From assembly GCF_017921815.1 (NCBI RefSeq), contig NZ_JAGEMM010000002.1, positions 186,001-250,000 on the forward strand: a stretch of DNA of 64,000 nucleotides, read 5' to 3'. How positions within the stretch are numbered: position 1 is the first letter of the stretch; each line of letters begins with the position of its first letter. The translations under genes were made by a program, and so were the position numbers. The notes below the pieces were generated by a model, which saw only the letters and a program-made list of their open reading frames with translations, was not told the origin of the DNA and did not search any database. This document shows, piece after piece, positions 1 to 64,000 of this stretch. This stretch comes from Microvirga antarctica. Its GTDB lineage: Bacteria; Pseudomonadota; Alphaproteobacteria; Rhizobiales; Beijerinckiaceae.

Positions 1-1119
1 ACCGCCGCTTCCACCCCCGCGCCCAACCCCGCCCCCGCTTCTGCCAAGGATCCGGCCCCCCCGGCGGTCGTCGCTGCGGCCCCGAAGGCGCCGGCTGACG
101 CGGTCCCGCCCAGTTTCGATATCGTCCGGGTCGAGCCGAATGGCGAAAGCGTCATCGCCGGGCGGGCGACGCCGGGCGCGACCATCGAGTTGCTGCGCAA
201 CGATCAGGTGCATGCGCGCACGGTCGCGGACGGGTCCGGCCTGTTCGCCCTCACGCCGCCGCCGCTGCCCACCGGCTCCCACAAGGTCGTGCTGCAATCC
301 ATCGCACCCGACGGCAACCGTCAGCGCTCCAAGGAATCCGTGACCGTCGAGATCAACGGAACCACACGCCCGCTCGTGGCCCTGACTGCGCCCGACAAGC
401 CAACTGTTCTGTTGTCCAATCCCGAGCCGATGCCGGCCAAGGCCGCCGAGGCGACGCCGGGCCAGAACGGGCCGCAGCAGCAGGCGAGCGCCAACGGCCC
501 CGGCAATGGCAATTCTGCCGCGAGCCAGGGTGCGCGTGCGGACATCAAGATCATGAGCGTCGAATCGGAGGAGGGGAAACTTTACGTCTCCGGCGAGGCC
601 GCTCCCGGCGCTACCGTGCGCCTCTACCTCAACGAGAGCTTCATCGCGCCCGGCGGGGCAGGCGGCGACGGCAGGCTCTCCTTCGCCATCGCCAGCGGCG
701 TGAAGCCCGGCGAATACCGGGTCCGCCTCGACGACGTCGATCCTGTCTCGGGACAGGTCAAGTCCCGGGCCGAGGTCGGCTACAACGTTCCGGCCCTCGT
801 AGCCCAGGCCTCGCCCGCCCCGGCTACGCCGGCGCCGGGCGCTTCCGAACCGGTCGCGCCTGGGGCCGCAGCCCGGGTCGCGGCCGCACCCGCCATCCCG
901 CAGGATCTGCCGCCGAACACCGTCGTCATTCCCAATATCGACACGGCCATCGTATCGCGCGGCGACAGTCTCTGGCGCATCAGCCAGCGGATCTACGGAC
1001 GCGGCTACCGCTATACGGTGATCTACGGCGCCAACCAGACCCAGATCCGCAATCCGAACCTGATCTATCCGGGACAGATTTTTGTCCTGCCCAGCGATCA
1101 GGTGCAGAACACCAACTGA
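1..1119 (+). CDS. LysM domain protein (5' end outside window)
   Basis: The reading frame is open from the first base of the window, so the N-terminus is missing; 372 codons are visible. The visible part starts with an Ala/Pro-rich linker, then has two related Ig-like modules of about 75 residues each (around codons 38-115 and 180-260, both with a G-x-A-x-PGAT motif), another Ala/Pro-rich linker and a C-terminal LysM domain (about codons 315-365, with the typical RGDSLWRIS and IRNPNLIYPGQ segments). LysM binds peptidoglycan, so an envelope location is likely, but the signal peptide cannot be checked. The call for LysM is firm; the function beyond wall binding is not known. Confidence 0.85.
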   Translation, partial: TAASTPAPNPAPASAKDPAPPAVVAAAPKAPADAVPPSFDIVRVEPNGESVIAGRATPGATIELLRNDQVHARTVADGSGLFALTPPPLPTGSHKVVLQSIAPDGNRQRSKESVTVEINGTTRPLVALTAPDKPTVLLSNPEPMPAKAAEATPGQNGPQQQASANGPGNGNSAASQGARADIKIMSVESEEGKLYVSGEAAPGATVRLYLNESFIAPGGAGGDGRLSFAIASGVKPGEYRVRLDDVDPVSGQVKSRAEVGYNVPALVAQASPAPATPAPGASEPVAPGAAARVAAAPAIPQDLPPNTVVIPNIDTAIVSRGDSLWRISQRIYGRGYRYTVIYGANQTQIRNPNLIYPGQIFVLPSDQVQNTN

Positions 1120-1198
1120 GCGGACTGCAAATGCCGGGGTGAATTCCTCCGGACAATCGCCTATATGCACTCCGATACTTTGATCGGATTCTAAGCTG

Positions 1199-3124
1199 AT
1201 GTCCCCGCCCAAGGCGGCGCCCGCGAACCCCGCGGACGCAAAACCCACACCCAGTCTCGTTGCGACGATCTCCAAATTGTGGCCCTATCTGTGGCCGCAT
1301 GGACGTCCCGATCTTCAGAGGCGGGTGTTTCTGGCCTTTGGCCTGCTGCTGATCGCCAAGGGCGTCACCATGGTGACGCCGTTCGCCTTCAAGTGGACGA
1401 CCGATGCCCTGGTGGCGGTAACGTCCGGCCTGCGCGCGGGCACGACGATTGAACAGGCGGTCACCAGCGGCTCGTGGATCTGGCAGGCGCCGATCCTGCT
1501 GACCGTGATCTATGGCATCAGCCGCATCATCATGGCGGTCCTCACGCAGGTGCGGGACGGGTTGTTTGCCAAGGTGGCGATGCATGCGGTGCGCAAGCTC
1601 GCGATGCAGACCTTCGAGCACATGCACCGGTTGTCCCTGCGCTTCCACCTCGAGCGAAAGACCGGCGGCCTCACGCGCGTGCTGGAACGGGGGCGCGAGG
1701 GCATCGAGGAATTGTCCCGGCTCGTCGTGCTGACCCTGCTTCCGACGATCGTCGAATTCTGCCTCGTCATGGGCATCCTGGCGTGGGAATTCGACTGGAC
1801 CTACTCGGCCGTCGTCCTGGCGATGGTGATCGTCTACCTCGCCTATACCTATCAGGCGACGCGCTGGCGCATGTCGATCCGCCGGCGCATGAACGATTCG
1901 GACACGGATGCCAACACCAAGGCCGTGGACTCGCTGCTCAACTACGAGACCGTCAAGTATTTCGGCGCCGAGGCCCGCGAGGCCATGCGCTACGACAAGT
2001 CGATGGAGCGCTACGAAAAGGCCTCCACCGAAACCTATACGTCGCTGGCCGTCCTCAATGCCGGTCAGGCGATCATTTTTTCCATCGGCATGACCGTCGT
2101 GATGGTGCTGGCCGCCCGCGACATCATGGCCGGCCGGGTGTCGATCGGCAGCTTCGTGCTCGTCAACGCTATGCTGGTGCAGCTCTACATCCCGCTCAAC
2201 CTGATGGGCATGCTCTACCGTGAGATCAAACAGGCTCTGATCGACATCGACGACATGTTCGAAATCCTCGAGCGCAATCCCGAGATCCAGGACAAGCCGA
2301 ATGCCAAGCCGCTTCAGATCACGCAGGGCATCGTGCGGTTCGACGACGTGCATTTCTCCTACAACCCCGATCGCGAGATCCTCAAAGGCGTGAGTTTCGA
2401 AGTTCCGGCCGGTCATACGATCGCGATCGTGGGTCCCTCCGGGGCCGGCAAGTCGACGATCTCGCGCCTGCTGTTCCGGTTCTACGAGCCTTCGCGCGGG
2501 CGGATCCTCATCGACGGCCAGGACATCTCGCAGGTCCAGCAGGCCTCGCTCAGGCGGGCCATCGGCATGGTGCCGCAGGATACGGTGCTGTTCAACGACA
2601 CGATTGGCTACAACGTCCAGTACGGCCGCTGGGATGCGGCGGCCGAAGAGGTGCGGGAAGCCTCGCGCCTTGCCCAGATCGACCGGGTCATCGCCTATCT
2701 GCCAGAGGGCTATGAGACGGCTGTCGGCGAACGTGGGCTCAAGCTGTCCGGCGGCGAGAAACAGCGCGTGGCGATTGCCCGCACCATCCTGAAGGGACCG
2801 CCAATCCTGGTGCTCGACGAGGCCACCTCCGCGCTTGATTCCTTCACCGAGAAGGAAATCCAGGATGCGCTCGATCGCGTCAGCGAAGGCCGGACGACCC
2901 TTGTGATCGCCCACCGGCTGTCCACGATTATCGGGGCAGATGAGATCATCGTGCTCGATCACGGCAAAATCTCGGAGCGCGGCACCCACACGAGCCTTCT
3001 GGCCGCAGGCGGCGTCTATGCCAGCATGTGGAACCGTCAGCGGGAGGCCGAGGAAGCGCGCCAAACACTGAAGCGCACGGAGGAGGAGGAACGCAGCCTC
3101 CTGGCCAATGCGGTGGCGAACTGA
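1199..3124 (+). CDS. ABCB-type ABC exporter (fused membrane and ATPase domains), Atm1/HMT1-like
   Basis: A 641-residue half-transporter with an N-terminal six-helix membrane domain (about residues 45-340) and a C-terminal ATPase. Visible ATPase motifs are Walker A GPSGAGKST near residue 411, signature LSGGE near 516, Walker B ILVLDEATS near 535 and the H-loop IAHRLS near 570. The extra N-terminal segment and the long membrane domain resemble the Atm1/ABCB7/HMT1 branch, whose members export glutathione- or sulfur-containing compounds and metal conjugates across the inner membrane. It probably works as a homodimer. It lies 80 bases after the LysM gene and shortly before psd. The exact substrate is an inference from family resemblance only. 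Confidence 0.9.
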   Translation: MSPPKAAPANPADAKPTPSLVATISKLWPYLWPHGRPDLQRRVFLAFGLLLIAKGVTMVTPFAFKWTTDALVAVTSGLRAGTTIEQAVTSGSWIWQAPILLTVIYGISRIIMAVLTQVRDGLFAKVAMHAVRKLAMQTFEHMHRLSLRFHLERKTGGLTRVLERGREGIEELSRLVVLTLLPTIVEFCLVMGILAWEFDWTYSAVVLAMVIVYLAYTYQATRWRMSIRRRMNDSDTDANTKAVDSLLNYETVKYFGAEAREAMRYDKSMERYEKASTETYTSLAVLNAGQAIIFSIGMTVVMVLAARDIMAGRVSIGSFVLVNAMLVQLYIPLNLMGMLYREIKQALIDIDDMFEILERNPEIQDKPNAKPLQITQGIVRFDDVHFSYNPDREILKGVSFEVPAGHTIAIVGPSGAGKSTISRLLFRFYEPSRGRILIDGQDISQVQQASLRRAIGMVPQDTVLFNDTIGYNVQYGRWDAAAEEVREASRLAQIDRVIAYLPEGYETAVGERGLKLSGGEKQRVAIARTILKGPPILVLDEATSALDSFTEKEIQDALDRVSEGRTTLVIAHRLSTIIGADEIIVLDHGKISERGTHTSLLAAGGVYASMWNRQREAEEARQTLKRTEEEERSLLANAVAN

Positions 3125-3193
3125 CCGCCTCACGGGTTGACGGGAGCCTCAGCCCCTGCCATCCCCCAAGCGCAACAGAGGCTTAGCGACTTC

Positions 3194-3895
3194 ATGAGCG
3201 ACATTCTCGACTCGATCCGCAAGACCGTGGTTCCCATCCACAAGGAGGGCTACGTCTTCATCGTCATCGCGTTGGTGGCGACGATCCTCCTGGGCAGCCT
3301 GTGGTCGCCGCTCTTCTGGATCGGCGGAATCCTCACCGTCTGGGTGTGTTATTTCTTCCGCGATCCGCCACGCGTGACGCCGGTGCGGGACGGCCTCGTC
3401 GTGTCGCCGGCCGATGGCCGGGTAAGCCTGATCACCACGGCCATTCCGCCGGTCGAGCTCGATCTTCCGCCCGAACCGATGACGCGCATCTCCGTCTTCA
3501 TGAACGTGTTCGATTGCCATGTGAACCGGTCGCCGGTCGCCGGCCGCATCACCCAGATCCTCTATACGCCCGGGCTGTTCCTCAATGCGGAGCTGGACAA
3601 GGCGAGCGACGACAACGAGCGCAACGCCCTCGTGATCGATACCGGCCGCGTCAAGATCGGCGTCGTGCAGATCGCAGGCCTCGTGGCCCGCCGCATCGTC
3701 TCCTTCGTCAAGACCGGCGATGCGCTGACGACCGGCGAGCGCTTCGGCCTGATCCGGTTCGGCTCCCGTCTCGACATCTATGTGCCGCTGTCCACCCAGG
3801 TGCTGGTGGGCCTCGGGCAGACGGCCATTGCGGGCGAAACCGTTCTGGCCGACCTCGATGCGAAGGCGCCCGGCCGCCAGTTCCGGGCGGGCTAG
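3194..3895 (+). CDS. psd: Phosphatidylserine decarboxylase
   Basis: Decarboxylates phosphatidylserine to phosphatidylethanolamine at the inner membrane. With the ATG chosen here the protein has 233 residues, the usual length of the short alphaproteobacterial form, and begins [20 protein letters not shown], matching the family start. An in-frame TTG 57 bases upstream would add 19 residues that do not look conserved. Two hydrophobic segments near the N-terminus anchor it. The self-cleavage site is in RFGSRLD; cleavage before Ser191 would create the pyruvoyl group of the small alpha chain. It is followed by pssA, which makes its substrate, so the two enzymes form one pathway step pair. Confidence 0.95.
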
Positions 3896-3954
3896 CGCGT
3901 TGGCCGCGTCGAGGCGTCCTTGCCGGTCGGACGGTCAACCTCTAGAATCCTGTC

Positions 3955-4788
3955 ATGAGTGACCTTTTTCCTCCCTTCGCGCCCGATCCGGATGAGCCGC
4001 GCAAGCGGCTGTTCAAGCCCGTGCCGTTTCGGGTCATCGTCCCCAACATCATCACGCTGATTGCGCTCTGTCTGGGTCTGACCGCCATCCGGCTGGCTTT
4101 CGAGGGAAAGTTCGAGCCGGCTGTGATCGCGATCGTGGCGGCAGCGGTCCTCGACGGGGTGGACGGGCGGATCGCGCGCCTTTTGAAGGGCACATCGCGC
4201 TTTGGCGCCGAACTCGATTCGCTCGCCGACTTCGTCAATTTCGGTGTCACGCCGGCGTTGATTCTCTACAGCTTCATCCTCAATGAACTGAAGGCGCTGG
4301 GCTGGATCGCGGTTCTGGTGTTCGCCATCGCGATGGTTCTCCGGCTTGCCCGCTTCAACGTGATGCTGGACGATCCCAACCGGCCGGAATGGCAGAAGAA
4401 CTTCTTCACCGGCATGCCGGCGCCAGCTGGCGCGGTCACGTCCCTGCTGCCGCTCTACCTGTCGTTCCTCGGCGTGCCCATGGAGGCCGCAGCAGCCCCC
4501 GTGGTGCTGGTCTACCTGCTGGGCCTTGCTTTCCTCATGGTCTCGACGATCCCGGTCTATTCCGGCAAGACTCTGGGCAAATCCGTGCCGCGCCATTGGG
4601 TTCTTCCAATCTTCGTCCTGTCGGTGGCGGGCTTCGGGCTCCTCGTCAGCTTCCCGTTCGAGGTGCTGACCGGGATCACGCTGATCTTCCTTGGCACCAT
4701 ACCCCTGGGTGTCATGAAATATCGCCGGCTCGAACGCGAGCATGCAGCGCGTCTGCCGGAGCCTGTCGTGCCGCCCCCCCATATGTAA
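3955..4788 (+). CDS. pssA: CDP-diacylglycerol-serine O-phosphatidyltransferase
   Basis: Makes phosphatidylserine from CDP-diacylglycerol and serine. The 277-residue membrane protein carries the full CDP-alcohol phosphotransferase signature D-G-x2-A-R-x8-G-x3-D-x3-D at residues 70-92 (D70, G71, A74, R75, G84, D88, D92). Several hydrophobic helices follow. It lies 59 bases after psd, the gene for the next enzyme of the pathway, an arrangement common in alphaproteobacteria. The product is the integral membrane type rather than the peripheral PssA type of E. coli. Confidence 0.95.
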   Translation: MSDLFPPFAPDPDEPRKRLFKPVPFRVIVPNIITLIALCLGLTAIRLAFEGKFEPAVIAIVAAAVLDGVDGRIARLLKGTSRFGAELDSLADFVNFGVTPALILYSFILNELKALGWIAVLVFAIAMVLRLARFNVMLDDPNRPEWQKNFFTGMPAPAGAVTSLLPLYLSFLGVPMEAAAAPVVLVYLLGLAFLMVSTIPVYSGKTLGKSVPRHWVLPIFVLSVAGFGLLVSFPFEVLTGITLIFLGTIPLGVMKYRRLEREHAARLPEPVVPPPHM

Positions 4789-4862
4789 GGGCCGTGACGC
4801 ACGGCGCGGGACGCCGTATTGTCCCGTGAGACGATCAACACGACGAGATCTGGAGACTTTTA

Positions 4863-5513
4863 GTGGCGTCCTCTTCTGAGATGGCTTCGACGAGCTGGCG
4901 GCCGAAGCTCGTGCTGGCCTCGGCCTCGCCACGGCGCCTCGCCCTGCTGCAGCAGGGCGGCATCGAGCCTGATGCCCTGTTGCCGGCCGATGTGGACGAG
5001 ACCCCGCACAGATCCGAGAATCCCCGCCAGCTCGCCAAGCGTCTGGCGCGGGAAAAGGCTGAGGTTGCCCGGAAGGCCGCGCGGCACGATCCCGATCTGC
5101 GCGAGGCCTTCATCCTGTCCGCCGACACGGTGGTGGTGGCCGGCGGGCGCATTCTGCCCAAGGCAGAGGTGGTGGATGAGGCAGCGGCCTGCCTGCGGCT
5201 TCTCTCCGGCCGGGCGCACCGGGTTTACACCGCCATCTGCCTCGTCACGCCCAAGGATGTCATCCGCGAGCGACTGGTGGAGACGCGGGTGCGATTCAAG
5301 CGCCTGTCGAAGGAAGAGTTCGAGCGCTATCTCGCTTCCGGCGAATGGCGCGGCAAGGCTGGCGGCTATGCCATCCAGGGGCTTGCCGGCACCTTTGTGA
5401 TCAAGCTCGTCGGGTCCTATTCCAATGTCGTCGGCCTGCCGCTCTACGAGACTGTCGCCCTGCTCGACGGCGAGGGTTTCCCCGTGCGGTTCAGCTGGCT
5501 GAACGCCGCCTAG
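4863..5513 (+). CDS. maf: Maf family nucleoside triphosphate pyrophosphatase
   Basis: Maf proteins hydrolyse non-canonical or modified nucleoside triphosphates to monophosphates and have been linked to septum inhibition. The 216-residue protein has the SxSPRR motif at residues 20-25 (SASPRR), the acidic SADTVV motif and the [15 protein letters not shown] block. The GTG start is preferred because GGAG at 4852-4855 sits seven bases before it; an in-frame ATG six codons later has no better site. The stop lies 17 bases before yacG. This maf-yacG-tRNA-Phe order is typical for Hyphomicrobiales, though infA, often next to maf, is replaced here by pssA. Confidence 0.93.
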
Positions 5514-5530
5514 AGGATGCGCCTGCGCCC

Positions 5531-5743
5531 ATGAAAACCCCCGCCAAGCCCGCCAACCAGAACGACCCGGTCATTCCGGCCGAAACCTGCCCGACCTGTG
5601 GCCAGGCGGCCACCATCGCGTACCGGCCCTTCTGTTCGAAGCGCTGCGCCGACGTCGATCTCAACCGCTGGCTCACCGGCCGCTACGCCATTCCGACCGT
5701 CGAGGGCGACGGCGAAAAAGCCGACGACGCGGCCGACGAATAG
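5531..5743 (+). CDS. yacG: DNA gyrase inhibitor YacG
   Basis: A 70-residue zinc-binding protein. Cysteines C20, C23, C35 and C39 (CPTCG and FCSKRC) form the single zinc site of the YacG family; the DLNRWLTGRYAIP segment after it is also typical. In E. coli YacG binds the GyrB C-terminal region and blocks DNA binding. The C-terminal tail is acidic. It follows maf by 17 bases and is probably co-transcribed. ATG start at the only sensible position before the zinc motif. Confidence 0.93.
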   Translation: MKTPAKPANQNDPVIPAETCPTCGQAATIAYRPFCSKRCADVDLNRWLTGRYAIPTVEGDGEKADDAADE

Positions 5744-5849
5744 CCTTGAGCTTTTTCCACCATCAGCCCCCGAACAGCGCTGGACAGAAGCCCCGTCGCT
5801 GACTATACAACCGGCCTCCAACGCACACGGCTCACCGCCGTCCGTGTCC

Positions 5850-5925
5850 GCCCAGGTAGCTCAGTTGGTAGAGCATGCGACTGAAAATCGCAGTGTCACT
5901 GGTTCGATTCCAGTCCTGGGCACCA
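5850..5925 (+). tRNA. tRNA-Phe (GAA)
   Basis: A complete 76-base cloverleaf with encoded CCA. The acceptor pair is GCCCAGG / CCTGGGC, the anticodon stem TGCGA / TCGCA encloses the loop CTGAAAA with anticodon GAA, and the T arm contains GGTTCGATTCC. No intron. Confidence 0.98.
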
Positions 5926-6604
5926 CACCTTTTCCCAAAAAAGCGGCTGTCTTCGGCGACTTACCGATCCGGGTGAATCGCTTTCAACCCCGGCGACAGA
6001 TGGGCCCGGTGGCCTTGGGCTGAGGGTGTGGGCGGCTTGCGGTTAAAAGTCGTAATGCCGCTCCGTCGCGCGGAACATGACGGCGCGAATGCCCTTGCCG
6101 CGCCTCGGCGACTTGACAGCGATTGCGGATAAATGGCGACATAGGTTGCGAGCTGGATCAGGGACAATGACGAAAAACGCTTCAAATGTCGTGGGATGGC
6201 TTGTCCTGATCAGCGGATTGGCGCTGTTCGCCTGGCTCCTCGCGCCGTATCTGGTGTAGCGGCGGAATGGGCCGCCCGCCATGGCGCGCCACAGCTCGAG
6301 ATCATTGCCTGCGAGGGCGATGATCCGTCTGTTTGCCCGAGGCCGCCAAGGACGAGAGCGCAGGCAGGACCACGAACGCGCGGGTGCTGACCGGTTAGCA
6401 TGACGTCGTTTACCCCTGTCCAGAGACCGCGCAAGTCCGTGGAGGATCGACTGACGTTGCCAGACATTTCGCTTGATCTTCGAGGATCGGGCCCGTATCC
6501 CGACCCACGCGGAGCGCGTTGAAGGCCCTTGTCGCAGCTGTGCTGCGTGGGCGCGTGTCTTGGCCAGACAGATCGCGGCATTCGCGTTGCCCAGGGAGAG
6601 TCGC
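5926..6604. other. Mostly non-coding interval
   Basis: About 680 bases between tRNA-Phe and a small lipoprotein gene. The only reading frame with protein character is a very short membrane peptide listed separately at 6167-6259. Long antisense frames here have the composition of shadows. No repeat or convincing terminator was seen. Confidence 0.5.
6167..6259 (+). CDS. Possible 30-residue single-pass membrane peptide
   Basis: The peptide MTKNASNVVGWLVLISGLAL continues into a hydrophobic segment and ends APYLV, so almost its whole length is one transmembrane helix. A weak purine stretch (GGATCAGGG) precedes the ATG. Such short membrane peptides are common in alphaproteobacteria, but nothing beyond the hydrophobic pattern supports it. 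Confidence 0.3.
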   Translation: MTKNASNVVGWLVLISGLALFAWLLAPYLV

Positions 6605-6730
6605 ATGACACGTCTGCTTCGTATTATGGCCGTCATCGGCGTCGGGCTCCTCGCCACGGCATGCGATAAATGCGGCAACTCCAACTTCAACACGCCGAAA
6701 TTCTGCGGCGATACCCAGCCGCGCAATTAG
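6605..6730 (+). CDS. Small lipoprotein, 41 residues
   Basis: Starts MTRLLRIMAVIGVGLLATAC: a positively charged start, a hydrophobic core and a lipobox-like LLATAC with the lipid-accepting cysteine at residue 20. Only 21 residues follow, with further cysteines at 23 and 34, so the mature product is a tiny Cys-containing peptide on the membrane. GGGAG at 6594-6598 is a good ribosome binding site six bases before the ATG. Function unknown; possibly related in type to entericidin-like small lipoproteins, but no sequence match is claimed. Confidence 0.6.
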   Translation: MTRLLRIMAVIGVGLLATACDKCGNSNFNTPKFCGDTQPRN

Positions 6731-6840
6731 TAGGCTTTCTCCAAGGCCTTCGCTTTCTCCAGGGCCCTCGCTTTTCCTGCAGGCGCTCTAGGTACTGGCA
6801 GGATCAATCCGTCCGGGCGGACCTGTTCAGGAGCCTATCG

Positions 6841-7560
6841 TTGCCAGTGCCGTTTCAAATCTCTGACGAGCCCTTTCGCGCCGTCGTTATCGGGGCGAGC
6901 GGCGGCATCGGCGCGGCGCTCGTGGAGCGCCTTCGCCACGACGGCGTTGCCGTCTCGGGTCTGTCTCGCTCGGCGTCGGGTGCGTCTCATCTCGATCTGG
7001 AGGATGAGGAAAGCATCGCGGCAGCGGCGGCAGGTTTCAAAGGCGGCGATCCGGTTCGCCTCGTCATTCTGGCGACCGGGATCCTCCATGACGGCGAGGA
7101 CATGCCCGAAAAGGCGTACCGGCAGCTTGATCCGGACAGCCTTTCCAAATCATTCCGGATCAATGCGATCGGTCCGGCTCTGGTGGCCAAGCATTTCCTG
7201 CCGCTTCTTCCCAGGAAAGGGCGCGCCGTCCTTGCGGTTCTGTCTGCGCGGGTCGGCAGCATCGCCGACAACCGGCTGGGCGGATGGTACGGGTATCGGG
7301 CGTCCAAGGCCGCGCTCAACCAACTCGTGCGGACGGCCGCCATCGAGCTTGCGCGACAAAAGCCGGAGGCTCTCTGCGTCTCCCTTCATCCGGGCACCGT
7401 GGCGACCGCGCTGAGTGCGCCGTTTCGCAGCGGTGTGGCGCCGGAAAAGCTTTTTACAGCCGAAGAATCCGCCGATCACCTTCTCGCCGTCTTGAGCAAT
7501 CTCCGTGCGGCCGATAGCGGCGGATTTTTCGCCTGGGACGGCACCCGCATCGCGTTCTGA
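6841..7560 (+). CDS. Short-chain dehydrogenase/reductase (SDR)
   Basis: A 239-residue SDR. The nucleotide-binding motif GASGGIG lies near residue 19-25, the catalytic tyrosine-lysine pair is in the GYRASKAAL segment and a conserved proline-glycine turn LHPGTVAT follows. The family shape matches C-factor/CsgA-like SDRs acting on unknown small substrates. The start is taken as TTG because AGGAG at 6829-6833 sits seven bases before it; an in-frame GTG two codons later is the alternative. The gene converges on the L,D-transpeptidase gene, with a terminator between. Confidence 0.85.
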   Translation: MPVPFQISDEPFRAVVIGASGGIGAALVERLRHDGVAVSGLSRSASGASHLDLEDEESIAAAAAGFKGGDPVRLVILATGILHDGEDMPEKAYRQLDPDSLSKSFRINAIGPALVAKHFLPLLPRKGRAVLAVLSARVGSIADNRLGGWYGYRASKAALNQLVRTAAIELARQKPEALCVSLHPGTVATALSAPFRSGVAPEKLFTAEESADHLLAVLSNLRAADSGGFFAWDGTRIAF

Positions 7561-7561
7561 C

Positions 7562-7596
7562 AAAAAAAGGGAGCCGCCTGCACGGCCGCTCCCTTT
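7562..7596. terminator. Bidirectional terminator hairpin
   Basis: AAAGGGAGC at 7566-7574 pairs perfectly with GCTCCCTTT at 7588-7596, and the loop holds a further GCC/GGC pairing. The seven-A run at 7562-7568 becomes a T run on the minus strand, so it terminates the L,D-transpeptidase transcript best and probably also the converging SDR. Confidence 0.8.
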
Positions 7597-7614
7597 CCGA
7601 GACTGCAGGCGGGC

Positions 7615-8352
7615 TTACAGGCCCTGCATCACCGGTTGCGTGGACGACATCAGCATCGGGTCCTGCATCTGGTTATTCAACACCACGACGGTCGTGCCGA
7701 CGGGCACGCGGTTGAACAGGTCGATGATGTCCTGATTGAACATGCGAATGCAGCCGCTGGACACAGCCGTTCCGATGGATTGCGGCTCCGACGTTCCGTG
7801 GATGCGATAGAGCGTGTCGCGGCCGTCGGCATAGAGATAGAGCGCGCGCGGCCCGAGCGGGTTCTCAAGACCTGCGGGCATGCCGTCGGCCCACTTCTTG
7901 TTGCGGTCCGGCTCGCGACGGATCATGTCGGCGGTAGGCGTCCAGCGCGGCCACATGGCCTTGCGACCCACTGTGGCGCGGCCGCTCCAGGCAAGGCCTT
8001 CCTTGCCGACGCCGATCCCGTAGCGCATGGCGCGGCCATTTTCGCGCACCACGTAGAGGAACCGGTTGGTGGTGTCCACGACGAGCGTGCCAGGCTGCTC
8101 CCGGGTCGGGTAGGCAACCTCCTGCCTGAGGAATTGCGGATCGACCCCAACGAGATCCGTCGCCGGCAGGGAGAACTGCTCCTCGGGGCGCGGGCCGTAC
8201 ATGGCGGCAAACACGGGATCTGGCTGAAGGGCCCGACCTTCGGGCGGTGCCTGAGAGCTGGACACGCAGGCTGCCAGCATGATCGGCATCAGCGTAACGG
8301 CAACGCGAAAGAGGTGACGAAGGGACGCTCGGGAAGACCTGACGGCTGACAT
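7615..8352 (-). CDS. L,D-transpeptidase (YkuD domain) lipoprotein
   Basis: Predicted to form 3-3 cross-links in peptidoglycan or to attach proteins to it. The 245-residue product begins MSAVRSSRASLRHLFRVAVT and has a lipobox ending LAAC with the lipidated cysteine at residue 29. The YkuD domain spans about residues 88-226; the catalytic signature is HGTSEP (H185) with SSGCIRM (Cys201). The ATG at 8352 was chosen because it places the signal sequence at the start; upstream in-frame ATGs would add a non-signal extension. It is a single-gene unit, convergent with the SDR. Confidence 0.93.
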   Translation of the reverse strand: MSAVRSSRASLRHLFRVAVTLMPIMLAACVSSSQAPPEGRALQPDPVFAAMYGPRPEEQFSLPATDLVGVDPQFLRQEVAYPTREQPGTLVVDTTNRFLYVVRENGRAMRYGIGVGKEGLAWSGRATVGRKAMWPRWTPTADMIRREPDRNKKWADGMPAGLENPLGPRALYLYADGRDTLYRIHGTSEPQSIGTAVSSGCIRMFNQDIIDLFNRVPVGTTVVVLNNQMQDPMLMSSTQPVMQGL

Positions 8353-9160
8353 AGTGGGGAACTCGCGGTTTCTTTGTTTTGACGATCGGGCGGGGCATTC
8401 ACTGGTAGACCGGAACCGGTTGATTGCCTCCGCATGGCCGGACGGTGTGGGCGAGGTGGCGGAAATGTGGCGCTCACTCCGTGTAGCGGCGAAGCCACAG
8501 TTTGTGGCGGCCATGTGGCAGTTCAAACCGCGAGGCCGGAACATTGTTCCGGCTGCTGCGCTCACGCTTTCGTGGGCGGGAATTAAGTCAAGGGATGAGT
8601 GGTTGAAGAGGCTGCGCGGCGGGGCAGCGGGGAGTCATCGGACCTGTTCGTGTCCGCTCTGAAAGGGAGGGGCGCACTCGTGCCCAAGCGCTGGACAGCC
8701 GAATAAAGGCCTACCGGGGACGCGACGACTTAAAGGGACGCGATCGTGAAGTTGGCGACTGTGAGGAGAACTGCCAGACCAAAGGCAAGGCCGACCCAGT
8801 CCAAGACCTTGGCCATCCGATCTTCACCGGGACGTCGTCTTACTGAAGTTTCCATTCGCAACTCGCCACCGTAGGTTTTCGTAACGCTGGAGGTTCTATA
8901 CTTGTATAAAGTAAACTTGGCCTTAAGCCAATCATCAGTTGCGGTCGGCCAAATTTATATTTGAAGATGTATATTTTCCTTTAAGGAAGAGAATAATTGT
9001 CGTTGGTGTCATGCGGGTGCGGCGATGGGCCAAGTGGAACAAGCAAACGATCTGAGGAATTGACGGTGCAGGTTTGTTCGCGCCACCGCATTTGCTCTGG
9101 TGTGCGTGCTCACCGCCCCCCTATGATCGACGCTTCCGCCCTCTCGCCCGGCAGTCCCTC
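8353..9160. other. Long intergenic region with one possible small gene
   Basis: About 800 bases between the L,D-transpeptidase and an EEP-family gene. It contains one plausible minus-strand mini-gene (8730-8855) and an A+T-rich stretch around 8885-8990 that is unlike the surrounding sequence and may hold promoters. No repeat or RNA structure could be assigned. Confidence 0.5.
8730..8855 (-). CDS. Possible 41-residue membrane protein
   Basis: The peptide starts METSVRRRPGEDRMAKVLDW and then has one hydrophobic helix (about residues 18-40) up to the stop. A charged N-terminus followed by one helix is a typical small inner-membrane protein pattern. The ribosome binding site is weak; an internal ATG at residue 14 is an alternative. 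No family recognised. Confidence 0.4.
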   Translation of the reverse strand: METSVRRRPGEDRMAKVLDWVGLAFGLAVLLTVANFTIASL

Positions 9161-9976
9161 GTGAAACATACCGACAAGCAGGGCAGGGTCCTGCGGATCC
9201 TGACCTATAACGTACACCGCTGGCTTGGCACGGATCGCAAGATCGCTCCCGAACGCATTGGTGACGTCATCGCCGCCTGTGAACCGGATATCGTGGCCTT
9301 GCAGGAGGTGCGCGTCGGCAGGGTCGACAAAGGGAAGGTGGATCAGGCCGCCATGGTCGCCGACAGGCTCGGAATGGACCTTCATTTCCAGCCCACCATC
9401 CGCATCCTTGGCGAGCAATATGGCATCGCCATCATGAGTCGCCATCCGTCGCAGCTCGTGAAATCGGGACGTCTTCCGAGTCTGTCGCCGGGTCCCGCTT
9501 TCGAAAAGCGCAGTGCGCTGTGGGTTTCGGTCGATGTGGACGGACACGACGTTCACATCGTCAACGCCCACCTGTCCCTGCGCTCCCGTGAACGGCGCGC
9601 GCAGGCCGCGGCCCTTCTGGGCGGCGAGTGGATGGGTCATGCGGATTGCTCGGATCCGGCGATCCTGCTGGGCGATTTCAATGCACCGCCCTATTCGCGA
9701 TCCTATCGGCTTTTTGCGGAACGCCTGCGCGATGCACAATTGTCCAATCCCACCGGCGAGCCGCAGCCCACGTTCCACACGAGAGCGCCAGTGCTCCGGC
9801 TTGATCACATGTTCGTGACGCCATCCGTTGACGTCATGACCGCGGCCCCGGTTCGCACACCGCTGTCCCGGATCGCCTCGGATCACTTTCCGCTGCTGGC
9901 AGAATTGCGCGTACCCAGTCGCGCGCGCGCCGTCGGGTCCGGCCACGCGCACGTGCCAGAAGCCGAATTGCTGTAG
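9161..9976 (+). CDS. Endonuclease/exonuclease/phosphatase (EEP) family protein
   Basis: A metal-dependent phosphodiesterase fold. Visible motifs in order are ILTYNVHRW, LQEVRVG (metal-binding Glu), VNAHLS, LLGDFNAPP and the closing SDHFPLLAEL with its catalytic Asp-His. Members act as nucleases, phosphatases or lipid phosphodiesterases; the substrate here is not clear. The start is uncertain: this GTG gives 271 residues beginning shortly before the domain, whereas a TTG 87 bases upstream at 9074 would add a Pro/Cys-rich extension that does not look like part of the fold. Confidence 0.8.
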   Translation: MKHTDKQGRVLRILTYNVHRWLGTDRKIAPERIGDVIAACEPDIVALQEVRVGRVDKGKVDQAAMVADRLGMDLHFQPTIRILGEQYGIAIMSRHPSQLVKSGRLPSLSPGPAFEKRSALWVSVDVDGHDVHIVNAHLSLRSRERRAQAAALLGGEWMGHADCSDPAILLGDFNAPPYSRSYRLFAERLRDAQLSNPTGEPQPTFHTRAPVLRLDHMFVTPSVDVMTAAPVRTPLSRIASDHFPLLAELRVPSRARAVGSGHAHVPEAELL

Positions 9977-9985
9977 AGGGGCGAT

Positions 9986-11071
9986 TTACGTCGCCGCGAC
10001 GGCGCGGCCTCGCACGCGGCGAAACCCAGCCTGCAGGGCCATCTTGACCCGCGGCTCCAGAAACACCGCTACCACCCACGCCAGGACGAGCAGAGCCGCG
10101 ATCGGCAGGACCGGATAGAGCAGGGGAGGCAGTGCCGGGACGACCCGTCCTAGCTTCACCATCCCGGCGATCATCAGGTTTTCGTGCAGGAGATAGAGCG
10201 GATAGCTGACGAAACCAAGAAACAACAGGGCGCGCTGGCTCAGGATCGTCTGCGCGGCGCGGCTGACGAGCGGGGCGGCAAAAAGCATCGTCACCAGAAC
10301 GGCGGCGATCTTTGCCGACGGACCCGCCATGGCCGCCGCGGCGATCAAAGCGATGGCCATCCCGGTCCACAGCCAGAACGAACGCTTCTCCACCGTGTAA
10401 AGATAGAAGAGCGCGCCGGCCGCAAACCATCCGTAATATTCGGAACCGAGCAGCAGGAGCACTTTGCCGGCCGGTCCCACAAGGCCGAGTGCCGAAGGCA
10501 TGAGGGTGCCGATGAACGCGAGCAGCAGCGTCAGGACAAACAGCCCGGCGATGGCCGCGATCGCAGCGCTGCGGCCGAGCGCGAAATAGAGCAGGCCGAA
10601 CACCACGTAGAATTTCATCTCGACGTAGAGCGACCAGAACGCGCCCTCTAGCACACCCTGATGGCCGCCCAGAACCCGCTCCCAGATCATCGGCTCGACG
10701 AAGGACAGGCCGGGTAGGAGATCGCGCAGGACGGGCAGGCCGAGCGGCCGCTCGGGAAACAGGGGCGCGGTGATGAAGATGATCGCCGAGCAAATGAGCA
10801 TGGCGGGGAAAAGGCGCATCCACCGTCGGGTGATGAAGATTCGAAACGACGCGCATTTTTCCAGGGTCATCAGGATGACGAACCCGGAGATGATGAAGAA
10901 CAGATTGACCCCGATATAGCCGACGCGGAACAATGCCACGTCCTTGAAAGCATCTCCGAAAGGAACAAGCTCGGGCCAGCGTGCAAAGGCGTGGAACAGC
11001 AGCACCATCAGGATCGCCACGCCGCGCAGGCCGTCGAGATAGGATACGCGCCCGGCGGGGCTCTTGGACAT
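9986..11071 (-). CDS. Acyltransferase family 3 membrane protein (OafA/YrhL-like)
   Basis: A 361-residue multi-pass membrane protein that starts with the family signature YLDGLRGVAILMVLLFHAF (the conserved Arg-Gly and the catalytic-type His) and continues with the GVNLFFIISGFVI block. About ten hydrophobic helices follow. Family members transfer acetyl or other acyl groups onto surface sugars such as O-antigen, exopolysaccharide or peptidoglycan. The ATG at 11071 has AGGAAGAG just upstream on the minus strand; a longer frame upstream is less likely. It is divergent from the SGNH hydrolase gene. Confidence 0.88.
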   Translation of the reverse strand: MSKSPAGRVSYLDGLRGVAILMVLLFHAFARWPELVPFGDAFKDVALFRVGYIGVNLFFIISGFVILMTLEKCASFRIFITRRWMRLFPAMLICSAIIFITAPLFPERPLGLPVLRDLLPGLSFVEPMIWERVLGGHQGVLEGAFWSLYVEMKFYVVFGLLYFALGRSAAIAAIAGLFVLTLLLAFIGTLMPSALGLVGPAGKVLLLLGSEYYGWFAAGALFYLYTVEKRSFWLWTGMAIALIAAAAMAGPSAKIAAVLVTMLFAAPLVSRAAQTILSQRALLFLGFVSYPLYLLHENLMIAGMVKLGRVVPALPPLLYPVLPIAALLVLAWVVAVFLEPRVKMALQAGFRRVRGRAVAAT

Positions 11072-11260
11072 GCTCACTCTTCCTTGCTCGGTGCTCCTTC
11101 GCGCACCGGTCGAGTAGGCCGCCAACTTCGCGGCGAAAGCAATTACCCCAAAGGGTAGAGGGGAGGCCCCCGAACCGAACCGTGGCGGTTGCCTGCGCCT
11201 GTGCGCTCAGCGACACTCGTCTCTTCGGACGGCCGGACTTGGCCGCCAGATCAGGGTTTC

Positions 11261-11983
11261 ATGCGGTTCATTGCGGCCATTGCCGGCTTGGCTCTCCTCC
11301 TTGCGGCGTTTGTCTACGGCATCGGCGTCGGTCGCTACGGCTGGCCGCCCGCGGACGCCATCAGGCTCGTGCTCGCGAAGACGTCTGCTACCCCACGGGA
11401 CCCGAGTGATCCCTACCGGCGCGCGCGCGCCGATCTCTTCGCGTCCCTGCCGGGCTGCGCCGACGGGGTCATGCTCGGCGATTCAATCACTGAGGCTGGG
11501 CCATGGCAGGAGTTGCTGCCCGATCGGAGGGTCCTCAACAGGGGGATCGGCTGGGACAATGCCACTGGCGTCCGACAGAGAGTGCCGGAGGTCATCAGCC
11601 GCAGGCCGGCTTGGGTGTCCGTGATGATCGGCATCAACGATCTCCAGCAGGGCCGTGCCCCCGAAGCCGTCGCGCAGGACATCGCGGCCATCGTCGAGGC
11701 TCTCCAGCAGGCGGGTGCGGCCGTCCTTCTCAACGCGGTGCTGTTGACCGACCGGCCGGCCCTGAACCGGCAGGTTGTCGATCTCAACGAGCGCCTCGCG
11801 GAGGTGGCCCGAAAAGGCGGACTGTCCCTGATCGACCTCAACCCGCTGCTTGCTCCCACGGGCGCGCTTGCTCAGGCCCACACCTATGACGGGCTGCACC
11901 TGACGGGCGCCGCCTACCACATCTGGCGGGACAGGCTCGCCGCGCGCGTTGACACCCTGCCGCGATCGTCCTGCTCGCGCTGA
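11261..11983 (+). CDS. GDSL/SGNH-family esterase
   Basis: A 240-residue hydrolase with an N-terminal hydrophobic anchor or uncleaved signal (about residues 3-22). SGNH blocks are visible: MLGDSITEAG with nucleophile Ser75, the GxN-type GIGWDN, MIGINDL, and the C-terminal DGLHLTGAAY with the catalytic Asp-His. Such proteins remove acyl groups from lipids or sugars in the periplasm. The divergent neighbour is a sugar acyltransferase, so the two may act on the same glycan; this is inference. The ATG at 11261 places the membrane segment at the N-terminus. Confidence 0.85.
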   Translation: MRFIAAIAGLALLLAAFVYGIGVGRYGWPPADAIRLVLAKTSATPRDPSDPYRRARADLFASLPGCADGVMLGDSITEAGPWQELLPDRRVLNRGIGWDNATGVRQRVPEVISRRPAWVSVMIGINDLQQGRAPEAVAQDIAAIVEALQQAGAAVLLNAVLLTDRPALNRQVVDLNERLAEVARKGGLSLIDLNPLLAPTGALAQAHTYDGLHLTGAAYHIWRDRLAARVDTLPRSSCSR

Positions 11984-12093
11984 CGATCCCACATGCAAAT
12001 CCGCCATCGTTGCCGTGCAATTCCGCCGTTGTGCAATTCGCGTGGGCGAACTAGCGTCCCGCCATCGCTCACCCTTTTTCGGAGGATCACCCC

Positions 12094-12708
12094 ATGAAAC
12101 TCTTTCACTCCCCGGGGGCCTGTTCGCTTGCTCCTCATATCGTCGCGCGCGAGGCCGGGCTTTCCCTGACTTACGACAAGGTGGACCTGAAGTCCCACAA
12201 GACGCAGGGCGGTGCCGACTTCACGCAGATCAATCCCAAGGGCTACGTGCCGGTGCTCGAGCTCGACAACGGCGAGATTCTCACAGAGGTCTCGGCCATC
12301 ATCCAGTACCTGGCCGACAAAGCTCCGGACAGCGGCCTCATGCCGGCCGTCGGCTCCCTCGAGCGATACCGGGTGCTGGAATGGATCGGCTTCGTCAGCA
12401 CGGAAATTCACAAGGGCTTCAGTCCGCTCTTCAAGCCCGACACCCCAGAGGCCTACAAGACGATCGCAGTCAAGAACCTTAACCGCCGCTTCGGCCTCCT
12501 CGACAAGGCGCTGGCCGGCCACCACTATCTGACCGGCGATCGGTTCACCGTGGCCGACGCCTATCTGTTCACCGTCCTGCGGTGGACGGTGCCGATGCAG
12601 ATCGACCTGTCCGATTACAAGAATATCGTTGCCTTCATGGCACGGGTCGCGGAGCGGCCGGGCGCGAATGCGGCCTTGCGCGAAGAGGGGCTACTGCCAG
12701 CCGCCTGA
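12094..12708 (+). CDS. Glutathione S-transferase, beta-class-like
   Basis: A 204-residue cytosolic GST. The N-terminal thioredoxin-fold half starts MKLFHSPGACSLAPHI, where Ser/Cys near residues 6-10 is the glutathione-contacting region of bacterial beta-class enzymes; cis-proline (YVPVL) and the EVSAII segment follow. The helical C-terminal half has the conserved FTVADAY motif. It conjugates or reduces electrophiles with glutathione. GGAGG about nine bases before the ATG supports the start. It is followed by a strong hairpin and seems monocistronic. Confidence 0.92.
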   Translation: MKLFHSPGACSLAPHIVAREAGLSLTYDKVDLKSHKTQGGADFTQINPKGYVPVLELDNGEILTEVSAIIQYLADKAPDSGLMPAVGSLERYRVLEWIGFVSTEIHKGFSPLFKPDTPEAYKTIAVKNLNRRFGLLDKALAGHHYLTGDRFTVADAYLFTVLRWTVPMQIDLSDYKNIVAFMARVAERPGANAALREEGLLPAA

Positions 12709-12730
12709 TCGAAACCCTACGACCGAGGCT

Positions 12731-12754
12731 GGCAAGGGGGTGCGCCCCCTTGCC
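12731..12754 (+). terminator. Strong hairpin after the GST gene
   Basis: GGCAAGGGGG at 12731-12740 and CCCCCTTGCC at 12745-12754 form a perfect ten-base-pair stem with a four-base loop, 22 bases after the GST stop. No T run follows, so it may be a processing or attenuation hairpin rather than a classical intrinsic terminator. Confidence 0.55.
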
Positions 12755-12797
12755 ATGCCGTGCGCCGACCGCTAGGCAGCCTGAAACGCGGCGGCCC

Positions 12798-13589
12798 ATG
12801 TCCATGCTCCCTGTCTCCGTCTTCATCATCGCCAGGAACGAGGCGGACCGCATCGGCGACACGATCCGGGCCGTGCGCCACCTCACCGATGATCTCGTGG
12901 TTGTCGATTCCGGGTCGACGGACGCGACGCGCGACATCGCGGCTTCCCTGGGCGCACGGGTCATCGAGAACGCCTGGCCGGGATATGGCCCGCAGAAGCG
13001 GTTCGCCGAGGAGCAATGCCGCCATGTGTGGCTGCTCAATCTGGATGCGGACGAAGTCGTGCCGGCGACCCTCGCGGCCGAAATCGAGTCCCTGTTCGGC
13101 AACGGGGAGCCCGGAGCCGATGCCTATCGTCTGCGCATCGCCGAGATTTTCCCGGGCGAGACGGCTCCGCACCGGTTCGCCTATGCGCTGTCCCCCGTTC
13201 GGCTGTACCGGCGGGATCGTGGCCGCTATTCGCCGTCCCCTGTCCATGACCGGGTCGACCTTCAGCCTGACGCAAAGGTGATGCGTCTCGAGGGCACGGT
13301 CCACCACCGCTCCGTGCGCTCTCTCGGTGACCAGCTCGACAAGCTCAATCGCTACTCCGACCAGCAGGCCGCCGATCTGGCTGCGAGGCGTGTCGAAATT
13401 CCGACCTGGCGCGTCTTCTTCGAGTTGCCGGCGGCTTTCCTGAAGGCCTATTTCGGCCGCCGCCACGTGCTGCGCGGCACCTATGGGTTCCTGACGGCCA
13501 TGAACTACGCGATTTCGCGCCATCTTCGCCTCGCCAAGCATTTCGAGCGGCGGTTTCTCGAGAAGCGTGCGGACAGCCCGAAATCCTGA
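12798..13589 (+). CDS. Glycosyltransferase family 2 (WaaE/LgtF-like)
   Basis: A 263-residue GT-A fold glycosyltransferase. It begins with the nucleotide-binding strand PVSVFIIARNEADRIGDTIR, then LVVDSGSTDAT and the metal-binding LNLDADEVV. The C-terminal part (PSPVHDRVDL, HHRSVRSLGDQLDKLNRYS) resembles LPS-core beta-1,4-glucosyltransferases of the WaaE/LgtF type. It probably adds a sugar to lipopolysaccharide or another surface glycan at the cytoplasmic face. The first ATG of the core domain was taken as start. Confidence 0.85.
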   Translation: MSMLPVSVFIIARNEADRIGDTIRAVRHLTDDLVVVDSGSTDATRDIAASLGARVIENAWPGYGPQKRFAEEQCRHVWLLNLDADEVVPATLAAEIESLFGNGEPGADAYRLRIAEIFPGETAPHRFAYALSPVRLYRRDRGRYSPSPVHDRVDLQPDAKVMRLEGTVHHRSVRSLGDQLDKLNRYSDQQAADLAARRVEIPTWRVFFELPAAFLKAYFGRRHVLRGTYGFLTAMNYAISRHLRLAKHFERRFLEKRADSPKS

Positions 13590-13598
13590 CAAGCGCCT

Positions 13599-13952
13599 TC
13601 AGAGCGCCGCGGTCACCCGAATCTCGAGGGCATAGGCCGGATGGGCGAGCTTCGATTCCACGCAGACCCGCGCCGGCGCTGATCCGGGCTCGGCCCAGGC
13701 GTCCCACACCAGGTTGACGGCGTCGTAATCGCCCATATCGGCAAGCCATAACGTGGCGTGCAGAAGACGCGTCCGATCGCTGCCGATCTCAGCCAGCGAC
13801 TCGTCGATCTGGGCGAGGATATCGGCCGTCTGGCGCGCCACGGACTCGCCCGCACTGTTCTCGGGCACGTAACCGGAAAAATAGGCCGTCTCATCGAGAA
13901 TGACGATGTCGCTGTAGCGGGTTGCGACGCCCACGCGCTTGATCTGTCCCAT
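13599..13952 (-). CDS. RidA/YjgF/Rid family protein
   Basis: A 117-residue Rid protein: trimeric deaminases that hydrolyse reactive enamines/imines, or related enzymes. Typical segments are the YFSGYVPEN stretch, the QTADILAQIDESLAEIG helix and the C-terminal VCVESKLAHPAYALEIRVTA strand. The conserved arginine of true RidA (…CVAR…EIE) is replaced in context, so it may belong to another Rid subgroup. AGGAGGG a few bases before the ATG at 13952 supports the start. It converges on the glycosyltransferase gene and is monocistronic. Confidence 0.85.
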   Translation of the reverse strand: MGQIKRVGVATRYSDIVILDETAYFSGYVPENSAGESVARQTADILAQIDESLAEIGSDRTRLLHATLWLADMGDYDAVNLVWDAWAEPGSAPARVCVESKLAHPAYALEIRVTAAL

Positions 13953-14433
13953 CCGGCCCTCCTGCCTTGCCCTCACCGTGGCCGCATAGCACGACACCCG
14001 CGCAGGCTCTACTCGCCGGCGGGGCGATGGGGGCCAGAAACCCTGGTTCATCGGTGCCCGGAACGATCAGCATTCCGTTGCACAAGCTTATGGCGGACCG
14101 CAAAGCCGCAATCGCGAGGCGAGCAGGCGAGGTTTCGCAACGGTTGGATGGAGACTGCGCGATCCCGCCCGCCGCGCAGGAGGCCGATCCTCGGTCCCGG
14201 TGGCTCATCGTCTATTCACAGTCAAAAGAAGAGACCCGACCTGCGCTGCCAACGCCATACGGCGGACTAAGTATCTCATCAGAATGATTGATTGCCGTAA
14301 ATTCTCCCCGCGAGGCCGCAGAAAAACAGGTCCCGTTCCCTCACTTTCGCGCTTGACGACACCCCCCTGTTCGCGTCTATTGCGCCTCCTGTGCGAAGCG
14401 AGATTTTCCGACGGTATTCTTGTTTTTGCGCCC
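13953..14433. other. Intergenic region before tRNA-Ser
   Basis: About 480 bases without a credible gene. Frames on both strands are short and rich in Arg/Ser/Pro, as expected for non-coding GC-rich DNA. Nothing regulatory could be assigned except the implied tRNA promoter. Confidence 0.5.
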
Positions 14434-14524
14434 GGAGACGTGGCCGAGCGGCTGAAGGCACTCGTTTGCTAAATGAGCATACCCCAAAAAGGTATCGAGG
14501 GTTCGAATCCCTCCGTCTCCGCCA
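14434..14524 (+). tRNA. tRNA-Ser (GCT)
   Basis: A 91-base tRNA with a long variable arm and encoded CCA. Acceptor stem GGAGACG / CGTCTCC, anticodon stem CTCGT / ATGAG around loop TTGCTAA with anticodon GCT, T arm GGTTCGAATCC. The extra arm ACCCCAAAAAGGT is typical of class II tRNA-Ser. Confidence 0.97.
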
Positions 14525-14597
14525 AAAAAATCAATAAAATCATCAACTTAGCTAACACTTGAGGTTAAAGTGTAAATCGAACTGAGATCGCTCCACT

Positions 14598-14822
14598 TCA
14601 AATCAGGCTGAGAGATCGAGCGAACCCGTAAGCTGCGCACATAGCGCCTGCGCACGCACACCACGCGCCGTACGCATTGACCCTGCCGATTCTCTGAAGC
14701 TCGCCGATGAAGGTGTCCAGATTATTCGGAACCGTTATCAGCGAAGCCCACAACCAGAACGCTCCGGCGCCGAACGAAGTGATGACGCCGAGAGCACTTA
14801 CCGTCACATCAAGCTTTGTCAT
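14598..14822 (-). CDS. Small two-helix membrane protein, hypothetical
   Basis: A 74-residue protein with two hydrophobic segments (about residues 10-32 and 50-70) separated by a polar LPxN-like loop and RIGRVNAYGAW. Similar small membrane proteins of unknown function occur in rhizobia, which I recall only in general terms. It lies just downstream of tRNA-Ser on the opposite strand and is not part of an operon. Base composition is lower in GC than the core genes. Confidence 0.55.
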   Translation of the reverse strand: MTKLDVTVSALGVITSFGAGAFWLWASLITVPNNLDTFIGELQRIGRVNAYGAWCACAGAMCAAYGFARSLSLI

Positions 14823-15204
14823 GTAGGTTATTATCAGATCCGCACGCCTGTGCCAGCAATGTTCGCAGCCGGACTATTTCTGTGACCGCATCTCTGGCGA
14901 GGCTATGAACGCGCACTTGTTTCCGCCTCGGGGCTAGTCGAACAAGCGTGGGCGCAAATGGGGGCCGGCTCACACGGCTTTGCCGCTTCAAAGGCGACAA
15001 GGGAGCATACCGCTCAGGCGAAGTGGCATTGTTCAGTCTGCAGCACACGAAGCGGCTGATGATCTCTGAGATGCTGGACAGGTATGGCGGGGTCACCACC
15101 GCCAGTCGTTTGGCGATGTCAGTGGATCAGCGCCGCAGGCGACCGGCCAATCAAGGATATAACGCGGTCGCATGCTTCGGCGTCCGGGACCGCGTCCCGG
15201 GCGA
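14823..15204. other. Interval without a convincing gene
   Basis: About 380 bases between the small membrane protein and the DUF3604 gene. A minus-strand frame of 96 codons (14809-15099) and a plus-strand frame of 114 codons overlap here, but neither has a domain, good start or coherent composition. Confidence 0.4.
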
Positions 15205-17154
15205 TCAATTGGCCGGCGAGTACCAGATCGGCGACGTGTACGCGCGTTCCTGGATCGAGGTTGGCACTTCGGGAGCAAGCTTCACCCCGTAGTACTTGGC
15301 GTCATACGCCGTCCAGCGAGGCGTGGGAATTTCCAAGACACGTCCATAGTAGAATGCCCGTTGTCCGGGATCGAAATCCGGGTCCTTCCACACGGCAATC
15401 AACTCCGGCGATCCGATCGTATTGGTCCAGTTCGCGTTGGCCACATCGACCGAATTTCCAACAGGCGGCAGCTTTCCGTCTGCGCCGGGCTTGCGTTCGC
15501 CGGACCAAGCGACATCGTAGACCTTCTCCTGCATGTCGCCCTTGGCATCGACCCATCCCTTGACGATCTGATAGCGGTCGAGATTGGCGCCGATCGGGTC
15601 TTTCAGCGCCGCGATGAGGAAGGTTGGCACCTTGCCGGCGGGAGCGGCGCCGAGGTCGCCGCCCATGGGCACCCCTTTCGTGTAACCGGACACCGCGGGG
15701 CTGCGGGTCACGGCATCCGCTTCGTCGAAATCAAAGCCGCCGAAGAAGCGCACGAGCATGCGCGAGCCAGTCGTGGCATAGGTCTCGCGGCGCTCCATCG
15801 CGTCAAAGAGAGCCTCGCGCGTATTCTCCGCAGCCCAAACCGCGGCGTAGCCCGACGCCGACGTTTCCCACTCGTATATCGTGCCCTTTTCCCCCTTGAC
15901 GAAGACGCGGCTGCTCCGCTCGGCGCTCGGCTCCATGGCGGAGGTCTTGCCGAAGTAATTGTCTTCCTCGACAGCAGCGAGACCCGTATGGGAATCGGTC
16001 GAGCCGATCATGCCAAATTTATAGGGGTTGACGCCGACTTCTCCTTCCAGCTTCAGACCGAGTTTGAGGGCATTGCGCGCGTATTCGTATTGCAACATGT
16101 CCGGCGTCTTAGATTCGCTGAGATCGAGATTGCCTTTGTCCCACCGTTCGAAATTGGCGAACTCGTCATTGGGAGATAGATAAGGATGGGTCTCGCCATC
16201 CCCCTTGATCTGAGTTGCCTCATACAGGCGCTCCCACTTGATGCGGGCTTCGGCATATTCGCGATCGATCCGCTTGCCCGTCCCGGGTTCCACGATCGGA
16301 AACATGCGCCCATTCGAGAGATTGCCGTTATGCGCAATCGCGAGCACCCGCCCGCCGGTCTTGTCCTCGTAGCCCGCCATCCATTTCCAAAGGTCGCGCG
16401 GGTTGTCGCTGCCGAAGGGAGGCAGAACCGTGTAGGGCAGAACGCGGCTCGCCTTGTCGCCGTTGTCCCGGAAAACCACATTGCGGTGGAGGTTGTTGCC
16501 GCCCGTATTCGACGTCCACTCATAACCAATAAAGGCCGTAAAGCGGCCGGGATCGTTCGCCTGCTCCGCCGCCTTGATGGTTTCCTGCCAGGCCGAGCGA
16601 TAGGCGTTGCTGTCCGGGCCATAGACGAGCGGCTTCGGCAGTTTGCCCTGGGAAAAGGCGACGATGATTTCAACCGCCGCATCTGCCCCTTTCCCCCCGA
16701 CGATCATGTCGTGCCATCGCCTTCCGGTCGGATCGGCCATGAGGTTGGGTTTGCCAGCCAGCAAATCCGGGAAGAACCCCATGTTGTCGGAGTGATCAGC
16801 CACCACGAGGAAGTCGAGAGGCCGGGAGAGTTTTGCTGGCTGTCCCGACGAGGCGGTGACCTGTTCTCCCTTGGCGAGGCGGTAGGCATCGGAAGGCCCG
16901 AGCCGCGCGCCGAACGCGCCTGCATCGAAGGAGAACGACGTGTGAAGGTGGGTGTCACCAAAAAGCGGCCGGGTGGGAAAGTTGCGACCCGCATAGGGAG
17001 AGTAGGCTCGCATCGTCCTAAAGAGCTTCTCGGCGGCGGCCCGGTCCAGAGTTCCGACATCGCTGGCTGCGGTGTCCTGCGCAATGGCGGGAAGGTTGAG
17101 GGCGAGGCTGGCGATGGCGGCCAGCAGCAAACTGTCGATGAGTGATCGTTGCAT
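15205..17154 (-). CDS. DUF3604 domain protein, exported, PHP-like metal site
   Basis: A 649-residue protein with a signal peptide (hydrophobic residues 8-24, cleavage after AIAQ). The DUF3604 fold is marked by LFGDTHLHTSFSFDAGAFG near residues 64-82, with the His-x-His of a PHP-type metallohydrolase, by VVADHSDNMG, by FIGYEWTS and by MIGSTDSHTGL. Its reaction is not established in any characterised member known to me; a periplasmic metal-dependent phosphoesterase or related hydrolase is a reasonable inference. AGGGGA just before the ATG supports the start. It is the third gene of the PPIase-HupE-DUF3604 operon, 18 bases after the previous stop. Confidence 0.9.
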   Translation of the reverse strand: MQRSLIDSLLLAAIASLALNLPAIAQDTAASDVGTLDRAAAEKLFRTMRAYSPYAGRNFPTRPLFGDTHLHTSFSFDAGAFGARLGPSDAYRLAKGEQVTASSGQPAKLSRPLDFLVVADHSDNMGFFPDLLAGKPNLMADPTGRRWHDMIVGGKGADAAVEIIVAFSQGKLPKPLVYGPDSNAYRSAWQETIKAAEQANDPGRFTAFIGYEWTSNTGGNNLHRNVVFRDNGDKASRVLPYTVLPPFGSDNPRDLWKWMAGYEDKTGGRVLAIAHNGNLSNGRMFPIVEPGTGKRIDREYAEARIKWERLYEATQIKGDGETHPYLSPNDEFANFERWDKGNLDLSESKTPDMLQYEYARNALKLGLKLEGEVGVNPYKFGMIGSTDSHTGLAAVEEDNYFGKTSAMEPSAERSSRVFVKGEKGTIYEWETSASGYAAVWAAENTREALFDAMERRETYATTGSRMLVRFFGGFDFDEADAVTRSPAVSGYTKGVPMGGDLGAAPAGKVPTFLIAALKDPIGANLDRYQIVKGWVDAKGDMQEKVYDVAWSGERKPGADGKLPPVGNSVDVANANWTNTIGSPELIAVWKDPDFDPGQRAFYYGRVLEIPTPRWTAYDAKYYGVKLAPEVPTSIQERAYTSPIWYSPAN

Positions 17155-17172
17155 CTCATTCCCCTTCGATTG

Positions 17173-18198
17173 CTAGAATGTGGAAACCCGCTGGATCATC
17201 CAGAACATCGCCAAACTGCCGATGGCATAGGGCGGCGCCAACGCTGCCCAGCGCGGCAGGGGCAGTCGGAGACGTCGAAGAAGCGTCCACGAGGCCAGTA
17301 CTGCTGCGACGAACAGCAGTTGGCCTGCCTCGACGCCGAGATTGAAGAACAAAAGCGCCAGCGGGATGTGCCCTTCAGGAATCCCGATTTCGCTCAACGC
17401 GCCCGCGAAGCCAAAGCCGTGCAGAAGCCCGAATGCAAACGCCACGACCCAAGGAAAGCGAGCGGCAATGCCGATGTGGCCCTGTCGTGCACGGATGATC
17501 TCCAGCGCGACAAACGCAATCGACAGGGCGATCATCGCCTCCACGGGTCGTGGCGGAACATGAACCACGCCCAAGACAGCCGCCGCCAGCGTGATGCTGT
17601 GTGCGGCGGTGAAGGCCGTGATCGCCATCACAAGCCGCCGCGTGCTGGAGGAAAGCAGAATGAGGCCGAGCACGAACACCAGATGGTCGTATCCCAGAAG
17701 GATATGTTCGATCCCAAGCCACAGGTAGGTCGCGGCAACGCCGGAGCTGCTCTGCTCGGCCGGAATCGTGGCCCGCGGCACGGCGGGTGTCAGGCGCTGA
17801 ACGAAGGATCGTCCATCGGCGAACGCGACGCGGAGAAGCGCGTCCGAAACGGTATTTTGCAGCCCGACGATGTTCACATCCTCGCCGCCAAGCCCGTTCT
17901 GAGCATGCACCCGCCAAGTCTGAACCATGGCGCCGTCCGTCGTGCGAGAAAGGACCGGCGTTTCGGCTTTGACCTGGTCGGAGAATTCGACGCTCAGTGC
18001 CAGTCGCCGATCACCGATCATCGGGGTCTTGAAGAGCACGTCGAAAGAGCCGGCAGCCTTCTCGGTTATCTCAAGATAGGCCGGCCTGACTTCGTGCGCC
18101 AAAGCTGCCGACGTCGCCAATGCAATGACGCCACCGACGAAAGCCGTGAGCGTCAAAACACGCACCGCAAGTCGCCAGAGCGGCCCGGCGACCTTCAT
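17173..18198 (-). CDS. HupE/UreJ-like membrane protein
   Basis: A 341-residue protein: signal peptide ending in SAALAHE, a soluble N-terminal domain of about 120 residues rich in beta strands, and a C-terminal half of six or so helices with HupE/UreJ-type histidine motifs (GIEHILLGYDHLVFVLGL, AAHSITLAAA, GLLHGFGFAGAL). HupE and UreJ proteins are nickel or other metal permeases; members with a large periplasmic domain like this one are not well characterised. It overlaps the upstream PPIase gene by four bases and is 18 bases from DUF3604, so the three are translated together. Confidence 0.88.
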   Translation of the reverse strand: MKVAGPLWRLAVRVLTLTAFVGGVIALATSAALAHEVRPAYLEITEKAAGSFDVLFKTPMIGDRRLALSVEFSDQVKAETPVLSRTTDGAMVQTWRVHAQNGLGGEDVNIVGLQNTVSDALLRVAFADGRSFVQRLTPAVPRATIPAEQSSSGVAATYLWLGIEHILLGYDHLVFVLGLILLSSSTRRLVMAITAFTAAHSITLAAAVLGVVHVPPRPVEAMIALSIAFVALEIIRARQGHIGIAARFPWVVAFAFGLLHGFGFAGALSEIGIPEGHIPLALLFFNLGVEAGQLLFVAAVLASWTLLRRLRLPLPRWAALAPPYAIGSLAMFWMIQRVSTF

Positions 18199-19067
18199 CG
18201 TATCGCCTGTCTTTTCGGTTCCTGCTCAAGAAGCGGCTTTGCGTCCGGGTCGACAACCACGCCATACTTGTTCCGCAGGTTCGCGAGGAACGCCTCGTTC
18301 GTCTCGTTGGCTTTCCATCTGCGCCAGTCGTCCATGACCGTCTTGCGGACATCCTCGAACCGATGCGGCTCGCCTTGCTCCCTCCGGAGCACCAGCACAA
18401 GATGTGCGCCGTAGCCCGATTTGACAGGGCCACTCCATGAACCCGGCTTCAGCGCGAACACCGTCCGCGCAAAGTCGGGGCCGAACAGGCTTGAAACCGT
18501 CTGAAGGTCAACTCCGGCGTATTCATCCTCAAGCGGCAGCGGGTCGCCTTCGGGAGGCCTCGCGTCCCCGTTCGCCGCAATGAGCGACAGCGCTGCGCCA
18601 GCCTCCGCAGACGGGTTCGGGCGCTGGCCGGGGCTAAAGAAAATGTGCCTGAACGACACCTGTGCTTCCGTCCTGTGGTGCTCTGCACGGGTGGCGAAGA
18701 AACGCCGAAGTTCATCCTCACTGGGATCCGCAATGCTGGTGGTGTCCTCGATGAGGAAGGTGAGCTTCTGCGCCAGCCGGCGTCGCACGATCGTGTCGTT
18801 CTGGTCGAGGCCAAGCGCCCGGGCTTCGCGGGCAAGCAGTTCTTCGTTGACGAGCGTTGCCATGAGATCGGTCAACTCACTGCTCGTGGGCTCCCGACGC
18901 CACTGACTTGCAAAGGTCTCCCGCAGCCAACGCACCTCTCCCGGACCAATTCTGACAGACGCCTCGGGCATCGCGTTCTGGCTGCCGCGCGACCACCATT
19001 CTTGGACGCCGAACAGGAGGGCGCCCGCAATCACGAAATGAAAAAGCGGCTCGCGGATCAGTTTCAC
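18195..19067 (-). CDS. Membrane-anchored PpiC/parvulin-like peptidyl-prolyl isomerase
   Basis: A 290-residue protein with one N-terminal membrane anchor (about residues 8-22), a SurA/PpiC-like helical region (TSSELTDLMATLVNEELLAREA) and a diverged parvulin domain (about 125-235, including VSFRHIFFSPG and FALKPGSWSGPVKSGYGAHLVLVL). Parvulin proteins assist folding of exported proteins in the periplasm. It is the first gene of the three-gene unit and may fold the DUF3604 or HupE-like partner; that is inference. The stop overlaps the next start by four bases. Confidence 0.85.
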   Translation of the reverse strand: MKLIREPLFHFVIAGALLFGVQEWWSRGSQNAMPEASVRIGPGEVRWLRETFASQWRREPTSSELTDLMATLVNEELLAREARALGLDQNDTIVRRRLAQKLTFLIEDTTSIADPSEDELRRFFATRAEHHRTEAQVSFRHIFFSPGQRPNPSAEAGAALSLIAANGDARPPEGDPLPLEDEYAGVDLQTVSSLFGPDFARTVFALKPGSWSGPVKSGYGAHLVLVLRREQGEPHRFEDVRKTVMDDWRRWKANETNEAFLANLRNKYGVVVDPDAKPLLEQEPKRQAIR

Positions 19068-19449
19068 GGCAGGCCTCTGCCGTCATGGGCGACGGCACAG
19101 CTAATCTGCCTGCCGATCGCTTCACTGGCAAGAAGGTCGCCGACGAAATCGCCGCAGAACTTTCGCCGGGCTTACGCCGGCCAGCAGGAGACGCGGCGAG
19201 CAGAGCGCCCAACCGAGGCGCAAGCACACAGACACCGCGCTCTGTCGATGTTGCGGTCTCCAGCGACGCGGTCGCAGCGCCTCACCCATCCTCTCCGATC
19301 GACGAGTCCCGCCCAGACTTCCTGATCACGCACACCGACCCACGCATCAGGCCCTGGCTTTCGACAGAGCAGAAACCTCGCTGATCCTTGCGACAGACTT
19401 GCTCCGGATTTGAAATGCTATTACGTGTATTGTCTGTGTGGGGGCAATC
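19068..19449. other. Divergent promoter region
   Basis: About 380 bases between the start of the PPIase operon (minus strand) and the BRCT-protein gene (plus strand). It must hold both promoters, but no clear -35/-10 pair or operator could be picked out. Frames through it are shadows. Confidence 0.5.
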
Positions 19450-20055
19450 ATGAGTAGCGAATTTTACAACAAAGTCGGTGGCGACCGCATCTCGTCGCGC
19501 CAGATGGATGAATTGATCGGCGTGGCACGAGGCTTGGCGGCAGACAACAAAATCAATCAGGAAGAGGTCGAGTTTCTCCAGAAGTGGCTTGCTGCAAACA
19601 TTCATATCAGCGATCAACCGCTGATCCGGACTCTCTACCAGCGCGTCAATGATATTCTTGCGGATGGCCTTGCAGACGAGGTCGAGCGGGCTGAGTTGCT
19701 TGACACGCTCAATAGGTTTTCGAGCCGAGACTTTGAACTCGGAGAAATCCTCAAGGCGACAACTCTCCCGCTTTGCGACCCAGCGCCAGTCCTCTCATTT
19801 GCAAATAAGCGATTTTGTTTCACAGGGACGTTCGGCTACGGGCAACGCAAACACTGTGAGCAAGCGGTGACGAGCCGCGGGAGCATTGCCGGTCCGCTGA
19901 ACCAGACGATCAACTACCTCGTCATCGGGGTTTATGCGACAGAGTCGTGGAAGCACTCTTCGTTCGGCCACAAGATCTTGAAGGCCGCGGAATGGCGGGC
20001 GAGGGGCGTGCCTGTTGCCATCGTCTCGGAGGAGCACTGGACGCGGCATCTTTGA
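19450..20055 (+). CDS. TerB-like + BRCT domain protein
   Basis: A 201-residue protein. The C-terminal half (about residues 115-198) is a BRCT domain like that at the end of NAD-dependent DNA ligase: KRFCFTGTFGYGQRKHCEQA, TINYLVIG, GHKILKAAEW and the closing VAIVSEEHW. The N-terminal 100 residues are helical with an acidic pattern (GLAADNKINQEEVEFLQKWL) like TerB or other tellurite-type modules. No ligase, nuclease or polymerase domain is present, so it probably binds DNA ends or a partner protein. GGGG five bases before the ATG fits a binding site. Base composition is visibly lower in GC than neighbours, which suggests transfer. Confidence 0.8.
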   Translation: MSSEFYNKVGGDRISSRQMDELIGVARGLAADNKINQEEVEFLQKWLAANIHISDQPLIRTLYQRVNDILADGLADEVERAELLDTLNRFSSRDFELGEILKATTLPLCDPAPVLSFANKRFCFTGTFGYGQRKHCEQAVTSRGSIAGPLNQTINYLVIGVYATESWKHSSFGHKILKAAEWRARGVPVAIVSEEHWTRHL

Positions 20056-20174
20056 AGCCACGGGCTGTTCAACGACAGCCACTCAGTGCCGTCCATCACC
20101 GGACCTCTCGTGTCGGACAGACCATCGCAGCATTATCCTGTGCGCCGCCGCATGACCGCACCGCCACTCGAATC

Positions 20175-21185
20175 TCAAAACGTCAGAACGATCTTTCCGA
20201 AATGCCGGCCGCGCTCCAGCGCCAGAAGGGCGTCGCCAAGCGCTGTCCACGGGTAGATTGAATCGACGACGGGCTTCAGGTGATTGAACGCAATCGCCCG
20301 GTTCATATCCTCGAAGGATTGCCGCGATCCGACCGAGATGCCGCGCACGCGCGCCCGTTTGCGGAAGATCAGCAGCGGGTCGACCGTACCCTGCTGTCCG
20401 CCCAGATAGCCGATGGCGCTGATCTGGCCGGCGAGGCGGAGCGACAGCAGGGATTGGGTGAAGGTCTGCGCCCCTCCGACCTCGATCACATGATCCACGC
20501 CACGTCCGCCGGTGAACGTCAGGACGCTGGCAGACCATTCCGGCTCGCGCCGATAATTGATGAAGCACGACGCGCCAAGGGCGATGGCCTTTTCGCCTTT
20601 CTCGTCGCTGCCTGAGAGGACAATCGCCCGCGCGCCGAACATGACGGCGAACTGCAACGCGAAAATCGCCACGCCACCTGTTCCCTGGACGAGCACATCG
20701 TCTCCGGCCTTCAACCCGCCCTCGGTGACGAGCGCATGCCAGGCGGTGACGGCCGCACAGGGAAGCGTTGCGGCTTCTTCGTCGGTCAGGTGATCCGGTA
20801 CGCGCACGACGCCGTCCTGATCGAGCGCGACAAACTCCGCGAGCACGCCCTGGAGCGCGCCGCCGAGTTGACGTGAGGGATCCGCGAGATCCGCCGGTCC
20901 GCCCAGCCAGCCCTGCCAGAATGTTCCGCACACCCTGTCGCCGACGCGCACGCGCGTGACGTCGGCACCCGCGGCGACAACGATTCCGACGCAGTCGGAT
21001 AGCGGCACGAGGGGGAGTGGAAACGCGCGGCTGAAGATCCCCGTGACGATTTCGTAATCGCGATAATTGATCGACGCAGCCTTGACCTGAATGATCACCT
21101 GATGGGGAAGCGGGCTGGGCGTTTCGCGCTCCACCACATGCAGATGGCCGAGACTCCGTCCGCCGTCGAGAACCATCGCTTGCAT
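20175..21185 (-). CDS. Medium-chain dehydrogenase/reductase, zinc-type alcohol dehydrogenase family
   Basis: A 336-residue MDR protein. It has the GroES-like start (QAMVLDGG, INYRDYEIVTG), the LPLVPLSDCVGIVVAAG segment, GDRVCGTFWQGW and a Rossmann domain with VLVQGTGGVAIFALQ. The catalytic cysteine of classical zinc ADHs (…G.CGTDLH) is replaced by NYRDYE, so it is more like the zinc-free quinone-oxidoreductase branch. It is the last gene of the minus-strand operon that begins at 29085, only 11 bases after the citryl-CoA-lyase-like gene, and may oxidise or reduce an aldehyde, ketone or enoyl intermediate of that pathway. Confidence 0.85.
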   Translation of the reverse strand: MQAMVLDGGRSLGHLHVVERETPSPLPHQVIIQVKAASINYRDYEIVTGIFSRAFPLPLVPLSDCVGIVVAAGADVTRVRVGDRVCGTFWQGWLGGPADLADPSRQLGGALQGVLAEFVALDQDGVVRVPDHLTDEEAATLPCAAVTAWHALVTEGGLKAGDDVLVQGTGGVAIFALQFAVMFGARAIVLSGSDEKGEKAIALGASCFINYRREPEWSASVLTFTGGRGVDHVIEVGGAQTFTQSLLSLRLAGQISAIGYLGGQQGTVDPLLIFRKRARVRGISVGSRQSFEDMNRAIAFNHLKPVVDSIYPWTALGDALLALERGRHFGKIVLTF

Positions 21186-21196
21186 GGTCACAGCCC

Positions 21197-22021
21197 TTAA
21201 GTCGGCTCTGAGAGCGTGCGCGGAGCCGGGCCCTCGTAGGTGTAGCGCGACGATTTCGGCACAGGTCCCTTGATGCGCTCTTTCCGTGTGCTTTGCTCCC
21301 ATGCATGCGCGACGATGCCGAGACTGCGCGAGAGGACCAGAAGGGCGCGGCCCATGGGCGGATCGAATCCGAGTTCGAGATAGACAGCGCCTGCCGCCGC
21401 ATCCACGTTCATCGGAATGGGTTTGCCCTTGGCGGCCGCAATCGCCGCCTCGACCTGCTGGGCCATGCGCACATACTTTCCGTCGATGTCGCCGCGGCGC
21501 ACGGCCTCTTCGGCGAGTTCCAGGACACGGGGCGATCGCGGGTCACGCTGATGGAAGCGGTGGCCGTATCCCGGAACGAAACCACCATAGACCTTGGATC
21601 GCTCGAGCACCTCGCGCCCGAGGGCTGCGGGATCGTCGGTTGCGACTGCATCATCGACAAGACCGCGAAGGAGCTCCATCGACTGCTCGATGGCGCCCCC
21701 ATGGATGTCGCCGAGAACGCCAACGCCTTCGGCGACGGCCGTGTTCATGGAAACCCCGCAGGTAATGGCCATCCGGGCGATGGCGATGCTCGGCGCATGG
21801 GGCCCGTGATCGACCCCGCCCAGCATCGCGGCCTCCAGCAAGCGAGCTTGTTCTGCGGTCGGCAGATCGCCCCTCACCAGAAGCCAGAGCATGTCGATGA
21901 AGCCGATGCGGCCGATCAGCTCTTCAATGGCATAGCCGCGCATGCGGATGGAATTGGGCTTCACCTCGCAGATCGACGTGCGCCACCAATCGGCAACCTC
22001 GGCATTTTGCGTATGATCCAT
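21197..22021 (-). CDS. Citryl-CoA lyase-like protein (short citrate synthase family)
   Basis: A 274-residue member of the citrate synthase superfamily, much shorter than citrate synthase (about 430). Recognisable blocks are YAIEELIGRIGFIDMLWLL, GVDHGPHAPS, VPGYGHRFHQRDPRSP with the conserved catalytic histidine, and MNVDAAAGAVYLELGF. The short form is typical of citryl-CoA lyase-like enzymes, which cleave a 3-hydroxy-acyl-CoA to acetyl-CoA and an oxo acid. The substrate need not be citryl-CoA. In this operon a CoA-transferase gene is co-regulated, so cleavage of a CoA-activated branched acid is the likely job. Confidence 0.85.
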   Translation of the reverse strand: MDHTQNAEVADWWRTSICEVKPNSIRMRGYAIEELIGRIGFIDMLWLLVRGDLPTAEQARLLEAAMLGGVDHGPHAPSIAIARMAITCGVSMNTAVAEGVGVLGDIHGGAIEQSMELLRGLVDDAVATDDPAALGREVLERSKVYGGFVPGYGHRFHQRDPRSPRVLELAEEAVRRGDIDGKYVRMAQQVEAAIAAAKGKPIPMNVDAAAGAVYLELGFDPPMGRALLVLSRSLGIVAHAWEQSTRKERIKGPVPKSSRYTYEGPAPRTLSEPT

Positions 22022-22038
22022 CGGCTGGCTCCTGTGGG

Positions 22039-22950
22039 TCAGATCTGTCGGGCTTGGCGGGCGAAAGTGTCAGCCAATGTTCCGGCGGTCATGATGTCGA
22101 CGGCCGGATGCGACTGTGCGTGCTCAAGGACTTCGCGAAGATAGCGGATCCGATGCGCCGTTCCGAAGACCCAAGGATGAACGCCAATGGCGAGCGCACG
22201 AGCGCTGTCCGCTGGCGCCCCGGCAAGCCCTTCGATCGCGTCGGCGACGAGACCTGGAAAGCGCTCGGCCGAGACCCTGCGAAGCGCGAGCGTTTGCACG
22301 TCGTCCCACTCGCTGGGGGCAGGGAGCGCGATCAGACCCGGCGCGTCGAGCTGCAGATAAGGCTGCTCGTCGTTCGCCCAATCCATCGTGTAGGAAAAGC
22401 CGGCCTCGCGCAGCAATGCGGAGGTGCGCGGCGTGTTGCCGAAATCCTGCGACAGCCAGCCGCGCGGCTGAACACCAAAGGCGCTCTGAAGGGCGTCGCG
22501 TGACTGCAGAATGTGATCGCGCTCCACCTCTGCGCTCATATGGCTGGTGATCATCCGGTTGGCGGTCAGGCCATGCGCCGCAATCTCGTAGCCGCGCGAC
22601 GCGATCGCGCCAACGATCTCCGGATGCGCCTCGATCGCGCCCGCCCCGATGGCAGCCGTCACCGGCACGGCGAGGTCGTCGAGAACCTCGAGCACCCGGT
22701 AGAGCCCGACGCGGTTGCCGTACTGGCGGTAGGACCAGGTTCGGTAATCGGGCGTGAACGTCCCGAACTCGCCTTTGAAGCGCGGCTCGCGATAGGCCCC
22801 GTCTGGCGTGAACAGCTCGTAATGCTCGATCTGCAGAACGATGTAGAGAGCAATCGGCTTGCCGCTCGCCAGCCTGAACGGCGCCCGGTCCGGCACCGCC
22901 GAGTAAGGATAGATCGCATGGTCCATGCCGGGGCGACGTGCTGTCGGCAT
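22039..22950 (-). CDS. Polysaccharide deacetylase-fold protein, PuuE-like (first of pair)
   Basis: A 303-residue NodB/polysaccharide-deacetylase fold protein without signal peptide, hence cytosolic. It has QIEHYELF instead of the usual Asp-Asp metal motif, YGNRVGLYRVLEVLDDL, AAHGLTANRMITSHMSAEVE and PRGWLSQDFGNTP. This pattern is that of the allantoinase PuuE group, members of which open cyclic ureide or imide rings rather than deacetylating glycans. AGGAGACG before the ATG supports the start. It lies one base after the stop of its paralogue. Confidence 0.85.
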   Translation of the reverse strand: MPTARRPGMDHAIYPYSAVPDRAPFRLASGKPIALYIVLQIEHYELFTPDGAYREPRFKGEFGTFTPDYRTWSYRQYGNRVGLYRVLEVLDDLAVPVTAAIGAGAIEAHPEIVGAIASRGYEIAAHGLTANRMITSHMSAEVERDHILQSRDALQSAFGVQPRGWLSQDFGNTPRTSALLREAGFSYTMDWANDEQPYLQLDAPGLIALPAPSEWDDVQTLALRRVSAERFPGLVADAIEGLAGAPADSARALAIGVHPWVFGTAHRIRYLREVLEHAQSHPAVDIMTAGTLADTFARQARQI

Positions 22951-22951
22951 C

Positions 22952-23848
22952 TCACGTCTCCTGCGGCGAAGAAGCCGCAGCGGTTTGCGACAGGTACCAG
23001 TCGGCGATCTCTTCTCCCGTCGCCATCCATACCCGGTCATGCGAGCGGATATGGGAAAGCGCCCTGTCGAGATATTTCAGCCGGTGCGGACGGCCCATGA
23101 TGTAGGGATGAACGGCGAGGTTCATGATCCGCGGATGCACCGCACCCTCGCGGTAGAGCGTATCGAACATATCACGCGCCATGCGCTCGAATTCCGGTCC
23201 TTCACCCGCTCCGGCGTAGATGACCGAGTCGTTGAGGTCCATCTGATAGGGCAGGCTGAGCAGCCTGCCGCGACGCACGCTGATGGGCGTCGGCTGATCG
23301 TCATGATAGAAGTCGCAATAGTATTTGATGCCGGCTTCGGCCACGAGATCAGGCGTGTTGAGCGTGTGGGAGGCTGCGGGCGAGAACCATCCGGCAAGCT
23401 GCCGCCCGGTCAGACGGCGGTAGGTCTCGACGCAGTCGGCGATCATCGCGCGCTCTTCGTCTTCCTCGTAACCCCAGAGATATTGCGTGTTGTAGATGCC
23501 GTGGCACATGTAGTCCCAGCCACGGCGCTCACAAGCCTCGAAGATCGCTGGATAATGTTCGAAATTGGCGAGGTTGAGTGAGACGGTGCAGCGAATGTCG
23601 TGGGCATCCATGACCTCGAACATCCGCCAGAGTCCGACACGATTGCCGTAATCCTTGGTGGCGTATCCCAGCACATCGGGATGGGGCGTACGCGGCCATG
23701 GATCGCGCACACGGACGGGGTCCGGCAGATATTCGTAATGCTCGATATTGGGACAGACCCACACGGCGATCTGTGCATCGTTGGGCCAGCGGAAACGCTC
23801 GCGCGAAACGATCGGGCCGCCAAGAAAACGAGCAGGGTCAGTCAGCAT
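22952..23848 (-). CDS. Polysaccharide deacetylase-fold protein, PuuE-like (second of pair)
   Basis: A 298-residue cytosolic paralogue of the next gene. Shared blocks are NIEHYEYLPDP, YGNRVGLWRMFEVMDAHDI, MCHGIYNTQYLWGYEEDEERAMI, AGWFSPAASHTLNTPDLVAEAGI and CDFYHDDQPTPI. PuuE-type ring-opening amidohydrolase activity is the best guess. Two adjacent paralogues suggest either a hetero-oligomer or two successive hydrolytic steps. Its start overlaps the livF-like stop by 11 bases. Confidence 0.87.
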   Translation of the reverse strand: MLTDPARFLGGPIVSRERFRWPNDAQIAVWVCPNIEHYEYLPDPVRVRDPWPRTPHPDVLGYATKDYGNRVGLWRMFEVMDAHDIRCTVSLNLANFEHYPAIFEACERRGWDYMCHGIYNTQYLWGYEEDEERAMIADCVETYRRLTGRQLAGWFSPAASHTLNTPDLVAEAGIKYYCDFYHDDQPTPISVRRGRLLSLPYQMDLNDSVIYAGAGEGPEFERMARDMFDTLYREGAVHPRIMNLAVHPYIMGRPHRLKYLDRALSHIRSHDRVWMATGEEIADWYLSQTAAASSPQET

Positions 23849-24602
23849 GGCTGATCTGCTCGTCCGAGCGGCCGAGATAGGCGCCGGCGATCTTGGGATC
23901 GTCGATGAGATCGGATGCCTTGCCGCTCATGATCGTTTTCCCCTGATCGATCACGAACGCCCTGTCGGCGATCTCAAGCGACATCAGGGCATTCTGCTCG
24001 ATCAGCAGGATTGTGGTCTTCGTGTTGCGCAGGCCGGCGAGGATCTCGAAGATCCGATCGACGAATTTTGGCGCAAGGCCCATGGAAGGCTCGTCGAGCA
24101 GAAGCAGATCGGGCTTGCCCATCAGTGCACGCCCCATGGCCAGCATCTGCTGCTCGCCGCCCGACAGCGATCCCGCCATCTGGGTGCGCCGATCCTTCAG
24201 GACCGGAAACAGGTCGAAGACATTGGTCATGATGGCCCCAGCCTCGCCCTTGGGCGTGCGCTCCAGCGCACCCAGTTCGAGATTCTCGATGACAGACGAT
24301 GCGGGGAAGACGCGGCGCCCCTCCGGTACGACGCCGATCCCCATGCGCACGAGATGATGCGTGGCGATTCCCACTGTGGAGCGCCCGCGGAAACGGATCT
24401 CCCCGCGGGCGATCTCGACGGAATTCAGGATGGCTTTGAGCGTCGTCGTCTTGCCGGCGCCGTTTGCGCCGATGAGAGCAACGAACTCGCCCTCGCGCAC
24501 GTCGAGATGCACATCGCGCAGGGCGCGGATGCCGCCGAAATTCACGGCGAGCTGACGCACCTCGAGGAGAGGGGTGCCGGCCACTGGCGCTTCAGGCTGC
24601 AT
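23838..24602 (-). CDS. Branched-chain-amino-acid-type ABC importer ATPase (LivF-like)
   Basis: A 254-residue ATPase with Walker A GANGAGKTTT, signature LSGGEQQMLAMGRALM, Walker B LLLLDEPSMGLAP and the LivF-type end MSGKASDLIDDPKIAGAYLG. It energises the five-part Liv-type importer encoded next to it. The ATG at 24602 has GGAGG five bases upstream; another in-frame ATG eleven codons earlier lies inside the livG-like gene. Overlaps with both neighbours show tight coupling. Confidence 0.92.
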   Translation of the reverse strand: MQPEAPVAGTPLLEVRQLAVNFGGIRALRDVHLDVREGEFVALIGANGAGKTTTLKAILNSVEIARGEIRFRGRSTVGIATHHLVRMGIGVVPEGRRVFPASSVIENLELGALERTPKGEAGAIMTNVFDLFPVLKDRRTQMAGSLSGGEQQMLAMGRALMGKPDLLLLDEPSMGLAPKFVDRIFEILAGLRNTKTTILLIEQNALMSLEIADRAFVIDQGKTIMSGKASDLIDDPKIAGAYLGRSDEQISHAD

Positions 24603-25362
24603 GACGCCTCCGTCCGAGGTAAGCGACGATGACATCCTCGTTCCCCTGGATCTCGCGCGGCGTTCCCTCCGCGATGTTGCGTCCAAAATTGAGCACACTG
24701 ATATGGTCGCACACGGACATGACGACGCGCACCGCGTGTTCGACAAGCAGAATGGTGACGCCCCGCGACACGATTTCCCGAAGGATGCTGACGACCCGGT
24801 CCATTTCGGTCGGGTTCATGCCGGCAAGCGGCTCGTCAAGCATCAGGAGCTTCGGCTTTGTGGCCAGCGCGCGGGCGATTTCGAGAAGACGCTGCTCGCC
24901 GTAGGGCAGACTTCCCGCGATAGTCTCGGCACGATGGGAGAGGCCGACATCGGAAAGGAGCCCCATCGCCTGTTCCTTCGCGCGGCGTTCGGCCGGCCCG
25001 TTGCGCATCAGCAACGCGGAGCCGAGGCCGTAGCCAAGATGACGGTGTTCGCCGATGAGGACGTTGTCGAGCACGGTCATCGCGCGGAATAGGCGCAGGT
25101 TCTGGAAAGTGCGCGCAATCCCGGCGGCGTTGACGACATTCGACCGTCGGCCCGCGACATCTGTGCCGCCGATACTGACGCTGCCGGCATTTGGCTGGAT
25201 GACGCCCGTCACGACGTTGATGAAGGTCGACTTGCCCGAACCGTTGGGGCCGATCAGGCCATGAATCGTGCCTGGCCGGATGGACATGCGAACGTCGTCC
25301 AGGGCCGCGAGCCCACCAAAGTTCTTGCAGAGACCGGAGACAGTCAGCAGGCTGTCGGTCAT
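24592..25362 (-). CDS. Branched-chain-amino-acid-type ABC importer ATPase (LivG-like)
   Basis: A 256-residue ATPase with Walker A GPNGSGKSTFINVVTG, the LivG-type Q-loop region IARTFQNLRLF, a diverged signature LPYGEQRLLEIARAL and Walker B LLMLDEPLAGMNP. The C-terminus ends VIVAYLG typical of LivG. It overlaps the livM-like gene by four bases. Substrate of this class ranges from amino acids to amides, urea and aromatic acids. Confidence 0.93.
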   Translation of the reverse strand: MTDSLLTVSGLCKNFGGLAALDDVRMSIRPGTIHGLIGPNGSGKSTFINVVTGVIQPNAGSVSIGGTDVAGRRSNVVNAAGIARTFQNLRLFRAMTVLDNVLIGEHRHLGYGLGSALLMRNGPAERRAKEQAMGLLSDVGLSHRAETIAGSLPYGEQRLLEIARALATKPKLLMLDEPLAGMNPTEMDRVVSILREIVSRGVTILLVEHAVRVVMSVCDHISVLNFGRNIAEGTPREIQGNEDVIVAYLGRRRHAA

Positions 25363-26351
25363 GGCTGCGCCTCCGTCGAGACGATTTTCTGGTCGGCCCT
25401 GTCTTTGCGCTCGGCGAGTCTCGCGCGGACCACCGATCCGAGAGAGATAAGACCGCCGGGCAGGAAGAGCATGACTACGATGACGATGACGCCCCAGATG
25501 AGATAGTAATAGTCTTGGAGAGGGCGGAGAACTTCGGGCAGCACGTAGACGACGAAGCTGCCGAGGATCGAGCCCGCGATGCTTCCGGTGCCGCCGATGA
25601 TCATCATCATGAAGATGCGGATGGAGACGTCGAGCGAGAAGCTGTCGGGATTGAGGAAGCGGATGTAATGGGCGTAAAGCGCTCCGGCAAATCCGGCCAG
25701 GGCTGCCGATATGACGAAGGCCGACACTTTCGTGATCCGGACGTCAATGCCCATGCAGGCGGCCGCAGTCTCATCGTCCTTGATGGCCTTGAGCGCCCGT
25801 CCGAAGCCGGATGCCACCAGCCGGATCATCAGATAGACGATGAAGGCAAGGCAGATCAGCACGAAATAATAATAGTTCAGGTTCGACGTCAGGTCGATGC
25901 CCGGCAGATAAGGCCGGAGGATGGGCGCAACGCCGTCGATCCCGTTGGTGAGAAAAACCCAGTTGATCGACAGAAGCTGTGCGATGGACCCGAACGCGAT
26001 GGTGATCACCGCCAGGAAATGGCCGCTCCAGCGCAACGCCGGAAATCCAAGCAGCAAGCCCGATGTGGCGGTGAGGAGGATCGCCATCGGCGCCGACAGC
26101 CAGAAGGGCCAGCCCTGGTACACGGACAACAGGGCGGACGTGTATGAACCGATGAGAAAGAACCCGGCATGTCCGAGCGAAATCAAACCGCCGTAGCCGC
26201 TGATCAGGTTGAGGCTGAGGGTCAGGATGGCGAAGATCACCACCATGATCATGAGATGAAGCGCGTATTCCGACAGGAAGATGGGAATGACGATCGCCGC
26301 GATTATAACGGCAAGCCCGAGCGGATTGAGACGGCCCATGCGCGATCTCAT
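25359..26351 (-). CDS. Branched-chain-amino-acid-type ABC importer permease (LivM-like)
   Basis: A 330-residue permease with eight to ten helices. Family blocks are LNLISGYGGLISLGHAGFF, GLLLGFPALRWSGHFLAVITIAFG (split here only for quoting), GRALKAIKDDETAAACMGIDV and IIGGTGSIAGSILGS. The start is the ATG that overlaps the stop of the livH-like gene as ATGA; although the frame stays open far upstream, that part is inside livH. Confidence 0.92.
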   Translation of the reverse strand: MRSRMGRLNPLGLAVIIAAIVIPIFLSEYALHLMIMVVIFAILTLSLNLISGYGGLISLGHAGFFLIGSYTSALLSVYQGWPFWLSAPMAILLTATSGLLLGFPALRWSGHFLAVITIAFGSIAQLLSINWVFLTNGIDGVAPILRPYLPGIDLTSNLNYYYFVLICLAFIVYLMIRLVASGFGRALKAIKDDETAAACMGIDVRITKVSAFVISAALAGFAGALYAHYIRFLNPDSFSLDVSIRIFMMMIIGGTGSIAGSILGSFVVYVLPEVLRPLQDYYYLIWGVIVIVVMLFLPGGLISLGSVVRARLAERKDRADQKIVSTEAQP

Positions 26352-27205
26352 CGGTGATGGGGGAAGAGGCCTTGCGGCCGAAACAGCAGAACGAGGATCA
26401 GCGCGAGAAATGTGAAGACCTCCCGGTAATGCGACGAAATGTAGAAGCCCACCAGATTGTCGAGCACGCCGATGAGAAGGCCGCCGATCAGCGCGCCGAT
26501 ATAGCTTCCGAAGCCGCCGATGATGGCCGCGATGAAGGATTTGATCAGCAGCGGCAGCCCGAGGCCTGCCGACACATAGATGATCGGCGCAAGAAGCACG
26601 CCGGCAAACCCTGCAATTGCCGCACTCAGGGCAAATCCCTGGGCGATGGTGCGGTTGACGTCGATGCCCATCAGCTTGGCGGTCTCCCGGTCTTGGGAGA
26701 CAGCGCGAAGACGTTTGCCGAAAGAGGTCTTCTGGGACAGAAAATGGAGGCCGATCGCCAGCACGATCATCGAGGCGATGACGACAAGCGACTGGCGTGG
26801 AACCACGATGCCTGCAAGCGACAGGGGCTTGCCGGCGATCAACGGCGGGAAGGAATAGGGCTGCCCGCCGTAGATGATTTTGGCAGCGTCCGACAGCACG
26901 ATCTGCAGCCCGATCGTGACCGTCACGATCGTCATCTCCGCCGCGCCGATGACGGGGCGGATGACGACTCGTTCCGTTGCATACCCCACGATTGCCGGCA
27001 ACAGAACCGCCAGCGGGAGAACCATCCAGAGCGGCCAACCCAGCGTGACGTGGCATGTCAGCGCCACGAACATGGCGATCACCACAAACTCACCCTGGGC
27101 GAAATTGACGACCGAGGCAGTGTTCCAGATCATGACGAAGCCGAGCGCTATGAGAGCGTAGGCACAGCCCGTCGCGATTCCCGAAGTGGCAAGCTGAAAG
27201 AACAT
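26348..27205 (-). CDS. Branched-chain-amino-acid-type ABC importer permease (LivH-like)
   Basis: A 285-residue inner-membrane permease. It begins with TSGIATGCAYALIALGFVMI and NTASVVNFAQGEFVV, both typical of LivH, and ends with VLLFRPQGLFPHHR. The block RAVSQDRETAKLMGIDVNR is the cytoplasmic EAA-like loop that contacts the ATPase. It follows the solute-binding protein gene by 33 bases. Confidence 0.93.
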   Translation of the reverse strand: MFFQLATSGIATGCAYALIALGFVMIWNTASVVNFAQGEFVVIAMFVALTCHVTLGWPLWMVLPLAVLLPAIVGYATERVVIRPVIGAAEMTIVTVTIGLQIVLSDAAKIIYGGQPYSFPPLIAGKPLSLAGIVVPRQSLVVIASMIVLAIGLHFLSQKTSFGKRLRAVSQDRETAKLMGIDVNRTIAQGFALSAAIAGFAGVLLAPIIYVSAGLGLPLLIKSFIAAIIGGFGSYIGALIGGLLIGVLDNLVGFYISSHYREVFTFLALILVLLFRPQGLFPHHR

Positions 27206-27238
27206 GGGGTTTCCGTATCTGACGCTGCTGGGCCGCGG

Positions 27239-28378
27239 CTACTCGCGAACCGAGACGACTTCGGGAACGAGATCCTTGTTGTAGCGGATGACCACCGATG
27301 CGTGGATCATGTCGCCGGTTGGCGCGGACGGGTGGTAGGTGCCCTGCACGCCCTGCCAAGTGTCGACCGACTTCAGATATTTCAGGATGGCCTCGCGGGT
27401 CGGACCCACTTTGCCAATGGCATCGACGATCATGTTGACGGAGTCAAAGTAGATGACCGAGTGACCGATCGGGTCGCGGTTGAAGCGCTTCTGGAACTCG
27501 ACATTGAAAGCCTTGGACTTCTCGTCAGGTTTGGTGTGGACCCAGCTCAATGGCCCAACGACACCTTCGGCATTCGATTTTGCAAGATCCAGGAAGATGC
27601 TGTCTGCCGAGTTGAACGCGAACAAGCCACCATAGCCAAGATTGTTGAGGTCCTTGATGAGCAGCGCGCCTTCGGGCTGGTTGCCGAGATTGACCACCAC
27701 GTCGACACCAGACTGGATCAATCGGCCGGCGACCGAGGTGAAGTCCTTGTCGCCTACCGCATAGGAGAGTTCCACCGCCGGATCGAGGCCGTGGGTCTCT
27801 TTCAGAATTTTCACGAAGACGTCGCGACCGCTGCGGCCAAACTCGTTATTGGCATAGGTGACGCCGATCTTCTTCTTGCCTTCCTGCTTGACCAGGTAAT
27901 CGGCCATCGCTCCCATCCAATCGGTGTCGGTCGAGCGGGCACGGAAGATGTGCTTGTGACCCTCCTGCGTGATGCGCTGCGCCACCGATGACGTGAATTG
28001 CGGGATGCCTGCCTCTGCGCCGACGAACAGGGTTGGGTAGGTCACGCTGGACCAGTCCGGTCCCATGAAGGCAACGATCGACTTGTCGCCGACGAGACGC
28101 CTGATGGCGCTCAGCCCCACGTCAGGCTTTGCCTGATCGTCGACAACCACGAGTTCGAGGGGTCTCTTGGAGCCGTCCGGCAGAGCAACGCCGCCCTTTT
28201 GATTGACGAGATCCACCGCCCACTGCGCTGCCTCGCGAATGCGCTCGCCGTTATTGGCGCCGGGGCCTGTCAGCACCGCATCGAGACCGATGCGCACGGG
28301 CTCCTGAGCCAGTGCAGGCAGCGATGCGAGCGTTACGAAACCTGCCGTCAGATAGGAGAGAAAATTACGCCGTTTCAT
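27239..28378 (-). CDS. Liv-type ABC importer solute-binding protein
   Basis: A 379-residue periplasmic binding protein of the type 1 Leu/Ile/Val-binding fold. The signal MKRRNFLSYLTAGFVTLASL ends at ALAQ and contains an RR-x-FL pattern compatible with Tat export. Mature part: PVRIGLDAVLTGPGANNGERIREAAQ, then VAFMGPDWSS and ITYANNEFGR-type segments. The ligand is unknown; co-transcribed amidohydrolases suggest an amide- or imide-containing compound. It lies 35 bases after the cysteine hydrolase gene. Confidence 0.92.
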   Translation of the reverse strand: MKRRNFLSYLTAGFVTLASLPALAQEPVRIGLDAVLTGPGANNGERIREAAQWAVDLVNQKGGVALPDGSKRPLELVVVDDQAKPDVGLSAIRRLVGDKSIVAFMGPDWSSVTYPTLFVGAEAGIPQFTSSVAQRITQEGHKHIFRARSTDTDWMGAMADYLVKQEGKKKIGVTYANNEFGRSGRDVFVKILKETHGLDPAVELSYAVGDKDFTSVAGRLIQSGVDVVVNLGNQPEGALLIKDLNNLGYGGLFAFNSADSIFLDLAKSNAEGVVGPLSWVHTKPDEKSKAFNVEFQKRFNRDPIGHSVIYFDSVNMIVDAIGKVGPTREAILKYLKSVDTWQGVQGTYHPSAPTGDMIHASVVIRYNKDLVPEVVSVRE

Positions 28379-28413
28379 CGTGTTCCCGTCCTTGTTGTCA
28401 TTGGTAAGCGTGT

Positions 28414-29085
28414 TTATTCCGCGGCGCGGCTCAGTGATCCCTGCTGCCAGATATCCAGCAGCTCTTTCGAGGTCGCCATGGGATATCGGGCCTCGCACAA
28501 CCGCATCGTGCCTTCATGGAGGATCTTGTTGGGGCTGGTGATCAGATCGTGGACCACCACCATGTAGTAGTCGTGGTAGGATCCGCCCCTGATGGTGGAT
28601 TCAACGCAGCCCTCGCTTGTCGTTCCGAGAACGACCAGCGTTTCGATGCCGTTGGCACGCAGGAGCTGATCGAGATTCGTGTGCACGAAGGCATCGGGCC
28701 GGAACTTTTCAATGACCAGATCTCCGGCGCGCGGAGCCAGCCCGTCGACAAGCTGCGCGCCCCAACTGCCCTTCAGCGTGTAGTCCGGACTTTTGCCGTC
28801 GCGGCATTTGAAGCGGAGCCACGCCGCGCTGTCGCTCTTCCCTTCGGGCAGGGTCAGCTGGTGGATGAACACGGTGCGGATGCCCATGTCCTGGGCGCGG
28901 TTGACGAACGACACGAGATCCGGGAGCACGGCCTGCGTGCTGCTGAGATCCTTTTTGTGGCGCGCGAAATGACCGTCGGGATGGCAGAAGTCGTTCTGAA
29001 CATCGACAACGACCAAGGCGGTCGTTGCCGGGTCGACCAACTCGGAAAGGGTGTCACGAACCGAAACGCCGTTGATGATCTTCAT
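28414..29085 (-). CDS. Isochorismatase-family cysteine hydrolase (amidase)
   Basis: A 223-residue hydrolase with the Asp-Lys-Cys triad of amide-cleaving members: D28 in VVVDVQNDF, K127 in VIEKFRPDAF and C160 in GTTSEGCVEST, plus the cis-peptide region before it. Relatives with a complete triad include RutB, N-carbamoylsarcosine amidase and maleamate amidase, which release ammonia or carbamate from a linear amide. It is the first gene of the ten-gene operon and has the GntR-type operator 50 bases before its ATG, so it is likely central to the pathway. Confidence 0.9.
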   Translation of the reverse strand: MKIINGVSVRDTLSELVDPATTALVVVDVQNDFCHPDGHFARHKKDLSSTQAVLPDLVSFVNRAQDMGIRTVFIHQLTLPEGKSDSAAWLRFKCRDGKSPDYTLKGSWGAQLVDGLAPRAGDLVIEKFRPDAFVHTNLDQLLRANGIETLVVLGTTSEGCVESTIRGGSYHDYYMVVVHDLITSPNKILHEGTMRLCEARYPMATSKELLDIWQQGSLSRAAE

Positions 29086-29135
29086 CAGCCCCTCTTACGC
29101 TTCATGGCAGAGCACGGCCCAACAGGCCGATAATC

Positions 29136-29155
29136 TTGTACGGACAACCGTACGA
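29136..29155 (-). promoter_or_regulatory. Predicted GntR operator, site A
   Basis: TTGTACGGACAACCGTACGA holds two overlapping symmetries: TTGT-ACGG-ACAA, and the outer TTGTACGG / CCGTACGA pair matching at seven of eight bases. The core TACGGACAACC (29139-29149) recurs at 33666 and 34930. The site is 50 bases before the ATG of the cysteine hydrolase operon and just downstream of the gntR stop. Confidence 0.75.
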
Positions 29156-29198
29156 CCAAAGAGCGCGGTCCGTCAATGCAGATGACGAGACGACTGGC

Positions 29199-29954
29199 TT
29201 ATTTTGTCGGGGGCCGATTCAGGCGCAGGTGGTAGGTGAAGCGATCCTTCGGATGGTAATTCAGCGTCACTTCAATCGGTTGAGACCGGGAGCAGCGATA
29301 GCGGCGCACGATCTGCAAGCCCGCAGCATCGGGCTTTACTGCCAGCATGCTCGCAATCTCGGGCACGATGTTGATGGCCGAGATCTCCTGCTCCACCGAT
29401 TGAAGCTCTTCCCCGTGCCGGTTGATGATCATCTCGTAGTAAGTGGCGGCTGCCGGCGTTTCGTTGGCGATGTCGGTAAACCGATCGTCGATGTAGATTT
29501 CGGAATAGGCGATAGGGCGCTTGTCCGCGCCCACGATCGATCGCACGCCCCGCAAGCGAATCCAGCGATCGCCGGCCGCACATCCGAGAAGCCTGACATC
29601 CGCCGGGGTGGCCACGATGTGCACGCGGTCGATGAGCCGAAGCACGGTCTCCGTGCCGTAATGCATCAGCCCCGATACGGAATCGAGCGACATGAGATAG
29701 TTGCTCTGCGTTTCAACCGCAGTGACCCGCGTCCCAATCCCGTGCGCCTTGTGGACGAGGCCCAGTTCGCTCAATTGGCGAAGCGCCTCGCGCACGGTTG
29801 CCCGACTCACGCTGAAGCGTTCGCACAGAATACTTTCCGGGGGGAGCAGATCTCCGACCGCGTATGTCCCGGCTGCGATGTCGCGCATGAGAGAATCGGC
29901 GACACGCGCATAGCGAGGCTGCTTCGATGGGCCGAGCGTTACTGACAATGTCAT
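29199..29954 (-). CDS. GntR-family regulator, HutC/UTRA type
   Basis: A 251-residue regulator with an N-terminal winged helix (about residues 14-80: YARVADSLMRDIAAGTYAVG, LPPESILCERFSVSRATVREAL, HGIGTRV) and a C-terminal UTRA effector domain (about 100-245: RWIRLRGVRSI, PIAYSEIYIDDRF, IVRRYRCSRSQPIEVTLNYH). HutC-type proteins are usually repressors released by a pathway metabolite. It lies between the two operons that carry the shared operator and starts 86 bases after the last gene of the second operon, so it may be co-transcribed with it and autoregulated. Confidence 0.92.
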   Translation of the reverse strand: MTLSVTLGPSKQPRYARVADSLMRDIAAGTYAVGDLLPPESILCERFSVSRATVREALRQLSELGLVHKAHGIGTRVTAVETQSNYLMSLDSVSGLMHYGTETVLRLIDRVHIVATPADVRLLGCAAGDRWIRLRGVRSIVGADKRPIAYSEIYIDDRFTDIANETPAAATYYEMIINRHGEELQSVEQEISAINIVPEIASMLAVKPDAAGLQIVRRYRCSRSQPIEVTLNYHPKDRFTYHLRLNRPPTK

Positions 29955-30040
29955 CCCTCATGACGAATTTTGAAACGCAGGCTTAAGCTAATCGCTATAT
30001 CAAATCAATTACAGAGCCGTGATCGGATTGCTCGCGGTCT

Positions 30041-30970
30041 TCACTTCCCAGGGCTTGTTGGCGGCACCGCGAAACGCTTCTCGGTCGCCGTCCAGGTCTC
30101 GTAGTCGAACAGCGACCACAGCTCACGGTGATCGACCATTCGGTCCTTCCACGACGCGGTGGTTCCGTCCCTGGAGAGAGCCGCCAGCATGTCGGCTCCG
30201 GCGCGGGCGATCGTTCGGGTCAGCGCGTTCGGATAAATCACGATGCGGAAGCCGAAATCCTGAAGTTCGGCTGCCGGCGTGATCGGTGTGCGACCCCCTT
30301 CGACCATGTTGGCAAGGACCGGACGGCTGATCTCGGTTGCGACCCGCTTGAGTTCGCTCGCACTCTCGGGCGATTCGACGAACAGCACGTCGGCACCGGC
30401 CTCGGCGTAGATCTGCGCGCGCTCGATTGCTGCGTCCAATCCCTGCTCGCTGCGGGCATCGGTTCGGGCCACGATGATCAGATCTTCGTCAACCCGCGCA
30501 TCCACCGCCGCCTTGATCCGCCCGACCATTTCGTCAACCGACGCGAGTTGCCTGTCTGCCTCATGCCCGCATTTCTTCGGCCACATCTGATCTTCGATCT
30601 GAATGGCGCTCACGCCTGCGCGCTCGAACTCGCGTATGGTGCGGATCACGTTCAGAGGACCGCCATAGCCGGTATCGGCGTCGGCAATCAGCGGGATCGC
30701 GACCGAGTCGGCAATACGTTTCACGCGATCCAGGATTTCGCCGAAAGACATAAGCCCGACATCCGGGGCGCCGAGTGCCGAGATTGATACGCCGGAACCG
30801 GTCACGTAGAGCGCGCCGAAGCCCGCTCTCTCTACCAGCCGTGCGGTCAGGCAGTCGAAGGCGCCGGGAGCAACGACGATCTTGCCGCTTGCGACGGCAT
30901 TGCGCAGACTAGCATTTCGTCCGGCCGCTATACGCAAGCCGAGCGGGTAGGATGTGGCGCTTCCACTCAT
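30041..30970 (-). CDS. Isocitrate lyase/PEP mutase family lyase (paralogue 1)
   Basis: A 309-residue TIM-barrel enzyme of the ICL/PEPM superfamily. Metal-binding LIADADTGYG contains D97 and D99; the flexible-loop lyase signature KKCGH has the catalytic cysteine C134. A KxCGH loop marks true C-C lyases such as 2-methylisocitrate lyase, 2,3-dimethylmalate lyase and oxaloacetate-type enzymes, rather than PEP mutases. It likely cleaves a 2-hydroxy di- or tricarboxylate into pyruvate or glyoxylate plus an acid. Its start overlaps the stop of paralogue 2 by four bases. Confidence 0.9.
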   Translation of the reverse strand: MSGSATSYPLGLRIAAGRNASLRNAVASGKIVVAPGAFDCLTARLVERAGFGALYVTGSGVSISALGAPDVGLMSFGEILDRVKRIADSVAIPLIADADTGYGGPLNVIRTIREFERAGVSAIQIEDQMWPKKCGHEADRQLASVDEMVGRIKAAVDARVDEDLIIVARTDARSEQGLDAAIERAQIYAEAGADVLFVESPESASELKRVATEISRPVLANMVEGGRTPITPAAELQDFGFRIVIYPNALTRTIARAGADMLAALSRDGTTASWKDRMVDHRELWSLFDYETWTATEKRFAVPPTSPGK

Positions 30971-31878
30971 GGTTCCCCGGTTCCTTCGTTGAATTTCCGC
31001 CGCAGCTGATCGGGTGAGAGAAACCGGCGCTCGAGGGCCTGCACGTCATCCATACCGATGAATTGCTGGAATTCCTTGAAGTCGGCGATCCGATCCTCGT
31101 AGCCGACGATGCCGCCGTTCTGCCTGACTGTTGCCAGCACGCTGCGCATCGCATGGACGCTTGCCAGCAGCACAGTCAGGGAGAGGCTGACGCGTGCGAC
31201 GCCGGCTTCCTGCAATTGCGCGAACGTGAGTGCGCGCGACGTGCGACCGCCCTCCACGAGAGAGACGCCCAGCGAACCAGACAGCCCGGCCCGAATGGCC
31301 CTGATCTGCTCGAGCGTCTCGATGGCGTCGACGTAGACCATCGTGGCGCCGGCGGCGAGATATTGGTTGCCGCGGGCAATCACGCCCTCCACGCCCTCGA
31401 CAGCGAGTGCATCGGTTCGTGCGTTGATGACAAAATCGGGATCGCTCAGCGCGTCGCGGGCCGACTGGATCTTCAGGCACATTTCCTCTGATGCGATGAG
31501 TTCCTTGCCGGCGAGATGGCCGCACCGCTTGGGTGCCACCTGGTCTTCCAGATTGAAACCGGCAACGCCGACCCGCTCAAAGGCCCGCGCGGCGTAGTGG
31601 ACGTTCACCGCATTGCCGAATCCCGTGTCAGCATCGGCCATCACGGGGACGTTCACGGCGTCCACCATCCGGCCCGTCCGCTCCACCATTTCACCGAGAC
31701 CGATCAGGCTGTAATCGGGGAGACCGAGGGTCGTCACGCTGATACCGAGACCGGTACATTGAACGGCGTCGAAGCCGGCGCTCTCCACGATCTTGGCGCT
31801 GAGTGGATCATAGGCTCCGGGCATGACGAGAATCGTGTCAGACTCGATCAGACCCTTCAGCCGCGTGGTGTTTCTCAC
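30967..31878 (-). CDS. Isocitrate lyase/PEP mutase family lyase (paralogue 2)
   Basis: A 303-residue lyase of the same family: VMPGAYDPLSAKIVE at the start, VMADADTGFG with the metal-binding aspartates (D82, D84), and KRCGH with catalytic C119. The two paralogues are clearly diverged in the C-terminal third, so they are unlikely to be a recent duplication. Both may be needed for one hetero-oligomer or for two substrates. It lies 16 bases after the AtuA-family gene. Confidence 0.9.
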   Translation of the reverse strand: MRNTTRLKGLIESDTILVMPGAYDPLSAKIVESAGFDAVQCTGLGISVTTLGLPDYSLIGLGEMVERTGRMVDAVNVPVMADADTGFGNAVNVHYAARAFERVGVAGFNLEDQVAPKRCGHLAGKELIASEEMCLKIQSARDALSDPDFVINARTDALAVEGVEGVIARGNQYLAAGATMVYVDAIETLEQIRAIRAGLSGSLGVSLVEGGRTSRALTFAQLQEAGVARVSLSLTVLLASVHAMRSVLATVRQNGGIVGYEDRIADFKEFQQFIGMDDVQALERRFLSPDQLRRKFNEGTGEP

Positions 31879-31894
31879 ATGACTCTCCCAACCT

Positions 31895-33307
31895 TCAGGC
31901 CGCGCTGTCGGACGTTACGGTTTCGATGTGCACCGGGAAGAGATCCGGCAGGGAATCGCAGTCCATGATGTGATAGGCCGAGAACCGATAGGCCGCGCCT
32001 GCCGGGAGTTCCGGCGGGGTGAACGGAAACGCGATATTGCCACCCGTCGACAGGCGGCCTGCGAAGCCATGGTGAAGCAGATACTGCTTCGACACGCTGA
32101 TGACGGACCGCGCGAGTTCAGCCGTGCTGGCGATGCACTCAACGAGAAAGAACACTTCCGCAGCGTCGCCCTTTGGCTGGGTGGGGAACAGGCTGACGGC
32201 GTTCTCACCGTAGATGCGGAAGAAGAGGTCGTAGGTCCCATCGCCCGTGGGCGGCACAATCTCATTGACGATCTTGCGGACCTCGGAGACGATCTCGGCC
32301 GAATTGGCAATGACCCGGGGATCGCAGGACCCTGCGCAGAGAATCGCCCGCTCGCCCACCCATTCGGAGGCCTCGATCTTGACCGTGTACTGCTCGGCCG
32401 GATGCCATGTTGCGCCGGAGACGCGCGTGCGGCGCTCGTCGATGGCTTCGAACTTGGCTTCACCCACGTTCAGCATGCCCTCCGGTTCGTAGACCGAAAG
32501 CGGATCGGCCTGTTCGTAGAGAGAATGCGCCGCAACTGAAAGCGGTGTCGCGGCACGGGCCGGATTCATGCTCTCCAGGGTAAAGCTGTCGCCATCCAAT
32601 GTCCCGAGCATCGCGTCGCGGCCGCCCGGGATGCAGCAGATGGAGGTGCACTCGATGATCTTGGCCATGTGGACAGAGGCGGCGATCGGATAGCCGAGCA
32701 TGATGGGGGCAGCCGCGAACACCGCCGTGTCGCAGGCCCGTCCGGTCACGATCACGTCCGGTTCCATTTCCATGGCGCGAATGAAGGCCTCCACGCCCAT
32801 CTGCCCGACGATGTGCTTGGCGCGCTCGACGTCGATCTCCGTCAATGCAGGCATGGTCGCAATCGGTTGAGTCCGACCAGCGGCAATCATGCTTTTCAGC
32901 AAGTCGCGGGGGATGTCGGCCGGAATCCATGCCAGTCGAAACGAGCGGCCGTTCTCTCGGGCGATGGTTCGGATCATCGCCAGCGTCTGTTCGAGATGCG
33001 GCTTGGCGCCGGCAGTACCCGCAGTGCCGATCACCAGGGGAATGCGCGCATCAAGCGCGCTCAGCAGCACCAGCTGCAGGTCGCGCTTGGTGATCGACGG
33101 GGCGGTCGCGAGGTTCCCTGAGCCGAGATAATAGGGCCCGACATCGATAGACCCCATGTCGCAACCGATGATGTGAGGGTTCTGCGCCAGACCTTTCCGG
33201 AAAGCGGCTTCGGGAATCCCATAGCCGAGCTGGCCGGAAGCGGCGAGAACACGCATGGGTTTGCCGGGTCCCAATCCGGACTTCAGCAGGGCCGCCATTG
33301 CCGTCAT
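31895..33307 (-). CDS. AtuA-family protein (acyclic terpene utilization, DUF1446)
   Basis: A 470-residue protein of the AtuA/DUF1446 family. Typical blocks are VLAASGQLGYGIPEAAFRKG, IGCDMGSIDVGPYYLGSG, DVIVTGRACDTAVFAA, ECTSICCIPGGRD and LSTGGNIAFPFTPPEL. AtuA is required for citronellol/geraniol breakdown in Pseudomonas, but its reaction has not been assigned to my knowledge. In longer homologues the DUF4387-like part is fused at the C-terminus; here it is the separate preceding gene, with an ATGA overlap. The ATG at 33307 is the coupled start; the longer upstream frame is inside the DUF4387 gene. Confidence 0.88.
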   Translation of the reverse strand: MTAMAALLKSGLGPGKPMRVLAASGQLGYGIPEAAFRKGLAQNPHIIGCDMGSIDVGPYYLGSGNLATAPSITKRDLQLVLLSALDARIPLVIGTAGTAGAKPHLEQTLAMIRTIARENGRSFRLAWIPADIPRDLLKSMIAAGRTQPIATMPALTEIDVERAKHIVGQMGVEAFIRAMEMEPDVIVTGRACDTAVFAAAPIMLGYPIAASVHMAKIIECTSICCIPGGRDAMLGTLDGDSFTLESMNPARAATPLSVAAHSLYEQADPLSVYEPEGMLNVGEAKFEAIDERRTRVSGATWHPAEQYTVKIEASEWVGERAILCAGSCDPRVIANSAEIVSEVRKIVNEIVPPTGDGTYDLFFRIYGENAVSLFPTQPKGDAAEVFFLVECIASTAELARSVISVSKQYLLHHGFAGRLSTGGNIAFPFTPPELPAGAAYRFSAYHIMDCDSLPDLFPVHIETVTSDSAA

Positions 33308-33606
33308 AGCTCGATCTCCAGAAGGGGTTTGTGCTGCTGGGCCCCGTAGACGTCGGTATCGCCCGGCGAGCCGGCGATGACCGGCCGGTCGATGACGACC
33401 TTGATGGCAAGCGCCGCGCGGAACGGAATGACCACCACTGTCGAGGGCGAAACGCCATAGGCTTCGGCCACACGAGGCGCTGTCAGTGCTTCGGATTGCA
33501 GGGCGATCTCGAAAGCATTGCTGTCGGCGAACATCAGGTCGACGGTCACCTGGAGGGGACCTGCGTTCTTGCTTCTGAGAACCTTGGCCAGTTCGATCAG
33601 TTTCAT
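33304..33606 (-). CDS. DUF4387 domain protein (AtuA partner)
   Basis: A 100-residue protein, MKLIELAKVLRSKNAGPLQV onward, recognised as DUF4387 by its KNAGP motif and the VDLMFADSNAFEIA segment. It overlaps the AtuA-family gene by four bases and probably forms its small subunit, since the two domains occur fused in other bacteria. It is the first gene of the four-gene unit whose operator lies 56 bases upstream. Confidence 0.85.
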   Translation of the reverse strand: MKLIELAKVLRSKNAGPLQVTVDLMFADSNAFEIALQSEALTAPRVAEAYGVSPSTVVVIPFRAALAIKVVIDRPVIAGSPGDTDVYGAQQHKPLLEIEL

Positions 33607-33662
33607 GGCAACCCCTTTGACTCCATTCCGGCACGCGCCTCGGGACGGATTCTCGATCCTAG

Positions 33663-33676
33663 TTGTACGGACATCC
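33663..33676 (-). promoter_or_regulatory. Predicted GntR operator, site B
   Basis: TTGTACGGACATCC; the core TACGGACATCC (33666-33676) matches site A in ten of eleven bases. It is 56 bases before the ATG of the DUF4387-AtuA-lyase operon and just past the CoA-transferase stop. Confidence 0.7.
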
Positions 33677-33697
33677 TTATATGAAAGGAGGTCGAGG

Positions 33698-34873
33698 TCA
33701 ATTCGGATGCGGGGCGAGCGCGTCGATCTCCGCCTCGGACAGCCCCGCTTGTGCGAGAACGGCGCGCGTGTCCTCGCCCGGCAGCGAAATCCGGGTTTCG
33801 GAAGGCGGATCCCAGGTTTCCATTCTCAGGGGCATGGTGGGAATCGCGATCGTCGAGCCGTCGAGCAGCGTCGTCTGCGTCAGTTGTCCCGATTGCAGCA
33901 GGTGAGGGTCCTCGAACAGATCTTCCGGCCGCCCGACGGGTCCGAAGGGCATGCGGGCCCGCTCGCAAGCCGCCACCAATTCGTCGCGCGTCATTCCCAG
34001 GAACATGCGCGCCACTTCGACGTCCAATTCCGCACGATGGGCACGTCGTCCTGCATTCGTCGCCAGATCGTCGCGCGAGGCGAGGTCGGGTCGGCCGAAT
34101 TCGCCGCAGAACCTGGTCCAGGTTTCGTCGGTCGTGATGCCGACGAAAACGGGCCCTCCGGCTTTCGTCTCATAAATCCTGTAGATCGCCCAGGCGCTGT
34201 CCCGAACGGACATCGGTTGGACGGGCGTTCCCTGCAGGGCCGATTGCACCATGTGCTGGCCCATCAGGTAGACGGCGCTTTCGTAGAGCGCGCCCTGTAC
34301 CAGTTGGCCCTGACCCGATTTGTCGCGCTCCCGAAGCGCGGCGAGAATGGCGAAAGCGCCGGCCAGGCCCCCCATCACGTCGATGACGGAGGCTCCGGCC
34401 CGAAGAGGCTGCCCGGGGGGGCCGGTCATGTACGCCAGACCTGACATGACCTGCACCACCTCGTCGAGCGCGAGCCGGTCCTCATACGGGCCGGCGAGAA
34501 ATCCTTTGAGGGCGCAATAGATGACGCGGGGATAAAGGCGCTTGACCTGTTCGTAGCCCAGCCCGAGGCGATCCATGGTGCCGGGGGCGAAGTTCTCGAC
34601 CAGAGCGTCGCTCGTGCCGATGATCTTGAGGGCTGCGTCGCGACCTGCATCGGTCTTCAAATCGAGCAGCACGCTCTTCTTGTGACGATTGTAGAATGAG
34701 AAATAGCCTGCCCCCGAGCCGCCCAGATACCGGGTCCGGTCCCCGTTTGGCGGCGTTTCGATCCTGATGACCTCGGCGCCCAGCTCAGCAAAGAGCATGC
34801 CTGCCGCTGGACCCATCACCGTGTGCGTGAACTCGACGATTTTGAGATCGGAGAAGGGGCCGTGCACACTCAT
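33698..34873 (-). CDS. CaiB/BaiF family III CoA-transferase
   Basis: A 391-residue CoA-transferase. It opens LKIVEFTHTVMGPAAGMLFA and LGAEVIRIETP, has YFSFYNRHKKSVLLDLKTD and LVENFAPGTMDRLGLGYE, and carries the likely catalytic aspartate D165 in SVIDVMGGLAG. Family III enzymes move CoA between acids such as succinyl-CoA and a pathway acid. It would activate the acid freed by the amidases for the citryl-CoA-lyase-like step. It has its own copy of the operator 53 bases before the ATG. Confidence 0.92.
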   Translation of the reverse strand: MSVHGPFSDLKIVEFTHTVMGPAAGMLFAELGAEVIRIETPPNGDRTRYLGGSGAGYFSFYNRHKKSVLLDLKTDAGRDAALKIIGTSDALVENFAPGTMDRLGLGYEQVKRLYPRVIYCALKGFLAGPYEDRLALDEVVQVMSGLAYMTGPPGQPLRAGASVIDVMGGLAGAFAILAALRERDKSGQGQLVQGALYESAVYLMGQHMVQSALQGTPVQPMSVRDSAWAIYRIYETKAGGPVFVGITTDETWTRFCGEFGRPDLASRDDLATNAGRRAHRAELDVEVARMFLGMTRDELVAACERARMPFGPVGRPEDLFEDPHLLQSGQLTQTTLLDGSTIAIPTMPLRMETWDPPSETRISLPGEDTRAVLAQAGLSEAEIDALAPHPN

Positions 34874-35192
34874 TCCATCGCTCCGTCCATGACTCCGTAA
34901 CCCGAAGGAGAACGATGGAATTAGAGAGATACGGACAACCTGACAAGTGAATTATCATCTTGATGGGCTGGTCGCATGTGCGTCTCAAACGTGAAGGCAG
35001 GCGAAAATCCGAAGAAAACACGAGATTCCACGGTCTCCACCGACCCGATCGAGAGCTTGCCCGAAATCGACTGGCCAGAAGAGATGCCTCCGACCGCCAC
35101 TCAGATCGGCGAGAGGCACCGGGGCACTCCATGATTGGGCTGGCCCGCTGTTTCCGGGCCGAGACAAGCGCCGCCCCGGGGTCCGGTCTCTA
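34874..35192. other. Promoter region upstream of the CoA-transferase gene
   Basis: About 320 bases. Besides operator site C nothing could be assigned; reading frames on both strands are charged, low-complexity shadows. Confidence 0.5.
34927..34940 (-). promoter_or_regulatory. Predicted GntR operator, site C
   Basis: AGATACGGACAACC; the core TACGGACAACC (34930-34940) is identical to site A, while the left TTGT half is degenerate. It is 53 bases before the CoA-transferase ATG, the same position as sites A and B relative to their genes. Confidence 0.7.
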
Positions 35193-35390
35193 TCAGGCGG
35201 ACGGGGTATGGGCAGGCCCGGTCCGCGTGACATAGACCGTCTGGCCATCGATTCTGACCTCGCAGCCCATGCCCTCAAGAATTTTCTCCATCGTCTCGCG
35301 ATCGGAGAATTCCTGTGGAATGAGGCTTTCGGCAAAGCTCACGGTCTGGTCGATCCCAAGGGCTTCGATGGCAGCGATCGGATCGGTCAT
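35193..35390 (-). CDS. Hypothetical protein, 65 residues
   Basis: MTDPIAAIEALGIDQTVSFA onward: a short mixed helix/strand protein with an acidic helix and a C-terminal hairpin GCEVRIDGQTVYVTR. No family recognised. It follows the PhzF gene by 118 bases on the same strand. Codon choice looks real, but no strong ribosome binding site precedes the ATG. Confidence 0.5.
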   Translation of the reverse strand: MTDPIAAIEALGIDQTVSFAESLIPQEFSDRETMEKILEGMGCEVRIDGQTVYVTRTGPAHTPSA

Positions 35391-35508
35391 GGTGTACTCA
35401 GCAGCGTTTGCGGGCGCAGACAATGCCGCGCATTCTTTCTCAGGGCAATCCTTGCTCAGGGCAATCCTTGAACGCGCGGGAATCGCGCCAACCTTGCCGA
35501 GAGCTTCC

Positions 35509-36396
35509 TCAGAGCTGCGCATAGCCTTGCAGAACCGGGACGCAGCGTCCGGCCACCGTGGCGATGATCGCATCCTCGCGGCGGCTTGCCGTCAGGTGCA
35601 GGAGGCTCGGCCGGCCCATCTCCTCCCCCTGCCTCACCGTGTAACGCGCTTCGGCATTCGTGGTCAGTCGCAGCAACATTGCGCCCAGCGGTGCATTCGC
35701 ACTGCCCGTCGCCGGGTCTTCGAACGTGCCGGCGAGAGGGGCAAACATGCGCGCGTGAAGGTGGTTGCCGTCGCGGGCATAGACGTGCAGCGAGAAGCGG
35801 CCGTTCAGATGGGGCCGCTCGTCGGCAGCGCGGCGAAACGCCTTCATGTCCGGCACGCAGCGTGACACAGCCGCCTCGGTGATCTGCGCAATCACGTAGG
35901 GATTGCCGACGGAGGCCAGGATCGGCCGATGGGCATCGACGACGATGTCCTGCGGATCGATCCCGATGCAGGCGGCGATCGTCTCGGCAGGCACCTCCTC
36001 GCCCAGGGAGAGCGGCTGCGGTGCCGTGATTTTTCCGCCCAGAACCTCACCGTCGGCATTTCTTTCGATCGCGACGGCCACCAGGCCCGCTGGCACCTCG
36101 AGGATCAGGGCATCGCGGACGACCTTGCTCGCTCGGGCGATCACGAAGGCGGTGCCAATGCTCGGATGGCCGGCGAACGGCATCTCCGTGGTCCGGTTGA
36201 AGATGCGCACGCGGGCCGTGTGGGCGGGATCCTCCGGCGGTAGCACGAAGGTGGTCTCGCTTAAGTTCATTTCCGCCGCGAGGGCCTGCATCTCGGCTGT
36301 CTCCAAGCCGTGCGCGTCCGTGAAGACGGCCAGCGGGTTGCCGCCGAATCGGCGCTCCGTGAAGACATCGACGGTTTCGAAAGCAACGCGGCGCAT
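35509..36396 (-). CDS. PhzF family protein (isomerase)
   Basis: A 295-residue protein with the two-fold PhzF/diaminopimelate-epimerase-like fold. It starts RRVAFETVDVFTERRFGGNP, with the catalytic-type glutamate near NLSETTFVLPPED, the NRTTEMPFAGHPSIGTA block and the repeat-half DPATGSANAPLGA. PhzF isomerises a phenazine precursor; most homologues outside phenazine clusters have unknown substrates, and no phenazine genes are present here. The ATG at 36396 was chosen because the fold starts there. Confidence 0.9.
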   Translation of the reverse strand: MRRVAFETVDVFTERRFGGNPLAVFTDAHGLETAEMQALAAEMNLSETTFVLPPEDPAHTARVRIFNRTTEMPFAGHPSIGTAFVIARASKVVRDALILEVPAGLVAVAIERNADGEVLGGKITAPQPLSLGEEVPAETIAACIGIDPQDIVVDAHRPILASVGNPYVIAQITEAAVSRCVPDMKAFRRAADERPHLNGRFSLHVYARDGNHLHARMFAPLAGTFEDPATGSANAPLGAMLLRLTTNAEARYTVRQGEEMGRPSLLHLTASRREDAIIATVAGRCVPVLQGYAQL

Positions 36397-36686
36397 GGCC
36401 CAAACTCCAATGACATCGTCGGCGGTTGTGCCATGAATATTCGGGAGAGCGAAGGGCAAACGGGGAGGGTGGGACTGGCAAGATCTGCATCAGTGCGATC
36501 CCATGAAACCGGTGGATTGGACGGGCGGTTTCTGGGTGATTGATGCCGATCAAGTCCCGCGTTCTGAAACCCTGATAACCACCGGGCAAGCCGGTTGGAC
36601 GGGTGCGCGCAGGCTTCCCCGTCGGTTATGATGCCTGCGAGCCACCCGACACGACGCGTGCCGCGGCGGCTGGCCAGGAGAGTTCA

Positions 36687-37112
36687 ATGGAAGCATTCAC
36701 CCCCGTGTCAGCGGTCACCGGCGGCATCATGATTGGTGCGGCGGCGGCGCTCCTCCTGCTGCTCATCGGACGCGTGGCGGGCATCAGTGGCATTGTGGGA
36801 GGATTGATCCCGCCGCGCCGCAAAGACGCTGCCTGGCGCGTCGCCTTTCTCGCCGGGCTCGTCCTGGCGCCTGCCGTCTACACGTTTGGCGGTAGCAGGG
36901 CGCCTTCTGTCTCCATCGACGCTCCGTTCGCGGTTGTGCTCGTTGGGGGATTGCTGGTCGGGTTCGGCTCTCGCCTTGGCGCGGGCTGCACCAGCGGACA
37001 CGGGGTCTGCGGGATCGGCCGCGGCTCTCCGCGCTCGCTTGCGGCCACCGGCATCTTCATGGCGACCGCGATCCTGACGGTCTTTCTGACGCGCCATGTG
37101 TGGGGGAGCTAG
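36687..37112 (+). CDS. YeeE/YedE family membrane protein (first half)
   Basis: A 141-residue protein with four hydrophobic helices and the family signature GFGSRLGAGCTSGHGVCGIG, whose cysteines are thought to guide thiosulfate or other sulfur species in YeeE-type transporters. This is half the size of the fused YeeE; the other half is the next gene. AGGAG before the ATG supports the start. The stop is three bases before the partner GTG. Confidence 0.9.
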   Translation: MEAFTPVSAVTGGIMIGAAAALLLLLIGRVAGISGIVGGLIPPRRKDAAWRVAFLAGLVLAPAVYTFGGSRAPSVSIDAPFAVVLVGGLLVGFGSRLGAGCTSGHGVCGIGRGSPRSLAATGIFMATAILTVFLTRHVWGS

Positions 37113-37115
37113 ATC

Positions 37116-37574
37116 GTGCCCGTGCTGTTGTCAGCCTTCGCGTCCGGCCTGCTCTTCGGACTCGGTCTCATTGTTGCGCAGATGATCGATCCGCAGAAGG
37201 TGTTGGGTTTCCTCGACGTCTTCGGCCGCTGGGATCCCAGCCTCGCTCTCGTGATGGCGAGCGCCGTTGCGGTGTCGGCGCTGGGCTTTGCGGCAGCGAA
37301 GCGTCTTCGGATCCCGCTCTTTGCCCGCAAGCTCGATATTCCGAACCGTCGCGACCTCGATGCGCGCCTCGTGATCGGATCTTCCCTGTTCGGGATTGGC
37401 TGGGGGTTGGTCGGTCTCTGTCCGGGCCCCGCCATCGTCAACATCGCTGCGGGGACGTGGCAAATCCTCGTCTTCGTGGCAGCCATGATGGTGGGCATGG
37501 GACTTGTTCGGTTCGTGCCACAACGGAAGCCGAGCGTGCCGCCGTCTCGCGCGGTTCCTTCAGTGGATGGATGA
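37116..37574 (+). CDS. YeeE/YedE family membrane protein (second half, DUF6691-type)
   Basis: A 152-residue protein with four helices: LLFGLGLIVAQMIDPQKVLG at the start and GIGWGLVGLCPGPAIVNIA with the conserved cysteine near the end. Together with the preceding gene it makes a full YeeE/YedE-like unit. GTG start three bases after the partner stop; GGGGG lies in the partner's last codons at a suitable distance. No persulfide dioxygenase or sulfurtransferase gene is adjacent, unlike in many such loci. Confidence 0.9.
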   Translation: MPVLLSAFASGLLFGLGLIVAQMIDPQKVLGFLDVFGRWDPSLALVMASAVAVSALGFAAAKRLRIPLFARKLDIPNRRDLDARLVIGSSLFGIGWGLVGLCPGPAIVNIAAGTWQILVFVAAMMVGMGLVRFVPQRKPSVPPSRAVPSVDG

Positions 37575-37664
37575 GCTCGGGTCAGGACCGCTTCGGCGTG
37601 TCGCGCACCGCGCAGGAATTGCGATGGCCTGGGTCGACATGGAATTCCGGAGGGCGCTTGGCGC

Positions 37665-38117
37665 TCAGAGGCTTCCTGCCAGATGATCCTCGATCGAGTC
37701 GATCGGATGTTTCGTCAGGTCCTTGTTGATCTCGCCCTGCACGCATCGCCGCGCCATCGCCGAGAAGCCCTTGCGCAACTCGGCCAATGCGCGGGGAGGG
37801 GCGGCCACGACGATGGATTTGACGGCTCCTGCCGCACAGACTGCGTTGACGGCCTCGGCAATGTCGGCCGCAAAGGTCTGCTCCGCCAGTCGGTGCCAAT
37901 CGGTCTGTCCCATCGCGCTGCGTTGATCGAACATTGATGCTCGCCCGGGCCGGTCGGTGCCCTGAAGGTGGGTCGGCGGGTTGGGAGGCGCCTGAAAGAC
38001 CCGGTCGACCTGGAGATTGACGAAGAGTTCATCTCCCTTGTTCTTCAGAAACAGGGCCTTGCGTCCATCGCTGATCACGACGAGTCCGTCATGCGGAATC
38101 CTGTAGGTTTTGGTCAA
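37665..38117 (-). CDS. Host attachment family protein
   Basis: A 150-residue protein of the family annotated 'protein required for attachment to host cells'. Features are the start RIPHDGLVVISDGRKALFLK, the QRSAMGQTDWHRLAEQTFAA segment and the C-terminal IVVAAPPRALAELRKGFS ... KDLTKHPI. The biochemical role is unknown; the fold resembles release-factor/eRF1-like domains. The TTG start is chosen because GGAGGAGG lies six bases upstream. A palindrome of FNR/FixK type is 104 bases before it. Confidence 0.85.
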   Translation of the reverse strand: MTKTYRIPHDGLVVISDGRKALFLKNKGDELFVNLQVDRVFQAPPNPPTHLQGTDRPGRASMFDQRSAMGQTDWHRLAEQTFAADIAEAVNAVCAAGAVKSIVVAAPPRALAELRKGFSAMARRCVQGEINKDLTKHPIDSIEDHLAGSL

Positions 38118-38220
38118 GGACGGCCTCCTCCGTGCGACGAGATGATGGATCGGGCAGCTCTGCCCGGCAACACGTCCCAGCCTCACCGCGCCATCAAAGC
38201 CACGATGCCGTGATTTCACA

Positions 38221-38234
38221 TTGACCAGGGTCAA
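38221..38234. promoter_or_regulatory. FNR/FixK-type palindrome
   Basis: TTGACCAGGGTCAA is a perfect 6-2-6 palindrome and fits TTGA-N6-TCAA, the core consensus of Crp/Fnr regulators such as FnrN, FixK and Nnr/Dnr. It lies 104 bases before the host-attachment start codon. Confidence 0.6.
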
Positions 38235-38362
38235 TCGCGCCGAAGCTGTGAACATGATTCGCGGGCGGTGCGCGCCAGCGTGGCAGTGTCCTTGAGGACA
38301 ACTGCGCTGTTTCTGCTGAAATCCCAGCGTCAGTTTATTGACATTACGTCATCTGCGCGCCT

Positions 38363-38405
38363 AATGTTCTCCTGCTGGGAACGTTATTCTTTAATTACGG
38401 AATAA
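38363..38405. promoter_or_regulatory. Two nested inverted repeats before the RidA-led locus
   Basis: AATGTTC (38363-38369) mirrors GAACGTT (38379-38385) with one mismatch and a nine-base spacer. TTATTC (38384-38389) mirrors GAATAA (38400-38405) with a ten-base spacer. They are just upstream of the first gene and could bind the locus's IclR regulator, whose family often uses GTTC/GAAC-containing repeats. Confidence 0.35.
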
Positions 38406-38445
38406 TGACTATCAGATGTGGGACAGCAGCCGAGCCTTCTAGGGC

Positions 38446-38994
38446 ATGGCGCGACATGGACGCGACGTGGAAGAATTGACGAAACAAAGAACAACCGATT
38501 GCGGCGACGGTCCCTATCATCGCCTCGCCGCCATGGGCGTCGCGATGATGAAAGCGCCCGAACCGATCGGAAATTTCACGACCTTTGTGCGGGAGGGCAA
38601 TCTGCTGTTCCTGTCGGGGCAGGGGCCGAGGGAGAGCGACGGGACGCTCCACGTCGGCAAGGTTGGTGCGGATGTATCCGTCGAGCAGGCCTATGCCGAT
38701 GCGCGCCTCACGGGCCTGAATCTGATTGCCGTGATGCATGATGCCCTGGGCGATCTCGCGCGGGTCAAACGGATCGTGAAGGTCCTCGGCATGGTCAACG
38801 CCACGCCGGATTTCGCCGACCATCCCGCCGTCATCGACGGATGTTCGGATCTGTTCGTGGATGTGTTTGGCGATGCCGGACGGCATGCGCGCTCTGCTGT
38901 GGGCTTTGGCTCGCTCCCCATGCAGATCACCGTGGAAATCGAAGTCGTCGTTGCGGTGCACGACGCTGTCGATAAAGGCTCGCGGAGACCATGA
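38446..38994 (+). CDS. RidA family protein
   Basis: A 182-residue Rid protein of the longer YjgH/Cmm-like type: FTTFVREGNLLFLSGQGPRES, AYADARLTGLNLIAVMHDAL, VKVLGMVNATPDFADHPAVI and the closing LPMQITVEIEVVVAVH. Rid proteins remove reactive 2-aminoacrylate-type imines. The N-terminus is uncertain: this ATG gives an extra 20-30 residues, and an ATG 29 codons later or a GTG at 38467 are alternatives. It is the first gene of the locus and its stop overlaps the SDR start. A downstream PLP lyase could generate the enamine it clears. Confidence 0.85.
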   Translation: MARHGRDVEELTKQRTTDCGDGPYHRLAAMGVAMMKAPEPIGNFTTFVREGNLLFLSGQGPRESDGTLHVGKVGADVSVEQAYADARLTGLNLIAVMHDALGDLARVKRIVKVLGMVNATPDFADHPAVIDGCSDLFVDVFGDAGRHARSAVGFGSLPMQITVEIEVVVAVHDAVDKGSRRP

Positions 38995-39755
38995 GCATGT
39001 CGCAGGACAGCCTTTCAGGACGCAAGGTCGTCGTCACCGGAGGAAGCCGCGGAATCGGTAAGGCCGTGGCTCTCGCTTTTGCGCAAAATGGCGCATCGGT
39101 ATCGATATGCGCTCGTGGGGTTGCGGCCCTCGAGGACACGCGCGCGATGCTGGCAAGGGCCGGAGGAACGGTGCATGCGGCGCGCTGCGATCTTTCCGAC
39201 CCTCACGATATTCCGGTCTACGTCGCGGCCGCCGCCGAGGCGCTGGGCGGGATCGATATCCTCGTCAATAACGCGACCGGATCGGGCCTCTCGGATACCG
39301 AGGAAGGGTGGGACGCGTCCCTCTCCGTCGACCTCATGGCCGTGGTGCGCACGAGCGGCGCGGCGATGCCGTTCCTCCTGGAATCGAAAAGTGGCGCCAT
39401 CGTCAACGTCGCGTCGATTTCCGGGCTCGCCGCCTCTCCGCGGACGCCGCCTTACGGAGCCGCGAAGGCGGCAGTTATTCAATACAGCGCTACACAGGCC
39501 TCGCAACTGATCCGCAAGGGCGTGCGCGTGAACTGCGTGGCGCCGGGCGCCATCGAGTTCCCCGGCGGCGTCTGGGATACGCGTCGCACGAGCGATCCCT
39601 CGCTCTACGAGAAGACCCTTCTGCGCATGCCCCTCGGCAGGCTCGGGCGTGCGGAGGAAATTGCCGAAATGGTCGTCTTTCTGGCCTCGCCGCGAGCGAG
39701 CTGGGTCGTCGGCCAGACCATTGTCGTCGATGGCGGACAATTGCTCACGCAATAA
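38991..39755 (+). CDS. SDR family oxidoreductase
   Basis: A 254-residue classical SDR: VVVTGGSRGIGKAVALAFA for the cofactor, NNATG, the catalytic serine in NVASISGL, YGAAKAAV for Tyr-Lys, and the end VVGQTIVVDGGQLLTQ. It overlaps RidA by four bases (ATGA). It oxidises or reduces a hydroxy/keto intermediate of the locus; the substrate is unknown. Confidence 0.92.
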   Translation: MSMSQDSLSGRKVVVTGGSRGIGKAVALAFAQNGASVSICARGVAALEDTRAMLARAGGTVHAARCDLSDPHDIPVYVAAAAEALGGIDILVNNATGSGLSDTEEGWDASLSVDLMAVVRTSGAAMPFLLESKSGAIVNVASISGLAASPRTPPYGAAKAAVIQYSATQASQLIRKGVRVNCVAPGAIEFPGGVWDTRRTSDPSLYEKTLLRMPLGRLGRAEEIAEMVVFLASPRASWVVGQTIVVDGGQLLTQ

Positions 39756-39801
39756 CCGTCTTCGCGATCCGGACGAGCGCACCACCAAGGACTTCAAGGG
39801 A

Positions 39802-40866
39802 ATGACGTCAGCTTACGATCAGGCGCCCACGCCACCGGCAGAAAGCTTCGGTTGGATTCGCGATCGCATCGCAAAGGTCCCGCGCGTTCCGATCGCGCTG
39901 ACACCCACGCCGTTGCATGAAGCGCCCAATCTCGCCCGTGAACTCGGTGGCCCGCGCATCTTCGTGAAGCGCGATGACATGACCGGGGTCGCGCTGGGCG
40001 GCAACAAGCTCCGCAATCTCGAATTCCGTTTGGCTCACGCCCTGAAGGACGACCCCGATACGGTCATCGTCGGGCTTGACCTGCAATCGAATTCGGCCCG
40101 CCAGACGGTGGGGGCGTGCAACAAGCTCGGCCTGAAGACGATCCTCGTGCTGGAGGGGCGGCCGCCGCAGGCGGTGCAGGGCAATCTCCTTGTCGATTAT
40201 CTGCTTGGGGCGGAGATTCATTTTGCGAGCGACCCGCAGGATCAGCGCCGCCTTCTGGACAGCCTCGCGCAACGATGTCGGGCGGATGGCGGTCGTCCCC
40301 ACATCCTGAACGACAACCCGATGTTCGATGTGGCCTCGGCGATCGCCTATATCGAAACGACGCTGGAAATCCTCGAGCAGATGGAGCGCCTGAACACGCG
40401 GGCGACCGACATCTACATGTCGTCGAGCGGCAAAGGGCAGGCGGGCATCGTGCTGGCGCAGCGCATCACCAATGCGGGTTTCCGCATGCGCGGCATCACG
40501 GCGACATCGGAATTCCACGTCCCGTCCCGCACTGCTGCAATCGCCAATGACACGGCGCGCCTGCTGGAGCTCGATGTGGTGATCGGCGACAGCGACATCG
40601 ACAATGACGGCGCGTATGTGGGCGAGCGCTACGGTGTGCCGAGTGCGGCCGGCATCGAGGCCGTGCGGCTCTTCGCGAGGACTGAAGGGATCGTGCTTGA
40701 TCCCATCTACACCGGCAAGGCCGCAGCCGGCATGATCGGCCACATCCGCGAGGGCCGCTATGGTCCTGACGATGTCCTGGTCTTTGTCCATACCGGCGGC
40801 ATGCCGGCGATCTTCACGTGGAACGACCTTTGGCGCGATGCCGGGGCGGCCGCGTCGTTTTCTTGA
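39802..40866 (+). CDS. D-cysteine desulfhydrase / ACC deaminase family PLP enzyme
   Basis: A 354-residue fold-type II PLP enzyme. K69 in ALGGNKLRNLEF is the PLP lysine; IFVKRDDMTG precedes it, LQSNSARQTVGA binds the substrate carboxylate region (DcyD-type, with N-S-A-R-Q replacing the ACC-deaminase pattern) and the phosphate loop is SSSGKGQAGIVL. Members release ammonia and 2-oxo acid from D-cysteine, ACC or similar amino acids. It is 46 bases after the SDR. With RidA in the same unit, an enamine-producing elimination is likely. Confidence 0.9.
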   Translation: MTSAYDQAPTPPAESFGWIRDRIAKVPRVPIALTPTPLHEAPNLARELGGPRIFVKRDDMTGVALGGNKLRNLEFRLAHALKDDPDTVIVGLDLQSNSARQTVGACNKLGLKTILVLEGRPPQAVQGNLLVDYLLGAEIHFASDPQDQRRLLDSLAQRCRADGGRPHILNDNPMFDVASAIAYIETTLEILEQMERLNTRATDIYMSSSGKGQAGIVLAQRITNAGFRMRGITATSEFHVPSRTAAIANDTARLLELDVVIGDSDIDNDGAYVGERYGVPSAAGIEAVRLFARTEGIVLDPIYTGKAAAGMIGHIREGRYGPDDVLVFVHTGGMPAIFTWNDLWRDAGAAASFS

Positions 40867-40887
40867 GCGCAACGAAGGAGGGGACTG

Positions 40888-42462
40888 ATGAATCGCCGTG
40901 AAGTGTTGACTGGACTGGGCGGAGCCGCCGCCGTCGGAATGGTGATGCGCCCGGATATCCGGGCGTTGGCGCAAGCCAAGAAAGATGTGCTCACCTTCGG
41001 CCAGAGCACGGCCGTCCTGACGCTCGACCCGGCGCAGGGCAGCTTTACGGCCTATCCGGCGGGCTACGAGGCCGGTCTGTGCATCTACGACCGCCTGCTG
41101 GATTTCGATGCCGCGATGAAGATTGTTCCGCAGCTTGCGGAGAGCTTCGACCTCGCCCCCGATCTCATGTCGGCCACCATCAGATTGCGGCAGGGAGCGA
41201 CCTTCCACGACGGCACGCCTGTCGACAGCGCCGCAGTGAAGGTCAATCTCGATCGCTTGATCGACAAGACCCGCAACCCGACCAACCGCCCGCTCTGGGA
41301 CCCGCTCGCGAGCGTCGATACCCCTGACGCACGCACGGTTGTGATCCGTCTCAAGACGCCGTTCTCCCAGCTTCCCAACTCGCTGGCCCATGGATCAGGC
41401 TCGATCGTCTCGCCGGCAGCCCTGCAGCAATTTGGCGAAAGTGGCATTGCCAAGAACGCCATTGGTGCCGGCCCCTACAAGGTGGTGAGCTTTACGCCCG
41501 GCCAGGAACTGGTGCTCGAAGCCTATCCCGGCTACTGGGGCGGCGCGCCGGCCACCAAACGGCTCGTCTTCAAGGCCATCACGGAGGCGGCGACCCGGAT
41601 TTCGGCGCTGAAGACAGGCGCGGTGGATGTGATCGACAACGTGCCGGTGGCACTTGTGGCCCAGCTCAAGCAGGATCCGGCGGTCGAGATCGTCTCCACG
41701 CCGGGGCTGCGGCCCATCGGGTTTGCACTCAATCTCACCCGCGAGCCGATGAAGGATCCCAGGGTTCGTCAGGCTCTCAATCTGGCAGTGCCGGTCAAGA
41801 CCATCGCGGAAAAAGTCTTCTTCAACTTCGCCAAAGCGCCCGACTCACCGCTGGCATTCAACACGGCGGGATATTCGTCCGTGTCGCCGCTGGTCTACGA
41901 TGTGGAAAAGGCCAAGGCGTTGCTGGCCGAGGCCGGCTATGGTCCGTCCAAGCCGCTCACCCTGAAGCTCTTCACGCCGCAGGGCTTGTTCCCCGGCGAC
42001 GTCTCGGTCGCCGAAATCGTCGCCAACGCGCTGCAGCAGGTCGGCATCAAGGTCGAGATCACCAAGATCGAAGGCGCGTCCTATTGGGACGCGGTCCGGC
42101 AGGACCAGGCGAATGTGCAATGGGATCTGGCGATGTTCGGGTTCAACCCGTCGAACGCGTCAGGCCTCTACCATCTGGCTTCCCTGTTCAAGTCGAATGC
42201 GAACGACGCCGGAAAGCCTGACGTCTGGAACATGGCACGCTATCGCAATGCGGACGTGGACGCGCTTCTCAAAGAGGCTGATTCGACTCCCGACGCCGCC
42301 AAGCAGAATGCGGCTCTGGCCAAGGCGCAGGAACTGATCTGGAAGGACAATCCCTACATCTGGCTGCAGATCAACGAGAACGTCTCGGCGATCCGCAAGG
42401 GCACGACCGGCGTCGAGGTGTGGCCGATCGTCTTCACCATCGTCCGCCGCGCGAAGGTCTGA
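40888..42462 (+). CDS. Dipeptide-type ABC importer solute-binding protein (family 5)
   Basis: A 524-residue periplasmic binding protein. The signal MNRREVLTGLGGAAAVGMVM has a twin-arginine pattern and ends near ALAQA. Mature part: LDPAQGSFTAYPAGYEAGLCIY, SATIRLRQGATFHDGTPVDS, GAGPYKVVSFTPGQEL and VRQALNLAVPVKTI, all typical of the DppA/OppA family. GGAGG about eight bases before the ATG. The ligand could be a modified amino acid or small peptide. Confidence 0.93.
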   Translation: MNRREVLTGLGGAAAVGMVMRPDIRALAQAKKDVLTFGQSTAVLTLDPAQGSFTAYPAGYEAGLCIYDRLLDFDAAMKIVPQLAESFDLAPDLMSATIRLRQGATFHDGTPVDSAAVKVNLDRLIDKTRNPTNRPLWDPLASVDTPDARTVVIRLKTPFSQLPNSLAHGSGSIVSPAALQQFGESGIAKNAIGAGPYKVVSFTPGQELVLEAYPGYWGGAPATKRLVFKAITEAATRISALKTGAVDVIDNVPVALVAQLKQDPAVEIVSTPGLRPIGFALNLTREPMKDPRVRQALNLAVPVKTIAEKVFFNFAKAPDSPLAFNTAGYSSVSPLVYDVEKAKALLAEAGYGPSKPLTLKLFTPQGLFPGDVSVAEIVANALQQVGIKVEITKIEGASYWDAVRQDQANVQWDLAMFGFNPSNASGLYHLASLFKSNANDAGKPDVWNMARYRNADVDALLKEADSTPDAAKQNAALAKAQELIWKDNPYIWLQINENVSAIRKGTTGVEVWPIVFTIVRRAKV

Positions 42463-42472
42463 ACAGTCGCCG

Positions 42473-43393
42473 ATGTTGCGTTTCCTCGCCTTTCGCATTG
42501 CCCTGATCCCTCTCGTCGCGCTCGGCGTGGTCACGATCCTGTTCGTGATCTTCAAATCCGTGCCGGGAGATCAGGCATCGATCGTCGCGGGCGCGACGGC
42601 CACGCAGGCCGAGATCGAAAACATTCGCACGATGCTCGGTCTGGATCGTCCCCTGACCGAGCAATACGTCAAGCATATCGTGGGACTTCTGTCCGGCGAT
42701 TTCGGCTACTCGTCCACGTTCCGCACCAATCCCCTGCCCAACATCATGGAGCGCGTGCCGGCGACGCTTCTGCTGATGCTCAGTTCCATCGTCGTCATGA
42801 CCGCTGTCGGACTTCCCGCAGGGGTGGCGTCGGCTGCCTTTCAGAACCGCTGGCCGGATTATCTGATTTCCAGCGTCGTGGTGGCGTTGCTGGCGGTTCC
42901 GAATTTCTGGCTCGGCATGATCCTCATCGCGGTGCTGTCGGTCCAGCTCGGCTGGCTGCCGAGTTTCGGCTTGACCGGCGCCTTGTCGCTGATCATGCCG
43001 ACGCTCGCCCTGTCGGCCCGTCTCATTGCACTTGTGGCACGCATGACCCGCGGCGTGGTGATCGAGGAAATGCGCAAGGATTATGCCCGCACCGCGCGCG
43101 CCAAGGGCCTCGATCGCCGCACGACGTTGACGCGTCATGTGCTGCGCAATGCGATGATCCCGATCGTCACGGTGGTCGGCTTGCAGGCGGGGTTCCTGCT
43201 CGGCGGTTCGGTGGTGGTCGAGCGGCTCTTCGCGTGGCCGGGGATCGGCGACCTGCTGCTGACCGGCATCAGCGTGCGTGACTACAACCTTGTGCAGGGC
43301 ATCACTGTGCTCTTCGTGGTGGGATTCCTGCTGATCAATCTCATTGTCGAGGTGCTGTACACCATCATCAACCCGAGGCTCCGACATGGCTGA
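42473..43393 (+). CDS. Dipeptide-type ABC importer permease (DppB-like)
   Basis: A 306-residue permease with six helices. FRIALIPLVALGVVTILFVI opens it, VPGDQASIVAG and GLDRPLTEQYVKHIVGLLSGDF follow, and the EAA loop is DYARTARAKGLDRRTTLTRH. It overlaps the next permease by eight bases. Confidence 0.94.
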   Translation: MLRFLAFRIALIPLVALGVVTILFVIFKSVPGDQASIVAGATATQAEIENIRTMLGLDRPLTEQYVKHIVGLLSGDFGYSSTFRTNPLPNIMERVPATLLLMLSSIVVMTAVGLPAGVASAAFQNRWPDYLISSVVVALLAVPNFWLGMILIAVLSVQLGWLPSFGLTGALSLIMPTLALSARLIALVARMTRGVVIEEMRKDYARTARAKGLDRRTTLTRHVLRNAMIPIVTVVGLQAGFLLGGSVVVERLFAWPGIGDLLLTGISVRDYNLVQGITVLFVVGFLLINLIVEVLYTIINPRLRHG

Positions 43394-44243
43394 TGCCGCC
43401 ATCAGTGCCGCGGAGCCGAAAAAGCGGCGTTCTGCGCGGCGCAACGTCTATCTGACGACGGGTTCGAGCCTGCTCGCACTCTTCGTCGTGCTAGCGGTTT
43501 TCGGCGGGGCGGTGGCGCCATACGATCCCAATGCGCAGGATCTGATGGCCATCCTCGATCCGCCCTCCGCCAGCCACTGGTTCGGCGCGGATCAGGTCGG
43601 ACGCGACATCCTCTCGCGCATCATCGTGGGAACCCGCGCGACGCTGTCGATCGCGCTGACGTCGGTCGCGGTGGCAGGGGTCATCGGCGTCGCCCTTGGG
43701 GTCGTCTCCGGCTATTTCGGCGGGTTCATCGATCGGGCCATCACGGTGGTGATGGACCTGCTGCTCACGGTGCCGAACATGGTTCTGGCGATCGCGGTTG
43801 TTTCTGTGGTCGGCGCCAGTGCTGCGGGGCTGACAGTCGCCATTACGGTCAGCTTCGTGCCGCCGCTCGCGCGTCTCGTGCGCGGCCGGGTCATGGAACT
43901 GCGCGACGAGGATTTCATCAGCGCGGCCCGCACCCTTGGCATCCGTCAGCCGCGCATTCTCGTCCGCCACGTGCTACCCAACGCGGTCTCGGTGATCGTC
44001 ATCGAACTCAGCCTCCTGGCAGGGCAGGCGGTGCTGGTCGCCTCCGCTCTCGGCTTCCTCGGCCTCGGCGTTCAACCGCCCGATCCGGAATGGGGCTCAA
44101 TGCTTGGCACCGCGCGGGAATACCTCACCACCGCCCCCCATCTGGTGATTGCACCGGGTCTTGCCATCACGCTGCTGGTCTTCGCGTTCAACATGCTGGG
44201 CGACGGGCTGCGCGACCGGTTCGATCCCAACACCTCGCCCTAG
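43386..44243 (+). CDS. Dipeptide-type ABC importer permease (DppC-like)
   Basis: A 285-residue permease with a basic N-terminus (EPKKRRSARRN), six helices and the DppC marker HWFGADQVGRDILSRIIVGT. EAA loop: DFISAARTLGIRQPRILVRH. The ATG lies inside the end of the DppB-like gene, showing translational coupling. Confidence 0.94.
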   Translation: MADAAISAAEPKKRRSARRNVYLTTGSSLLALFVVLAVFGGAVAPYDPNAQDLMAILDPPSASHWFGADQVGRDILSRIIVGTRATLSIALTSVAVAGVIGVALGVVSGYFGGFIDRAITVVMDLLLTVPNMVLAIAVVSVVGASAAGLTVAITVSFVPPLARLVRGRVMELRDEDFISAARTLGIRQPRILVRHVLPNAVSVIVIELSLLAGQAVLVASALGFLGLGVQPPDPEWGSMLGTAREYLTTAPHLVIAPGLAITLLVFAFNMLGDGLRDRFDPNTSP

Positions 44244-44255
44244 CGGAGACAGACC

Positions 44256-45365
44256 TTGACCTTCGGTATCGTCGATATCCATTGCCACATCTTTCCGCCG
44301 CTTGCGGGCGCGTCGGGCTTTCCGGACGTCGAGACCCATCGCCTGCATCAGCAGCGTTCGATGCATGTGCACGGCAACCAGCCATATCGTCGGCTGAAGG
44401 ACGATTCCGTCATCCAGAATCGCCCGCTCTGGAACGCCGAGGATCCATCGGAGGCCGGCCGCAACGCGAATGCAGGGTTCAAGGTCGGCCGGTGTGGCCG
44501 CTTCGAATGGTCTGCGGACGGCGAGGATGGGTATGTGCAGTTTCTGCCGCCCTATATGGCCGACATGTCAGCGCCGGCCGAGATCATCGTGCGGCAGATG
44601 GATTATGCCGGCATCGCTACCGCCGTTCTCCAGAATGAGCACATCTACGGCAATCTGGCGGAGGATTTTGCAAGCGCCCGGGCTCAGTATCCGGGTCGGT
44701 TCATCGGGCTCGCGCAGGTGGAGGAAAGCTTTGCCGACCGGGATGCCGAATTGGCGCGCGTCGCCGACGAACTCGACAGGCTCGACATGGCTGGGCTCTA
44801 CTACACCACCACAGGCCTCTTCCGCGACGGCTACCGGAGGCTGCCTGACGATCCGTCCTTCGGCCCGCTCTGGCGCGAGATGGCACGACGCGACGTTCCG
44901 ATCTTCTGGGTCCATTCGGCGAAGTCGCCGATCGGCACCTACGAGGACGAGATGCGCCATCTCGCCCGCATCGTGGAGCGACACCCGACACTTCGGCACG
45001 TGCTCGTGCACGGCATCCCAACCGCGCTCTACGCGCGCGAGGACGGAACGCTCGATCTGCCGGACGTTCTCACGCGACTGCTGACAGAGGGGCCGGTCTC
45101 GGCGGAAATTCTGTATCCGATCGGATGGGGCGGCCGCATGGCCTATCCGTATACGGCGGTTCTCCCGCATGTGCGGCAACTCGTGGAAACGTTCGGGGCC
45201 GATCGCTTCATGTGGGGCTCCGACATGCCCAATGTTGAGCGCTACTGCACCTATCGCCAGAGCCTGGCCTATCTCTGGGACCACGCTGATTTTCTCAACG
45301 AGCAGGAGCGACGCCTGATTTTTCGCGACAACGCCCTGCGGCTTTTCTCGCCGACGGACCTCTGA
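44256..45365 (+). CDS. Amidohydrolase family protein (ACMSD-like, amidohydrolase 2)
   Basis: A 369-residue TIM-barrel metal enzyme. It begins with the metal motif DIHCHIFPPL (H9, H11), has a further histidine in IFWVHSAKSP and LVHGIPT, and ends with the family mark FMWGSDMPNVERYCTYRQSL containing the catalytic aspartate. Members hydrolyse or decarboxylate small aromatic or oxo-acid compounds. TTG start with GGAG eight bases upstream. It lies 12 bases after the permease and three before the ATPase, firmly within the operon. Confidence 0.9.
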   Translation: MTFGIVDIHCHIFPPLAGASGFPDVETHRLHQQRSMHVHGNQPYRRLKDDSVIQNRPLWNAEDPSEAGRNANAGFKVGRCGRFEWSADGEDGYVQFLPPYMADMSAPAEIIVRQMDYAGIATAVLQNEHIYGNLAEDFASARAQYPGRFIGLAQVEESFADRDAELARVADELDRLDMAGLYYTTTGLFRDGYRRLPDDPSFGPLWREMARRDVPIFWVHSAKSPIGTYEDEMRHLARIVERHPTLRHVLVHGIPTALYAREDGTLDLPDVLTRLLTEGPVSAEILYPIGWGGRMAYPYTAVLPHVRQLVETFGADRFMWGSDMPNVERYCTYRQSLAYLWDHADFLNEQERRLIFRDNALRLFSPTDL

Positions 45366-45368
45366 GGG

Positions 45369-47189
45369 ATGACAACCCCCGTCCTCTCCGTGACAGACCT
45401 GACCACGTCCTTCCTGCTGGAAGGAACATGGCGTCCGGTGGTGCGCAACGTGTCGTTCGACATCATGCCCAAGGAAACGGTGGCGGTCGTGGGCGAGTCC
45501 GGGTCGGGCAAGAGCATGACCGCCCTGTCGATCATGCGGCTGCTTCCGAGTGCGAACAGTCGCATCTCCGGACAGATCACCCTGGCCGGTCGGGACCTGC
45601 TGGCCCTGTCGGAGCCGCAGATGCAGGCGGTTCGTGGCAACGACGTCGCGATGATCTTCCAGGAGCCGATGACGAGCCTCAACCCGGCCATGACGATCGG
45701 GACGCAGATCGCCGAAGCGCTGATGTGGCATAAGCCGCTCCAGCGTGCCGAGGCCGAGGCGGAGACGCTCCGTCTGCTGGAGCGTGTGCGAATTCCCGCC
45801 GCGAAGGCGCGCTTCGGGGAGTATCCCCATCGCTTCTCGGGCGGCATGCGTCAGCGGGTGATGATCGCCATGGCGCTCGCGTGTCGGCCCTCGCTGCTGA
45901 TTGCGGACGAGCCGACAACGGCGCTCGACGTCACGATTCAGGCGCAGATCCTCGCCCTCATCAAGGAATTGCAGGATGAGGAGGACATGTCCGTTCTCTT
46001 CATTACCCATGACATGGGTGTGGTGGCCGAAATCGCCGACCGCACGGTGGTGATGTTGAAGGGCGAGGCGGTCGAGACGGGGCCGACCGAGCGCATCTTT
46101 CGCGTGCCGGAGCACCCCTACACGCGGGCTCTGTTGGCCGCAGTTCCGCAACTGGGAAGCATGACGGGTCACGCACGACCGATGCGGTTTCCCGTCGTCG
46201 ATCCGGCGACCGGCGGATCCGACACGCCCGAGGAGACGTCCGACACGGTCTCGCCTCTGGGAAGCCCGGTCCTGGAGGTTGCGCACCTGACCACGCGCTT
46301 CGACATCCGCTCCGGCATGATGAGCCGGCTGACCGGGCGCGTGCACGCGGTCGAGAATGTGTCGTTCAGCGTTCAGCCGGGCGAAACCCTCGCGCTGGTC
46401 GGCGAATCCGGGTGCGGGAAGTCGACGATCGGTCGGTCGATCGTGCGGCTCGTGGAAGCCGACAGCGGATCTGTTCTCGTCGATGGTGAGGATATCCTGC
46501 GCCAGAAGGGGCGGGCGCTGCACGCCATGCGCCAGCGCGTTCAGATGATCTTTCAGGACCCCTTCGCGAGCCTCAACCCGCGGATGAGAGTGGGCGATGC
46601 GATCGCGGAGCCGCTGCTGCAGAACGGTCTCGCAGATGCCGCGGGCGCGCGGGCGCGCGCTGCGGATCTGCTCGAACGGGTTGGTCTTCCGCCAGAGATG
46701 TCGCGGCGCTATCCGCACGAATTTTCCGGAGGGCAGCGACAGCGCATCTGCATTGCCCGTGCCCTTGCCCTGCAGCCCAATGTGATCATTGCCGACGAAT
46801 CGGTCTCCGCGCTTGATGCGTCCATCAAGGCACAAGTGATCAACCTCATGCTCGACCTGCAAGAGAGCCTCAAGCTTGCCTATCTGTTCATTTCGCACGA
46901 CATGGCTGTTGTCGAGCGCGTCAGTCACCGTGTCGCCGTGATGTTTCTGGGCGAAATCGTGGAGATCGGGCCACGCGAGGCGATTTTCGGCAATCCCCAG
47001 CACCCGTATACCCGCAAGCTTCTCGCCGCCGTTCCGGTTCCGGATCCTGCCCGTCAAGGGAGGCGGCGGGCATTGAACAACGATGAGATCGCAAGTCCGG
47101 TCCGGACGCTGAATTATGTCCCTCCGCTGCGCCAATACCGCAATGTGTCACCGGGCCACCTGGTGAGCATGGCCGGTGACGGCGCATGA
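45369..47189 (+). CDS. Fused DppD-DppF-type ABC importer ATPase
   Basis: A 606-residue protein with two ATPase domains. Domain 1 (about 5-265): Walker [11 protein letters not shown], signature [16 protein letters not shown], Walker [13 protein letters not shown]. Domain 2 (about 298-550): Walker [14 protein letters not shown], signature [16 protein letters not shown], Walker [13 protein letters not shown]. The end of each has the oligopeptide-type [13 protein letters not shown]. It powers the importer encoded upstream. The second domain has Ser instead of Pro after DE in Walker B. Confidence 0.94.
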
Positions 47190-47259
47190 TGGGTCGTGCC
47201 ATAATGGAGGGCTTGAGAACGCCCCTGTTCATCACGATGACCGCGGTCGGAGGGACGCT

Positions 47260-48093
47260 ATGAACCAGGTCGAAAGACTAGGCCAACGCCTGATTGAACC
47301 GCACGCGCTCGACGAGGATGCCGGTTCGAAGAAGCGCGCGCGAGTCAGCGGCATCGAGCGCGCCATCCAGATCCTCGATCATCTGCAGGCCATCGGCCGG
47401 GCGACGACCGCCTACGATATCGCGCGTGCGGTCGGTGCTCCCCTCTCGACGATCTACACCATCGTCGACGATCTGGTGGCGCGGGCGATTCTCAGCCGCG
47501 ACGCGGACAACAATGTCTGGCTGGGTCACAAGCTGTTCCATTACGGCCTCGCTTACGCCCGTGAACTGGACGTGATGACGGTGGCCGTTCACGAGATGAA
47601 CATGTTGGCCCAGGAGGTCGGCGAGACCGTTCAGATATGCGGCCGTGACGGGGACATGATGGTCGTGCAGGCGATGACCGAGGGCGCAGGCCATTTCAGC
47701 GTCACGTCCCGCGTCGGCACACGCATTCCGCTCAACTGGACGGCCTCCGGCCGCTTGCTGGTCGCGCGGCTCAGCGAGGCCGAGCGCGTGGCCCTTTTTC
47801 GCCGCAGCGCCAAGGCGTCGCCGACGGGGCGTGCGATCACTGATCCGGAGATTCTGGCCGCGCAGTCACGGGAGGCCGTCGCAAGCGGCATATCGATTCA
47901 ATCGGGCGAGTCCGATTATGCGGTGGCCTGCATCGCCGCCCCGGTGCGTCGGGACGACGGCGAATGCGTGGTGACCATCTCGATCGTGCTGCCTGAATTC
48001 AAGGTGCGGGATGAGCCCGAGCGCTTCGTTCCGGCAGTCCGCAACGCCGCGCGAAGCATCGAGAAAAGGCTCGGCTGGCAGTCCGGTGACTGA
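47260..48093 (+). CDS. IclR-family transcriptional regulator
   Basis: A 277-residue regulator with an N-terminal helix-turn-helix (SGIERAIQILDHLQAIG, STIYTIVDDLVARAIL) and a C-terminal IclR effector domain (VGETVQICGRDGDMMVVQAM, RIPLNWTASGRLLVA, SGESDYAVACIAAPVRRDDG). GGAGGG before the ATG supports the start; an earlier in-frame ATG at 47176 would overlap the ATPase gene. As last gene of the locus it probably controls the RidA-led unit in response to its substrate. Confidence 0.92.
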   Translation: MNQVERLGQRLIEPHALDEDAGSKKRARVSGIERAIQILDHLQAIGRATTAYDIARAVGAPLSTIYTIVDDLVARAILSRDADNNVWLGHKLFHYGLAYARELDVMTVAVHEMNMLAQEVGETVQICGRDGDMMVVQAMTEGAGHFSVTSRVGTRIPLNWTASGRLLVARLSEAERVALFRRSAKASPTGRAITDPEILAAQSREAVASGISIQSGESDYAVACIAAPVRRDDGECVVTISIVLPEFKVRDEPERFVPAVRNAARSIEKRLGWQSGD

Positions 48094-48121
48094 CGCGCCT
48101 TATATCCAACGATAGGCGCGT
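48093..48121. terminator. Hairpin between converging genes
   Basis: ACGCGCCT at 48093-48100 pairs perfectly with AGGCGCGT at 48114-48121 around a 13-base loop. It lies between the iclR-type stop and the converging exported-protein gene. No clear T run, so a weak bidirectional terminator. Confidence 0.5.
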
Positions 48122-48132
48122 GCAGTTGCTCT

Positions 48133-48705
48133 CTAGCCGCCGGCCTTCGGCTTTTCCGTCACCTCATAGGTGCAGACGAACGAGGTCGCGGCGATTCGAT
48201 AGGTGTCCGTCTCGTTGGCCGGGTCCTGAACGATCGCATCGCCCGGCTTTGCGACCATCGCCTCGCCCCATGGCGCCTTGAACGTATAGGGGCCTTCGGA
48301 CGGTCCGAGGATCACGAAACGCATGGGAGTGCCCAGCGGCTTGAAGCTTCGCCAGCCCTGCGCGTCTCCTTCGCTCTGCGCCGCACTATAGCGCTTGGGA
48401 AATGCCGCCGCCTTGACAAGATATTGTTCGTTGCCGGATTCGGGGCAGCGGTTGCGCACCACCATATCGCCGGCCTCCGCGGGCTTGCTCTTTGTCTCGA
48501 CGCCTTCGCTGCGGATGATGGTGACGACGACTTCGCCCAGGTCAGCAGGCTTGGCATCCACCGGCTTTGTCTTCTGAGCGAGACCAACCCGGCCCGCGCT
48601 CATGGCCGTTGCCATCAGGCCCTTGACGTCGAAATCCTGTGCGCAGGCGGCGGAGACCCCGAGGCTGACCAAGACAAGGGAGACGGAAGCAAGCAGATGG
48701 CGCAT
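48133..48705 (-). CDS. Exported hypothetical protein, 190 residues
   Basis: Begins with a signal peptide (MRHLLASVSLVLVSLGVSAA, cleavage near CAQD). The mature part has a strand-rich pattern, PAEAGDMVVRNRCPESGNEQ, YLVKAAAFPKRYS and a C-terminal SFVCTYEV; two cysteines may form a disulfide. A segment GPYTFKAPWGEAMVAKPGDA looks like a cupin- or SH3-like turn but no family can be named. Single gene, periplasmic by prediction. Confidence 0.65.
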   Translation of the reverse strand: MRHLLASVSLVLVSLGVSAACAQDFDVKGLMATAMSAGRVGLAQKTKPVDAKPADLGEVVVTIIRSEGVETKSKPAEAGDMVVRNRCPESGNEQYLVKAAAFPKRYSAAQSEGDAQGWRSFKPLGTPMRFVILGPSEGPYTFKAPWGEAMVAKPGDAIVQDPANETDTYRIAATSFVCTYEVTEKPKAGG

Positions 48706-48791
48706 GAAATCCTCAATGCCAGAGTGGATGCGCCCACGCTACCGCGTTCATTGACAAAGATGAAGGCAGCGAATCACTCTGGCAACCTGTG

Positions 48792-49403
48792 CTACATCGG
48801 CGGCGCGACCCCTTTGGTACCGACCACCACCCGGCCGGCGCTCAGCTTGCCGGCGTCGTCCCTCTGCGCCGAGATGAAGATTGGTGCGCCCGGAACCATG
48901 TCGGTCTTCTGCGCGGGCGCAAAGGTAACGATCGGGGTTCCATCGGGAATGACGACCGTCTTCTCGTTGCCTTTGTAGGACAGAACAAGCTTCTGACCGT
49001 CCACGCCAGTGACCGCGTTTGCGACCGTGGCGTTCGTCATCGTGCTGTTGGGAGCAAGATCCCAGGCGAAGCTGCCTTCGCCCGTCCCCTTCATCGCAGC
49101 CGGGAAGATCAGCACCTCGAGCGCTTCGGCGCCGTTGTCGCCTTTCGGCACGGAGGCGGTGCCGATATAATCGCCGGGCTTGATGTCCGACATCGCAGCT
49201 TTGGCGACGCTTGAGACCGTCCAGTCGGAATTGAGGGCGATCGACAGGGCAGGGCCCTCGCGGGACTTCACCAGGAGCACAGAGCCATCGAGGCTCTCGA
49301 TGGTGCCTCGGACCCGTTGCGTTTCTGCCGACAATGCCGCTGCCGGCAAACCTGCCAACGTGCAGAAAACAAGGGCAGCAGCTGTCTTCGATGTCGTCCA
49401 CAT
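48792..49403 (-). CDS. Exported hypothetical protein, 203 residues
   Basis: Signal peptide (MWTTSKTAAALVFCTLAGLP, cleavage near SAE). The mature part starts TQRVRGTIESLDGSVLLVKS and includes KPGDYIGTASVPK, NATVANAVTGVDGQKLVLSY and VIPDGTPIVTFAPAQKTDMV: two repeats of an OB-like beta module, like DUF5666-type periplasmic proteins. Function unknown. It starts 87 bases upstream of the other exported-protein gene on the same strand, so the two may be co-transcribed. Confidence 0.65.
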   Translation of the reverse strand: MWTTSKTAAALVFCTLAGLPAAALSAETQRVRGTIESLDGSVLLVKSREGPALSIALNSDWTVSSVAKAAMSDIKPGDYIGTASVPKGDNGAEALEVLIFPAAMKGTGEGSFAWDLAPNSTMTNATVANAVTGVDGQKLVLSYKGNEKTVVIPDGTPIVTFAPAQKTDMVPGAPIFISAQRDDAGKLSAGRVVVGTKGVAPPM

Positions 49404-49546
49404 GGCTTTGATCCTTGATGATCCGTCAGATTATAGAGAGGCTGCCGGGCGAGGACAGGTCCAGAAGGCCGGCCCCACCCTGAGCCTCGACATTGTGATT
49501 TCGGCTAGGATCGAAGGCCGGGCTGGCGTAAGGAAAGCTCGGGCAT

Positions 49547-49777
49547 ATGGGCGCCCTTGCAAAGTGGGAGTTCACGGTGATCGGTTGGGTCCTACGCGTG
49601 CTCATGATCGGCGCGAGCGCATTGACGGGGTGGGTTATGGCGAAGGACGCGCCGCTTTTTGGCGTCGTCCAGATCCTGGTGACCCTCGGCCTCATGGCGA
49701 TGATCGTCGCAGTCGTGGCGTTTTGGCCCGCACACTTTTCCGAACGCCTGTCGCGTCTCTTCGGCAGGGTGCGCTAG
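49547..49777 (+). CDS. Small two-helix membrane protein, hypothetical
   Basis: A 76-residue protein with two hydrophobic helices (about 10-30 and 40-60) and a basic tail SERLSRLFGRVR. Positive charges at the C-terminus suggest both ends are cytoplasmic. No family recognised. It converges on the next gene with a hairpin between. Confidence 0.55.
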   Translation: MGALAKWEFTVIGWVLRVLMIGASALTGWVMAKDAPLFGVVQILVTLGLMAMIVAVVAFWPAHFSERLSRLFGRVR

Positions 49778-49803
49778 CCGACCGACACCGTTTGTCGGCC
49801 GGC
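49777..49803. terminator. Hairpin between converging small genes
   Basis: GCCGACCGACA (49777-49787) pairs with TGTCGGCCGGC (49793-49803), one mismatch in eleven pairs, around the loop CCGTT. It starts at the last base of the plus-strand gene and probably ends both converging transcripts. Confidence 0.6.
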
Positions 49804-49814
49804 TCTCCTGTTAT

Positions 49815-50123
49815 TTAGGAGGGTGAGGGTTTGTTGCGCATTCCCTCATGAGCCGTCGTGGTTTCCGGATAGGAATGTTTCGGGCTGCGCTTTTTCATTT
49901 CGAGCGCGCGCCGGGCATTTGCCTTATTGGCGAGCCGCGCCTGATGACGCCGCTCCTCCTCGGCTTTGGCCGACATGCGATCATAGATCAACCAGCCGAC
50001 ACCGCAGCCCACCAGTCCAGCGATCACCAGCGCACCAGCCGTGTAAGTGCCGATGCGGGAGTCGCGCCTGAAATGCGCTTCGACTTCCGGGGCGTAGTAA
50101 CTTTCGTGATCCTTGGCCATCAT
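49815..50123 (-). CDS. Single-pass membrane protein with charged tail, hypothetical
   Basis: A 102-residue protein: a polar N-terminus (HESYYAPEVEAHFRRDSRIG), one helix (YTAGALVIAGLVGCGVGWLI) and a highly charged, helical C-terminal tail (SAKAEEERRHQARLANKANA) likely to be cytoplasmic or coiled. Two adjacent ATG codons at the start. Function unknown. Confidence 0.6.
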   Translation of the reverse strand: MMAKDHESYYAPEVEAHFRRDSRIGTYTAGALVIAGLVGCGVGWLIYDRMSAKAEEERRHQARLANKANARRALEMKKRSPKHSYPETTTAHEGMRNKPSPS

Positions 50124-50283
50124 TGGTCCTTCTTCGAGCTCGGCAGTTGCCGCTGGCCGATCAACGACCGGAGACCGTTCGCGTTCCGGCCGACGCTGGA
50201 AACACGGTCACGCACCTCGCGCATCGGGAGACGATGTGCCAAGCTTGGCCGGATTATTGCTTCAGGAGAGATATCCGGCGCCC

Positions 50284-50934
50284 ATGATCGGTTATTCGAA
50301 GGCCCATATCACCCTGGCCCTGATGCTTGCCGGGCTCGCAGGTTTCGTGGACGGGATGGGATTCATCCACCTCGGCGGCCTGTTCGTGTCCTTCATGAGC
50401 GGCAACTCCACCCGGCTCGGCGTCAGCCTCGCGCAGGGGGAATGGCATGACGCTGCGAGAGGGGTGATGATCATCCTGCTATTTGTAGTCGGGGCGGCGG
50501 CGGGCGCCCTTGTCGCCCATGATGGCCGCCCCTCCCGCCGCCCGATCCTCCTTCTGACCGAAGGGTGCCTGCTCGGCGGCGCAGCGCTGGCGAACCTTCT
50601 GGGCGTGTCCGCTATCAGCGTCGGCGCGATGGTGATTGCGATGGGGATGGAGAATGCCATCTTTCAGAAGAAGGGCGAGCCCGGCATCGGGCTGACCTAC
50701 ATGACCGGCGCCCTTGTCCGCGTCGGCCACCGGTTGGCCGCAGCACTTCGGGGCGGCGACGGCTCCGGATGGGGGCCGAGTCTGGGCCTGTGGGCGTCGC
50801 TATGCTTCGGCGCCCTGCTCGGCGCGCATTCCTACGCGGCCATTGGCCTTGATGCGCTATGGATACCGTCCGCGGTAGCCTTTGCCCTGGCGATCTTCGT
50901 CTTTCGAACGGATGGTCGAGAGCCACAGCCGTAA
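50284..50934 (+). CDS. YoaK family membrane protein (DUF1275)
   Basis: A 216-residue protein with six hydrophobic helices and the DUF1275 marks DGMGFIHLGGLFVSFMSGNS near the start and IAMGMENAIFQKKGEPGIGL in the middle. The family has no established function. The ATG at 50284 starts right before the first helix; the nearest AGGAG is 16 bases away, so a few residues more or less are possible. Confidence 0.88.
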   Translation: MIGYSKAHITLALMLAGLAGFVDGMGFIHLGGLFVSFMSGNSTRLGVSLAQGEWHDAARGVMIILLFVVGAAAGALVAHDGRPSRRPILLLTEGCLLGGAALANLLGVSAISVGAMVIAMGMENAIFQKKGEPGIGLTYMTGALVRVGHRLAAALRGGDGSGWGPSLGLWASLCFGALLGAHSYAAIGLDALWIPSAVAFALAIFVFRTDGREPQP

Positions 50935-50982
50935 CCAAACACCTGTTCGAACGTTAGATCCGGGTCGCCACAGGAGCATCCC

Positions 50983-51174
50983 ATGCGTTTTGAGCTTTAC
51001 CGTGATTCTACCGGGGAATGGAGATGGCGGCTTCGGGTCCAGAACGGGCAGGTGATTGCAGAATCCGGCGAGGGTTACGTCCGTCGCCAGGATTGCGAGC
51101 ACGGCATCGATCTGGTCAAGCAATCCACCTCCGCACCCCTCGTCGACATGACGACGAAGATCGCCGGCGGGTAG
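50983..51174 (+). CDS. DUF1508 (YegP-like) protein
   Basis: A 63-residue single DUF1508 domain: RFELYRDSTGEWRWRLRVQN, GQVIAESGEGYVRRQDCEHG and the final IDLVKQ. YegP in E. coli has two tandem copies; many alphaproteobacterial proteins have one. Function unknown. AGGAG before the ATG at a suitable distance. Confidence 0.82.
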   Translation: MRFELYRDSTGEWRWRLRVQNGQVIAESGEGYVRRQDCEHGIDLVKQSTSAPLVDMTTKIAGG

Positions 51175-51183
51175 GTCGGTTGA

Positions 51184-52716
51184 CTACATTGTGGCGCCGA
51201 CCTGCCAGGGGATGAACTCGGCGTCGCCGTAACCCAAATCCTCCGATTTGGTGCGTTGACCGGACGCGACAGCCAGAATCGTCTTGAAAATCTCGGCACC
51301 CTTGGCTTCCAGCGACACCCCGTCGAGGATATCGCCGCAATTGATGTCCATGTCGTCGATCATCCGACGGTAGATGTCGCTGTTCGTGGCAATCTTGATG
51401 GAGGGCGTCGGTTTGCAGCCATAGGCCGACCCCCGGCCGGTCGTGAAACACAGCACATTGGCGCCGCCAGCGACCTGACCGGTCGCAGCGACCGGGTCGT
51501 AGCCCGGCGTGTCCATATACACGAAGCCCTTGGCCGTGACGGGCTCGGCATATTCATAGACGCCACGCAGGGTCGTGGTGCCGCCCTTGGCGGCTGCGCC
51601 AAGCGATTTCTCGAGAATGGTGGTGAGGCCGCCGGCCTTGTTGCCGGGGGACGGATTGTTGTTCATCTCGCCCCGGTTGCGCGCCGTGTAATCTTTCCAC
51701 CAGGCGATCCGCTCCACGAGCTTTTCGCCGATTTCGCGAGTGGCGGCGCGACGGGTGAGGAGGTGCTCAGCCCCGTAGATTTCGGGTGTTTCCGAGAGAA
51801 TCGCGGTGCCGCCGTTGCGAACCAGGGTGTCGACGGCAACCCCCAGAGCGGGGTTGCCGGTGATGCCCGAATAGCCGTCCGACCCACCGCATTGCAGGGC
51901 GAGCATAATTTCCGAGGCCGAAACGGTCTCACGGCGCGCCCGGTCGGCGGCGGGCAGCATCTCCCGGATGACATCGAGGCCGGCCGCGACCGTCTTGCGG
52001 GTGCCGCCGACATCCTGGATCGTCATGGTGCGGAACGTATCGCTCTCCACCAGGCCATAAGCTTCTTTCCATCGGCCGATCTGGAAGACTTCGCAGCCCA
52101 GCCCCACCATCAGCACGCCGGCCATATTCGGGTTGGCCGCATAGCCCCACTGGGTGCGCTTGAGGATGTCGTAACCCTCGCCCTTGTTGTCCATGGCACA
52201 ACCAGTGCCGTGGACGAGGGGAATGACTCCGTCCACGTGCGGGTAGGCATCGAGCAGGCCCGACCGCTCCACCTCGCGGGCGATGAACCGGGCGACCGAG
52301 GCCGAGCAGTTCACACTCGTGAGGATGGCCAGATAGTTGCGCGTGCCGACCTTGCCGTTCGCCCGCCTGAATCCTTCAAACGTCGCCTGTTCGGCCACAG
52401 GCAGGATGGATTCCGGCTCGGCCGCTTCGGCAAACCGATAGTCGCGGGCGAAATCATGCAGGACGACGTTATGCTCGTGCAGCCAATCCCCGGGACCAAT
52501 GGCCGTGGCGGCAAATCCGATGATCTGTCCGAATTTCAGGATCGGCTCACCTTCCGCGATGGGCGCAATCGCCATCTTGTGGCCGCGGGGGATGCGGGCT
52601 GCGGCCGAGACGCCGTTCACCCTTGCTCCGGGATCAATGGGATCGACCGCAACCACGAGATTGTCGCGGTCATGAAGGCGAACCGTTCGCGGGGCGAGGT
52701 TGGGTTTATCGAGCAT
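51184..52716 (-). CDS. uxaA: Altronate dehydratase
   Basis: Converts D-altronate to 2-keto-3-deoxygluconate. The 510-residue protein has an N-terminal SAF-like domain (DPGARVNGVSAAARIPRGHK) and the large UxaA catalytic part: GKVGTRNYLAILTSVNCSAS, HGTGCAMDNKGEGYDILKRT, MLALQCGGSDGYSGITGNPA and FTTGRGSAYGCKPTPSIKIA, whose cysteines match the iron-binding pattern of the family. It follows the GntR-type regulator by 24 bases and faces uxaC across a shared promoter region. Confidence 0.93.
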   Translation of the reverse strand: MLDKPNLAPRTVRLHDRDNLVVAVDPIDPGARVNGVSAAARIPRGHKMAIAPIAEGEPILKFGQIIGFAATAIGPGDWLHEHNVVLHDFARDYRFAEAAEPESILPVAEQATFEGFRRANGKVGTRNYLAILTSVNCSASVARFIAREVERSGLLDAYPHVDGVIPLVHGTGCAMDNKGEGYDILKRTQWGYAANPNMAGVLMVGLGCEVFQIGRWKEAYGLVESDTFRTMTIQDVGGTRKTVAAGLDVIREMLPAADRARRETVSASEIMLALQCGGSDGYSGITGNPALGVAVDTLVRNGGTAILSETPEIYGAEHLLTRRAATREIGEKLVERIAWWKDYTARNRGEMNNNPSPGNKAGGLTTILEKSLGAAAKGGTTTLRGVYEYAEPVTAKGFVYMDTPGYDPVAATGQVAGGANVLCFTTGRGSAYGCKPTPSIKIATNSDIYRRMIDDMDINCGDILDGVSLEAKGAEIFKTILAVASGQRTKSEDLGYGDAEFIPWQVGATM

Positions 52717-52740
52717 GGTCGATCCCTTTCGTGAGCGCCG

Positions 52741-53466
52741 TCATGCGCTTAACGCCTGCTGCGCATCGTCGAGCACGGGCTCGAACAGTTCCGGATATTT
52801 TTCGGCCATCTCAGGCAGTGAGAGCAGGATTTCGCTCAGGTGACGCTGCATGGCATTCACCGCCTCCACCGCATCACGGGCCTTGATCGCGTCCACGATG
52901 GTCACGTGCTGCGCAATCACGCGCGAGCGCTGGGAGCCCTGTGCCATGTCGAGGAAACGCACCCTGTCCATCTGGGGTTTGACGTCCTCGATCATATCCC
53001 ATGCGGCGGGGCGTCCGGCGCATTCGGCAAGCAGGCGGTGAAATTCCTCATCGAGGGCCAGGAACTCCGACGTGGTGAGCGTGCGCATCGCCCGTTTCTG
53101 CCTCGCGATGCTGTCCGTCAGTCCGGCAAGCAGCAGGGGCGTCGATTTCAGAGCCGCCTCCCGCACAACCGCGCATTCCACCGCTTCGCGGATAAAGCGC
53201 GCATCCTCGACCGCGGCCCGCGAGATCTTGACGACCAGTGTGCCGCGCTGGGGCAGCACCCGCACGAGGCCCGATTGACTGAGCTTGATGAAGGCCTCGC
53301 GCACAGGTGAGCGACTCACCCCGAACCGCTGCGCCAGATCCTGTTCCGACAGCATCTCGCCGGGAGACAGTTGCATGGAGACGATTGCCTGCCGCAAAGC
53401 CACGGCCACACGCCGCGCCATCGGTTGGCTGCTTTCCTCGAGCTTTGCGAGAGGGTTCTCAGACAT
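52741..53466 (-). CDS. GntR-family regulator, FadR/FCD type
   Basis: A 241-residue regulator. The N-terminal winged helix (about 12-78) includes MSEQDLAQRFGVSRSPVREA and LPQRGTLVVKI; the C-terminal FCD helical effector domain has DEEFHRLLAECAGRPAAWDM with the metal-binding residues and HVTIVDAIKARD. FCD-type regulators control sugar-acid operons such as uxuR/exuR. It is co-directed with uxaA and divergent from uxaC, so it probably represses both units. Confidence 0.9.
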   Translation of the reverse strand: MSENPLAKLEESSQPMARRVAVALRQAIVSMQLSPGEMLSEQDLAQRFGVSRSPVREAFIKLSQSGLVRVLPQRGTLVVKISRAAVEDARFIREAVECAVVREAALKSTPLLLAGLTDSIARQKRAMRTLTTSEFLALDEEFHRLLAECAGRPAAWDMIEDVKPQMDRVRFLDMAQGSQRSRVIAQHVTIVDAIKARDAVEAVNAMQRHLSEILLSLPEMAEKYPELFEPVLDDAQQALSA

Positions 53467-53469
53467 TAG

Positions 53470-53482
53470 TGGTACGCTACCA
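53470..53482. promoter_or_regulatory. Predicted operator for the hexuronate GntR regulator
   Basis: TGGTACGCTACCA is a perfect 5-3-5 palindrome, like the TGGT-N-ACCA sites of UxuR/ExuR/FadR-type regulators. It lies just upstream of the gntR start codon and about 100 bases before uxaC. A second small palindrome TACTAGTA follows at 53483-53490. Confidence 0.65.
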
Positions 53483-53581
53483 TACTAGTAGACCATTGCA
53501 AAGCGATCCGGCCCATCATAAGGTGACGACAACTGGCAAGTAAGCCGGCCGCGAGAAGCCGTCTGCCCTGGGAGACACGTC

Positions 53582-54985
53582 ATGCTGGTCCACGAGGATC
53601 GGCTATTTCCTTCCGACCCGTCGAGCCGCGCGATTGCGCGCAACCTCTATGCGGCGGTCAAGGATTTGCCGATCGTTTCACCTCACGGTCATACCGATCC
53701 CCGCTGGTACGCGGACAATGAGGCTTTTCCGGACCCGGCGACGCTTTTCGTGGTGCCCGACCATTACGTGACACGGATGCTCTACAGCCAGGGACACCGG
53801 CTGGAGGATCTCGGTGTATCTCCTAAAGCAGCAGGTCTTCATCCCTCAGATCCACGCGCGATCTGGCGGATTTTCGCGGCGAATTATCACCTCTTCCGGG
53901 GCACCCCGACCCGCACCTGGCTTGACCATACCTTCTCGACGCTTTTCGGCTTCGAAGAGCGCCTCTCGGCCGATACGGCCGACGCCTATTACGACCGGAT
54001 CGACGCCGCCCTGCGAACCCCCGCGTTCCGTCCGCGCGCGCTCTTTGAACGGTTCGGCATCGAGGTGATCGCCACGACGGAGAGCCCGCTCGATCCGTTG
54101 AAACACCATGACAAGATCCGGAGTTCCGGGTGGGGCGGGCGCGTCATCACCGCCTACCGGCCCGATCCCGTCATCGATCCCGAATTCGAGGGCTTCCGCG
54201 AAAACCTGGTTCGTCTTGGCGAACTGACCGGCTGCGACACGGGCACATGGGGTGGCTATCTCGAGGCTCACCGCAACCGTCGGGCCTTTTTTCGCCAGCA
54301 CGGGGCCACCTCGACGGATCATGGGCATCCCACCGCCCGCACCGCGGATCTGTCACAAGCCGATGCCGAAGCCCTGTTTCGGCGCGTGTCCAGTGACACT
54401 GCAAGCGCCGCCGACGCCGAATTGTTTCGCGCCCAGCTGCTGACCGAAATGGCCGCCATGAGCATCGAGGACGGGATGGTCATGCAGATCCATCCGGGCT
54501 CCTTCCGCAATCACAATGCGGATCTCTACCGGGCCTTCGGGCGCGACATGGGTGCCGACATTCCCACGCGGACCGACTATGTTGGTGCACTGAAGCCGCT
54601 GCTCGACCGCTTCGGCAACGACCGCCGGCTTTCGATCATTCTGTTCACGCTCGACGAGACAGCCTATTCCCGCGAGCTTGCGCCGCTTGCGGGCCACTAC
54701 CCGGCTCTCCGGCTCGGTCCCGCCTGGTGGTTCTTCGATGCGCCGGAGGGGATGCGGCGGTTTCGCGAACTCACCACTGAGACGGCCGGATTCTACAACA
54801 CGGTCGGTTTCAACGACGATACACGGGCCTATCTGTCCATTCCGGCGCGTCACGACATGGCGCGGCGGGTGGATTGCGCGTTCCTCGCCAATCTCGTCAC
54901 CAGCCATCGTCTTGAAGAAGATGAGGCGCACGAGGTGGCGCACGATCTCGCCTATCGCCTTGCTAAAGACGCCTACAAACTGTGA
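53582..54985 (+). CDS. uxaC: Uronate isomerase
   Basis: Isomerises D-galacturonate to tagaturonate and D-glucuronate to fructuronate. The 467-residue amidohydrolase-superfamily protein has LPIVSPHGHTDPRWYADN near the start (metal histidines), WRIFAANYHLFRGTPTRTWL, VIATTESPLDPLKHHDKI, MQIHPGSFRNHN and GPAWWFFDAPEGMRRFRELT. GGGAG before the ATG supports the start. It is the first gene of the plus-strand hexuronate unit. Confidence 0.95.
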   Translation: MLVHEDRLFPSDPSSRAIARNLYAAVKDLPIVSPHGHTDPRWYADNEAFPDPATLFVVPDHYVTRMLYSQGHRLEDLGVSPKAAGLHPSDPRAIWRIFAANYHLFRGTPTRTWLDHTFSTLFGFEERLSADTADAYYDRIDAALRTPAFRPRALFERFGIEVIATTESPLDPLKHHDKIRSSGWGGRVITAYRPDPVIDPEFEGFRENLVRLGELTGCDTGTWGGYLEAHRNRRAFFRQHGATSTDHGHPTARTADLSQADAEALFRRVSSDTASAADAELFRAQLLTEMAAMSIEDGMVMQIHPGSFRNHNADLYRAFGRDMGADIPTRTDYVGALKPLLDRFGNDRRLSIILFTLDETAYSRELAPLAGHYPALRLGPAWWFFDAPEGMRRFRELTTETAGFYNTVGFNDDTRAYLSIPARHDMARRVDCAFLANLVTSHRLEEDEAHEVAHDLAYRLAKDAYKL

Positions 54986-55036
54986 CGCCCGACCGTAAGG
55001 GTCGGTAACGTCGCTCAAAACGGGAGGAGAACGATC

Positions 55037-56221
55037 ATGAAGACAGTGACCAGACGGACTTTCGTCGGCGGTGTTGCCGGCGCAGCGGGCGTGGCCGCAT
55101 TCGGCGGCCCAAGCTTCGCACAGCTTGCGCTCCCAAAGGAGCCGATTGCGCTCAGCGTCATCGACGTCGCGGGCAATCTTGCCCTGACGCAGAAGGCGAT
55201 CGAAAACTATCGCAAGGCGAAGCCCAATCTCGTCTCGCGGATCACCTTCACCAAGGCGCCTGCGCCCGAGCTCGCCGGCAAGATCAAGGCCCAGCAGGAT
55301 GCAGGTCGCGTCGATATCGATCTCGTGCTGACAGGAACGGACGCACTCTCGGCCGGTCTCGACCAGAAGCTTTGGGTCGATCTGCTCGGCACCCACGCAG
55401 CCGCGTTGCCGAAGCTCGACGACATCTATCTGCCCGCGGCCGCCAAGATGCAGGCGCTGGCGAAGGGGCAGGGGGTCGTGGTGACCTACTACCCGTCCGG
55501 TCCGCTGCTCGAATACATGCCTGACCGCGTGAAGACCCCGCCGACGACGGCCGAGGAACTTCTGGCCTGGACCAAGGCCAATCCGAACCGCCTGATCTAT
55601 GCCCGCCCGGCCAATTCCGGCCCCGGTCGGACCTTCATCATGGGCCTTCCCTATATTCTCGGCGACAGCAATCCGCAGGATCCAGCAAAGGGCTGGGACA
55701 AGACCTGGGCTTACCTGAAAGCGCTTGGCGAGAACATCGAGTACTATCCCTCGGGCACCGGTGCTGTCATGAAGGAGCTGGGCGAGGGCTCGCGCGACAT
55801 GACCGTCTCGACCACCGGGTGGGACATCAACCCGCGCGTTCTCGGCGTCGTTCCGAAGGAAGCCAAGGTCGCGGCACTGAAAGGCTTCCATTGGGTCGCC
55901 GATGCGCACTACATGTGCGTGCCCAAAGGCCTTCCGAACGAGAAGATGGCCGTTCTGCTCGATCTGATGAGTTTCCTGCTCACCAAAGAGCAGCAGGCCT
56001 ACACCTACGATGAGGGCTATTTCTATCCGGGACCGGCCGTGAAGGGCGTCACGCTCGACATGGCGCCGGCCGAGAGCCAGGCCGCCATCAAGGAATTCGG
56101 GCGTCCCGAATACGAGAAGCTGATTGCCGACAACCCGATCGAAGTTCCGCTGCAGCCTGACCAGATGGTGATCGCATTCCGCATGTGGGATGAGCAGGTC
56201 GGCGGCGCGAAACGCAAGTAA
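55037..56221 (+). CDS. ABC importer solute-binding protein (family 1)
   Basis: A 394-residue periplasmic binding protein. Signal MKTVTRRTFVGGVAGAAGVA has a twin-arginine motif and ends near PSFAQ. Mature segments include QKAIENYRKAKPNLVSRITF, IDLVLTGTDALSAGLDQKLW and WDINPRVLGVVPKEAKVA. The fold matches family 1/iron-polyamine type binding proteins. Placement in the uronate operon suggests a uronate or oligo-uronate ligand. It lies 51 bases after uxaC. Confidence 0.9.
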   Translation: MKTVTRRTFVGGVAGAAGVAAFGGPSFAQLALPKEPIALSVIDVAGNLALTQKAIENYRKAKPNLVSRITFTKAPAPELAGKIKAQQDAGRVDIDLVLTGTDALSAGLDQKLWVDLLGTHAAALPKLDDIYLPAAAKMQALAKGQGVVVTYYPSGPLLEYMPDRVKTPPTTAEELLAWTKANPNRLIYARPANSGPGRTFIMGLPYILGDSNPQDPAKGWDKTWAYLKALGENIEYYPSGTGAVMKELGEGSRDMTVSTTGWDINPRVLGVVPKEAKVAALKGFHWVADAHYMCVPKGLPNEKMAVLLDLMSFLLTKEQQAYTYDEGYFYPGPAVKGVTLDMAPAESQAAIKEFGRPEYEKLIADNPIEVPLQPDQMVIAFRMWDEQVGGAKRK

Positions 56222-56236
56222 GAGTAAGGACCCGCG

Positions 56237-57313
56237 ATGCCAATCGCTCTCTCGAAGTTCGACGAAGTGCGGCTCGACCATGTCAGCCGCGATTTCGGAT
56301 CGCTCAACGCTTTGCGCGATGTGAGCCTGACGATCAAGCGGGGCGAATTCATCGCCCTGCTCGGGCCGTCCGGCTGCGGAAAGTCGACGACGCTCAACTG
56401 CATCGCGGGCCTTCTTCCCGTTACCGGCGGGTCGATCTGGCTCGACAAGACCCGGGTCGATACGCTCAAGCCGGAAGAACGCGGGTTCGGGATGGTGTTC
56501 CAGAACTACGCGCTCTTCCCCCATCTGAACGTTCGGCAGAATATCGGTTTCGGTCTCAAGATGCGCAACACGCCGCGCGTCGAGATGGAGCGCAAGATCG
56601 ACGAGGCCGTAGCCCTCGTTCGGTTGAAAGGTCAGGAACACAAGCTTCCGGGGCAACTCTCGGGTGGACAGCAGCAGCGCGTGGCGATTGCGCGCGCCAT
56701 CGTCATCGAGCCGCCGCTGGTGCTGATGGACGAACCGCTCTCGAACCTCGATGCGAAGCTCCGCCTTGAAATGCGCGCCGAAATTCGCCGCATTCACAAT
56801 GAGCTCGGCGCCACCACGATCTACGTGACGCACGATCAGGATGAGGCGTTGTCGCTGGCTGACCGCATCGTGGTCCTGCGCGATGGCGTGATCCGGCAGG
56901 TCGGCACGCCGAAGGAACTCTACGAGGCGCCGGCCCATCTCGACGTCGCCGATTTCATGGGCTTCCGCAACAAGCTGAAGGGCAAGGTCATCGCCAATGA
57001 CGGGGATGGCCGCGCGGTTATCGATGTCGAGGGCGCGACGTTTCGCGGCGTGACGCGGCAGGCCCTGCCGATCGGTGCTGCGGCGTTCGTTGCGATCCGC
57101 CCGGACGACCTGATGCTGGGCGAGCCCGGCATCAACGCTCTCAAGGCGACCGTCGAGACTATCGAATACCGGGGCCGCGAATTCGTCGGCACCGCCCGTT
57201 CGGCTCAAGGGGCGGATTTCGTGTTTCGCTCTCATCATTCCATCGCGCCAGGCGGCAGCATTCACCTCACAGCGTCAGATGACCGCGTGCTGGTCTTTGC
57301 AGACCAGGCGTAG
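56237..57313 (+). CDS. ABC importer ATPase (PotA/UgpC-like, TOBE domain)
   Basis: A 358-residue ATPase: Walker A GPSGCGKSTTLNCIAG, signature LSGGQQQRVAIARAI, Walker B LVLMDEPLSNLDAKLR and a C-terminal TOBE_2 domain (about 270-355: VAIRPDDLMLGEPG, ETIEYRGREFVGTARS). It energises the two permeases encoded next. It starts 15 bases after the binding-protein gene. Confidence 0.93.
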   Translation: MPIALSKFDEVRLDHVSRDFGSLNALRDVSLTIKRGEFIALLGPSGCGKSTTLNCIAGLLPVTGGSIWLDKTRVDTLKPEERGFGMVFQNYALFPHLNVRQNIGFGLKMRNTPRVEMERKIDEAVALVRLKGQEHKLPGQLSGGQQQRVAIARAIVIEPPLVLMDEPLSNLDAKLRLEMRAEIRRIHNELGATTIYVTHDQDEALSLADRIVVLRDGVIRQVGTPKELYEAPAHLDVADFMGFRNKLKGKVIANDGDGRAVIDVEGATFRGVTRQALPIGAAAFVAIRPDDLMLGEPGINALKATVETIEYRGREFVGTARSAQGADFVFRSHHSIAPGGSIHLTASDDRVLVFADQA

Positions 57314-57322
57314 GGGGCTCGC

Positions 57323-58234
57323 ATGCACTCCACCTCTCAGGCGTCTCACCACGATCACGGCCCCAGCCTGCGCCAGCGTCTTGCTGCGCGCGGGCTCGAC
57401 GCCGTGACGTTGCTCGTTCTGCCCGCGGCTCTCTTTCTCGTGCTGCTGTTCATCTACCCGTTCGCCTTCGGGTTGGTGCTCTCCTTCGAGCCCAAGGCCG
57501 GCGGCTCGTGGCTTGCCAATTACAGCCGCTTCTTCGCCGATCCGTTTCTCTACGAGACGATTGCCAAGACTCTGTGGCTGTCGATCCCGACCACACTGCT
57601 CAACCTTTTCCTGGCGGTTCCCATCGCGTTCCGGGTTCGTTTGATGCGCAACCAGCGCATCCTGACCGCGATCCTGATCCTGCCCATCACCCTCGGCACG
57701 GTTCTGGTGGCCGAAGGACTGCTGAACTACCTCGGTCCGCAGGGCTGGCTCAACCGCACCCTGGTGACGTTCGGCCTCGCCTCGCAGCCCCTCAAGCTCT
57801 TGCATAATTACTGGGGCGTTTTCATCTCGCTCCTGCTGACCGGCTTCCCGTTCACATTCCTGCTCACCCTGTCCTATGTGACGGGCATCGATCCGGCTCT
57901 CGAGCAGGCAGCAGCCACCCTTGGCGCCGGAGCCCGGCAGCGATTCCGCCACGTCTACCTGCCTCTCCTGATGCCGGGTTTTGCCATCACCTTCTGCCTG
58001 TCATTCGTGCAGGCCTTCTCGGTCTTCCCCTCGGCGGTTCTGCTTGGGGCTCCGGCCGGACCGACCCGTGTCATCTCCATCGCGGCCTATCAGGCGGCCT
58101 TTGAGGAATATGATTACTCGATGGCGTCCGCCATCGCGATGATCATGGGTTTCGTCCAGCTTGCAATCGTCGTGGCCATTCTGGCCTCGCGTGGATTGTT
58201 CTACCGCGGCCCTGCCAGCGGCGCGAAAGGGTAG
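57323..58234 (+). CDS. ABC importer permease 1 (PotB-like)
   Basis: A 303-residue permease with six helices and the EAA loop DPALEQAAATLGAGARQRFRHV. A His-rich start (SQASHHDHGPS) precedes the first helix. It lies nine bases after the ATPase gene and five before the second permease. Confidence 0.92.
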   Translation: MHSTSQASHHDHGPSLRQRLAARGLDAVTLLVLPAALFLVLLFIYPFAFGLVLSFEPKAGGSWLANYSRFFADPFLYETIAKTLWLSIPTTLLNLFLAVPIAFRVRLMRNQRILTAILILPITLGTVLVAEGLLNYLGPQGWLNRTLVTFGLASQPLKLLHNYWGVFISLLLTGFPFTFLLTLSYVTGIDPALEQAAATLGAGARQRFRHVYLPLLMPGFAITFCLSFVQAFSVFPSAVLLGAPAGPTRVISIAAYQAAFEEYDYSMASAIAMIMGFVQLAIVVAILASRGLFYRGPASGAKG

Positions 58235-58239
58235 GGATC

Positions 58240-59082
58240 ATGATCCGCGACACGACGATCGGCGCGAAACTCTGGGCGACTGCGGTCTGGGCCGTGGTCG
58301 GCTTCTTCATCATCAATCTCTTCGCCATGATCGGCACCGTCGTCGTCAGCTCGTTTGGAACGCGCTGGCTCGGCACATGGCTTCCGGCCGGCTGGACGAC
58401 CCGGTGGTATTCGTCTGCCTGGTCTGAATTCCAGCTCGGCGATGTCCTGATCGTGTCCTTCCAGGTTGTGGGCCTCGTCGTGCTCATTTCCGGCCTGCTC
58501 GGCGTGACGGCGGCCTATGCGCTCGCCCGTCGCGACTTCCCAGGCAAGAAGCTGGTGATGCTGCTCTTCCTGCTGCCCCTGCTGATCCCGCCGATCACCT
58601 TCGGCATTCCGCTCGCAACGGTTCTGTATCAGACGGGGCTTGCGGGCACGTTCTGGGGCGTGGTCGCGGCAAACCTTGTGCCGACGGTGCCGTTCGTGAT
58701 TCTGGTGATGATTCCTTTCATCGAGCAGATCGACCCGAAGATCGAAGCGGCTGCTCGCGTCTTCGGCGCGAACACGTTCAAGCTGTTTCTCCACGTCCTG
58801 CTGCCCCTCCTGCTTCCGGGCATCCTGGCCTCGCTCCTGCTTGTTCTGGTGCGCACCATCGCGATGTTTGAACTCACCTTCCTCGTCGCAGGTCCGACCA
58901 GTCAGACGCTCGTCGTCGCGCTGTATTATGCGGTCTTCGCCGCCGGCGTCCGCGCCGTCCAATCCATCGACGCGATGGCGGTGATCTACATGGTCACGAC
59001 GTTGATCTGGCTTCTGGTTGCCCTGCGCTTCGTCAACCCGGCGCAGATCGTCACCCGCGCCAAGCAGCAGCCGGCCCATTGA
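58240..59082 (+). CDS. ABC importer permease 2 (PotC-like)
   Basis: A 280-residue permease with six helices: GLLGVTAAYALARRDFPGKK, FLLPLLIPPITFGIPLATVL and the EAA loop DPKIEAAARVFGANTFKLFL. It pairs with the previous permease. The next gene starts seven bases after its stop. Confidence 0.92.
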   Translation: MIRDTTIGAKLWATAVWAVVGFFIINLFAMIGTVVVSSFGTRWLGTWLPAGWTTRWYSSAWSEFQLGDVLIVSFQVVGLVVLISGLLGVTAAYALARRDFPGKKLVMLLFLLPLLIPPITFGIPLATVLYQTGLAGTFWGVVAANLVPTVPFVILVMIPFIEQIDPKIEAAARVFGANTFKLFLHVLLPLLLPGILASLLLVLVRTIAMFELTFLVAGPTSQTLVVALYYAVFAAGVRAVQSIDAMAVIYMVTTLIWLLVALRFVNPAQIVTRAKQQPAH

Positions 59083-59089
59083 GAAGACG

Positions 59090-60568
59090 ATGACCAGACG
59101 ATTGAGCAACGCCACCCTGTCGCAGTTTCCCTCCACCGTGGCCGTGCCGCGCTACGACAGGAGCAAGGTGCGGACGGGTATTGTCCACCTCGGGATCGGT
59201 GCGTTCCACCGCGCTCACCAGGCGGTCTATACGGACGATGTGCTGGAGCACGATCCGAGCTGGGGCATCGTCGCCGCCAGTCTCAGAAGCCCCGACACGC
59301 AGGATGCGCTCGCGCCCCAGGACGGGCTCTATGCGGTGTCCGTTCGCTCGGATGGGGGCGAGTTGCTTCGGATCGTCGGATCCATCTCCCGGGTCATCCT
59401 GGCGCCCCAGGAGCCGGATGAGTTGATGGCGTCCTTGACCGATCCGAAAACCAGGATCGTCACGCTCACCGTGACCGAGAAGGGCTATTGCCACGACCCG
59501 GCCACGGGCGACCTCGATGAACGCCATCCCGACATCATTCATGATCTTGCCCACCAGTACCGACCGAAATCGGCCCCCGGCCTGATCGTGGAGGCGCTTC
59601 GCCGAAGGCGAGAGGCCGGCATCGCGCCGTTCACGGTGCTGACCTGCGACAACCTTCCGTCGAATGGCCGCACGGTCCACCGCATTCTCAGCCGCTATGC
59701 GTCTCTGGTTGATCGCGATCTTGGCGCGTTTGTCGCCGGCGAGGTGGCCTGCCCCTCCACGATGGTCGACCGCATCGTGCCGGCAACCACGGACGACGAC
59801 CGTGCGCGAATCGCAGCCGTTCTGGGCGTTCGCGATGCCTGGCCCGTGGTGACCGAGCCGTTCACGCAATGGGTCATCGAGGATCACTTCCCGCAGGGAC
59901 GCCCGGCATGGGAAAAGGCCGGCGCTGAATTCGTCACCGATGTCGAGCCCTTTGAGCAGATGAAGCTCCGACTTCTCAACGGCAGCCACTCTACGCTCGC
60001 CTATCTGGGCTTCCTCGCCGGCTACGAGACGGTTTCGTCCGCCATGGGCGATCCGGCTTTCGAGCGCCTGCTCAGGGACATGATGGACCTCGAGGTTACG
60101 CCGACCCTCCACATGCCGGAGGGCGCGGACCTCCACTCCTACAAGAAGGCTCTGATCGAGCGCTTCAAGAATCCGGCGCTGAAGCACCGCACCGGGCAGA
60201 TCGCCATGGATGGGTCGCAAAAGCTCCCGCAGCGTCTTCTTGGCACCATTCGCGACCGCCTCCAGGCCGGTGGCGGGATTGACCGTCTGGCGCTCGGGGT
60301 CGCGGCCTGGATGCGCTATGCGACAGGGGTCGATGAGAGCGGGCGCGCCATCGACGTGCGCGATCCCATGGTGGCAAGGCTGCGGTCGCTGGCGGACAGC
60401 GCGGCAGGGGAGCCAGAGCTGCTGGTTCATGGTCTCTTCGGCATCCGCGAGATTTTCGGGGACGACCTTCCAGCGAATCCGGCCTTCACGGGTCCCGTGA
60501 AGAGCGCCTTGACGCAGCTGTTTCGCGACGGTGCGAGAAAGACTGTTGCTCATTACCCCGTCTCCTGA
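59090..60568 (+). CDS. Mannitol dehydrogenase family reductase, probably tagaturonate/fructuronate reductase
   Basis: A 492-residue long-chain polyol dehydrogenase. It begins TGIVHLGIGAFHRAHQAVYT (Rossmann), followed by TVTEKGYCHD, the TCDNLPSNGRTVHR block, WVIEDHFPQGRPAWEKAGAE and the catalytic KLRLLNGSHSTLAYLG (Lys-Asn-x2-His). Length and motifs fit UxuB/UxaB. Since the locus has UxaA but no mannonate dehydratase, the likely step is tagaturonate to altronate. GAGAAG before the ATG; last gene of the operon. Confidence 0.9.
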   Translation: MTRRLSNATLSQFPSTVAVPRYDRSKVRTGIVHLGIGAFHRAHQAVYTDDVLEHDPSWGIVAASLRSPDTQDALAPQDGLYAVSVRSDGGELLRIVGSISRVILAPQEPDELMASLTDPKTRIVTLTVTEKGYCHDPATGDLDERHPDIIHDLAHQYRPKSAPGLIVEALRRRREAGIAPFTVLTCDNLPSNGRTVHRILSRYASLVDRDLGAFVAGEVACPSTMVDRIVPATTDDDRARIAAVLGVRDAWPVVTEPFTQWVIEDHFPQGRPAWEKAGAEFVTDVEPFEQMKLRLLNGSHSTLAYLGFLAGYETVSSAMGDPAFERLLRDMMDLEVTPTLHMPEGADLHSYKKALIERFKNPALKHRTGQIAMDGSQKLPQRLLGTIRDRLQAGGGIDRLALGVAAWMRYATGVDESGRAIDVRDPMVARLRSLADSAAGEPELLVHGLFGIREIFGDDLPANPAFTGPVKSALTQLFRDGARKTVAHYPVS

Positions 60569-60659
60569 GGCAGCGCAGGGCAGGCGCTCCCTCGATTGAC
60601 CTTCCTGCTTACCCCTGAAGCGCCGCGCTTTTGTTGTCTGATCGATTAGAGTGACGTTC

Positions 60660-60697
60660 GGGGCTGCGCCGGCCGAGGGCCGCGGCGTGCCCCTTTT
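60660..60697 (+). terminator. Rho-independent terminator of the hexuronate operon
   Basis: GGGGC (60660-60664) pairs with GCCCC (60689-60693), with further GC pairing inside (GCGCC / GGCGT), followed by TTTT at 60694-60697 and CTATT. It lies 91 bases after the reductase stop and before asnB. Confidence 0.65.
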
Positions 60698-60729
60698 CTA
60701 TTGGCGTTCGGGCGTGTGTGGAGGCGGCG

Positions 60730-62703
60730 ATGTGTGGGATTGCGGGATATCTGGGCCAGTTCGAACGGACCGAACTGGAAGCGATGAGCCGGCGCATCGC
60801 GCACAGAGGTCCTGACGGCGAGGGAATCTGGTTCTCGCGCGACGGGCATGCGGGCCTCGCCCACCGGCGCCTCTCCATCATCGACCTCTCGACCGCCGCG
60901 AACCAGCCGATGTTCGACGATGCCAGCCAGGTCGTGCTGATTTATAATGGCGAACTCTACAATTACCGCGAGCTGCGCGAGAAGCTTGTGGGTGCGGGGT
61001 TCCAGTTCAAAACCCGCTCGGACACCGAAGTCCTCCTCAAGATGTATCTCTGGAAAGGGGTCGACATGCTCGATTCCCTGAACGGGATCTTTGCGTTCGC
61101 GATCTGGGATCCACGCTCGCGCACCCTGTTTGCCGCGCGTGATGGCGTTGGCGTGAAGCCGTTCTACTACACGCAGACGCCGCGCGGCCTCCTGTTCTCC
61201 AGTGAGATGAAATCGTTCCTGGATCTTCCCGACGTGGACTGGACGGTCGATCCTTCCGCGTTGCGGGCCTACATGACCTATCAATGGGGGCCCGGCGAGG
61301 CCACGATGGTCAAGGGCATCCGCAAGCTGCTGCCTGGCCACGCGATGCTGGCGCGCGACGGACGCATCGAGAAGATGTGGTCCTACTACGATCTGCCCTA
61401 TCACACCGCGCCAGAGCCAATGAGTGCGGAAGAGGCCATCGAGCGCATCCATGATGGGGTCAAGGCCGCCGTCGAGCGCCAGATGGTCGCCGACGTCCCG
61501 GTGGGTGCCTTTCTGTCGGGCGGTCTCGATTCCAGTTCGGTCGTGGCTTTCGCGAAAGAGCACGCGAAGGGCGGCGATGTGCCGTGCTTCACCATCCGTT
61601 TCGATCGCGCCGGCGCGAAGCAGGAGGGGATCGAGGACGATCTGCCCTATGCCCGTCGCGTGGCTCGCCATCTCGGCGTCTCTCTCGACGAGGTGTCAGT
61701 CGGGCCGGAATCCCTGCGGATGCTGCCTGACATGGTTTACATGATGGACGAGCCGCAGGCCGACGTATCGCCCATCAACGCTTTTCTGATCAGCGCGGCC
61801 GCGCGGGACCGCGGCATCAAGGTGCTGCTCTCGGGCATGGGCGGGGACGATATTCTCACAGGCTACAGGCGCCATTATGCGCTCGAGCAGGAGCGCTACT
61901 GGCGTTGGCTGCCGGAAACGGCCCGCAGGACGCTGGCCGGTGTCGCGCGCCAACTGCCGGTCAGCATCCCGCGCATGCGTCAAGTCCGCAAGGCGTTTTC
62001 CTACGCGCATCTGCCGCAGCAGGAACGCATCGCGAGCTACTTTTTCTGGGCCCATCCGGATACGGTCTCCGGCATGCTCGCGCCCGATATCCGCGCGGGC
62101 CTCGCCCATGAGCCAGTCGAGGCGCCCCTGATGGAAGCGCTTGGACGGCTGCCCGCCTCGACGCCGCTCGTGAACCAGATGCTCTATCTCGACGGCAAGT
62201 TCTTCGTGCCCGATCACAATCTGAACTTCTTCGACAAGGTATCGATGGCCTGCGGGGTCGAGTGCCGCGTGCCGCTGCTCGACATCGAACTGATCAAAGC
62301 TGCGACGTCTCTGCCGACGCAGTTCAAGCAGGTCGGACGAGAAGGCAAATGGGTGTTCAAGAAGGCGATGGAGCGCCATCTTCCGAATGATATCATCTAT
62401 CGCCCGAAGACCGGTTTCGGAATGCCGTTGCGCGTGTGGATGCGGGACGAGCTGAAGGACATGCAGGAAGACCTGCTGTCGCGGCAGTCGGTCCAGAACC
62501 GCGGCTTCTTTGACCCGGCAGCTGTACAGAACCTCCGCGAGGCCAATGATCGCGGGCAGATCGACGGTACCTACACGCTGCTGTCGCTCATGAGCATCGA
62601 GCTGTGGAGCCGGATGTTCCTGGACCGCTCGCAGGTCCCCTCACTGGCTTTGCTGAACCCACACGCGGGCCAATCGGCAGCTATCCTCACCGACGTCGCT
62701 TAA
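60730..62703 (+). CDS. asnB: Asparagine synthase (glutamine-hydrolysing)
   Basis: Forms asparagine, or amidates a related acid, with glutamine as nitrogen donor. The 657-residue protein starts MCGIAGYLGQ; Cys2 is the glutaminase nucleophile, which fixes this ATG over one four codons upstream. The N-terminal glutaminase domain (about 2-190) includes RGPDGEGIW and YNGELYNYRELR. The synthase domain has the SGGLDSSSVVAFAK PP-loop near residue 263, LLSGMGGDDILTGYRRHY and RPKTGFGMPLRVWM. Genes of this type often stand in polysaccharide or glycan-modification clusters; the next gene is a polysaccharide lyase. Confidence 0.92.
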   Translation: MCGIAGYLGQFERTELEAMSRRIAHRGPDGEGIWFSRDGHAGLAHRRLSIIDLSTAANQPMFDDASQVVLIYNGELYNYRELREKLVGAGFQFKTRSDTEVLLKMYLWKGVDMLDSLNGIFAFAIWDPRSRTLFAARDGVGVKPFYYTQTPRGLLFSSEMKSFLDLPDVDWTVDPSALRAYMTYQWGPGEATMVKGIRKLLPGHAMLARDGRIEKMWSYYDLPYHTAPEPMSAEEAIERIHDGVKAAVERQMVADVPVGAFLSGGLDSSSVVAFAKEHAKGGDVPCFTIRFDRAGAKQEGIEDDLPYARRVARHLGVSLDEVSVGPESLRMLPDMVYMMDEPQADVSPINAFLISAAARDRGIKVLLSGMGGDDILTGYRRHYALEQERYWRWLPETARRTLAGVARQLPVSIPRMRQVRKAFSYAHLPQQERIASYFFWAHPDTVSGMLAPDIRAGLAHEPVEAPLMEALGRLPASTPLVNQMLYLDGKFFVPDHNLNFFDKVSMACGVECRVPLLDIELIKAATSLPTQFKQVGREGKWVFKKAMERHLPNDIIYRPKTGFGMPLRVWMRDELKDMQEDLLSRQSVQNRGFFDPAAVQNLREANDRGQIDGTYTLLSLMSIELWSRMFLDRSQVPSLALLNPHAGQSAAILTDVA

Positions 62704-63218
62704 TCGCGCAAGGCCTGGCGATGCGTCCGTCCCGACGAGTGTCGCGGGCGGCGCTTTCGCGCGCCATGATCTCGCCCCATTGACGCGCTTTTGAGCCTTC
62801 CTGCCACGTCGTCTCCCCGGCGACATTTCGACGGCAAGCCGCTCGCATCCGCCCCGGATGCAAAAAAAATGGCACAGCCTATCTATTTGATCAGTTGTTG
62901 AAGGTTATATCATAACGTAGAGGAACAAGACCGCCGCCGTTTCGGCAGGGTCCGACACACATATATGGAGATTGATAAGCCGAAGGCCAAGGTGGCCCGC
63001 ATTGCTGAACAAGTGGCGCTTCTTAACAAGATTACTTGCGATAGCAAGTGTACGCGTAGATAGCGCTAAGCATTAATTTCCATTATTGCGCTATTAATTG
63101 TCAGATTATTGCATAGAAGGCCGCGCTCTTGGGCGGCTGCGTAACAATATTGGCTCATCAATATTCGGTTCAACCTCACATTGCCGCCCGTATTGCGGTT
63201 ACGAATGGATTTTTAATT
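62704..63218. other. Long A+T-rich leader region before the polysaccharide lyase gene
   Basis: About 515 bases. The second half (62870-63215) is much richer in A+T than the rest of the window and contains two perfect small inverted repeats (GTTAT-ATC-ATAAC at 62904-62916, ACTTGC-GATA-GCAAGT at 63034-63049). It probably holds a regulated promoter and a long untranslated leader. Confidence 0.5.
63034..63049. promoter_or_regulatory. Perfect inverted repeat in the lyase promoter region
   Basis: ACTTGC-GATA-GCAAGT: a six-base perfect inverted repeat with a four-base spacer, about 170 bases before the lyase start codon. Either an operator or a short RNA hairpin. Confidence 0.4.
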
Positions 63219-64000
63219 ATGGCTTTACTTCCCAGTCAATTTCAAGAGAACGTCAACGATCTCAACACCGTGTCCTATGCGGGACGTGAATTTTATGTGG
63301 CCGGCGAGAAATCCTGGAGCTTCGATTCCGTCGACAACAACACCCTTCGGTTCGAAGTGCGTCAGGGCGATCAGTTCGCCAGTAGTTACTTCACCGACAT
63401 CCAGGGCGTCGAGCGCGCGGAAATGAGCGATTCCGCTCGCTACAGCATCAACCAGGACATCAGCGTCGAATACAAATTCATGATCGAGCCCGGCGCGAAG
63501 AACACCGCCAAGTGGGTGGTCGTCGGTCAGTTGCACTCCGGCCTCAGCGTGACGCCGCCGGTAGAGATCAAGTTCAACGGCAACGACAAGATGGCGATCT
63601 CCGGCAAGTCGGGATCGAGCAGCAACGTTGTCTACAGGGATTTGTATCAGGACAGCCAGGATATCGTCCGTGGCCATTGGTACACGATAAAGATGAACAT
63701 TCACTTTGATCCCTATGGCAACGGCAGCGCGGACATCTGGCGCGACGGCGTGAAGATCGTCGATTACAACGGCGCATTGGGCTACACGGATCAGACGCAG
63801 ACTTATTGGAAGGAAGGCGTCTACCGGTCAACGGCGCCAGAGACCTTTGCTGCGAGCTACAAGGATCTTGTCATCCATACGGGCCCCGGTGCCTTCGATG
63901 CGACCCCGACACCCACTCCTACCCCGACTCCGACTCCGACACCCACTCCCACGCCCTCTCCCACGCCGTCTCCGACCTCGACGGTCATCTCCGGCGACAG
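63219..64000 (+). CDS. Polysaccharide lyase (heparin lyase I-like fold), 3' end outside window
   Basis: Open to the window end, 260 codons seen. The beta-jelly-roll lyase domain (about residues 18-226) shows RFEVRQGDQFASSYFTDIQG, VERAEMSDSARYS, WVVVGQLHSGLSVTPPVEIK, GHWYTIKMNIHFDPYGNGSA and DIWRDGVKIVDYNGALGYT, the pattern of the Polysacc_lyase family. There is no signal peptide. After residue 226 comes a PT repeat linker (63896-63970) and then VISGDS, which could open an RTX calcium-binding part, so type I secretion is likely. No strong ribosome binding site precedes the ATG; translation start fits the domain. Confidence 0.8.
   Translation, partial: MALLPSQFQENVNDLNTVSYAGREFYVAGEKSWSFDSVDNNTLRFEVRQGDQFASSYFTDIQGVERAEMSDSARYSINQDISVEYKFMIEPGAKNTAKWVVVGQLHSGLSVTPPVEIKFNGNDKMAISGKSGSSSNVVYRDLYQDSQDIVRGHWYTIKMNIHFDPYGNGSADIWRDGVKIVDYNGALGYTDQTQTYWKEGVYRSTAPETFAASYKDLVIHTGPGAFDATPTPTPTPTPTPTPTPTPSPTPSPTSTVISGD
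63896..63970 (+). repeat. Pro-Thr/Pro-Ser linker repeat
   Basis: Tandem six-base units of the type CCNACN encode a run of Pro-Thr, later Pro-Ser, dipeptides between the lyase domain and the next domain. Such runs are prone to slippage and could vary in length between strains. Confidence 0.85.

Follow-up and report, generated by a model that had tools for sequence, protein, structure and literature searches.

Background

HupE-type proteins are nickel/cobalt permeases and the CehA/McbA metallohydrolases (NF038032) are PHP-type enzymes; to our knowledge, the supply of metal to Sec-exported metalloenzymes in the periplasm is poorly understood. Three described systems each resemble a part of the locus considered here. 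The anglerase Ang-1 has been proposed to capture metal ions for uptake (PMC12537917, Nat Commun 2025), ZrgA is a zinc-binding protein (PMC9820375), and some diazotrophs depend for NifH maturation on NifM, which contains a PpiC domain (PMC12691677). Our literature search found no published description of a PpiC-HupE-DUF3604 trio, and the words DUF3604 and isomerase are absent from the main text of the Ang-1 paper.

Organization of the locus

The window, by which we mean the whole 64,000-nucleotide stretch that was analysed, encodes the three proteins on the minus strand in the order PpiC, HupE, DUF3604, and the ORF coordinates confirm the tight three-gene operon, with an overlap and an 18-base gap, that had been described in a sequence-only reading of this DNA. 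A long opposite-strand frame outscores the window HupE and PpiC genes in automatic calling, and a homology-guided pass was used instead. The features are as follows.

18195..19067, minus strand: PpiC gene (ORF call; GTG start, 290 aa), encoding a PpiC-type parvulin-domain protein with a predicted N-terminal membrane anchor and then a periplasmic part (Pfam, alignment A3, subfamily search)
18990..19046, minus strand: predicted hydrophobic membrane anchor of PpiC, residues about 8-26 (read from sequence)
17173..18198, minus strand: HupE gene (ORF call; 341 aa; 4-base overlap with the PpiC stop), encoding a HupE/UreJ_2 protein with a periplasmic beta-sandwich ectodomain (Pfam and model m0c38f85dff46, pLDDT 91)
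18097..18198, minus strand: predicted signal peptide of HupE, residues 1-34, with His35 as predicted mature residue 1 (sequence)
17752..18096, minus strand: ZrgA/PA4063/Ang-1-like ectodomain of HupE, residues 35-149 (structure comparison of the model)
17176..17751, minus strand: membrane domain of HupE with invariant H165, D171, H172, H200 and H260 (alignment and model)
15205..17154, minus strand: DUF3604 gene (ORF call; 649 aa; 18-base gap after HupE), encoding a PHP-superfamily protein predicted to be exported (Pfam and model m6e76bc5d42e7, pLDDT 89)
17080..17154, minus strand: predicted Sec-type signal peptide of DUF3604, residues 1-25, cleaved between AIA and Q (read from sequence)
15760..16986, minus strand: PHP domain of DUF3604, residues about 57-465, with H69, H71, D77, H121, E212, H223, H275, D387 and H389 (fold and ligand columns)
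15208..15759, minus strand: C-terminal beta-rich domain of DUF3604, residues about 466-649 (model secondary structure; weak structural matches only)

We propose that the three genes are a single functional unit, in which PpiC and HupE may form an accessory module, folding exported PHP enzymes and supplying them with metal. We regard this reading as evenly balanced between true and false; gene order, co-occurrence, folds, ligands and clade membership are computed, and from these we infer the metal handling. DUF3604 would be a Sec-exported PHP-superfamily metallohydrolase, for which both folding and metal uptake would thus have to occur outside the cytoplasm. PpiC would be a membrane-anchored foldase with DUF3604 as its putative client, the periplasmic domain of HupE would present an N-terminal His (or Asp) as metal ligand, and HupE would presumably handle DUF3604's own metal, in a direction of transport that is likewise presumed. 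Together, PpiC and HupE would fold the exported PHP enzyme and, at the membrane face, keep or place the transition metal that it needs; the hints point most to nickel, and copper or zinc may also serve. Such a compact and widely transferred trio would offer a testable case for periplasmic metallation, and a functional lead for the uncharacterised metalloenzyme family DUF3604, and it would assign a specific enzyme partner to permeases resembling the recently described anglerases.

The DUF3604 protein

The window DUF3604 matches PF12228 at 823 bits (Pfam). The metal-ligand set of PHP proteins consists of nine residues (HxH, D, H, E, H, H and DxH), and the nine PHP ligands of DUF3604 are identical wherever they align in 132 copies (gaps occur in two copies at H69, H71 and D77, and in one at H121); the His-x-His metal site noted earlier corresponds to H69 and H71. 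The model shares the PHP fold with BVU_3505 (3e38; Z 15.6, 230 residues aligned, rmsd 3.4), which is likewise a two-domain protein, and with TM0559 (2anu; Z 15.2, 216 aligned, rmsd 3.7), both PHP-like metal-dependent phosphoesterases, while unrelated rows in the same comparison reach Z 4.2 or less. Fold and ligand set thus both place the modelled protein in the PHP superfamily, as a predicted hydrolase. No PDB chain is matched by DUF3604 in sequence, and searches of solved-structure sequences with profiles A1 and A2 gave nothing useful. We considered membership of the CehA/McbA enzymes and rejected it; the window protein differs from these in having no match to NF038032 at E 0.01. The predicted signal peptide agrees with the exported hydrolase of the sequence-only reading and with a periplasmic location, and a lipobox-like motif is present in the signal region of 21 of 136 copies.

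The PpiC protein

Rotamase_2 (PF13145) matches the PpiC protein at 51.9 bits (Pfam), and P7 and F11 of the anchor are invariant in alignment A3. The catalytic residues of parvulin PPIases include two histidines; the second (H222) is kept in all 30 PpiCs compared, and the first is kept in 13 and replaced by Gln in the other 17, which makes isomerase activity doubtful. NifM is comparable as a PpiC-domain helper dedicated to one metalloprotein, although its client is cytoplasmic and it is not known to work with a permease.

The HupE permease

HupE_UreJ_2 (PF13795) matches residues 158-309 of the window HupE at 165.8 bits, and PF04955 matches weakly (both Pfam). A Sec-type cleavage is predicted between AxA and HEVRPAYL, and the protein, in which His/Asp motifs are conserved, is a putative membrane metal permease. 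The earlier description of a metal-permease-like protein with a large periplasmic domain is borne out by the metal-binding-type ectodomain and the invariant membrane histidines. When the model was compared with solved structures, the ectodomain matched ZrgA (8ezw, Z 10.1) and PA4063 (7aly, Z 9.8), and in fold it resembles zinc- and copper-binding proteins; whereas ZrgA is the binding protein of an ABC transporter system, the same fold is here fused to a HupE permease. The match to Ang-1 (9gce; Z 8.2, 99 aligned, rmsd 2.6) is only modestly clear, because unrelated Ig-like receptor domains reach Z 7.2 and below and a Z under 8 can reflect a common arrangement. The top VIA-align row, 7vcf (Z 10.5), covers the membrane part only; Foldseek alone returned only ZrgA chains below E 0.001, and a sequence search of solved structures with HupE gave nothing useful.

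The window HupE resembles Ang-1 (PMC12537917) in its signal peptide, predicted N-terminal His, beta-sandwich ectodomain and PF13795 membrane domain. It differs in three respects. In our tree, where the Ang-1-like clade is taken as the loci with DUF4198, Indigoidine_A and PfkB neighbours, the Ang-1 paper's own sequence being outside the tree, 34 trio HupEs make up one side of a single branch (SH-aLRT 99.6) with those loci outside it. The partners of the trio HupEs are PpiC and DUF3604, in contrast to the DUF4198, Indigoidine_A and PfkB genes that adjoin the Ang-1-like clade. Finally, predicted mature residue 1 is a His in 53 and an Asp in 17 of 70 HupEs scoring at least 250 bits (shorter or divergent ones, such as L065, L120 and L191-L193, were left out), in contrast to a His in every member as the mark of an anglerase; the 17 Asp residues also argue against one fixed Cu/Ni site. 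The tree draws the trio HupEs as sister to the Ang-1-like clade, but with a support of only 14, and we do not claim this relationship.

One point against the accessory-module reading is the presumed direction of HupE-type permeases, inward to the cytoplasm; loading of a protein in the periplasm is not an obvious task for such importers.

Distribution of the trio

The recurrence of the trio in other bacteria, which the sequence-only reading had mentioned, is borne out and far exceeds chance: full-length DUF3604 is present in 25 of 398 genomes of the phylum, and in 24 of these a gene of this PpiC subfamily adjoins a HupE gene, the PpiC-HupE pair lying within about 3 kb of DUF3604 in 22 of the 24. 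The PpiC subfamily is well delimited in this search, with scores falling from 277 to 82 bits just below its members. Both genes are found in 24 genomes, DUF3604 only in one, PpiC only in two, and neither in 371 (Fisher p 4e-35). Among 149 genomes of the window's own family, counting strong DUF3604 matches only, the corresponding numbers are 6, 0, 2 and 141 (p 2e-9), PpiC thus being present in all six genomes with a strong DUF3604. Because the loci scored with the in-house HMMs and alignment A3 had also served to build them, the independent tests of the PpiC link are this own-family search and the genomes with partnerless DUF3604 loci. In 36 searched genomes whose DUF3604 locus is without either full partner at the thresholds used, the PpiC subfamily is encoded elsewhere in 27, against a background of 26 of 398 genomes (p 8e-21), and the nine misses are all metagenome bins.

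A further set consists of 80 named loci, which are the best-scoring 80 of at least 575 DUF3604 relatives rather than a random draw; many are metagenome bins, for which the given name could be mistaken. Against the accessory-module reading, 14 of these have a lone DUF3604 flanked by 4 kb or more in each direction, although PpiC is found elsewhere in 12 of the 13 searchable genomes with a lone DUF3604. Two loci that repeat sampled genomes (L107 and L170) are counted within the 80 and the 38 of the named-locus set and are outside the 70 HupEs and the distance comparison, and the automatic gene order of L119 is an artefact of stop-to-stop frames. All five sampled congeners are without DUF3604 and without PpiC at the cut-offs used.

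Copy numbers and metal acquisition

In the 24 genomes, PpiC copies never exceed strong DUF3604 copies and are fewer in six, the ratio of PpiC to DUF3604 being 1 to 3 in G174 and G321; these counts are lower bounds, since the best three or six candidates per genome were scored (3 to 16 across the phylum and family searches). Multiplication of DUF3604 relative to PpiC fits a shared accessory. In G162, which has only the PpiC-HupE pair, a broken DUF3604 fragment lies nearby, again in favor of the link. Against it, G348 has a pair with no DUF3604, and the full-length but divergent DUF3604 of G122 comes without this PpiC. The DUF3604 model also matches ten genomes weakly, at 25-29 bits at best (G130, G243 and eight of the window's own family), and all are without PpiC, so that the link holds for the main DUF3604 family only.

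A different reading is that the operon acquires metal, with HupE importing it, PpiC as the folding partner of HupE, and DUF3604 hydrolysing a metal chelate, metallophore or organic ester outside the cell for uptake of the metal or product. The nickel/cobalt transport of HupE-type proteins and the uptake role proposed for Ang-1 favor it, as do the TonB receptor genes that immediately precede PpiC in the same orientation in L051 and L167 and another in the NikR cluster of L216. The protein distances also correlate best between HupE and PpiC (r 0.65, vs 0.51 and 0.41 with DUF3604), and beside three divergent PpiC-HupE pairs neither a DUF3604 nor a PHP gene was recognised. However, DUF3604 is multiplied and the pair is not, DUF3604 is nearly always present with this PpiC subfamily, 37 of 40 fetched HupE loci away from DUF3604 are also without PpiC, and no metal-responsive site is clearly enriched upstream. 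We therefore think metal acquisition possible but doubtful, and retain the accessory module as the preferred reading.

Upstream sequences and genomic context

The sequence surrounding the approximate start of each of 74 operons was searched for seven regulator consensus patterns (Zur, PhoB, NikR, Fur, Mur, CueR and a Ni/Co-type repeat), with 10 block shuffles as the comparison. None of the metal-regulator boxes is clearly enriched by these patterns, the highest being Fur with 9 of 74 (shuffle mean 4.1, maximum 9), and PhoB-type boxes are not commoner than chance (12 of 74 vs a shuffled mean of 25.7). This bears on the possibility that DUF3604 acts as a phosphoesterase under the control of phosphate limitation, for which the annotation of the nearest folds as PHP-like metal-dependent phosphoesterases could be cited; neither the PhoB count nor the recurrent neighbour families scanned, among which no phosphate-uptake gene was recognised, lend it any weight, and we judge it very improbable. 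The sequence-only reading is supported in part: of the roles that it raised, the freeing of phosphate is left unsupported, the freeing of a metal may still apply, and the supply of a metal to the hydrolase is the best inference, from the copy numbers and from the second exported PHP family near such a pair described below.

An Rfam search of window positions 14000-20500 gave only a tRNA and no riboswitch. A genomic island at the tRNA-Ser gene (14434-14524) was considered and rejected: there is no repeat of the tRNA end within the window, there is no jump in base composition inside the trio, and a search for two flanking genes in five congeners gave no clean empty site.

Neighbouring genes and a second exported PHP family

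For each neighbour family, one representative was scanned to assign it. In L044, L054, L122, L151, L158, L164 and L168, sulfatase-family (PF00884) genes are found no more than 350 bp from one of the trio genes and in the same orientation, and L171 has a fragment of one. Genes of the DUF1254/DUF1214, DUF900 hydrolase and amidohydrolase families are also repeatedly seen near the trio, and DUF3604 is also found on plasmids, for example at the Rhizobium locus RLEG_RS33255-33265. These observations would suit a catabolic cassette, in which DUF3604 is an exported esterase, sulfatase-like enzyme or phosphatase that takes part in breaking down organic compounds, while PpiC and HupE serve as general helpers in the envelope and are retained through transfer together. 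Yet the flanks vary while the trio is constant, and generic helpers would not form one clade tied in trans to one enzyme family; we consider such a cassette unlikely.

The accessory-module reading may extend beyond DUF3604. In two lineages, a different exported PHP protein, with members 46-86% identical, is encoded close to a related PpiC-HupE pair; one member has a His-rich tail, and in one plasmid cluster (L216) the protein is accompanied by NikR and a TonB receptor. The L204 member has a weak, partial match to NF038032 (28 bits vs a cut-off of 80), and a sequence search of solved structures with this second protein gave nothing useful. No close member of the family occurs among 396 genomes, and the eight with distant relatives are not among the 26 PpiC genomes. 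PpiC and an Ang-type HupE could tentatively be seen as a general periplasmic metallation module with at least two exported PHP client families, which would receive their metal only once Sec export is complete, its N-terminal His/Asp ligand being swapped according to the metal, although we lean against this wider form. We note also that classical HupE (PF04955) family genes adjoin the trio in seven loci.

A PpiC-HupE-DUF3604 operon

Three adjoining genes in the window encode a PpiC-type foldase, a HupE/UreJ_2 permease and a DUF3604 protein:

19067-18195, minus strand, PpiC, 290 aa (Pfam PF13145)
18198-17173, minus strand, HupE, 341 aa (Pfam PF13795), with a 4-base overlap with PpiC
17154-15205, minus strand, DUF3604, 649 aa (Pfam PF12228), after an 18-base gap from HupE

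The sequence-only reading described the same genes, overlap and gap at 15205-19067, and this arrangement is borne out. NCBIfam has no family for the HupE or DUF3604 protein of the window, and the latter is the single DUF3604 match in the host genome (4.5 Mb, 220 contigs). The flanking genes scanned encode a GDSL lipase, a GST, a glycosyltransferase, an L-PSP/RidA protein, a zinc-type alcohol dehydrogenase, a citrate synthase domain, polysaccharide deacetylases and branched-chain transport functions, and do not suggest a metal system. We also note, upstream of the operon and divergent from it, a 205 aa gene (19438-20055) that has no Pfam match and is present in one of five congeners, and two neighbouring, partially overlapping polysaccharide-deacetylase-domain genes (22039-23848) near a branched-chain-type ABC transporter gene.

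Co-occurrence of the three genes

DUF3604 matches are found in 29 of 398 genomes of the phylum, comprising 24 with strong full-length matches (>650 bits), one with a divergent full-length match (G122), and four with fragments or weak matches (G031, G130, G162 and G243); HupE_UreJ_2 matches are present in 118, above the family cut-off in 96. All 24 strong DUF3604 genomes contain the PpiC-HupE pair, at most about 3 kb from DUF3604 in 22 of them; the recurrence of the trio, as stated in the earlier reading, holds when counted. We fetched 36 DUF3604 neighbourhoods and 40 from a subset of the HupEs distant from DUF3604; only three of these 40 include PpiC (L090, L094 and L099), and two of the three genomes concerned (G301 and G262) hold DUF3604 elsewhere. 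In a PpiC profile search, 30 matches scoring 277 bits or more fell in 26 genomes, and the next score was 82 bits; the 26 are the 24 strong DUF3604 genomes together with G162, where a broken DUF3604 fragment lies close to the pair, and G348, where no DUF3604 was found. In G031, one frame (L065, 7716-8702) has matches to both the DUF3604 start and the HupE end, and is apparently the remnant of an operon deletion.

The 24 genomes carry at least 36 strong DUF3604 and at least 28 PpiC copies, these being lower bounds because only the best three or six candidates per genome were scored. In none of the 24 do PpiC copies outnumber DUF3604 copies; six genomes have fewer PpiC than DUF3604 copies (G075, G127, G174, G220, G262 and G321).

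A scan of named genomes, from which the best 80 of 575 DUF3604 relatives were kept, yielded 38 loci with the full trio, four with PpiC only, 24 with short flanks and 14 with DUF3604 alone and flanks of 4 kb or more on each side. Among these best 80, 41 of the 42 trio-less loci lie in 40 searchable genomes (L137 was left out), 31 of which contain the PpiC subfamily. Removing the four that already had PpiC within the locus leaves 36 genomes, 27 with PpiC elsewhere, compared with a background of 26 of 398 (p 8e-21); the nine others are metagenome bins without exception, and 12 of 13 solitary full-flank cases have PpiC elsewhere. The five genomes with the weakest matches were opened and checked for HupE, which adjoins PpiC in all five. 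In the window's own family DUF3604 matches occur in 14 of 149 genomes, and PpiC is present in all six with strong matches and in none of the eight with weak ones (<30 bits).

The strongest facts are that PpiC is near-obligate with DUF3604, even in trans, and that the copy numbers are asymmetric. Both favour a pair that serves the enzyme over an enzyme that serves the pair. We regard the main alternative, metal acquisition with the DUF3604 enzyme assisting, as rather unlikely.

The distribution of the trio is that of a mobile unit. Neither DUF3604 nor PpiC was found in five sampled congeners; the best 80 of 575 relatives include trios in isolates beyond Pseudomonadota (Haloferula rosea, L116; Xanthomarina spongicola, L168; Microseira wollei, L162); and 79 plasmid records have a DUF3604 match, 61 of them from Rhizobium or Sinorhizobium, with the trio in all four plasmid loci opened. 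Distance matrices over 66 loci correlate at 0.51 (DUF3604-HupE), 0.41 (DUF3604-PpiC) and 0.65 (HupE-PpiC), with a permutation maximum of 0.24.

Enzyme, permease and foldase

The AlphaFold model of DUF3604 (pLDDT 89) resembles the PHP superfamily proteins 3e38 (Z 15.6, 230 aligned, rmsd 3.4) and 2anu (Z 15.2, 216 aligned, rmsd 3.7). Residues H69, H71, D77, H121, E212, H223, H275, D387 and H389 do not vary among 36 aligned sequences, and are identical in 132 copies wherever aligned. A lipobox-like motif occurs in 21 of 136 copies; the signals look Sec-type, from which we infer that metallation would have to be periplasmic. The sole mention of DUF3604 found in the literature text available to us is a table entry for a Chlamydia trachomatis transposon mutant, to which PF12228 and spelling variants add none.

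The HupE model (pLDDT 91) has a beta-sandwich at residues 40-144 followed by seven long helices. The ectodomain is similar to the zinc-binding proteins ZrgA (Z 10.1, 100 aligned, rmsd 2.6) and PA4063 (Z 9.8, 103 aligned, rmsd 3.3) and to the Ang-1 crystal structure 9gce (Z 8.2, 99 aligned, rmsd 2.6), with unrelated receptor domains next, from Z 7.2 down. Ang-1 is one of the HupE/UreJ-2 proteins, named anglerases, that are reported to have a periplasmic domain starting with His; in Ang-1 this domain binds Cu (Kd ~74 nM) and Ni (~220 nM), and the reported Ang-1 gene neighbourhood includes DUF4198, Indigoidine_A and PfkB (PMC12537917). The words 'DUF3604' and 'isomerase' are absent from the main text of that paper (PMC12537917), the term 'anglerase' was not found outside it in the accessible literature, and among the papers listed none links HupE/UreJ with a peptidyl-prolyl isomerase in the sense of the trio.

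Of 70 trio-type HupEs, 53 have His and 17 have Asp as the first residue past the predicted signal peptide, a trait requiring eight changes on the membrane-domain tree, at least two of them forced by well-supported branches. In a tree of 74 HupEs, a branch (SH-aLRT 99.6) separates the 34 chosen trio-type proteins from 37 HupEs without PpiC and three divergent PpiC-linked ones. The neighbour drawn for the trio-type proteins is a clade with the Ang-1-like DUF4198, Indigoidine_A and PfkB neighbourhood, a sister relation that is not established because the joining support is only 14. Classical HupE family (PF04955) genes neighbour the trio at seven loci (L041, L057, L140, L173, L181, L183 and L190), L041 and L173 being assigned by clustering only and L057 barely at the cut-off.

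PpiC has a predicted anchored N terminus and a conserved segment, W-x-GP-x-x-S-x-x-G-x-H-x-V. At the first parvulin His position, 13 of 30 sequences have His and 17 have Gln; at the second, all 30 have His. PpiC may act more as a chaperone than as an isomerase.

A permease with a metal-binding ectodomain together with a foldase corresponds to the needs of an exported multi-metal enzyme, and our first choice, to which we give about an even chance, is that the PpiC-HupE pair would serve the periplasmic maturation of DUF3604.

A second exported PHP family

Two genomes of one genus in the window's family (G506 and G554) hold a divergent PpiC-HupE pair without DUF3604, divergently oriented beside an exported 665-696 aa protein. 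The latter has no Pfam match and contains PHP-like motifs (GDMHNHNTC, GLEW, PTHTER and SSDWH); one member ends in a His/Glu-rich tail. A relative lies on a Comamonadaceae plasmid:

L216 2061-13723 (CP099604.1), run of NikR, TonB receptor, two small genes, PHP protein, spermidine-synthase-like protein, PpiC, HupE, 2OG-Fe(II) oxygenase and PCu(A)C

This run is a possible metallophore or metal-uptake cluster. All three loci have relatives of the PHP, spermidine-synthase-like, 2OG, PpiC and HupE proteins. In both lineages, few though they are, PpiC-HupE again accompanies an exported PHP enzyme, here of a different family, and one of them adds a nickel regulator. No close member was found in 396 further genomes; distant relatives occur in eight, none among the 26 PpiC genomes, and exported PHP proteins therefore generally need no PpiC-HupE module.

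As to the metal, there are hints of nickel in NikR and the extra HupE genes, of copper in the Ang-1 data and PCu(A)C, and of zinc in the likeness to ZrgA and PA4063.

Other neighbours of the permease

Still more divergent PpiC-HupE pairs, with a predicted N-terminal His in HupE and without DUF3604, have no recognised PHP gene alongside:

L191 7426-13892, adjoining a PepSY_TM protein and a TonB receptor
L192 8135-10221, adjoining a metallo-beta-lactamase-fold alkyl sulfatase
L193 7678-9644

No upstream regulator pattern is clearly enriched at trio operons. By raw count, seven loci (L044, L054, L122, L151, L158, L164 and L168) have sulfatase-family (PF00884) genes no more than 350 bp from a trio member and on its strand. 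A different HupE operon (L089, L091, L100-L104 and L106) includes a DUF4331 protein and a TPR-like protein, in loci that also carry an ECF sigma/anti-sigma pair, each family having been assigned from a single scanned representative. Near a divergent PpiC-HupE pair in L213 lie small exported proteins (5955-6362 and 8507-8983) that contain a GHHPHH stretch. In L109, L114, L115, L119, L138 and L173 an exported protein without a Pfam match is inserted in the trio operon; our alignment of it (A4) shows a conserved Cys-Gly near the predicted mature start, and it is also present in L206 (9012-9635).
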